Origin: Paludibacter sp.
Lineage (GTDB): Bacteria; Bacteroidota; Bacteroidia; Bacteroidales; Paludibacteraceae
DNA: 38,240 nucleotides
Assembly (NCBI GenBank): GCA_013426815.1
Contig: JACDZH010000007.1
Coordinates: forward strand, 1-38,240
Direction: 5' to 3'
Position numbers and translations under genes: made by a program. Position 1 is the stretch's first letter; every line of letters starts with the position of its first letter. Shown one piece after another: positions 1 to 38,240 of this stretch. Under the pieces are notes generated by a model, which was given only the letters and a program-made list of their open reading frames with translations, did not search any database and was not told where the DNA came from.

Positions 1-118
1 GACCTTATAACAACAATAAATTTTTAAATACCGCTTTTAGCGGACAACAATGTATTGAAAAATAATATTTAATAAACAGAAACTCGAATAAAAAAACTTT
101 TTATTAATTTATTTCTGA

Positions 119-1906
119 CTAAACTCCACCTATCTTTCGATTCACAATCTCCAAAATCTGACTTTCCAACTCGATGGTATTTTGTTCCATTTCAGTAACT
201 TTTTTAAGCAGTTGAGTCACAAATTCTTTGTCCGTCAGACTACCTGCATTGATTTTTACATTGAGTGCAGCCCCTAAAACTGCAGATCGTGCAGCAAGTA
301 CTCCAACTCCCGCATCTGAAACCGAATTCGGATTACCGGTTTGAGCCATTTCCATCATTACTTCCATCGATTCGTAACTGACCTGCATTACTCTGAACGG
401 AATTTCCATGGCTTTTCGGGTGGCATGTTGAATGGCATCTTTTCTTAACTGTTTTTCTTTATCATCTTTTTGGGGAAGCCCATAAGCATTCATAATAGCA
501 TTGAAAGCCTGTGTGTCTTCGTCAATCAGCTGGAGCAATTCATCATGTGCTGTTTTGCCTTTTTCTGCCCAATAGGTAAATTCTTCCCAACGGTCGTCCC
601 AGCCTTTTTTATGAGCCGACAAATTTGCCACCATTGTTCCCAAAGCAGCACCCATGGCACCCATACAGGCAGCGACAGAGCCACCACCGGGTGCAGCCGA
701 TTCGGAAGCTGTTTCGTGTGTAAATTCTCTAACAGTGAAGTCAACCAACTTTTTTGGTGATTCATTTTCCATAAGGTATTCAATAATTTTCTTTTTCGGA
801 TCAAAAGGAGCCAACTCATCCAAACCAAGTGATTTAACAGCAATTTTCAAAATTTCCTTGTCCGAAATACCGGTAGAACGATGTTGTTTACGTAAAAAAT
901 ATTTTCCGACATCGAGCATTGCCTGCAACGGAACAACACCCACCAATTCGGAGCCGGTAACACGAATTCCACGCATAGCTGCCCGTTCACAAGCCAATTC
1001 AAAAACCTGATGCATAGAAACAGCTGTTGTATCGGTGATATTGAACGACAACTGGGCGATGCCGTATTCTTCTATGTACCAACCGATTCCTTTAACACCT
1101 TTCAACAATCCCTGAATGTACACCGGTTGACCATATTCGTCTTTCTCAATTTTTCCTGTCAATGAATTTCCAGCCCTTTTAACACGTCCTTTCTCACGAA
1201 TATCAAAAGCTATTGCATTTGCCCAACGTGTGGAAGTGGTATTGAGATTCACATTGTAGGCTATCAAAAAATTACGGGCACTCACTGCTGTTGCTCCAGT
1301 TTTACATACCTGTTCATTGAATTTAGTCGGACCAGAATCGGGTTTCCATACAGGATTGGCAAGTTTTTGTGGCAATCCTTCGTATTCGCCTGCACGGCAA
1401 TCTGCCAGATTACGGCGTTTTTCTTCTATTGCAGCAAATTCGTAAAAATAAATCGGAATACCCAATTCATTAGCAATACGTTTTCCTAATTTACAGGCAT
1501 ATTCAGCAGTTTCGTCCATGCTAATACCTTTAATTGGAATTAATGGAAGCACATCTGTGGCTCCAAAACGTGGATGTTCACCTTTGTGTTTGCTCATATC
1601 GATAAGCTCTGCAGCCATTTTCACTGCACGAAAAGCCGCTTCACAAACCTGTTTTGGTTCACCTACAAAAGTTACTACAGTGCGGTTCGTGGCTTTTCCG
1701 GGATCAACATCAATGAGTTTCACACCATCTTCCGATTTAATCACTTCGAGAATTTTATTGATAATTCCCATATCACGACCCTCGCTGAAATTGGGAACGC
1801 ATTCAATGATTTGAAGCCCTCCTGAATCCCCCCGCTGGTGGAAATTTTGGATTAGCTCTGATTTTACATTCTCTTTAGATAAAGATTGATTTGATTCGTG
1901 TTTCAT
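119..1906 (-). CDS. ftcD: Bifunctional glutamate formimidoyltransferase / formimidoyltetrahydrofolate cyclodeaminase
   Basis: ORF has IECVPNFSEGRD...HPRFGATDVLPLIPI (formiminotransferase) and a C-terminal cyclodeaminase domain (TASESAAPGGGSVAACMGAMGAAL). The ORF opens at 1963; the start is uncertain (Met at 1906 used here; homology begins near 1807). Confidence 0.93.
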   Translation of the reverse strand: MKHESNQSLSKENVKSELIQNFHQRGDSGGLQIIECVPNFSEGRDMGIINKILEVIKSEDGVKLIDVDPGKATNRTVVTFVGEPKQVCEAAFRAVKMAAELIDMSKHKGEHPRFGATDVLPLIPIKGISMDETAEYACKLGKRIANELGIPIYFYEFAAIEEKRRNLADCRAGEYEGLPQKLANPVWKPDSGPTKFNEQVCKTGATAVSARNFLIAYNVNLNTTSTRWANAIAFDIREKGRVKRAGNSLTGKIEKDEYGQPVYIQGLLKGVKGIGWYIEEYGIAQLSFNITDTTAVSMHQVFELACERAAMRGIRVTGSELVGVVPLQAMLDVGKYFLRKQHRSTGISDKEILKIAVKSLGLDELAPFDPKKKIIEYLMENESPKKLVDFTVREFTHETASESAAPGGGSVAACMGAMGAALGTMVANLSAHKKGWDDRWEEFTYWAEKGKTAHDELLQLIDEDTQAFNAIMNAYGLPQKDDKEKQLRKDAIQHATRKAMEIPFRVMQVSYESMEVMMEMAQTGNPNSVSDAGVGVLAARSAVLGAALNVKINAGSLTDKEFVTQLLKKVTEMEQNTIELESQILEIVNRKIGGV

Positions 1907-1985
1907 ATTATTTTGTTGCTTGTTTGCTAGCATTTTAGAACTTCCGTTCTTAAAGTCCCACATCGGTGAATTTTGGTGGCTTATT

Positions 1986-3218
1986 TTAGAGGGCTTGTTT
2001 CCCTGTCTTCCATACTTTACCAGGTCTTAATTCTCCTTGTCGGTAGATTATTTCCCGAAAATCATTCGTTTTAAATGCAATAAAATCGGCGATATAACCT
2101 TGTTTTAAAATTCCCCTGTCCTGTTTTTTTAAGGCATTAGCGGCTCTGCAAGTCAGTGCAGCAAGTACTTCTGCTGAAGTCAGTTTTTCATAAACTCCCA
2201 ACAAAGCTGCTTCTACCAATAAATTTCCCATTGGTGCAGAACCTGGATTCCAGTCGGAAGCAATAACCAGTGAAGTTTCGGCATCAAGTAATTGGTGTGC
2301 GGGTGCAAAAGGTTCGCCCAATCCAATAGATGCACCCGGCAATACAACAGGAATGACATTCCTCATTGCCAAAAAAGCAATTTCCGCCTTATTTGCTGCT
2401 TCCAGATGATCGATACTCAACGCCTGAACTTCGTTTGCCAATGCTACAGCACCAACACTAACACTAAACTGGTCGCCGTGAATCGTAATATCAAAACCCA
2501 TTTCTTTTGCTTTCATCAAATATTTTCTGGCTGCTGTAACTGAGAAAGCACTTTTTTCAATAAAAATATCAATTCGATTTGATAATTTTCTTTTCTTTAT
2601 TTCGGGCAATAATTTTTCTATAATATGTTGCAAATATTCATTTTCGTTACCTTTAAAATCTTTTGGTAAAATGTGTGCTGCAAGACAAGTTGGAATTAAA
2701 TCGGCAATTGAATTGCTATCTGCGAGTTTTATTGCTTCCAGTATTTTTAACTCCTGTTCAATCGATAATCCATATCCACTTTTTACCTCAATAGTTGTAA
2801 CGCCCTGTTCCAGTAGTTTTTGTGCACGTTGAGTGGTTAATTCAGCCAGTTCGGCAATCGATGCTTCACGTGTTTTCTGAACGGTACTCCAAATTCCACC
2901 ACCCGATTCAGCAATTTCGAGGTAACTTTTTCCGGCAAGGCGCATGTCATAGTCAGTTGCCCGTGATCCCGCCCAACAAATATGGGTATGAACATCAATC
3001 ATTCCGGGCAAACCGACAAAATCACCTTCTAATAATTCAATATTGGCATCCGAAAATAGGACTTTTAACTGTTCAAAATTACCAACTGCAACTATCTTTC
3101 CATTGTGATGCACAATTCCACCATCAGGAATGATTTCCATTTGTTCATCGGATAAATGACCTTTTTCGGGCAATTTATCCATGGTAAGCAATTGTTTGAA
3201 AGGTCCGGTAAGTATCAT
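1986..3218 (-). CDS. hutI: Imidazolonepropionase
   Basis: 410 aa amidohydrolase: [41 protein letters not shown]. It sits in a hut cluster and overlaps the hutU stop by 4 bp. Confidence 0.95.
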
Positions 3219-4891
3219 AAATTAAAATTCATATCAAATTTTCTTCTGTTTTCTATAGCAATTTCATATCCTGCGTCGGCATGACGATAAATTCCCATTG
3301 CCGGATCGTTGTACAAAACACGACTCAGGCATTCGGCTGCCCTGTCGGTTCCATCGGCTATTACTACCATGCCCGCATGTTGTGAATAACCAATGCCAAC
3401 ACCGCCACCGTGATGGAACGAAACCCAAGTTGCACCACCGCCTGTATTTGCCATTAAATTGAGCAATGGCCAGTCGGAAACGGCGTCACTGCCATCCAAC
3501 ATTCCTTCCGTTTCACGATTGGGTGAAGCTACCGAGCCACAATCCAGATGATCGCGTCCAATAACAATCGGTGCTTTTACTTTTCCTTCTTTTACCAATT
3601 GATTAAACATCAAACCTGCTTTTTCGCGTTCACTCATTCCCAACCAACAAATACGACTTGGCAATCCCTGAAATGGAACTTTTTCCTGTGCTTCTGTCAG
3701 CCATTTAATTAAATGCTCATTTTCAGAAAAAAGTTTCATTAATTCTCTGTCTGTAGTAAAAATATCTTCAGGATCGCCCGAAAGTGCCACCCAGCGAAAG
3801 GGACCTTTGCCATCGCAGAAAAGCGGACGAATAAATTTAGGAACAAAACCATCATAATCGAAAGCATGTATTTCGCCACCCTGATGAGCAAACTCACGCA
3901 AGTTATTTCCATAATCGAATGTTATGCTCCCCCGTTTTTGCATTTCGAGCATGAAACCCACATGACGTGCCATGCTTTTCAGCGAACGCTCTTTATATGC
4001 TGTCGGGTTTGATTTTCTCATTTCATAAGCTTCTTTCAGGGTCAATCCATTGGGAACATATCCGTGCAACGGATCGTGAGCCGAAGTCTGATCGGTAAGA
4101 ATATCTGGAATAATGCTGTCGCTCAATAGTTTTTCTAGAACATCGCCAATATCGCCTACTAATCCTACCGAAAGCACTTCTCCTTTTTCTTTGGCTTCAA
4201 GAATCCAGCCTATTGCTTCACTGTAATCCGAAGTCATTTTATCGAGATACCGCGTATCCAGCCGTTTTTTTATTCGTTCAGCATCCACATCCACACCGAG
4301 AAAAACAGCTCCTGCCATAGTTGCAGCGAGTGGTTGAGCGCCACTCATTCCTCCAATTCCTCCCGAAACAATTAGTTTTGAATTTAAATTTCCGTTGAAA
4401 TATTTTCTGCCACACTCCACAAATGTTTCAAAAGTTCCTTGCAAAATTCCCTGTGAACCAATGTAAATCCAACTACCGGCAGTCATTTGCCCATACATCA
4501 TCAAACCTCTCGATTTCAATTCTTCGAAATGCTCCCAAGTTGCCCAGGCAGGAACGAGGTTGCTATTGGCAATCATCACCCGTGGTGCCTGTGGATGTGA
4601 CCGAACCAATCCAATCGGTTTGCCGGATTGAACCAAAAGTGAAACATTTTCATCCATTTCGAGTAGAATTCGAATAATTTCTTTTACTGCATCGGTATTA
4701 CGGGCAGCCTGTCCTGTTCCACCATACACAATCAGGTTCGCGGGATCTTCGGCCACTTCAGCGTCCAGATTATTCAGGAACATCCGTAACGGTGCTTCCG
4801 TTTGCCATGACCTCGCTTGCAACTGATTTCCTGTCGGAGCTTTATAATGCGGATGGGAAGCGTATTTCTCAATAAATTCCGAATAATTCAT
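3215..4891 (-). CDS. hutU: Urocanate hydratase
   Basis: [64 protein letters not shown]. Start chosen at [14 protein letters not shown]; the ORF opens at 4912. Confidence 0.95.
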
Positions 4892-6461
4892 GATTTTCGT
4901 TTTTAAAATCAATATGATGTTTCACGACACTCTGATTCAAGTGACTTATAATGCGTTTTGACTGAATCAACCCAATGGCTTTTTCAATGTCGTCGGAGAA
5001 TATCCGGTCGGTATCGGCAAAGGGAATTTGTTCACGTATCAGTTTGTGGGCTTCTTCGACCAACACACCCGACTTCAGCGGTCGGCGAAAATCGAATCCT
5101 TGTGCAGCTGTCAGCATTTCGATAGCCAGAATTTTTTCAAGATTAGCAACAATACGCAGGCTTTTGCGAACGCCGATAGAACCCATGCTCACATGGTCTT
5201 CCTGACCGAGCGAAGTGGGAATACTGTCGGCACTGGCAGGAAAACACTGTGTTTTATTTTCGCTTACCAATGCTGCTGTGGTATATTGTAAAATCATAAA
5301 TCCCGAATTCAGTCCGGTGTGTTTCATAAGTAATTTTGGTAATCCGGGAACACTTTCCATCATCGACAAATAAACCCGACGATCGGCAATATTACCCAAT
5401 TCGGCTGCTGCCAGTCCGGCATAATCGATGGGCATGGCAATGGGTTGACCATGGAAATGCCCACCACTAATGGTTTTATCTTCAGAAAAAATAATGGGAT
5501 TGTCGGTAACCGAGTTAATTTCTATAAGAATGGTTTCTTTCAGATGCAGCCAGGCATTGCGCGAAGCACCATGAACCTGCGGAATGCAGCGCAGCGAATA
5601 TGGATCTTGAACCCGGTGGCAATTTTTATGCGAAGTGACAATTTGTGAATGATGAAGCAGTGCCCGCATGCGTTTTGCCACATACAAACTGCCGGAATAG
5701 GGTCGGAGATTGTGCAATTCTTCATCAAAACATTTGACAGAACCCATCATGGCTTCGTGGTCGATGGCTGCAATGATATCGGCATGATCGAGGCAATTCT
5801 GGAATTTTTCCAACAAAATAACCGCATGAGCACTTATAAACTGCGTTCCGTTTATCAACGCTAAACCTTCTTTTGGTCCCAAATCAACCGGTTTCATGCT
5901 CAACAGTTCCAAAACTTCGGACATAGGTTTTAGCTGGTTTTTATACCAAACATTTCCCAATCCAACAAGTGGCAGAAATAAATGCGAAAGTGGTGCCAAA
6001 TCGCCGGATGCACCGACAGAACCCTGTTCGGGCACATAAGGAATAACATCATTATCGATATGCCAAAAAATACGTTCGATAGTTTCGATGGCAATGCCCG
6101 AATATCCTTTGCACAAGGCGTGAACCTTGAGTATCAACATCAGACTAGCAATTTCCTTGTCAATCGGGTTACCAACACCTACACTGTGGCTCATCAACAG
6201 GTTGTACTGGAGTTTTCGGGTATCTTGTTTGCCAATCAATGTAGTGCACAATGGTCCGAAACCGGTATTTATGCCATATACTATTTTCCGTTTGCTAACA
6301 ATCTGTTGCACTACCTCTCTGTTCATCTGTACTTTAGCCTGTACTTCAGCAGTCAAAATTCCTTTTTCAATACCACGGGCTAAGTTGAGTGCATTTCCAA
6401 TGGTCATCGAATCTTCGCCGTAACGAAATTCTTTCAACTTTTTATCTTTTAGCATGTGCAT
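4869..6461 (-). CDS. hutH: Histidine ammonia-lyase
   Basis: MIO-forming Ala-Ser-Gly motif in [27 protein letters not shown]; start overlaps the upstream end of hutU. Confidence 0.95.
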
Positions 6462-6773
6462 TTCAGTCCTGAATTAAGGGTTATCAGCTTGCTTTGATAT
6501 CAATTAAAATGAAATTTCTCTGAGGAATCACACTTTTAAAACATAAAAATGCAAATTCATTCCAATTACATGCAAATATATAGATTGTTTTTTACAAATA
6601 GAATTAAAACAGTAAATATCAGTATTTTTTTTTCGGAATTCAGCTAGATAAGTTGAACTAACAAAAAGTAGAATTTTAATGACATAAATTGAAGTTAAAA
6701 TTAATTCATAAGATGCAAAACGGAATATACCAGATAGATAATCAGAAATAAATTCTAGTGTTTCTATTGCACA

Positions 6774-6811
6774 AAAAAAGACCATATCGAATACCGATAT
6801 GGTCTTTTTTT
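6774..6811. terminator. Bidirectional rho-independent-type terminator downstream of frdB
   Basis: AAAAAAAGACCATATCGaataCCGATATGGTCTTTTTTT, a near-perfect hairpin with A and T tracts on both sides. Confidence 0.85.
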
Positions 6812-6830
6812 ATTATTATTAAGCAGGTAA

Positions 6831-7586
6831 TTAATCTTTAAATTTAGCACTTAAAAATTCACGGTTCAAGCGGGCAATATGCGAAATAGAAATGGCTTTG
6901 GGGCATTCGGCTTCGCAAGCTCCGGTATTGGTACAATTACCGAAACCAAGTTCATCCATTTTGGCTACCATGGCTTTAGCACGATGTGCTGCTTCCACTT
7001 TTCCCTGTGGTAGTAATGCCAGTTGACTTACTTTAGCTGCTACAAACAACATGGCTGAACCGTTTTTACAGGTAGCGGCACAGGCTCCACAACCAATGCA
7101 CGAAGCTGCGTCCATTGCCTCGTCGGCAAAAACTTTCGAAATCGGAATTGCATTTCCATCAGGTACGCCACCGGTATTGACAGATACATAACCTCCGGCT
7201 TGAATTATTTTATCAAAAGCGCCACGATCGACCATCAAATCTTTGATTACAGGAAATGCCGCCGAACGCCAAGGCTCAATTGTAATGGTTTGACCGTTGT
7301 GAAAACGACGAATATGAAGCTGGCAAGTTGTGGTTTCACCATCAAGTCCGTGCGGATGACCATTAATAAACAAACTACACATTCCACAAATTCCTTCGCG
7401 GCAATCATGATCAAATGCAATTGGTTCTTTGCGTTCTTTAACTAATTTTTCATTCAGAATGTCGAGCATTTCGAGGAATGAATTATCGGTCGATACATTG
7501 TCCAATTTATAAGTTTCGAATTCGCCTTTTACTTTAGGACCGGCTTGACGCCAAATTTTTAACGTTAAATTTATATTTTTTTCCAT
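6831..7586 (-). CDS. frdB: Succinate dehydrogenase/fumarate reductase iron-sulfur subunit
   Basis: [19 protein letters not shown] (2Fe-2S) and [19 protein letters not shown] / [16 protein letters not shown] cysteine clusters. Confidence 0.93.
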
Positions 7587-7594
7587 GGGAATAT

Positions 7595-8109
7595 AGTTAC
7601 GAGTTACAAGTTACGAGTTACAAGTTTAAAGAACCGGAAGCTGGTAGTGTAACAGTTATTAGTAATTTATTTATTATATTTCTGTACGAACTTTAATAGA
7701 TTTAATATGCGAAGAAGTCATTTTTATTATTTCGAAAACAAGAATCTGAATTTGTTCAGATTTTTCTTTTTCTAAAAAATCTAACTCTTGGGAAATAATA
7801 ATTTGTGTTTCTAGTTCAGAGGCTGAGCCCAAGCAAATATAAAGAAAATGAACCAATTCCTTATCGGAATTTCGGCCACAACCTTCAGCAATATTTGAAG
7901 GTATTGAAACTGCAGCTCTTCTCATTTGCGATACCAATCCAAATTGTTCGTTGGTCGGAAACGAACTAGTGATTTCATAGATTAATTTCACTAAATCAAT
8001 TCCCTTTTGCCAAACTTTTAGATCTTTATGACTGGTCATATGCTAATCATTTATCTACTTTTAAATGAAAACCTCTTTTCTTGTAACTAGTAACTTGTAA
8101 CTAGTTACT
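7595..8109. mobile_element. TIR-bounded four-helix-bundle (S23/IVP-like) element
   Basis: Left end 7595-7624 AGTTACGAGTTACAAGTTACGAGTTACAAG. Right end 8080-8109, reverse-complemented, is AGTAACTAGTTACAAGTTACTAGTTACAAG (27/30 identical). The pair encloses a single four-helix-bundle ORF. Confidence 0.7.
7674..8039 (-). CDS. Four helix bundle protein (23S rRNA intervening-sequence/S23 family)
   Basis: MTSHKDLKVWQKGIDLVKLIYEIT...FPTNEQFGLVSQMRRAAVSIPSNIAEGCGRNSDKELVHFLYICLGSASELETQIIIS is the characteristic family signature. Confidence 0.9.
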   Translation of the reverse strand: MTSHKDLKVWQKGIDLVKLIYEITSSFPTNEQFGLVSQMRRAAVSIPSNIAEGCGRNSDKELVHFLYICLGSASELETQIIISQELDFLEKEKSEQIQILVFEIIKMTSSHIKSIKVRTEI

Positions 8110-8112
8110 ATC

Positions 8113-10089
8113 TTACGCCTTATAATTCCGTTGTTGACGATGAACAAATTCATAATCGAGTGCTTCTTTCAGCAATTCGGGTTCTTCACCTTCGCCATTG
8201 AATTTCCAACATGAAGCAAATGAGAATTCTTCGTCGTTACGAAGTGCTTCACCATCCGGTGTTTGGTATTCTTCGCGAAAGTGACCGCCACACGATTCTT
8301 CGCGCATCAAAGCGTCACGGGCAATGAGTTCGCCGATTTCGATAAAATCGGCCATACGTAAGGCTTTTTCGAGTTCCACATTCAAATCGGTACTTACACC
8401 CGGAACATACACTTTTGTCCAGAATTCATGACGAACTGCTTTTATTTTTTCCAATGCTGTTTCCAAACCTGCTTTGTTACGTCCCATACCTACAAAATCC
8501 CACATGATTAAACCCAATTCACGATGAATAGAATCGACAGATGTATCACCCTGAATTTTCATGATTTTTTCGATTTTGGCGCGAATCCCTTTTTCGGCTT
8601 GGTCAAACTCTGGTAAATCGGTACTTAAACGTGGTACTTGAATCTGATCGGCTAAATAATTCTGAATGGTATATGGTAATACAAAATATCCATCGGCCAA
8701 ACCCTGCATCAAAGCCGAAGCACCCAAACGGTTTGCACCATGATCGGAAAAATTGGCTTCACCAATACAGAATAAACCTTTGACCGAAGTTTGTAATTCG
8801 TAATCCACCCAAACGCCACCCATTGTGTAGTGAATGGCCGGATAAATCATCATAGGCATTTTATATGGATTTTCGTCAACAATTTTTTCATACATTTGGA
8901 AAAGGTTTCCGTAACGGGCACGGATAGTATTTTCACCTAAACGCTCGATGGACGAAGAAAAATCAAGATAAACAGCCAAACCGGTATTACCAACTCCATA
9001 ACCTGCATCGCAACGTTCTTTGGCAGCACGTGAAGCCACATCGCGGGGCACTAAGTTACCAAAAGCAGGATAACGGCGTTCGAGGTAATAATCGCGTTCA
9101 TCTTCTTTCAAATCGGTTGCTTTTTTCTTTCCGGCACGGATAGCTTCAGCATCCTCTTTCAGTTTTGGCACCCAAATACGACCATCGTTACGCAATGATT
9201 CCGACATCAAAGTCAGTTTCGATTGAGTTTCGCCGTGAACCGGAATACAGGTCGGGTGAATTTGACAATAGGCAGGATTTGAAATATATGCTCCTTTTTT
9301 ATACATTTGAACCGCAGCCGATGCATTTGAAGTCATGGCATTGGTCGAAAGGAAAAAAGTATTTCCGTAACCACCGCTTCCAACTACCACCGCATGCGCA
9401 AAAAATCTTTCAATTTTGCCCGAAACCAAATTACGGGCAATAATACCACGGGCACGACCATCGATAATTACAACATCCAACATTTCGTAACGCGAAAACA
9501 ATTTGACAGCTCCTTTGCCTACCTGACGGCTTAAAGCCGAATATGCACCAAGTAATAATTGTTGTCCGGTTTGTCCTTTTGCATAAAAAGTACGCGAAAC
9601 CTGAGCTCCACCAAATGAACGGTTGTCGAGCAAGCCGCCATATTCACGGGCAAATGGAACACCTTGTGCCACACATTGGTCGATAATTCCGTTGGACACT
9701 TCGGCCAAACGATATACATTGGCTTCGCGGGCGCGATAATCGCCACCTTTGATAGTATCGTAGAAAAGACGGTAAACCGAGTCGCCATCGTTTTGATAAT
9801 TTTTTGCAGCATTGATACCACCTTGTGCAGCAATAGAATGCGCACGACGGGGAGAATCCTGAATACAAAAGTTTAATACATTGAAACCCAATTCGGCCAT
9901 CGACGCAGCAGCCGAAGAACCGGCAAGTCCAGTACCGACAACGATAATATCCAATCGACGTTTATTGGATGGATTTACTAATTTTTGATGGGCTTTGTAA
10001 TTACTCCATTTTTCAGCTAAAACACCCTCCGGAATTCTAGCATCTATTTTTGTTGCTTCTACCGCAGTAGATTCTTGTTTCTTTGCCAT
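8113..10089 (-). CDS. frdA: Succinate dehydrogenase/fumarate reductase flavoprotein subunit
   Basis: [66 protein letters not shown]. Confidence 0.95.
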
Positions 10090-10118
10090 AATTTAATTTA
10101 CAATTTTAGAATTTACAA

Positions 10119-10790
10119 TTAGGTTGCACACCCAAATAAGTAATAAACAGGGATAGACATAAACATCAAAATCACTATGGATGAAATTATATTTGCAAAC
10201 ATTTTTACACGTGGCAACCAAGTTCTATTATTCAAACCCAATGTATGCAATGCACTCCAAACTCCATGTGTAATGTGAAACCACAGTGCCGACAGCCATA
10301 CAATGTAAAGCACGCAATATGCCCAATTACTAAATAAATCTTCTACATAAGCAGCACCATTGGCTGGGTCAAATTGTCCGGTATGAATACCACTAATTTC
10401 TGCAAATTGCATTTTGTACCAAAAGTTAAACATGTGTAAGCCAAGGAAACCGAGCACAATAATTCCCAACACCAACATGTTTTGAGAAGCCCAATCCACA
10501 CTTTTTTGATTTTTAGTTACAGAGTACTTCTGTTGGCCTCGTGCCCTCATATTCTGAAAAGTAAGATACAGAGCATACAAAATGTGAAAAACAAAACCAG
10601 CTGCCAGCATACTTGTACCTACTAAAGCATACCAATTTGCGCCTAGAAATGCACAGATAGCATTATATCCTTCGGGCGAAATAATCACCACAATATTCAT
10701 AATGCTGTGAAACAATAAAAATATCACGAGAAACACCCCCGTGATACTCATAATAAGCTTTCGCCCAATTGAGGAGTCAAGTAACCACAT
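10119..10790 (-). CDS. frdC: Succinate dehydrogenase/fumarate reductase cytochrome b subunit
   Basis: MWLLDSSIGRKLIMSITGVFLVIFLLFHSIMN, multiple TM helices with conserved His; directly upstream of frdA. Confidence 0.9.
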   Translation of the reverse strand: MWLLDSSIGRKLIMSITGVFLVIFLLFHSIMNIVVIISPEGYNAICAFLGANWYALVGTSMLAAGFVFHILYALYLTFQNMRARGQQKYSVTKNQKSVDWASQNMLVLGIIVLGFLGLHMFNFWYKMQFAEISGIHTGQFDPANGAAYVEDLFSNWAYCVLYIVWLSALWFHITHGVWSALHTLGLNNRTWLPRVKMFANIISSIVILMFMSIPVYYLFGCAT

Positions 10791-10889
10791 AAATTTTTGT
10801 TTTAGTTTATATTATATAGGAGTTTGTATATTATTTAATACGCTGAAATACAAAATAATAATTCCAAACAATTCTCTCTAAAAGTGATA

Positions 10890-10919
10890 CAAAAGTAGTA
10901 AATTGTTTCGACATTACAA
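10890..10919 (-). promoter_or_regulatory. Bacteroidetes-type promoter of frdCAB
   Basis: Reverse complement reads TTG-N19-TACTTTTG, matching TTTG/TAnnTTTG, upstream of frdC. Confidence 0.55.
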
Positions 10920-10981
10920 GCTATTACAGAAAAAAATCTTTAATTATATGGGCTGTTATTATTACTTGTAAAATTTGATAA

Positions 10982-11608
10982 TTACCTATCTTTATATGCT
11001 TCAATAATAGCTTTTACTCCATCGGGCGAAACTCGTCCGTACACTTTTTCACCAACCAGAATTACCGGTGCCAATCCACATGCACCCACGCAGCGCAAGC
11101 AACTTATCGAGAATTTACCATCTGTTGAAGTTTCGCCAACTGAAATACCCAATTGTCGTTTGAACTCTTCAAGTACTTTTTCCGCACCTCTTACATAACA
11201 TGCAGTTCCTGTACAAATTGAAATTGGAAAACGACCTTTTGGAATCATAGTGAAATAGGAGTAAAAAGTAACCACGCCATAAACACGTGCAGTTGAAATA
11301 TTCAACGAATGAGCGATTACTTCCTGTACTTCAGCTGGTAAATAACCAAAAGCCTGTTGAGTTTGATGTAGTACATTGATAAGTTCTCCTGCTTCATTAT
11401 TAAATAATTGACAGATTTCCTTTATTTTGTTAATTTTGTCATCTGATAGACGAAACTTAACTTTTACTTTATCTTTATCTGCTGAAGCATACGTATACAT
11501 AGTCGATGTTTTATCTAATTTTTGTATTATTTCACCAGCTTCCTTCGACGTTTTTATTGCATCTCCTGTTTTAATTGTATTATCCTCAGATATTATTTTG
11601 CTAATCAT
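10982..11608 (-). CDS. NuoE-like [2Fe-2S] subunit of NAD(P)-linked [FeFe] hydrogenase (HndA/HydC-like)
   Basis: CTGTACYVRGAEKVLEEF...SCLRCVGACGLAPVILVGEKVYG; adjacent to the other hydrogenase subunits. Confidence 0.88.
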   Translation of the reverse strand: MISKIISEDNTIKTGDAIKTSKEAGEIIQKLDKTSTMYTYASADKDKVKVKFRLSDDKINKIKEICQLFNNEAGELINVLHQTQQAFGYLPAEVQEVIAHSLNISTARVYGVVTFYSYFTMIPKGRFPISICTGTACYVRGAEKVLEEFKRQLGISVGETSTDGKFSISCLRCVGACGLAPVILVGEKVYGRVSPDGVKAIIEAYKDR

Positions 11609-11663
11609 ACGACTGAATTTTATAATTATTTTTCTGTGTTAAAAGACTTTTATCTATTGTAAA

Positions 11664-13436
11664 TTACTCATGAATAGACACTTCATTACCTTTATCAAAA
11701 TACGTAGTATGCAATAATTTATGAGATTTATGACCACAAGGTTCACCTAAAAACTCATCGTACAATTTAATAATATCAGGATTTTGATGCGATTTACGTA
11801 ATACTTTTCCATTATCTTCGCTATAAAGCGAAGCAGCGCGTTTTTTCAAAATTTCACTGTCACCATGATGGAACGGCTGACCACCACCACCAATACAGCC
11901 ACCGGGACAAGCCATAATTTCAATGGCATGATATTTCGATACTCCTGCTCTAACGTCATTCAATAGTTTACGCGCATTGGCCAATCCGTGTGCTATACCG
12001 ATATTAAAAGGCAATCCATCAAAATCAATAGTTGCCGAACGAATACCCTCCATACCACGTAATAATTTCAGATCCACTTTTTCCAGTGTTTTTCCGGTAT
12101 GCAATTCGTAGGCTGTGCGACAAGCCGCTTCAATAACACCACCCGTATTACCAAAAATAACACCAGCGCCTGTTGATTCGCCCATCGGATTATCAAATCC
12201 TTCTTCCGGCAAATCCATAAAATCAATATTTGCCTGTTTAATAAATAATGCCAACTCACGTGTAGATAATGAAAAGTCAACATCCGGATTACCATCTACC
12301 TTAAATTCATCGCGTTGACATTCATATTTTTTTGCCAGACAAGGCATGATTGAAACAACTACTAAATCTTTGCGGTTTACGCCAATTTTCTCAGCAAAAT
12401 ATGATTTTGCTATTGCTCCAAACATTTGTTGCGGCGATTTGGCCGTCGAAGGAATATCCAACAAATCAGAGAAGTTATGTTCAAAAAAGTTTACCCAACC
12501 CGGACAACAAGAAGTCAGCATTGGTAATTTCACAGTCGTATCACCACTCAAATGACGGTTCAAACGACCCAACAACTCTGTGCTTTCCTCCATAATAGTA
12601 AGATCGGCAGCAAAATCAGTATCGAACACGTACTTAAAGCCCAAACGACGTAAAGCAGCAACCATTTTCCCTGTCACCGAAGTGCCTGGTTCTAAGCCAA
12701 ATTCTTCGCCCAAAGCTGCACGTACAGCAGGAGCCGTTTGCACTATAACAGTTTTTGATTTATCGGAAAGGGCGCGAAGTACATCATTAGAATGGTCAAC
12801 TTCTGTCAATGCACCGGTTGGACATACCGAAACACATTGTCCGCAATAGGTACAAGGTGATTTCTCTAAATCCATTTCAAATGCAGGTGCAACTACCGAT
12901 TTAAATCCTCTATTAACAGCCGATAAGGCACCAACCGTTTGTATTTCATTGCACATCATTTCGCAACGACGACACATAATACATTTATCTACATCGCGAA
13001 TGATGGACGGTGACGTATCTTTACGATAAGTTGATTTCTCACCCTGATATGGAATGTCCCGAATTCCAAATTTAGTGGCAATGCTTTGCAACTCACAACT
13101 TCCGGACTTTGCACACACCAAACAATCGAATGGATGATCGGAAATCATTAATTTAACAATGGTTCGGCGTGCATTCAACACACGGATATTATGTGTATTC
13201 ACAACCATTCCCTCAATGGCTTCTGTAGCACAAGAAGGAGCAAGATTTTTACGACCTTCAACTTCTACCACGCAAACTCGGCAGCCACCGGGCTTATTTT
13301 CAATTTTCATATCGCAAAGTTCGAAATGACAAAGTGAAGGTATCTCGATTCCGACTTTTCTGGCTGCCTTTAAAAGTGAAGTTCCTTTTTCGACTTCTAC
13401 AATTTTATTATCTATTTTAAGTTTAATCATTTCCAT
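11664..13436 (-). CDS. [FeFe] hydrogenase catalytic subunit (HndD/HydA-like)
   Basis: All three H-cluster motifs: LTSCCPGW, MPCLAKKYE, EIMACPGGCIGGGGQP. N-terminal 2Fe-2S and ferredoxin-like 4Fe-4S domains also present. Confidence 0.95.
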   Translation of the reverse strand: MEMIKLKIDNKIVEVEKGTSLLKAARKVGIEIPSLCHFELCDMKIENKPGGCRVCVVEVEGRKNLAPSCATEAIEGMVVNTHNIRVLNARRTIVKLMISDHPFDCLVCAKSGSCELQSIATKFGIRDIPYQGEKSTYRKDTSPSIIRDVDKCIMCRRCEMMCNEIQTVGALSAVNRGFKSVVAPAFEMDLEKSPCTYCGQCVSVCPTGALTEVDHSNDVLRALSDKSKTVIVQTAPAVRAALGEEFGLEPGTSVTGKMVAALRRLGFKYVFDTDFAADLTIMEESTELLGRLNRHLSGDTTVKLPMLTSCCPGWVNFFEHNFSDLLDIPSTAKSPQQMFGAIAKSYFAEKIGVNRKDLVVVSIMPCLAKKYECQRDEFKVDGNPDVDFSLSTRELALFIKQANIDFMDLPEEGFDNPMGESTGAGVIFGNTGGVIEAACRTAYELHTGKTLEKVDLKLLRGMEGIRSATIDFDGLPFNIGIAHGLANARKLLNDVRAGVSKYHAIEIMACPGGCIGGGGQPFHHGDSEILKKRAASLYSEDNGKVLRKSHQNPDIIKLYDEFLGEPCGHKSHKLLHTTYFDKGNEVSIHE

Positions 13437-15312
13437 GTTCTACGAGCTTATTTTTTTCTAATTTAATACTGATGGCATCGAATGCACATTTTTCTTCACA
13501 AGCACCACACTTAATACATAAATCCTGATTAATCACATGTGCTTGTTTTTTGTCGCCAGTAATTGCATTCACTGGACAGCAGCGTTTACAAGCCGTACAA
13601 CCCACACATTGGTCGGGTTCAATGTAGTAATGTAGCAATGACTTACATTGACCTGCTCGACATTTTTTGTCGATAATGTGTTCCAAGTACTCTTCTTTAA
13701 AATTTAAAATAGTAGAAAGAACAGGATTTGGAGAAGTTTGACCCAATCCGCACAACGAAGTATCCTTAATTACTGAACTTAGGTTTTTTAATCTCTCCAT
13801 ATCTTCCATAGTGCCTTTGCCCTGTGTAATTCTTTCGAGAATTTCGTACAAGCGTTTGTTTCCAATGCGGCAAGGAGTACATTTTCCGCAGGATTCTTCG
13901 ACAATGAAGTCGAGGTAAAATTTTGCTACGGAAACCATACAATCATCTTCGTCAAGCACAATCATCCCGCCCGAACCCATCATTGAACCTGCTTCGACAA
14001 GGTTGTCATAGTCAATAGCTGTGTCAAGGTGTTTCTCTGTCAAACAGCCACCCGAAGGTCCTCCGGTTTGAACAGCTTTAAATTTTTTGCCATCTTTTAT
14101 TCCACCACCAATTTCGAAAATAATTTCGCGAAGCGTTATTCCCATAGGCACTTCAATTAAACCAACATTGTTGATTTTTCCGGCTAAAGCAAATACTTTA
14201 GTACCCTTCGATTTTTCAGTTCCAATGCTTGCATACCAATCTCCGCCTTTATTAATTATAACTGGAATATTGACAAATGTTTCTACATTGTTCACATTGG
14301 TTGGCTTGTTTAAATAGCCTGAAACTGAAGGAAATGGTGGTTTGAAAGTTGGTTCACCCCGCAAGCCTTCCATAGAAAGAATTAAAGCAGTTTCCTCGCC
14401 ACAAACAAATGCACCAGCTCCGTAACGCAATTCTATGTCGAAATTGAAGCCGGTTCCCATTATATTTTCGCCTAATAATCCAAGCTCACGTGCCTGATTA
14501 ATTGCCATTTTTAATCGGGTAATTGCCAATGGATATTCGGCACGAATATAAACCAACCCTTTTGTTCCACCAATAGAATAACCGCAAATGGCCATGGCCT
14601 CAATGACCGAATGAGGGTCGCCTTCCAAAATAGCACGATCCATAAATGCACCAGGATCTCCTTCATCTGCATTACAAACTACATACTTTTGATCAGCAGC
14701 CACTTTGCTGGTTATTTCCCATTTCAAGCCCGTAGGAAAACCTCCACCTCCACGACCTCTTAGTCCAGATTTTTTAATAATATCGATGGTTTGTTGGGCA
14801 TTCATCTGTGTGAGCACTTTCCCAAGTGCCAGATAACCGTCATTTATGATAGAGTCTTCAATATTTTCAGGATTGATTGCGCCACAATTTCGTAAAGCAA
14901 TACGATGTTGTTTCTTGTAAAATCCCATTTTCTGAGAATCGCTAACCTGAACGTTTGTTGCGGGATCGGTGTAAAACATTCGTTCAACTTTGTTACCTTT
15001 TACAATATGCTCTTCTACAATTTCTCGGGCATCTTTTGGTGTCACTTCGGTGTATAAAGTATTGTCATGCAACACTTTTACAATCGGTCCTTTTTCGCAG
15101 AAACCAAAACATCCTGTCATTGTAACCAGCACTTCTTGATCTAATCCTTTGTCTGTTAAAATTTCATTAAGGTTAAAGTTCAGGCATTTACTTTGAGCAG
15201 CATGGCAACCGGTACCTCCACAAACATGGAGATGCTTAAGGTATTTTGCACTGCAAGCTTCAAGCAATTCCTTCATTTTTTTAAGATCAGCCAAAGTTTT
15301 CAATTTTGTCAT
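13423..15312 (-). CDS. NuoF-like diaphorase subunit of [FeFe] hydrogenase (HndC/HydB-like)
   Basis: GLRGRGGGGFPTGLKW, CNADEGDPGAFMDR, ESCGKCTPCRIG, plus C-terminal 2x[4Fe-4S] CVGCTACKRCCPVNAI / CIKCGACEEKCAFDAI. Confidence 0.93.
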   Translation of the reverse strand: MTKLKTLADLKKMKELLEACSAKYLKHLHVCGGTGCHAAQSKCLNFNLNEILTDKGLDQEVLVTMTGCFGFCEKGPIVKVLHDNTLYTEVTPKDAREIVEEHIVKGNKVERMFYTDPATNVQVSDSQKMGFYKKQHRIALRNCGAINPENIEDSIINDGYLALGKVLTQMNAQQTIDIIKKSGLRGRGGGGFPTGLKWEITSKVAADQKYVVCNADEGDPGAFMDRAILEGDPHSVIEAMAICGYSIGGTKGLVYIRAEYPLAITRLKMAINQARELGLLGENIMGTGFNFDIELRYGAGAFVCGEETALILSMEGLRGEPTFKPPFPSVSGYLNKPTNVNNVETFVNIPVIINKGGDWYASIGTEKSKGTKVFALAGKINNVGLIEVPMGITLREIIFEIGGGIKDGKKFKAVQTGGPSGGCLTEKHLDTAIDYDNLVEAGSMMGSGGMIVLDEDDCMVSVAKFYLDFIVEESCGKCTPCRIGNKRLYEILERITQGKGTMEDMERLKNLSSVIKDTSLCGLGQTSPNPVLSTILNFKEEYLEHIIDKKCRAGQCKSLLHYYIEPDQCVGCTACKRCCPVNAITGDKKQAHVINQDLCIKCGACEEKCAFDAISIKLEKNKLVEHGND

Positions 15313-15718
15313 AATTTGCTTTTACTTTTGTGATTATATCTAAATATATTTTCTATTCAAAGTTTTAAAATTGGAATTGTTACTCGTTAATCAAAAAAGA
15401 AGAATGAAATACAATTACGATTAATATTCTAGAAGTTTAAAGTAAAATACAACAAAACTCAAACTATTTATTGTTAATTTACTTAAAATAGCAATATGCC
15501 GTAAATGTTGTCAATATTCAAAAAAATTTGGACTACCAATTCGCTCAATTTCAACAAAATCATATAAATTGTTGACTTTTTTGAAATTTTGCATAAAAGT
15601 ACAACATTGATTTAAACAAAACAAATCATTGCGGAAAAATTTCTTTAATTATTTTACTTCTGTCTTGTTTACATTAATTAACTAGCTAGGGTATTCTAAA
15701 TTAAATATTAAGTTAACA

Positions 15719-15750
15719 AAAATGGCGACAATAAATTTGCCGCCATCGTA
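15719..15750 (-). terminator. Candidate terminator downstream of miaB
   Basis: Minus-strand GATGGCGgcaaatttattgtCGCCATTTTTGTT hairpin followed by a T-rich run. Confidence 0.5.
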
Positions 15751-15769
15751 ATAATTCAAAAATACTTTG

Positions 15770-17140
15770 TTATTCTATTACTTCGCCAATAAGTGCCGCC
15801 GAAGAAGCACTTAAAATTTTTACTTGAATAGTTTCGCCAATATGTCTATTAATTCGTGGGAAAATTACCACTTTATTTTGTGATGTACGACCAAAAAGTT
15901 GTTCTTTCGACTTTTTGGAAAATCCTTCGACCAATACTTCGAAAGTTTTTCCAATATCACGATGATTTCCCTGATGCGTCAATTCTCGTTGTACATCAAT
16001 AATTTCGGCTAACCGACGTAATTTTTCTTTTTCGGGTATATTATCCGGTAAATTTTTGGCAGCAAAAGTTCCGGGACGTTCGGAATATTTAAACATAAAT
16101 GCCAAATCGAAATTAACCTCACGTAAGAGTGAAAGTGTAAGCTGATGATCTACTTCCGTTTCGCCATGAAAACCACAAAACACATCAGTACTTATGGATG
16201 CTTCGGGCAAAATGCGACGAATAGCTGCAATACGTTCCAAATACCATTCACGGGTATATTTTCGGTTCATCAATTTCAAAATTGCGTCACTGCCCGATTG
16301 TACGGGTAAATGTATTGCTTTACATAAGTTGGGATATTGCGCAATGGTTTCTAGTGTACAATCGGTCATATCTTTGGGGTGCGAAGTTGAAAACCTGAAA
16401 CGAATTTCGGGTGCAGCTTCGGCTACAATGCGCAACAATTCTGGAAACTCAATCAATTCACCGGCTTTTGCGATGTGATATGAATTTACATTTTGACCCA
16501 GTAAAGTCACTTCTTTATAATTCTTAGCTTGTAAATCTTTGAGTTCGTTCAAAATGCTTTCCACATCACGACTTCGTTCTCTTCCGCGTGTGTAAGGAAC
16601 AATGCAATAAGAACAAAAATTATTACAACCACGCATAATGGAAATAAACCCCGAAATGGATTTACCAATGCGTGTAGGAAGTATTTCACTATAAGTTTCG
16701 GTAGTTGAAAGTTCTACATTAATGGTTTTATTTCCATGCTCCACACTTCCAATCAAATTTGGAATATCCAAATATGCATCCGGACCTACAACGATATGAA
16801 CACCATGTTTATTGATTAATTCATCTTTCACTCGTTCGGCCATACAGCCTACCACTCCAATAATCAGTTTTTTATTTTTACCTTTGAGTGTTTCAAAATA
16901 CTTTAATCGGTTAATTACCTTTTGCTCAGCATTATCGCGAATAGAACAGGTGTTTACAAATATGGCATCTGCCTCGGCAATATTATCGGTCAACTCAAAA
17001 CCATCCATTTGCATTATTGAAGCTACTACTTCGCTATCTGCCATATTCATCTGACAACCATAGGTTTCGATGAAAAGTTTTTTGTCGTTCAAAGCTGATT
17101 TAAAATCCGTTAATTCGATAGTTAGTTCGTTTGAATTCAT
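15770..17140 (-). CDS. miaB: tRNA (N6-isopentenyl adenosine(37)-C2)-methylthiotransferase MiaB
   Basis: ETYGCQMNMADSE N-terminus, radical-SAM MRGCNNFCSYCIVPYTRGRERSR, TRAM-like C-terminus. Confidence 0.95.
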   Translation of the reverse strand: MNSNELTIELTDFKSALNDKKLFIETYGCQMNMADSEVVASIMQMDGFELTDNIAEADAIFVNTCSIRDNAEQKVINRLKYFETLKGKNKKLIIGVVGCMAERVKDELINKHGVHIVVGPDAYLDIPNLIGSVEHGNKTINVELSTTETYSEILPTRIGKSISGFISIMRGCNNFCSYCIVPYTRGRERSRDVESILNELKDLQAKNYKEVTLLGQNVNSYHIAKAGELIEFPELLRIVAEAAPEIRFRFSTSHPKDMTDCTLETIAQYPNLCKAIHLPVQSGSDAILKLMNRKYTREWYLERIAAIRRILPEASISTDVFCGFHGETEVDHQLTLSLLREVNFDLAFMFKYSERPGTFAAKNLPDNIPEKEKLRRLAEIIDVQRELTHQGNHRDIGKTFEVLVEGFSKKSKEQLFGRTSQNKVVIFPRINRHIGETIQVKILSASSAALIGEVIE

Positions 17141-17397
17141 TCTTTATTAGACTGTTTTTTGAGGCACAAAGATACACCAAGTAATGCATAATTCATAATT
17201 CAAAGTTATTAATGCTTTTAAATATTTTATTTTAAGCTAGTCTAAAAATGGGCATTAAGTCACGATTTAAAATTAATTTCACATTATTTAACTATGGTTT
17301 CACAAATCACATAAGCCTAGAAATGAATATATTACCAAGCATACTGTTAATTTTAACTTGAAATTCGAAATATATCTGAAAAATATTGATATAAATG

Positions 17398-17517
17398 TTT
17401 GCAGGATTAAAAAACTTTACTCAATTTTGCAATGTAAACAAACAGATAAATTTTTCATAGTTAAGGTTTAGGTTAAAATGTACAATGGGTGGCTGTGAAG
17501 TTACCCATTGTTTTTTT
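17398..17517 (+). ncRNA. Candidate ~80-nt small RNA with promoter-like sequence and terminator
   Basis: TTTG(17398)-N20-CAATTTTG(17422) promoter-like element, then hairpin ACAATGGGTggctgtgaagttACCCATTGTTTTTTT at 17481-17517. No ORF in between. Confidence 0.3.
17481..17517 (+). terminator. Rho-independent-type terminator in the miaB-greA intergenic region
   Basis: ACAATGGGT/ACCCATTGT stem followed by seven T. Confidence 0.7.
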
Positions 17518-17608
17518 CCAATATAATTTATGGAAACACATTAAAATAAATTTAAGAAATTGTTTGCTTTTTATGAAAAAAAGAAAAAAACAATTATACT
17601 TGATTCAA

Positions 17609-17640
17609 TTTGCACTAAATAAAAAAAACTTGTATATTTG
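17609..17640 (+). promoter_or_regulatory. Bacteroidetes-type promoter of greA
   Basis: TTTG-N20-TATATTTG about 95 bp upstream of the greA ATG. Confidence 0.65.
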
Positions 17641-17670
17641 CAACTCATTATGACACAAACAACGAATTGG

Positions 17671-17703
17671 AGTTCCGGCGAATATTGTCGGAATTCTTTT
17701 TTG
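17671..17703 (+). terminator. Terminator-like hairpin in greA 5' leader
   Basis: gTTCCGgcgaatattgtCGGAAttcTTTTTT lies between the greA promoter and start codon. Confidence 0.5.
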
Positions 17704-17735
17704 TTATATTTTTTTAAAAAAATGGAGAAATCGCT

Positions 17736-18206
17736 ATGGCAACAAATTATATGACCGCTGATGGTTACAAAAAATTGGTAGAAGAATTGAATGAACTTGA
17801 AAGAGTGCAACGCCCCGCTATATCGAAACTAATTGGAGAAGCCCGCGATAAAGGTGATTTATCGGAAAATGCTGAATATGATGCTGCCAAAGAAGCCCAA
17901 GGGATGCTTGAAATGAAAATTTCGAATCTGAAAAATATGATAAATTCAGCTCGTATGATTGACGAATCAAAAATTAACACAAACGAAGTTCAAATATTGA
18001 CCAGAGTTAAAATAAAAAACATAAAATCTGGGCAAATTATGACCTATATTATAGTTTCAGAAAGTGAAGCAAACTTAAAAGAGGGTAAACTATCTGTTAC
18101 AACACCCATTGCCAAGGGATTACTTGGGAAAAAAGTGGGTCAGAAAGCATCTGTTACTGTACCTTCGGGTGAAATGGAATTTGAAGTATTGGAAATTAGT
18201 TTATAG
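17736..18206 (+). CDS. greA: Transcription elongation factor GreA
   Basis: MTADGYKKLVEELNELERVQRPAISKLIGEARDKGDLSENAEYDAAKEAQGMLE signature. Confidence 0.96.
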   Translation: MATNYMTADGYKKLVEELNELERVQRPAISKLIGEARDKGDLSENAEYDAAKEAQGMLEMKISNLKNMINSARMIDESKINTNEVQILTRVKIKNIKSGQIMTYIIVSESEANLKEGKLSVTTPIAKGLLGKKVGQKASVTVPSGEMEFEVLEISL

Positions 18207-18275
18207 TTTACTGATTGAATATTGAATTTAACAAATTTACAAATCAACCATTAACCAATAACTATTTATATAAAT

Positions 18276-18668
18276 ATGACAATTTTTAGTCGTATAATTG
18301 CAGGAGAGATTCCTTGCTACAAAATTGCAGAAAATGAGCTGTTTTTTGCATTTTTGGATATCAACCCAATGTCCAAAGGGCATACACTCGTAATTCCAAA
18401 GGCAGAAAAAGATTATTTTTTTGATTTGAACGACAGCACTTTAGCCGACATGATTTTATTTGCAAAAAAAGTGGCAATTGCTATCGAAAAAAGTGTTTCA
18501 TGTGTTCGAATTGGAGTGGCTGTAATAGGTTTAGAAGTTCCACATGCTCACATTCACTTAATTCCTATCAAAAATGAATCTGATATGAATTTTCGGAATC
18601 CCAAACTGAAACTCAGTACTGACGAAATGAATGAAATTGCTAATAGAATCTCTGAAAATTTGGTGTAA
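18276..18668 (+). CDS. HIT family protein
   Basis: IFSRIIAGEIPCYKIAE N-terminus and histidine-triad HAHIHLIP. Confidence 0.93.
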   Translation: MTIFSRIIAGEIPCYKIAENELFFAFLDINPMSKGHTLVIPKAEKDYFFDLNDSTLADMILFAKKVAIAIEKSVSCVRIGVAVIGLEVPHAHIHLIPIKNESDMNFRNPKLKLSTDEMNEIANRISENLV

Positions 18669-18684
18669 GTATAATTTTATAACT

Positions 18685-18733
18685 AAACGTGTGAAGTTAA
18701 AAACCAATTGGTTTTAACTTCGCACGTTTTTTA
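18685..18733 (+). terminator. Terminator downstream of the HIT gene
   Basis: AACGTGtGAAGTTAAAAaCCAATTGGTTTTAACTTCgCACGTTTTTT, a long hairpin with a T-tract. Confidence 0.85.
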
Positions 18734-19072
18734 TTTTGAAAATAAATAATATGTAATAATTAATGATAAGTATTTGCTCGAAATTACTTTATACCTTATA
18801 GATAGATTATGTTATTGTTTATCAGACAGTAACATTAAATAATATTATAAATGAAAGTGCTTATCCACTTCGGTCAAGTGTTTTTGCTAATATACAATAT
18901 TTCAAGCATTTATATAAATGGCGAAATCGAAGCTAATTCATTGACATAATGGCTGTTGTGCTTTTTAATTTTTATCGAAATGGATAAGCAGTTAAATTAA
19001 TTAGTACTGAATTCTAATGTTTTTGATTAATATTTAGAAACACACTTGTAACTAGTAACTAAACTCTTGGAA

Positions 19073-20131
19073 CTACTTATCAATTTTTTTCAATCTTTTT
19101 CGCTCTGCTTTTAACCGTTTTTTTTCTGATTTTTCGATTGCCTTTTTCTCTCTGGTTTCTCGTTTTGCCACTATACGTTCTTCTATTACTTTTTTTACAT
19201 ATTCTATATATGGCACTATATACCGCATTTTCTTTGTCTCCAGCAAATCGTCCATGGTAATCATTATGCCTGTTTCGAAAACAGAACCAAAATCGGCATC
19301 GAAAATTGAACCAAAAACCCGCATTGTGTCTGTCAGTCCAATATATGCATGAAACATGGACGGAATGGTAACTCCTTGTGCGCGAATTGCTTTTTGAAGT
19401 GCTTTGTAATTTCCTGATGCGTCTTTTTCAATATATAGTTTATTGGCTATATACTTGGTTTTCTGACTTACATGAATCAAATTCCTTGAAGTAATAAGAT
19501 GATCGGGGTCGGGAAAATTCCGACTAAGGTATTCATAAATCAATTCGCGCGCTGTAACTGGATAATTACTGTAAATTGTAACTTTACCTATAAAATAACG
19601 AGCATTTTTTACACTGTGAATCAATGCTCCCAATCCATCCCACAGATTATCTAAAGCAAAAAGACTTTTGGTACCCATTTTGGATGTCTGATAATCGGGC
19701 TGTACAAAAGCTCTGCCCAATTCAATTGTATAGGGAATAAATTCTTTGATAAATCGAGGGCTAAAGATAAACAAATGGGACATAACAAATTCTGGTTGTC
19801 CATCCTCGTTCATAGTAACTTCGGTGCCCGGAAGATACCGATAACCTCCAATAATTTCAGCAGCCTCCGGATCCCAAACAATAAGTTGATAATATGGCTT
19901 TTCCATATAATCAAACTTGTCTGTATCCATTTCCTCACCACTTCCACCACCACTTGAGCGATAGGAAAGTTCGCGCAAACGACCAATTTCACGCATCACA
20001 TTTGGTGCGTTATGAGCCGATACAACATAAATTTCGTTGTGAGCCTTGTTGGTTGGGCGAAGAAACCTGTCAATAGTGAGTTCTTGTTTCAATAACTCTT
20101 TATCCACAGGTGGAACGATTGGTTTCATCAT
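19073..20131 (-). CDS. GNAT/hemolysin-like N-acyl(acetyl)transferase with Lys-rich C-terminus
   Basis: Acetyltransf_5-like core (VMREIGRLRELSYRSSGGGSGEEMDTDKFD...YYQLIVWDPEAAEIIGGYRYLPG) and tail KRLKAERKRLKKIDK. Confidence 0.65.
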   Translation of the reverse strand: MMKPIVPPVDKELLKQELTIDRFLRPTNKAHNEIYVVSAHNAPNVMREIGRLRELSYRSSGGGSGEEMDTDKFDYMEKPYYQLIVWDPEAAEIIGGYRYLPGTEVTMNEDGQPEFVMSHLFIFSPRFIKEFIPYTIELGRAFVQPDYQTSKMGTKSLFALDNLWDGLGALIHSVKNARYFIGKVTIYSNYPVTARELIYEYLSRNFPDPDHLITSRNLIHVSQKTKYIANKLYIEKDASGNYKALQKAIRAQGVTIPSMFHAYIGLTDTMRVFGSIFDADFGSVFETGIMITMDDLLETKKMRYIVPYIEYVKKVIEERIVAKRETREKKAIEKSEKKRLKAERKRLKKIDK

Positions 20132-20826
20132 AGAAAATTATCTTTAAAAAATTACCATACTTTAAAATGGCAGTACAAAAGTAAGGTTTTTTTGATATTT
20201 GTACCAATAGTTTAAAACTATTTAATGGTGTAAATCGAAATCATAATAGTTTTGTAATTATAAACCGCAGAAACTGCACAATTGGAGTTTATTTGTGCAT
20301 TTTTATTGGATGACTTTGGTTGAATATACAATCACATAAATATTTTAAATTTTCTTATTACTTAAATTTATCGAAATATGATTGAAATTTTGATCATATT
20401 CTTTTGGTACTAACAGAATTCGTGTGGTATTACAACAATTAACAATTTATACATATAGTTCCACTTAGTCATAAAAATTAAGAAAATAAATGTTCACATA
20501 GTTTTATATATTCTCTTTAAAAATATATAAAATTGATGCTTATCAACTTGATATATAAATCATTAACGAAGTTATTATACTATGTAATACTTTAAATTTT
20601 GAGAAACTTTGTGATTCTATTTTGAAAATATATGTTTAACTTCCATTGCTCGGGATGTGCAATTTGTGCTCTATTTTTAAATTAAACATCAACTCACACA
20701 AAAAGCAGTAGAACCTTCTTGATAGATGAAAAAGGTAAAAATTATTTTATAAGATACTCTTAATTTTATAATCATTTTTTATATAAAAACCAGATAAAAT
20801 ATTTGTTATAAAATTAGGACATAAGC

Positions 20827-20861
20827 AAAAAAAAAAGACCGAATAATCTGTCTTTTTTTAA
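20827..20861 (-). terminator. Candidate terminator downstream of glgP
   Basis: AAAAAAAGACcgaataatctGTCTTTTTTT. Confidence 0.6.
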
Positions 20862-20889
20862 TTTCAGTCTACAATTAATTTTAAATTTA

Positions 20890-23454
20890 TTAGATCCACC
20901 TAACGAAACAGAAATCCTGACGGTGTGGTAAATCTTCATTTTTGGGGAACATACGGAAACCATATTTAAACGTTCCAGCCATATTAAGCTGTTTCTGAAT
21001 ATTGAAAAACAATTTTGAGCCTTCAGTTTTAACTAGTTTAAGCTCCTCCACGCTGTATAACATATCAACATTGTTTTTACCCATTTTAGTAGCAACTAAT
21101 TCAATACCTATACCTTTTTCATTAACATCTTTTACATCTATAACTATATTGATGTTGTTAATTTCGCCAACTTGGGGATTGTGTATCATTTTTTCGGGAA
21201 CCTCCATCGATACAACTTCAATATTTTCCCAACTTTTGGCAATTTTTTCTTTCCATGCCGCCATTTCTTTTGCTTTAGCAAAGTTATTGGCTTTCAGCGA
21301 GGCTGAACGAATTGCTAATTTTGTGTAGAATTTGGCGATATAATCATCTATCATCCGTTTTGTAGTAAAACGTGGTGTAATTTGTGCCAACGAATTTTTA
21401 ATTACCTGAATCCATTCGGGTGAAAATCCTTTGGTGTTTTTTGCAAAATACAATGGCACTATTTCATTTTCGAGCATACTGTAAATAGTGGCAGCATCCA
21501 ATTGATCTTGATGTTCGTGGTTCTCATAAGTTTGTTTTTCTGTCAATGCCCATCCAGCACCTTTAACGTAACCTTCGAGCCACCATCCATCGAGTATAGA
21601 AAAGTTTAACACACCATTCATTTGCGCTTTTTCGCCTGATGTACCCGAAGCTTCCAATGGACGAGTTGGTGTATTCAACCAAATGTCTACACCTGATATC
21701 AAGCGCTTTGCCAAGCGCATATCGTAATTTTCGAGAAAAATAACTTTTCCTAAAAACTGTGGCATACGCGATATTTCGATAATTCGTTTAATTAAACCTT
21801 GACCACCGCCATCGGCAGGGTGAGCTTTACCTGTAAACAAAAATTGAACTGGATGAAGTGGATCATTCACGATTTTTTCTAGTCGTTCCAAATCGGTAAA
21901 AAGTAAATGTGCACGTTTATATGTGGCAAAACGGCGACCAAACCCGATAATTAATGCATTTGGATTTATAGTATCCAATACCGACATGATACGAGAAGGG
22001 TCACCTTGATTTTTTAACCAATTATCGCGAAATTGATCTTTAATATAACCTACTAATTTGTTTTTCAGCGACATGCGTGTATTCCAAATTTCTTGATCCG
22101 GAATTTTATAAACACCTTCCCATATTTTCATGTTCGACTGATCAGCATAAAATGATTTTGTAAAGTACTTTTCGTACACCGATTTCCATTCGCTCGATGT
22201 CCATGTTGGCAAATGAACGCCATTGGTAACATAGTTTACGTGTAATTCTTCGGGAAAATAACCTTTCCAAATGGGTTGAAACATTTCTTGCGACACTTTT
22301 CCATGTAACCAACTCACACCGTTTACTTCTTGGCAAGTGTTACATGCAAAAGTACTCATGCTGAATTTTTCGTTGTGATCGCCAGGATGTTCACGTCCCA
22401 TATCAATAAATTCGTTCCAAGTCAATTTCATTTTTGGAGGAAATTCGCTCATATATTTACTGAACAAACCTTCTTCAAAACTATCGTGACCAGCAGGCAC
22501 TGGAGTATGAACGGTATATAACGAACTGGCACGAACAATTTCTAAAGCTTCATTAAATGCCAAATCTTTATCGGCAATTAAGTCGACTAAACGTTGAGCA
22601 TTAATCAATGCTGCATGACCTTCGTTACAGTGATACACTTCCTTGGTAATACCCAATTTTTTGAGAGCCAACATACCACCAACACCCAACAAGAGTTCTT
22701 GTTTCATACGGTTTTCCCAGTCGCCACCATACAATTGATGTGTTATAGAGCGATCATATTCACTATTCAAGTCATTATCGGTATCTAATAAGTAAAGAGC
22801 AATACGACCAATTGACACTTTCCACAAATATACGTGTACTGTACGTCCTGGATAAGGAACTTCAACCACAACAGGAATATCGTTAGCGTCTTTTACTTGT
22901 TTAATAGGAAGGTTGTTGAAGTTTTGAGCCTCATAAATTGGCACTTGTTGTCCATCAATTGAAAGTGATTGCGTAAAATAACCATAGCGATATAAAAAAC
23001 CTACAGCAGTTAAATCTACATTGCAATCGCTGGCTTCTTTTAAATAGTCGCCCGCTAAAACCCCCAAACCGCCCGAATATATTTTCAATACTTCGGTTAA
23101 ACCATATTCCATGCTGAAATAGGCTATTGAAGGTGTTTTTATGCTTTTGGGCACATTTATATAAGCTTTAAAATCATCATATACGGTATTTACTTTTTTA
23201 ATGAATTCTTCGTCTTTGCCCAATGACACTAATTTTTCGTAGTTGAGAATATTCAACAATAAAACAGGATTGGATGCAGCTTCAACCCATGCTTCTTTGT
23301 CTATTTCACGAAATAATTTTTTAGCGTTACTATCCCACGACCACCAAATATTTTGGGCTATTTCATCCAATTTACTTAAACTTTCGGGTAAGTGTGACTT
23401 TACATTTATTTCCCTTAAGTTTCTGTCATTTACACTGTTAACTTTAATTTTCAT
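20890..23454 (-). CDS. glgP: Alpha-glucan (glycogen) phosphorylase, GT35
   Basis: [85 protein letters not shown]. Confidence 0.93.
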
Positions 23455-23608
23455 ATATTTTTTTTAACTAATACAAATTTTTAAATTTAAATTACTATAT
23501 CACTCGTCCTTTTAATAATTTCACAAAACTAATACAAAATCACAAAAAACAGCTTATAAAATAAGGATAAAACCAAATCTATTAATTTCAAACGTTTGCA
23601 GAAACCCC

Positions 23609-23733
23609 TTTAAAACCTTTCAAATGGTAGTGAAACGGGCATCCCGCTTTTGCGGGACCTTTCAAACCTTTCAAACTCTTCAAACTCTTCAAACCCTTCA
23701 AACGGTAGCGAAGCGACATCCCGCTTTTGCGAG
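23609..23733. repeat. Two copies of a palindromic intergenic repeat separated by five 9-bp tandem units
   Basis: Two copies of CATCCCGCTTTTGCG(G/A)GA (23640-23657 and 23717-23734), each preceded by CCYTTCAAAYGGTAGYGAA. Tandem CYYTTCAAA x5 at 23658-23702. Confidence 0.8.
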
Positions 23734-23784
23734 ACTCTTCTTTTTAACAGAGTCGAAACTTTATCATCCCCGAAACCTGAAACA

Positions 23785-25428
23785 TTATACTCTCAAATTC
23801 TTCTTTCTCAGCGCAATATGATACGCCTTGTCGTAATATTGTATAAAATGCTTCCAAAGTGCTTTTTCGGCAATTATTGATGCTTTTTTTCGAATTGCTT
23901 TTAATTCATTTTCGTTATATACTGCAAACTGATGAATCATTTTGGAAATATGTGTAGCCACTAAATATCCGTTGTAGTCCGACCGATGAATTACTCCTAC
24001 ACCTTGTTCTATTTCATGTAATTTGTGCGAAATCCATTGGCCAAAACCGGATAAATCGGTGGTGATTGTTGGAACAGAAAAAGCCACACTCTCCAGTGGA
24101 GTATAGCCCCAGGGTTCGTAATAGGATGGAAAAACCGTTAAGTCCATTCCGATAAGCAAGTCATAATACGATTTATCGAAAATACCATCCGAACCATTCA
24201 GATACGAAGGCACAAAAATGATTTTTACGGATTGGCTTTGTTGATTGGTAAAGTGAAACCAATGGATAGCGGACATTACACTATCATTATAATAATCGTG
24301 CAAATCGTGGGTAGTGAAGCGATTAGATGAATTAAATTTAATTTCGGGGTGCAATAAACTGGTTGCTAAATCCAACCTTAATCCTTTGATATACGCCGGA
24401 ACCATAATGAAAACTACAATTTCTTTCTTCAAATCATGATATTCTGTGGTTAATATCTTCAAAGATTCCAAAAAAGTATCAATTCCTTTGTTTTTAAATT
24501 CATATCTACCTGCAGTACTTATGAACAAAGCATCTTCACTCAACTCATAACCCAGTAATGTTTCGGCTACATAACGCAATTTTGCACGGGCTTCTTTGCG
24601 CAAAGTTGCAAATTTTCTTCCTTTGGGTACAAAATCATCTTCGAAACCATTTGGTGTAATTACATCCGGCTTTTTATCGAGCAATTGTTCACATTCCACA
24701 CCGGTTATTTCGCTTACCGTGGTAAAACAATCCACTGTATGAGCTGCAATTTTTTCGGTCGAATGTTTTGAAACCATGTTCAACTCATATGCCATCTGAT
24801 CACCATTATACTCTTCCAGATAATCGTACAAAGGTTTATGATTTCCGGCTATGGAGCGACCAATGGAAGTGGCATGGGTAGTAAAAAGTGTGGCAACAGC
24901 CGGCAAATGTTCCTGAATATAAAAAGCACCAAATGTTGTCATCCACTCATTAAAGTGTGCAACTACCTGATTTGATGCATTTAATTTAAAATACCGATAA
25001 TAACTTTCGATGATCATACCGGTGGAATAGCCAAACATCGACGATTCGTCATAATCGCCATAAGCGGTCATAGAATTTACGCCCACTTGTTCCCAAATAC
25101 GACCGTAAATCTCATCTCTGCGCGCCATCAAAGGCATAAAATCTACCAAAACAGCTATTGGTTTACCCGGAATACTCCAACGTCCAATGCGTATGTTTAA
25201 ATCGTATTCTTTTTTTGTAAAAATCTTCCAGTCAGCATATAAGTCATCTATTTCATCAAAATAGGGATTCAGTTTGTCAGCCCAAACATCAGGTCCAATA
25301 AAGATTAATTTATCAGAATGTGTTTCTTGTAATGTTGCTGCTCTTGTTGATAACACTGTATAAATACCACCCACCATATTACACACTTCCCAACTTGTCT
25401 CAAAAATATATTCGGGCTTCAACATTTT
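23785..25428 (-). CDS. Glycogen synthase, eukaryotic-type GT3-like
   Basis: PEYIFETSWEVCNMVGGIYTVLSTRA N-terminus and VFPSYYEPWGYTPLESVAFSVPTITTDLSGFG. Start chosen at MLKPEYIF; the ORF opens at 25434. Confidence 0.9.
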   Translation of the reverse strand, partial: KMLKPEYIFETSWEVCNMVGGIYTVLSTRAATLQETHSDKLIFIGPDVWADKLNPYFDEIDDLYADWKIFTKKEYDLNIRIGRWSIPGKPIAVLVDFMPLMARRDEIYGRIWEQVGVNSMTAYGDYDESSMFGYSTGMIIESYYRYFKLNASNQVVAHFNEWMTTFGAFYIQEHLPAVATLFTTHATSIGRSIAGNHKPLYDYLEEYNGDQMAYELNMVSKHSTEKIAAHTVDCFTTVSEITGVECEQLLDKKPDVITPNGFEDDFVPKGRKFATLRKEARAKLRYVAETLLGYELSEDALFISTAGRYEFKNKGIDTFLESLKILTTEYHDLKKEIVVFIMVPAYIKGLRLDLATSLLHPEIKFNSSNRFTTHDLHDYYNDSVMSAIHWFHFTNQQSQSVKIIFVPSYLNGSDGIFDKSYYDLLIGMDLTVFPSYYEPWGYTPLESVAFSVPTITTDLSGFGQWISHKLHEIEQGVGVIHRSDYNGYLVATHISKMIHQFAVYNENELKAIRKKASIIAEKALWKHFIQYYDKAYHIALRKKNLRV

Positions 25429-25664
25429 TACCATCTATTGTAAATTTAAAATAATTGCAAAGGTAATATTTTTTTTCTTTTTTTTTGTTAACGCCGCATT
25501 TGTTATTAACTTTCAATCGAATATAACAAGAGGGTTCACTTTTTTTATCAACAATTTCTAATCACTCTACTATTCTTCAATTCAGAATTTTATTGTATTT
25601 CAACGATTTAAATAAATTGATTTTCCCATTAAAAAGAATGCAATTAAAATCGCTGAAAAATGTA

Positions 25665-25695
25665 TTGTTTTTGTAATATTTATCCATTATCTTTG
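25665..25695 (+). promoter_or_regulatory. Bacteroidetes-type promoter of the T9SS cargo gene
   Basis: TTG-N20-TATCTTTG upstream of 25738. Confidence 0.5.
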
Positions 25696-25737
25696 TCAGC
25701 ATAAAACAAACTAACAAATTATTCACATTTAAAAATT

Positions 25738-26544
25738 ATGAACATGAAGAAAATTACTTTTTTATTATCTTTCGTAGCTTGTGCTATTTTTGCACAAGGA
25801 CAAAATTTACTTGTTAATCCAAGTTTTGAAACTTGGGCAGATGGAAAACCTACTGGTTGGACAATTCCTGTAACAGCATCGCATGCCTCATCAATAACTA
25901 TTACACAAGAAACATCATTAAAAACTGATGGTTCAAATTCTTTTAAGATAGTTACAGATGCAAATAACAATCCTGCTTATCAACAAATTATTCCTACAAC
26001 TCCTGGTAAAACATACACTTTAAACATCGATTATTATATAGTTAGTGGAGATGGAACAGATGCAAGAATTTGGTGTAATTTTAAAAATGGAGCAACATTT
26101 TTGAGTGATACAGAATTAACATCAGCTGGACTCTTAGAAAAATTAAAGGGACCTGGTGGTTCAGGTTTGACAAACTACTTTCCTGATGTGAAAGGATCTT
26201 GGCAAAAATACTCAGTAGAGTTTGTTGCTCCAGCAAATACAACTGATTTTGCATTTGAGTTTAGAACTTATAAAACTACTACTGTAATTTGGGATAATAT
26301 GTTCTTTGGTGAAAAAACCACATCCACCAATAATCCTTCATCTTCTTCTTTTAAAATTCATGTTGATGGCAAAAATTTAGTTGTAAAAAATGTAGCAGAG
26401 GGTTCGAAAGTTGAAATTTTCTCAGCATTAGGTGCAAAAGTTCAAACATCTGAATTAACCGGTGGTTCAGTTATATTAAACAACCTATCGAAAGGAATGT
26501 ATATCGTTCGTGTTGGTAAATTGACACAAAAAATTACACTGTAA
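25738..26544 (+). CDS. Secreted carbohydrate-binding-like protein with T9SS type A sorting domain
   Basis: Signal peptide MNMKKITFLLSFVACAIFAQGQ, LLVNPSFETW (CBM-like fold start), C-terminal VEIFSALGAKVQTSELTGGSVILNNLSKGMYIVRVGKLTQKITL (Por secretion tail). Confidence 0.85.
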   Translation: MNMKKITFLLSFVACAIFAQGQNLLVNPSFETWADGKPTGWTIPVTASHASSITITQETSLKTDGSNSFKIVTDANNNPAYQQIIPTTPGKTYTLNIDYYIVSGDGTDARIWCNFKNGATFLSDTELTSAGLLEKLKGPGGSGLTNYFPDVKGSWQKYSVEFVAPANTTDFAFEFRTYKTTTVIWDNMFFGEKTTSTNNPSSSSFKIHVDGKNLVVKNVAEGSKVEIFSALGAKVQTSELTGGSVILNNLSKGMYIVRVGKLTQKITL

Positions 26545-26562
26545 ATAGTTGACAGCTAACAG

Positions 26563-26583
26563 TCCCGTAAAAACGGGATGTCG
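26563..26583. repeat. Divergent copy of the CATCCCG-TTTT-CGGG palindrome
   Basis: GTCCCGTAAAAACGGGATGTCG; its reverse complement CGACATCCCGTTTTTACGGGA aligns to the 23717 copy. Confidence 0.55.
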
Positions 26584-26605
26584 AATACTCCATTGACAGT
26601 AAAAA

Positions 26606-26649
26606 ATAATACCTCCTAACCTTTAATGGTTTTGGAGGTATTTTTTTTG
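26606..26649 (+). terminator. Terminator downstream of the T9SS cargo gene
   Basis: AATACCTCC...GGAGGTATTTTTTTT hairpin with T-tract. Confidence 0.8.
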
Positions 26650-26652
26650 TTC

Positions 26653-26689
26653 AAACCTTTTGTAGTCCGCAGGACACAAAAGAGTTTGC
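26653..26689. repeat. 37-bp palindromic repeat, copy 1 (upstream of hicAB)
   Basis: AAACCTTTTGTAGTCCGCAGGACACAAAAGAGTTTGC; 36/37 identical to 27694-27730. Confidence 0.85.
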
Positions 26690-26821
26690 TTGGATTATTG
26701 AAACTTTAAGATAACATTCAAATTGCAAGAACGCTTTGAGGTATGTGAAGGTAATAAAAAAAGGAATTTCTCATCTTATTATATTTTTTTGAGTAAGTAT
26801 ATAAAAAAAAAGAAATACTTA

Positions 26822-26851
26822 TTGGTACCGTTCGTATTATTACTATCTTTG
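26822..26851 (+). promoter_or_regulatory. Bacteroidetes-type promoter of hicAB
   Basis: TTG-N19-TATCTTTG, 22 bp upstream of the hicA ATG. Confidence 0.6.
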
Positions 26852-26873
26852 CATAATAAATTAATTGAATGCC

Positions 26874-27259
26874 ATGCGAAAGAAGGTAAAAGAATTAATT
26901 GAAATCATTGAAGCCGATGGTTGGGTGCTGTCAAGGCAAAAAGGAAGTCACAAGCAGTACAAACATTCGATTAAGTAAGTGTGCTAATATAATGTCGTAT
27001 TTTGAACGCTAAGTCGCTAAACTTGTCCCGCAAGGCGGGAGTCGCAAAGACGCTAAAAAATACTTGATTTACAATAATTTATATTCGTTGCGACTTTGTG
27101 TCTTTGCATCTTTGCGTTCAAAAAAATCTTTTTAAATGGTACATTATATTTTGCCAATTACTTAAAAAAGGAACTGTTACGATTCCTGACCATGGCAAAA
27201 ACGAGGACTTAGAACATTTCCTGGTAAATTCGGTTTTAAAACAGGCAGGATTAAAATAA
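26874..27259 (+). pseudogene. hicA: HicA toxin gene interrupted by a 187-bp insertion
   Basis: First part MRKKVKELIEIIEADGWVLSRQKGSHKQYKHSIK then stop at 26976. Second part from 27166 reads KKGTVTIPDHGKNEDLEHFLVNSVLKQAGLK*. Deleting the insert plus one TTAA gives one 64-aa HicA frame. Confidence 0.85.
26975..27161. mobile_element. 187-bp MITE-like palindromic element with TTAA target-site duplication
   Basis: Flanking TTAA at 26971-26974 and 27162-27165. Ends GTAAGTGTGCTAATATAATGT / rc GTAATTGGCAAAATATAATGT. Inner arms carry TTGAACGCnAAGnnGC. No ORF. Confidence 0.75.
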
Positions 27260-27284
27260 CCAATCATTAAATACGAACAACATT

Positions 27285-27689
27285 ATGGGAAAAGTAATAG
27301 TAGATATTTATTATACTGGTAATAATTATTGTGCTCATGCACCTATTTTACTTGGCTGTGTAGCTACAGGTGGAAATTTGGAAGAAATGAAACGTAACAT
27401 TCGTGATGCAATTGAATTTCATGTTGAGAGTAGTTTGATAGATAACGATCCTATCCCATCTGTTTTTAAATCAGAATATGAATTAGAATTTAAACTTTCA
27501 ACAGAAGCTTTATTAAACGCCTATAGCGATATTTTCACAAAAGCTGCATTGTCACGTATAACAGGAATTAATGAACGTCAACTTTGGCATTATGCTTCAG
27601 GTTTGAGAAAGCCACGCCCTATTCAACGTAAACGAATTGAAGACGGATTACACCGTTTGGGCGCTGAACTCTTAACTTTATCGCTTTAG
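27285..27689 (+). CDS. hicB: HicB antitoxin with C-terminal DNA-binding domain
   Basis: VDIYYTGNNYCAHAPILLGCVATGGNLEEMKRNIRDAIEFHVE (HicB fold) and ALSRITGINERQLWHYASGLRKPRPIQRKRI (HTH). Confidence 0.88.
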   Translation: MGKVIVDIYYTGNNYCAHAPILLGCVATGGNLEEMKRNIRDAIEFHVESSLIDNDPIPSVFKSEYELEFKLSTEALLNAYSDIFTKAALSRITGINERQLWHYASGLRKPRPIQRKRIEDGLHRLGAELLTLSL

Positions 27690-27693
27690 TCTT

Positions 27694-27730
27694 AAACCTT
27701 TTGTAGTCCGCAGGACACAAAAAAGTTTGC
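27694..27730. repeat. 37-bp palindromic repeat, copy 2 (downstream of hicB)
   Basis: AAACCTTTTGTAGTCCGCAGGACACAAAAAAGTTTGC, immediately 3' of the hicB stop. Confidence 0.85.
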
Positions 27731-27748
27731 ATGAGTTTCCACTTCTTC

Positions 27749-28435
27749 TTAATCTTCATCTTCTTCATCTTCTTCATCTTCTTCATCTTCATCTTCTTCA
27801 ACTTCTTCATCTTCATCTTCTTCATCTTCTTCCCATTGTTTAATAGGTTTTTGAGGTCCTTCGTTTCTGAACCAAATGGATAAGGTAAATCCAATAATTC
27901 CACCTGCTAAATGTCCTTCCCACGAAACAGGATCTTGTATTTCCCATGGAAAAATGTGCCAAACCATACTTCCATACAGAAAAGCTACGATCAGTGAAAT
28001 GGCAATCAGTGGCACATGACGACGCATGATACCACTAAAAAACAGGAAAAAAGCAATTGAATATATTAAACCACTGGCACCAACGTGCCAACTGTCACGT
28101 CCGATTATCCAAAGTATTAATCCGCTGAAAATGTATGAAATAAACAAAACTTTGGAGGCAATTTGCTTATAAAAAAAATACAAACAACTGCTAAGCAGAA
28201 CAAATGAAATGACATTATTTGCCAAATGACCCCAGTCGGCATGAACAAAGATTACCGTAAATACTCCCCAAAGATTTTCAACTCTTCGCGGATAAACTCC
28301 TGCAGAATGGAAATCCCAATTCATTCCATGTTCCAATACGAAACTAAGAACCATTATAATCGCTATAATAAACGGGATAAAAATGGCATGAAAAAATTGC
28401 CGCTTTTCTGCAGAAGTTTTCGATTCAAATATCAT
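27749..28435 (-). CDS. Rhomboid family intramembrane serine protease with polyacidic C-terminal tail
   Basis: HVGASGLIYSIAFFLFFSG (catalytic Ser in GASG) and WEGHLAGGIIGF (catalytic His). Tail EEDEEDEDEEVEEDEDEEDEEDEEDED. Start at MIFESKTS preferred; the ORF opens at 28591. Confidence 0.9.
   Translation of the reverse strand: MIFESKTSAEKRQFFHAIFIPFIIAIIMVLSFVLEHGMNWDFHSAGVYPRRVENLWGVFTVIFVHADWGHLANNVISFVLLSSCLYFFYKQIASKVLFISYIFSGLILWIIGRDSWHVGASGLIYSIAFFLFFSGIMRRHVPLIAISLIVAFLYGSMVWHIFPWEIQDPVSWEGHLAGGIIGFTLSIWFRNEGPQKPIKQWEEDEEDEDEEVEEDEDEEDEEDEEDED
27752..27832. repeat. TCTTCA/TTCATC microsatellite encoding the acidic rhomboid tail
   Basis: Imperfect array of TTC/ATC triplets (GAA/GAT on the coding strand). 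Confidence 0.9.
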
Positions 28436-29004
28436 ATTTTCTACTTTTGTATTAAGTGCTGCAAAGTTACAATATATTAGCATATTAAGAGAAATATTTA
28501 CTGTAAAGTTATTTGTGGTGCTATAACAAATAATTGGTAAAATCGCAATTTCACACCTTCTTACATATTTACTTATGATATTGTTACACAAAAAACCTCA
28601 AAGTAGCACAAAAGCTTAACTTAGTGGATTTTGTGCTCAATTTTGTATTCTTTATGGAATAGCTTTTTTTCCTTTTTTTTAAAAAAGCATTAATTCATCA
28701 TTTTTGTTTTTTTCAAACCATATCGTTATGGAATCTTTAATATTATACCGAAAGAATTACGAATAAACACAAAAATACAATTTACACATAATCAATCAAT
28801 TACAAATCAAATCTTCTAACAATTCACTTTTTAATGAAAATTTAGTCAATAAACCCTTTTTATTTCGGAAATTATTTATATATTGCGAACGATTAATAGT
28901 AAAAACAAAAAATGAGATTCCAACCGGTATCTTATTTTCATTTTGTTCTTTTCAAATTTTCCCTGAGCAAACCTTATAACTAATTCTGTTATTTCAAATA
29001 ATCT

Positions 29005-30945
29005 ATGAGTTACCTCAATTTTGACAAAACTTTGTTGATAAACCTCGAAAAATCGCTTACCAAAGAGATGATTCGTACCAATCGGGCTGGAGCTTACAAC
29101 ATTACCACCCTAATTGACTGCAACACCCGAAAATATCATGGTCAGTTAGTGATGCCACTTCCCGATATTGACGATTCCAATCATGTGCTGCTTTCCTCCT
29201 TAGACGAAACAGTAATACAACATGGAGCCGAATTCAATTTAGGAATTCATAAATATGAGGGAAATAATTATAGTCCAAATGGACATAAATATATTCGTCA
29301 ATTCGATTGCGAAATGATTTCCAGAACCATTTATCGTGTGGGCGGTGTTATCCTTTCCAAGGAACGACTTTTGGTTTCATTTGAACCTCGGGTACTTATA
29401 AAATACACTTTAATCGAAGCCCACTCTCCTACTTTGTTGCGTTTCAAACCATTTCTTGCATTCCGCAGTGTAAATAAATTAACACAGGAGAACAATTTAG
29501 CCGAAACTTCATACAAAGAAATTCAGGATGGCATTTGCATGTGTTTGTACGATAATTACCCCAATTTATGCATGCAATTTTCAAAAAAATCTACATATTC
29601 CCACCAACCTATTTGGAACAAAAATATTGAATACTACAAAGAACAAGAACGCGGTTACGAGTATAAAGAAGATTTATTAGTACCGGGATTTTTCGAATTG
29701 TCCATCAAAAAAGGAGAATCTGTTATTTTTTCTGCAGGGATTTCCGAAATATCACCTCGAAAGCTACATAAACTTTGGGAAGAAGAAATGACCCGAAGAA
29801 ATAATAGGACGGATATGTTCTCGTGTTTAAAAAATTCTGCAGAGCAATTTTACAAACGCGTTGGAGATAAAACCTATTTATTAGCTGGTTATCCATGGTT
29901 TGGAGCACGCGCTCGCGATCAGTTTATAGCACTTACAGGCGCCACCATCACCATCGGAAGGATGGATTATTTTGAAACCATTTTAGAAACCGGTATTGCT
30001 GAGCTAAAACGATTTATGGACGGCGAAAGAACCGGATTTAAACTTCAGGCGATTGACGATCCGGATGTTCTATTGTGGTTATTGTGGACAATTCAACAAT
30101 ATGCCAAAGCCACATCGCTGAATCTGGCAGCAACACGATTTGGAGAATTGGCTTCAGAAATAATTGCCTATATTCGAAAACAAAATCACCCCAATTTATT
30201 TCTTCATAACAATGGTTTGCTGTATGTAAACGGAACCGAACGACCTGCAACATGGATGAATGCCATAGAAAATGGCCGTCCTATTACACCTCGAACAGGA
30301 TATGTTGTTGAAATTAATGCACTGTGGTACAATGCCTTAAAATTTACTTCGCAACTTACACGTGAAAACGGAAACGATCATGCAGCCGATTTGTTCGACT
30401 ATCAGGCAGAAATTGCACGCGAAGCATTTATTAAAACTTTTTGGAACGGTACTTACCTTTATGACTTTGTGGATGGAAGTTATAACGACTGGGAAGTGCG
30501 CCCCAATATGATTTATGCTGTTTCACTTCCGTTTTCACCATTGGATAAACAACAACAAAAATCGGTATTGGACATTACAACCCGTGAATTATTAACGCCC
30601 AAAGGTTTACGCACTTTAAGTCCCAAAAGTGGTTCGTATCGACCTACTTACATTGGCGGACAACTGGAACGTGACCGAAATTATCACAACGGACCTGTCT
30701 GGCCTTGTACTTTTGGTGCTTTTTCCGAAGCATATTTAAAAGTTTACAAACAAAGTGGAAAATCATTTATTGAACGTATGTTGACTGGTATCGAAGTTGA
30801 ATTGACAGAGCTTTGTATCGGTTCGTTGCCAGAGTTATTTGATGGAAACCCACCTTATAAAGGGCATGGTGGGATGTCATTTGCAATGAGTGTGGCAGAA
30901 ATTTTGAGAGTATTAGACCTGTTGAAAAAATACGAAAACACATAA
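29005..30945 (+). CDS. Glycogen debranching enzyme (amylo-alpha-1,6-glucosidase type)
   Basis: TNRAGAYNITTLIDCNTRKYHGQLV, AGYPWFGARARDQFIALTG, GTYLYDFVDG, RNYHNGPVWPCTFGAFSEAYL. Confidence 0.9.
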   Translation: MSYLNFDKTLLINLEKSLTKEMIRTNRAGAYNITTLIDCNTRKYHGQLVMPLPDIDDSNHVLLSSLDETVIQHGAEFNLGIHKYEGNNYSPNGHKYIRQFDCEMISRTIYRVGGVILSKERLLVSFEPRVLIKYTLIEAHSPTLLRFKPFLAFRSVNKLTQENNLAETSYKEIQDGICMCLYDNYPNLCMQFSKKSTYSHQPIWNKNIEYYKEQERGYEYKEDLLVPGFFELSIKKGESVIFSAGISEISPRKLHKLWEEEMTRRNNRTDMFSCLKNSAEQFYKRVGDKTYLLAGYPWFGARARDQFIALTGATITIGRMDYFETILETGIAELKRFMDGERTGFKLQAIDDPDVLLWLLWTIQQYAKATSLNLAATRFGELASEIIAYIRKQNHPNLFLHNNGLLYVNGTERPATWMNAIENGRPITPRTGYVVEINALWYNALKFTSQLTRENGNDHAADLFDYQAEIAREAFIKTFWNGTYLYDFVDGSYNDWEVRPNMIYAVSLPFSPLDKQQQKSVLDITTRELLTPKGLRTLSPKSGSYRPTYIGGQLERDRNYHNGPVWPCTFGAFSEAYLKVYKQSGKSFIERMLTGIEVELTELCIGSLPELFDGNPPYKGHGGMSFAMSVAEILRVLDLLKKYENT

Positions 30946-30949
30946 TACT

Positions 30950-32200
30950 ATGAAGGCATTAATGTTTGGCTGGGAATTTCCACCGCATATTTTAGGAGGA
31001 TTAGGAACAGCAAGCTATGGATTAACTAAAGGGATGGCAATGCAAGAGGACATGGAAATTACCTTTGTCATTCCAAAACCGCATGGCGACGAAGATCAAA
31101 GCTTTCTGAAAATTATTGGTGCTTGCAATGTACCCGTAGTTTGGAAAGAAAATACCTGGGACTATGTGAATCAGCGCATTGGTAATGTGATGCATCCCGA
31201 TGAATATTTCTGGTTGCGAAATGGAATAAAATACGATTTTCATCGGATTTATACCAATGATTTGGGATGTATCGACTTTTCGGGTCGCTATCCCGATAAC
31301 TTGATTGAAGAAATATCGAATTACGAAGCAATAGCAAGCGTACTGGCACATCAGATGGATTTTGACATCATTCATTCACACGATTGGCTGACTTTTCCGG
31401 CAGGTGCATTTGCAAAACAAATCAGTGGTAAACCGTTGGTTATTCACGTTCATGCTACCGATTTCGATAGAAGCCGCGGACAAGTAAATCCAATTGTTTA
31501 TGGTATCGAAAAACGAGGAATGGACGCTGCCGATCACATTATGACGGTAAGTGATTTGACACGAAAAATTGTAATTGAAAAATACCATCAAGATCCGGGT
31601 AAAGTAACTACAGTACACAATGCAGTTGATCCATTACCGGATGCTGATTCGTTTACAAAAACCCCGCGCAACGACAAAGTGGTGACTTTTTTGGGTAGAA
31701 TTACTATGCAAAAAGGACCTGAATATTTTGTTGAAGCTGCTTATCGTGTGCTTCAAAAAACAAAAGGAGTACGTTTTGTAATGGCAGGTAGTGGCGATAT
31801 GATGAATGCCATGATTGATTTGGTGGCCAAACGGGATATTGCTGATAGATTTCATTTTACAGGCTTTTTGAAAGGACGTCAGGTGCACGAAATGCTTGCC
31901 GAAAGCGATGTTTATATTATGCCTTCGGTGTCAGAACCTTTTGGTATTTCGCCTTTGGAAGCCATGCAAGTAGGTACGCCTTCCATCATTTCGAAACAAT
32001 CGGGATGCGCCGAAATCCTTACTCATGCCATCAAAACCGATTATTGGGATATTGATGCTATGGCAGACGCAATTTATTCAATCGTAAAAAATCCTGCTAT
32101 GCACAAATGTTTGCAACAATTGGGAAGGGATGAAGTAAATAATATACGTTGGCAAGACGCCGGATTGAAAGTACGTGGAATTTACGATAGTGTTATGTAA
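30950..32200 (+). CDS. Glycosyltransferase family 4 protein (glycogen-associated)
   Basis: MFGWEFPPHILGGLGTASYGLTKGM, HSHDWLTFPAGAFAK, SVSEPFGISPLEAMQVGTPSIIS. Confidence 0.9.
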   Translation: MKALMFGWEFPPHILGGLGTASYGLTKGMAMQEDMEITFVIPKPHGDEDQSFLKIIGACNVPVVWKENTWDYVNQRIGNVMHPDEYFWLRNGIKYDFHRIYTNDLGCIDFSGRYPDNLIEEISNYEAIASVLAHQMDFDIIHSHDWLTFPAGAFAKQISGKPLVIHVHATDFDRSRGQVNPIVYGIEKRGMDAADHIMTVSDLTRKIVIEKYHQDPGKVTTVHNAVDPLPDADSFTKTPRNDKVVTFLGRITMQKGPEYFVEAAYRVLQKTKGVRFVMAGSGDMMNAMIDLVAKRDIADRFHFTGFLKGRQVHEMLAESDVYIMPSVSEPFGISPLEAMQVGTPSIISKQSGCAEILTHAIKTDYWDIDAMADAIYSIVKNPAMHKCLQQLGRDEVNNIRWQDAGLKVRGIYDSVM

Positions 32201-32301
32201 GTATCTTCAGTTTAATTTTCAGATTTAAAAATGGTTACCTCATTACTTGTTAACATATCAATTTGTAAACCAGTAACTTGTAACTCTAACGAATAATATT
32301 T

Positions 32302-33597
32302 ATGAAAAACATTTGTTTTTATTTTCAAATTCATCAACCAATACGGTTGAAACGTTATCGTTTTTTTGATATAGGTCAGGATCATTATTATTATGATGAT
32401 TTTCAAACCGAAGAACGTGTAAGATATTTGGTAGATCAATCTTATTTACCTGCCAACAGAACAATTGCAGAAATGATTCGGAGTTCGAATGGTAAGTTTA
32501 AATGTTCATTTTCAATTTCCGGCATTGCTCTGGAACAATTTGAGCAATATGCTCCCGAAGTGATTGACAGTTTTAAAGAATTAGCAAAAACGGGTAATGT
32601 TGAGTTTCTGGCTGAACCTTATGCCCATTCGCTTTCGTCAGTTTTCGATGCCAAAGAATTTGTGCAACAAGTTAAAATGCACGCCGATAAAATTGAAGCA
32701 TTGTTCGGTAAACGACCTACTGCATTGTTCAATGCCGAATTGATTTATTCCGACGAAATAGGTGAATTGGTAGCAAAAATGGGATATAAAACCATATTGA
32801 TTGACGAAGCCAAGCATATTTTAGGGTGGAAAAGTCCAAATTTCGTTTATACACATTCAAATATTCCAAAACTTAAATTATTGGTTCGGAATTATAAATT
32901 AAGTGATGATTTAGCATTTCGATTTTCAAAAATGAATTGGAGTGATTATCCAATGACTGCCGAGAAATTTATTGAATGGATGGCAAATACACCCGAAAAT
33001 GAAAATATCATAAATTTAGGTTTTGGTTACGAAGTTTTTGGAATCACTCAATCGGCATATACCGGAATTTTTGAATTTCTGAAAGCACTTCCATATCATG
33101 CCATGGAGCATCAAATTGGTTTTGTTTTGCCTTCTGAGTTTAGTAAAAAAAGTGAATCAGCAGGTCCATTATCTGTTCCATATCCCATCAGTTGGGTGGG
33201 AAACGACAAAGATCTTACTCCATGGACAGGAAATGATTTACAGCAGGAAGCATTAAATAAACTCTATGCAGTAGGTGAACGTGTTCGGCTATGTTCCGAT
33301 AAACCACTGTTACGTGACTGGTTGATACTGCAAACAACCGATCATTTTCGGTATATGAGTCACAAAGATGCTTACGGAACTCACTACGAATCGGCTTACG
33401 ATGCTTTTATGAATTATATGAATGTGTTGGCAGACTTCATGGAACGTGTTGACGCTCAATATCCTACTACTATCGAAAATGAGGAATTGAATGAATTACT
33501 CAAAACCATCAATAGTCAGGAGTTGCAAATTGAAACACTGGAGAATGAAGTAAAAAAGCTAAAAGCAAAAAAAGTAAAAGCCGCAGACTCAAAATAA
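32302..33597 (+). CDS. Glycoside hydrolase family 57 (alpha-amylase-like)
   Basis: NICFYFQIHQPIRLKRYRFFDIG, FSISGIALEQFEQYAPE, NAELIYSDEIGELVAKMGYKTILIDEAKHILGW. Confidence 0.9.
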   Translation: MKNICFYFQIHQPIRLKRYRFFDIGQDHYYYDDFQTEERVRYLVDQSYLPANRTIAEMIRSSNGKFKCSFSISGIALEQFEQYAPEVIDSFKELAKTGNVEFLAEPYAHSLSSVFDAKEFVQQVKMHADKIEALFGKRPTALFNAELIYSDEIGELVAKMGYKTILIDEAKHILGWKSPNFVYTHSNIPKLKLLVRNYKLSDDLAFRFSKMNWSDYPMTAEKFIEWMANTPENENIINLGFGYEVFGITQSAYTGIFEFLKALPYHAMEHQIGFVLPSEFSKKSESAGPLSVPYPISWVGNDKDLTPWTGNDLQQEALNKLYAVGERVRLCSDKPLLRDWLILQTTDHFRYMSHKDAYGTHYESAYDAFMNYMNVLADFMERVDAQYPTTIENEELNELLKTINSQELQIETLENEVKKLKAKKVKAADSK

Positions 33598-33608
33598 AAA
33601 AGTTCAAT

Positions 33609-33649
33609 TATCCCAAATTTGTTTCAATTCAAATTTGGGATTTTTTTTG
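33609..33649 (+). terminator. Terminator downstream of GH57
   Basis: ATCCCAAATTTGtttcaattCAAATTTGGGATTTTTTTT. Confidence 0.9.
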
Positions 33650-33664
33650 TTCAATCCCGCTTTC

Positions 33665-33695
33665 TTTGCCATTTAAACATAAACCCCTACCTTTG
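33665..33695 (+). promoter_or_regulatory. Bacteroidetes-type promoter of the CCA-adding enzyme gene
   Basis: TTTG-N19-TACCTTTG, 28 bp upstream of the ATG. Confidence 0.7.
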
Positions 33696-33722
33696 CATTT
33701 CCAAAATTAGGATAAAGAATTT

Positions 33723-35120
33723 ATGAAAGAATTTCTTCACAATAAAATATTTCAAATAATATCCGATGCTGCTGATGAGCAAAATCAGGAATGTTATGTC
33801 ATTGGTGGATTTGTTCGCGACATTTTTCTCAAACGCCCATCCAAAGATATTGATATAGTAGTAGTTGGAAGTGGTATTGAACTGGCTAAACGTGTTTCGG
33901 AAAAATTAGGCAAAAAAGCTTTTTTGACTGTTTTTAAAAATTTTGGAACTGCACAAGTAAAAATGGGTGATTTGGAAGTTGAATTTGTTGGCGCCCGCAA
34001 GGAATCATATCAACGTGATTCGCGAAACCCAATTGTTGAGGATGGAACGCTGGAAGATGACCAAAATCGCCGCGATTTCACCATCAATGCAATGGCAATT
34101 TGCCTGAATAAAGATCGTTTTGGTGAACTGATTGACCCGTTTGATGGTATGACAGATTTGAAAAATTTTGTTATTCGCACACCACTAAGTCCCGATATTA
34201 CTTTTTCCGACGATCCATTACGAATGATGCGTGGTATTCGTTTTTCGGCACAATTGGGATTCTTTTTGGAAACCAATACTTTCGATGCTATAACCCGAAA
34301 CAAAGAACGAATTGAGATTATTTCGAAGGAACGAATTGCAGATGAATTGAATAAAATTATGCTGTCACGGAAACCATCAGTGGGATTTATATTGCTCGAA
34401 AAAACAGGATTACTGGAAATTATTTTTCCTGAGGTATTGGCATTAAAAGGTGCTGAAACAAAGGATGGCGTTGGTCATAAAGATAATTTTTATCACACTT
34501 TGGCAGTGTTGGACGGACTTTGCGAACATACCGACAATTTATGGCTGCGATGGGCAGCTTTGCTACACGATATTGGTAAACCCACAACTAAAAGATTTGA
34601 TGCACGTTTGGGCTGGACTTTTCATAACCACAATTATATCGGGGAGAAAATGATTCCGGAAATTTTCCGCAAATTGAAATTACCCGGAAACGACAAAATG
34701 AAATATGTACAAAAAATGGTATCGCTGCACATGCGCCCCATTGTATTGAGCGAAGATGAAATAACCGATTCGGCTGTACGCCGCTTGTTGTTCGATGCAG
34801 GTGATGATATTGACGATTTAATGATGCTTTGCGAAGCTGATATTACTTCAAAAAATCAGGACAAGGTAAAACGATTTAAAGCTAATTTTCAACTTGTTCG
34901 TCAAAAATTGAAAGAAATTGAAGAAAAAGACCGTGTTCGAAACTTTCAACCACCCATCAGTGGACAGGAAATTATGGATACTTTCAAATTGCCGGCTTGT
35001 GCCATCGTTGGTGAAATCAAGACGAAAATAAAAGATGCCATTTTAGATGGAATTATTCCCAATGAGTATGAAGCTGCCAGATTATATATGCTTGATGTGG
35101 CTAAGGGTTTAGGAGTTTAG
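33723..35120 (+). CDS. CCA tRNA nucleotidyltransferase / HD domain protein
   Basis: [38 protein letters not shown] domain [14 protein letters not shown]. Confidence 0.93.
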
Positions 35121-35175
35121 GGTTTAGTTAATAATAGATTTCATACAATGGTAATAAGAAAAAATTGAAGAATAA

Positions 35176-35223
35176 CGCAAAAGCGGGATGTCCCCTTCGC
35201 AACCATTTGAAAGGTTTGAAGAT
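35176..35223. repeat. Third copy of the CATCCCGCTTTTGCG / CCTTTCAAATGGT repeat (inverted orientation)
   Basis: CGCAAAAGCGGGATGTCCCCTTCGCAACCATTTGAAAGGTTTGAAG, reverse complement of the 23609 family. Confidence 0.75.
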
Positions 35224-35254
35224 TAAGAAATACTTCCATTGTATTACAATAGAT

Positions 35255-36524
35255 ATGAGAAAATCAATTGTTATATCATCTATTTTACAATTTGTGTAAC
35301 TGCCTTTCTTGCACAAAAGGATAACTAGCCACAGAAGTTCAACTACAATCAAAAAGTAATTGATTCTTTTTATGCCGAACGACTTGGAAGGTTGGATTCT
35401 GTATTACAAAAATTGGTGGATAATGGAACACCCACGCTGTAACATTTGTGGCACATCACGGAAAAGTGATACATCACAAAGCATTTGGGTGGAGAAATGT
35501 GGAGAATAAAATTGCATGTCGTGAGGATGATTATTTCCGAATGGCATCGCAAACAAAACCCATTACTGCTGTGGCAGTTATGACACTTTTCGAAAAAGGA
35601 AAAATATTGTTGGACGAGCCGATAAAAAAATATATACCTGCTTTCGATCATCCACAAGTGCTGGTCTCGTTTAATGAAAAGGATTCGACATTCACAATCC
35701 GACCGGCAAACAAAGATATCACTATTCACCATTTGCTGACACATACTTCGGGCATTTCGTATGGAAATGGCACTACCCGAAAGATTTTTGACAAAATGGG
35801 AATTCCTGTTTCACCACTTTATTCTCTTGAAAATAAAACACTTGCCGATGTTATTAAAACATTAGCAAAATGTCCGCTCGAACATGATCCAGGTGAAAAA
35901 TTCACTTATGGTATGAGTTTGGATGTGTTGGGATATTTAATTGAAGTGGTTTCGGGAAAACCTGTGAATGAATATTTCCGTGAACGGATTTTTGAAACAT
36001 TGGGAATGAACAATACTTTTTTTACACTTCCAAAAGTAGATGAAAAACGATTAGTAACGCTATATCAAAAAGATAAAAATACCCCGTTAAAGCAAAATCC
36101 AAGTCAATTATATCAAACATACTCTTACGCGTGTACACAGACATTATTTAGTACCGGAGCAGGATTGACGGGAACTATAGAAGATTATGCCAAATTCTGC
36201 CAAATGATATTGAATGGCGGTGAATTTAATGGTAAACGAATATTAGGACGAAAAACCGTAGAATTGTTGTGTCCCAATCAAGTGAAAGATTTGCGAGGCG
36301 AAATTGGTTTTGGTTTGGCTTTCGATGATTTCCGATCGGAATATATTCATGAATCCATAGCTTCCGAAGGCTCGTTGCAATGGGGTGGCATGTTTGGAAC
36401 TGATTATATAATTGACCCAAAAGAAGATTTAATTTTACTTTTTTTTATAAATTTGCAACCAAATAATTCTGGAACTGACTTTAAAGTTTTGTTCCATAAC
36501 TTAGTATATCAGGCACTTAGATAA
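35255..36524 (+). pseudogene. Class C beta-lactamase-like serine hydrolase, N-terminus disrupted
   Basis: Main ORF 35448-36524 has the SxxK motif (MASQTKPITAV). Upstream coding continues in other frames: MRKSIVISSILQFV(frameshift)VTAFLAQKDN*PQKFNYNQKVIDSFYAERLGRLDSVLQKLVDNGTPTL(frameshift)TFVAHHGKVIHHKAFG. Confidence 0.65.
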
Positions 36525-36923
36525 TACAGCTGAAAGTAAATTGATAGAACATTCGAAACTTAAACTCAAAAATGCTTTGTTGTAATTTTGAGTAAACTCC
36601 GAAAAGCCAGTATTTGCACACAGAATACACAAAATTGACAAATTATTACTAAATATTTTACAAGAACATTTTCAATAATTTGATAATGTGATAAATATTT
36701 GGGCTTTAATAATTATCGTATTTTCTCGTTTATTCTGTTTATTCCTTTTATTCTGTGTGCTAATAATTCTAATAATAAACTCAATGTTTAATCCGGAGTT
36801 GAAATCGTCTTACAAATGACAATTTTATAACCAACAAATGACAATTAATTATTTAAATATCTGCATATTATAAATAATTTGATTTCATGTTATAGTCAAT
36901 TCCTGATTTTTTCATCCAAAAAA

Positions 36924-36954
36924 TTTGTCAAATGGTCTAAAAAGTCTATCTTTG
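36924..36954 (+). promoter_or_regulatory. Bacteroidetes-type promoter of tRNA-Met
   Basis: TTTG-N19-TATCTTTG, 17 bp upstream of the tRNA. Confidence 0.75.
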
Positions 36955-36971
36955 CACCGCTTTAGAAAAAT

Positions 36972-37045
36972 GGCGAGATAGCTCAGTTGGTTAGAGCGCA
37001 TGATTCATAATCATGAGGTCGCGAGTTCAATTCTCGCTCTCGCTA
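36972..37045 (+). tRNA. tRNA-Met (anticodon CAT)
   Basis: Cloverleaf: GGCGAGA/TCTCGCT acceptor, GCTC/GAGC D-stem, CATGA-TTCATAA-TCATG anticodon arm, GCGAG-TTCAATT-CTCGC T-arm. Confidence 0.95.
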
Positions 37046-37052
37046 CTCAACT

Positions 37053-37083
37053 AAAAAGGAAGTTCATTTGAACTTCCTTTTCT
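37053..37083 (+). terminator. Terminator downstream of tRNA-Met
   Basis: AAAAGGAAGTTCatttGAACTTCCTTTTCTTTT. Confidence 0.85.
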
Positions 37084-37104
37084 TTTAAATTTAATTTGAT
37101 ATTT

Positions 37105-37620
37105 CTACTTTACTGCTAAAATAGGTGTTTTCAATGTAAATGAAAATTGACTAAGATCGGAACTTGCATCCGAAACAACACTAAAAGTAAGTTTAGCTTC
37201 CCTAGAAGCCTTTTTTGCAACATATTTAAATGGGAAAAAAAGCGATATAGTAGTTCCATTCATTAGGAATCTTCCTTCTGTATAATTCGAATTGGACATA
37301 AAGACAGAATCCATTGAACTTTTGCTGGGAAGTATCATTTTAGTCAAACTATCAGCCGATTGGGTAATAATAAACGATTTTAGATTATTGGAAACACCGG
37401 TAACATATATTTGAAAACTAACAGTATCTCCTACAGCTATTGTATCCAGCCTATAAACACCTGCCAAATCGGTATAATAGATATTTAGGGTGTCCATTTT
37501 GTTAGTTGTAGGGTTCTTATAAAATTGTATTTCTGGGCGATAATTCACAGTATTGTCTACATTACAAGCAATAAAAACGAATAAAAAAAATCCGAAGAAG
37601 TAAAAAGTGTGCTTTTTCAT
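37105..37620 (-). CDS. Small lipoprotein of unknown function
   Basis: MKKHTFYFFGFFLFVFIACNVDN lipobox-type signal. Internal start preferred because a TTTG-N20-TAATTTTG promoter lies at 37639-37670 (minus). Confidence 0.65.
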   Translation of the reverse strand: MKKHTFYFFGFFLFVFIACNVDNTVNYRPEIQFYKNPTTNKMDTLNIYYTDLAGVYRLDTIAVGDTVSFQIYVTGVSNNLKSFIITQSADSLTKMILPSKSSMDSVFMSNSNYTEGRFLMNGTTISLFFPFKYVAKKASREAKLTFSVVSDASSDLSQFSFTLKTPILAVK

Positions 37621-38240
37621 ATTGATTAATATTTTTTGCAAAATTACAAAAACCAGACCAAAGTAGCAAATAAATGCAAACAAATACAAATAAAGGGTTC
37701 TGCTACTTTTGTGTGGGTTGATGGTTAATTTAAAAAATCAAGTACAAATGGCATATCCAGAGCATCGGGAGTTTTACATATTTTTTTTACAAAAAAATTA
37801 AATAGTTTCTTCTCAAAATTTAAAGTATCACATAGTACTATAACTTAATTTTTGTTTTACATATCAAATTGTTAAGCATCTATTTTATATATTTTCAAAG
37901 AAAAATTGTAAAACTATGTCTATTAATTGATAATTGTCGTAATACCCACATGAATTCTAGTAGTACCAAATAAATAATACCCAATCATTGTAGTCTTGTA
38001 AAATCATTGTAAATACAAAAATTTAAATCACTCTTTTCTTTCGAGATTAAATTTAGTTAGTTAGGCTTAAGGTTGTGTATTAGATGGGTGCTTTGCCACC
38101 AACCAACCAACCAACACTAGCCCGAATTCATCGTACAGTATTGTCATTCTGATGGTTCATTCCGTGAAACGGAAACATTGTGAAGAATAGACATTATATA
38201 AGTTGTAATTAATTGAAATAAAATTAGTTACTTTGCAGTA

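What the first reader, a model, noticed from the sequence alone, without database searches (positions are those of the whole stretch)
7595..8109. Four-helix-bundle gene carried in a 515-bp TIR-bounded element inserted inside the fumarate reductase operon
frdC-frdA-frdB genes are normally adjacent. Here frdA and frdB are separated by 515 bp that begins 3 bp after the frdA stop and ends 8 bp before the frdB ATG. The segment has 30-bp inverted ends (27/30 identical), themselves built from AGTTACNAGTTACAAG units, and encodes only an S23/IVP-family four-helix-bundle protein. This family is known from intervening sequences in 23S rRNA, where paired ends form a stem that is excised. Finding the same architecture in an mRNA operon raises the possibility of an RNA-level intervening sequence or an unrecognised small mobile element whose mechanism is undescribed.
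Basis: partly seen in the sequence, partly recalled or inferred. Interest (0 to 1): 0.72.

Follow-up and report, generated by a model that had tools for sequence, protein, structure and literature searches.

The report
Operon cassette in inverted heptamer repeats
A small gene of unknown job, known from inserts in ribosomal RNA genes, sits here inside a metabolic operon between mirror-image runs of a 7-letter repeat. The same gene-plus-repeats package sits in the same direction inside many operons of Bacteroidota, Cyanobacteria and other phyla, which ties an orphan protein family to an unexplained class of bacterial DNA repeats.

Summary
The 4-helix IVP/S23 gene (7674-8039, minus strand) lies between frdA and frdB, inside 35-nt inverted arms (7590-7624, 8080-8114) made of the heptamer AGTTACN. 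This architecture is general. Of 89 IVP loci, mostly Bacteroidota, 69% have matching inverted arms (5% of cross-paired controls). In 28 cyanobacterial loci it is 79% against 7%. The unit differs by locus, has a period of 7 nt, and the left arm is G-rich in 52 of 54. IVP genes run with both neighbours in 140 of 154 cases and against both in 3. Cassettes occupy the same operon junction across genera (frdA-frdB, metH-metF, groES-groEL, rfbB-rfbA). IVP is under purifying selection (dN/dS 0.05-0.17). Within the window's own genus the frd junction is empty, scarred, or holds one of two cassette types. Across 99 Bacteroidales genomes, IVP copy number tracks heptamer repeats (rho 0.58) but not reverse transcriptases. 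I read it as an IVS-like, promoterless, operon-dwelling, partly mobile cassette. RNA-level excision is possible but untested, and arm mismatches show no wobble bias. How it moves and what IVP does are inferred. No paper found links IVP to heptamer repeats.

The parts
7590..8114 (-). whole IVP cassette between frdA and frdB, sense with the operon
   Evidence: junction is empty in related genomes
8080..8114 (-). 5' arm (in transcript sense), G-rich array of AGTTACN heptamers, right after the frdA stop
   Evidence: 35 nt, 89% complementary to the other arm; arms conserved between orthologues while the spacer is not
7590..7624 (-). 3' arm (in transcript sense), C-rich complement array CTTGTAACTCGTAACT, ending just before the frdB ATG
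7674..8039 (-). IVP / S23 four-helix-bundle protein gene (121 aa, P0001)
   Evidence: PF05635 E 1.4e-39, TIGR02436, Avd families more weakly; PDB relatives 2gsc and 2rld, five chains each; dN/dS 0.10-0.17 against orthologues at the same junction
6831..7586 (-). frdB, downstream operon gene (context, not part of the cassette)
   Evidence: NF005746
8113..10089 (-). frdA, upstream operon gene (context, not part of the cassette)
   Evidence: NF005749

Best explanation
This is one copy of a widespread cassette made of a promoterless IVP (S23) gene between inverted arrays of a short, usually 7-nt repeat. Shown here: the cassette lives in the sense direction at junctions of co-directional genes; gene and arms travel and persist together; arms and protein are conserved while the cassette stays at a junction; the cassette is gained or lost repeatedly; related cassettes occupy different junctions; and genomes rich in IVP genes are rich in heptamer arrays. 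Inferred: it is expressed by read-through of the host operon; the IVP oligomer binds the heptamer arms as DNA or RNA; this binding serves the maintenance or rare movement of the cassette more than the frd operon; and in the frd transcript the arms form a stem that RNase III can cut, as in 23S rRNA intervening sequences, so that the insertion is tolerated. Which enzyme cuts and joins the DNA is unknown.
For: Arms: 69% of 89 loci score >=30 against 4.7% of cross-pairings; cyanobacteria 79% against 7%. Period 7/14. Left arm G>C in 52/54. Orientation: 140 sense with both neighbours, 3 antisense to both, of 154. Same junction across genera: 12 clusters. Arms match their own partner better than orthologues' partners, 46/55, p 1.7e-8. 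dN/dS 0.05-0.17. Arms conserved, spacer not. Polymorphic junction with scars; at least 12 changes on the frdB tree. Clean filled/empty sister pair L153/L380. Cassettes 70-80% alike with the same AGTATCA arms at two different Mucilaginibacter junctions; arm similarity follows IVP similarity across junctions, permutation p 0.002. IVP copies against heptamer pattern hits: rho 0.58, p 3.5e-10 over 99 genomes; RT not associated. Outer RNA stem, z -5.2.
Against: No step of movement was seen, and the cassette encodes no nuclease, transposase or RT. The own genome has no RVT_1 match. Sense orientation can come simply from the need for read-through transcription. Some IVP-rich genomes show few heptamer arrays in the 40 kb sampled. 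In L046/L127 the two arms no longer match well. No test shows that IVP binds the arms. Absence of a promoter was not tested. Long persistence at one junction also fits a host benefit.
Confidence: 0.5

Rival explanations
1. RNA-level intervening sequence: the paired arms are selected as an RNA stem, cut by RNase III as in 23S rRNA, and insertion itself happened at the RNA level, hence the sense-only orientation.
For: Sense-only orientation; outer stem in the folded transcript; the 23S IVS of Coxiella has a 28-bp terminal stem and is cut by RNase III (PMC4990558).
Against: Arm mismatches show no excess of G-U-compatible changes (140 vs 116 and 39 vs 37); arms of L046/L127 pair poorly; RT presence does not follow IVP copy number.
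Confidence: 0.17
2. Host-useful regulator: IVP and the hairpin tune the ratio or stability of the two halves of an operon.
For: Junctions lie inside operons of coupled proteins (frdA-frdB, groES-groEL, rfbB-rfbA, metH-metF); strong purifying selection on IVP; arms conserved.
Against: Most relatives lack it at the same junction and losses are frequent; one protein family sits in unrelated operons; several own-genome copies carry stop codons.
Confidence: 0.15
3. Ordinary non-autonomous DNA transposon: IVP and heptamers are cargo between ends cut by a transposase acting in trans.
For: In cyanobacterium G244, IVP elements have terminal repeats CTGAYGTTACGCA and 7- or 8-bp target duplications in 9 of 11 copies; G312 copies share a different end, GGCTCTTC.
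Against: No such outer ends were seen at the frd junction, where the arms reach to within a few nt of the stop and start codons; the two cyanobacterial families have different ends but both carry heptamer arms.
Confidence: 0.1
4. Passive: heptamer arrays are polymerase-slippage products and the IVP gene is an ordinary operon gene that happens to lie among them.
For: Slippage at a 7-nt footprint has been proposed for heptamer repeats in general (cited in PMC4692102 and PMC4679880).
Against: Slippage does not give matched inverted arms on both sides of one gene family across phyla, nor the G-rich polarity in 52/54, nor arm turnover in concert.
Confidence: 0.08

Closest known systems
23S rRNA intervening sequences (IVS) with IVP/S23 ORF, e.g. 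Coxiella burnetii
   Same: One IVP/S23 ORF in an insert of about 0.4-0.5 kb with terminal inverted repeats of about 28-35 nt that would form an RNA stem (PMC4990558).
   Different: Lies in an mRNA operon junction, not in rRNA; arms are tandem heptamers whose unit differs from locus to locus; the IVP here is under purifying selection, whereas the Coxiella ORF is described as decaying.
Heptanucleotide tandem repeats: cyanobacterial STRR (from memory) and TAACTGA repeats of Beggiatoaceae, Cyanobacteria and Bacteroidetes (PMC4679880)
   Same: 7-nt unit, intergenic, hugging start and stop codons; TAACTGA is the complement of an AGTTATC unit, the same form as the arms here; same phyla.
   Different: Those reports describe direct repeats with no protein or mechanism attached; here matched inverted arrays enclose IVP genes.
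Avd protein of diversity-generating retroelements
   Same: Same broader fold family (phrog_3206 E 1.1e-10, PF22296 E 7.8e-6).
   Different: No RT in this genome, and RT is not associated with IVP copy number.
REPIN/RAYT and MITE elements
   Same: Small, intergenic, palindromic, many copies, some without a gene.
   Different: The gene inside is IVP, not a Y1 or DDE transposase; the repeats are tandem heptamers.

Membership tests
23S rRNA IVS | Encodes an IVP/S23 protein | tested here: met
   PF05635 E 1.4e-39
23S rRNA IVS | Terminal inverted repeats that form a stem in the transcript | tested here: met
   35-nt arms, 89%; fold z -5.2 with the arms as outer stem
23S rRNA IVS | Located inside an rRNA gene | tested here: not met
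   Flanked by frdA and frdB; no rRNA match in L001 or 19 other IVP loci
23S rRNA IVS | Cut out of the precursor RNA by RNase III | not testable with these tools
   No RNA data
Group I / group II intron | Catalytic intron RNA match | tested here: not met
   Rfam gathering search of L001 gave no match
Diversity-generating retroelement | Reverse transcriptase partner | tested here: not met
   No PF00078 in the own genome
TIR/TSD DNA transposon (MITE) | Outer terminal repeats with target-site duplication | tested here: inconclusive
   Clear in cyanobacterium G244; not recognisable at the frd junction pair L153/L380
REPIN/RAYT | REP hairpins tied to a Y1 transposase (RAYT) | tested here: inconclusive
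   Own genome has 4 Y1_Tnp matches; no link to the heptamer arms was tested
Heptamer (STRR-like) tandem repeats | Tandem 7-nt unit, intergenic | tested here: met
   Period 7/14 peak; 58 of 60 arrays intergenic

The most novel reading that the evidence does not exclude
IVP is the long-missing agent behind heptameric repeat arrays in bacteria: an oligomeric nucleic-acid-binding protein that recognises 7-nt repeats and, with host enzymes, builds or spreads them. Cassette and gene-less arrays would together be one class of mobile element without its own transposase or reverse transcriptase, living in operon junctions and rRNA genes.
Probability: 0.25. Interest if true: 0.9.

Novelty: new variant of a known kind. 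Interest (0 to 1): 0.72.

Why it matters
IVP/S23 proteins and heptameric repeats have both been known for decades without a function or an origin. A consistent physical link between them, across phyla and with a sense-only operon placement, turns two orphan observations into one testable system. It also suggests that the 23S rRNA IVS is a special case of a general element that inhabits transcripts, and it flags a common source of inserted genes inside essential operons that annotation treats as ordinary operon members.

Tried and rejected
RT-driven movement: no RVT_1 in the own genome, and no association over 99 genomes (OR 1.6, p 0.38). RNA-pairing selection on the arms: no wobble excess. Catalytic intron: no Rfam match. 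Other IVP loci being rRNA insertions: none of 20 tested loci has rRNA nearby. Near-identical IVP copies in the own genome to define the ends: none found, only remote similarity. Defence-system membership: only a weak BrxA hit, E 0.0016. Literature linking IVP to heptamer repeats or operon junctions: none found in four searches of an open-access library, and the heptamer paper PMC4679880 does not mention IVP/S23.

Full report
Observation. On the minus strand the window reads cytochrome b subunit, frdA (8113-10089), an IVP gene (7674-8039) and frdB (6831-7586). The inverted ends are 35 nt long, 89% complementary, and consist of the heptamer AGTTACN repeated four to five times. The 121-aa protein is a clear PF05635/TIGR02436 member with weaker similarity to Avd proteins. 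Its solved relatives 2gsc and 2rld each have five chains.

The architecture is general. The own genome has 14 IVP matches, several with stop codons. Almost every copy lies between short tandem repeats that mirror each other, but with a different unit at each locus. I aligned the 300 bp upstream of the gene with the reverse complement of the 300 bp downstream for 89 loci (public genomes, mostly Bacteroidota, plus own-genome copies). 69% score at least 30, against 4.7% when upstream and downstream of different loci are paired. In 28 cyanobacterial loci the figures are 79% and 7%. Autocorrelation peaks at 7, 14 and 21 nt. In 52 of 54 loci the left arm has more G than C whatever its unit. The median arm is 35 nt. 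A caution: loci from one genus or one junction are not independent.

Placement. IVP is co-directional with both neighbours in 140 of 154 classified loci and antisense to both in 3 (simple ORF calls, a few loci in both sets). The same junction is occupied across genera or families in 12 clusters. From the flanking protein sequences I read these as frdA-frdB, metH-metF, an ABC ATPase/methyltransferase pair, acyl-CoA carboxylase subunits, an ABC permease/ATPase pair, rfbB-rfbA, rfbB-rfbC, fadB-fadA, thiolase/acyl-CoA dehydrogenase and groES-groEL. Own-genome copies lie between, by the same reading, RND adaptor and pump, cas1-cas2, hsdS-hsdM, leuA-leuC, ABC subunits and etfA/acyl-CoA dehydrogenase. 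These names are my reading of the sequences, not database calls.

History at frdA-frdB. In most Bacteroidales the gap is 0-74 nt. In 30 loci of the own genus it is empty, or holds an AGTTACG-type cassette, an AGTAAAC-type cassette with IVP only 57-63% identical, or an unrelated palindrome of about 120 nt. Three short gaps keep pieces of arm, which look like deletion scars. The sister pair L153 (filled) and L380 (empty) differ by a block lying between the frdA stop and 10 nt before the frdB ATG. On the frdB tree presence/absence changes at least 12 times, though many forks are weakly supported. IVP of the window is closer to Dysgonomonas IVP at the same junction than to the second type in its own genus, while frdB shows the reverse, so the cassette does not simply follow its host.

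Selection. IVP orthologues at one junction have dN/dS 0.05-0.17 where dS is not saturated. Arms stay about 90% alike while the spacer cannot be aligned. Within a junction, arms match their own partner better than orthologues' partners (46/55, Wilcoxon p 1.7e-8), so the two arms change together. The mismatches that remain are not biased towards G-U pairs. I therefore do not claim selection on an RNA stem, although the transcript does fold with the arms outermost (z -5.2).

Movement. In Mucilaginibacter, cassettes with IVP 70-80% identical and the same AGTATCA arms occupy two different junctions; over all pairs from different junctions, arm similarity follows IVP similarity (rho 0.17, permutation p 0.002). 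In cyanobacterium G244, IVP elements have ends CTGAYGTTACGCA, and 9 of the 11 complete elements with these ends (two or three of them without IVP) have target duplications (7 bp, once 8 bp). G312 has two copies with other ends, GGCTCTTC. In both, heptamer arrays lie inside the outer ends.

Genome-wide repeats. In 800 kb of the complete same-genus genome G114, arrays of period 7 number 47, against 0-15 at other periods apart from 14; two IVP-less genomes show 1 in 300 kb and 0 in 100 kb. In ten IVP-bearing and ten IVP-less genomes (40 kb each) period-7 arrays number 15 and 1, but the 15 come from four genomes. Over 99 Bacteroidales genomes, hits to RGTTANNRGTTANNRGTTA follow IVP copy number (rho 0.58, p 3.5e-10; presence OR 10, p 4e-5), while reverse transcriptase does not. 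The control pattern is itself a heptamer pattern, IVP-borne arms contribute some hits, and kinship was not corrected for. Gene-less arrays are intergenic (58/60) and tend to point their G-rich strand away from the nearest gene (31:14; association p 0.017).

What is known. The Coxiella IVS paper describes an IVP ORF with a 28-bp terminal stem cut by RNase III and calls the origin unclear. Heptamer repeats have been described in Beggiatoaceae, Cyanobacteria and Bacteroidetes with no mechanism, and in Xanthomonas and Nostoc. I found no paper that connects IVP genes with heptamer repeats or with operon junctions, in an open-access library only.

Verdict. The finding is real and part of a large, apparently undescribed pattern. 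By architecture it works like a 23S IVS moved to mRNA; by membership it is not a 23S IVS, because the rRNA location fails. I rate the operon-dwelling, partly mobile cassette at 0.5 and give 0.25 to the stronger reading that IVP makes or spreads heptamer repeats.

Noticed in passing
window 17179-17209, 19048-19060, 32273-32285: Further heptamer-type repeats without an IVP gene (a CATAATT-type array and two AGTTACNAGTTAC pairs), intergenic or next to ORF ends.
   Followed up: partly
L004 (own genome C473:23500-23796): An IVP cassette appears to sit between cas1 and cas2; another (L005, with an in-frame TAG) between hsdS and hsdM. Names are my reading of the flanking proteins.
   Followed up: partly
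L357, L359, L360, L374, L378, L385: A different gene-less palindrome of 115-152 nt (AAGCCCC...GGGGGCTT) occupies the same frdA-frdB junction in several genomes of the genus.
   Followed up: no
L272, L389-L407 (cyanobacterium G244): IVP elements with terminal repeats CTGAYGTTACGCA and 7-bp target duplications; some carry nested inserts that themselves contain heptamer arrays. No transposase ORF was evident inside the same ends.
   Followed up: partly
G114:C1:193700-194120 and 1438150-1438530: Heptamer arrays lie around and between what look like tRNA-Ile and tRNA-Ala genes in two inverted copies, probably rRNA operon spacers.
   Followed up: no
L097: A contig labelled Rickettsiales carries an IVP and flanks almost identical to Marinoscillum (L084); probably a misbinned contig.
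   Followed up: no
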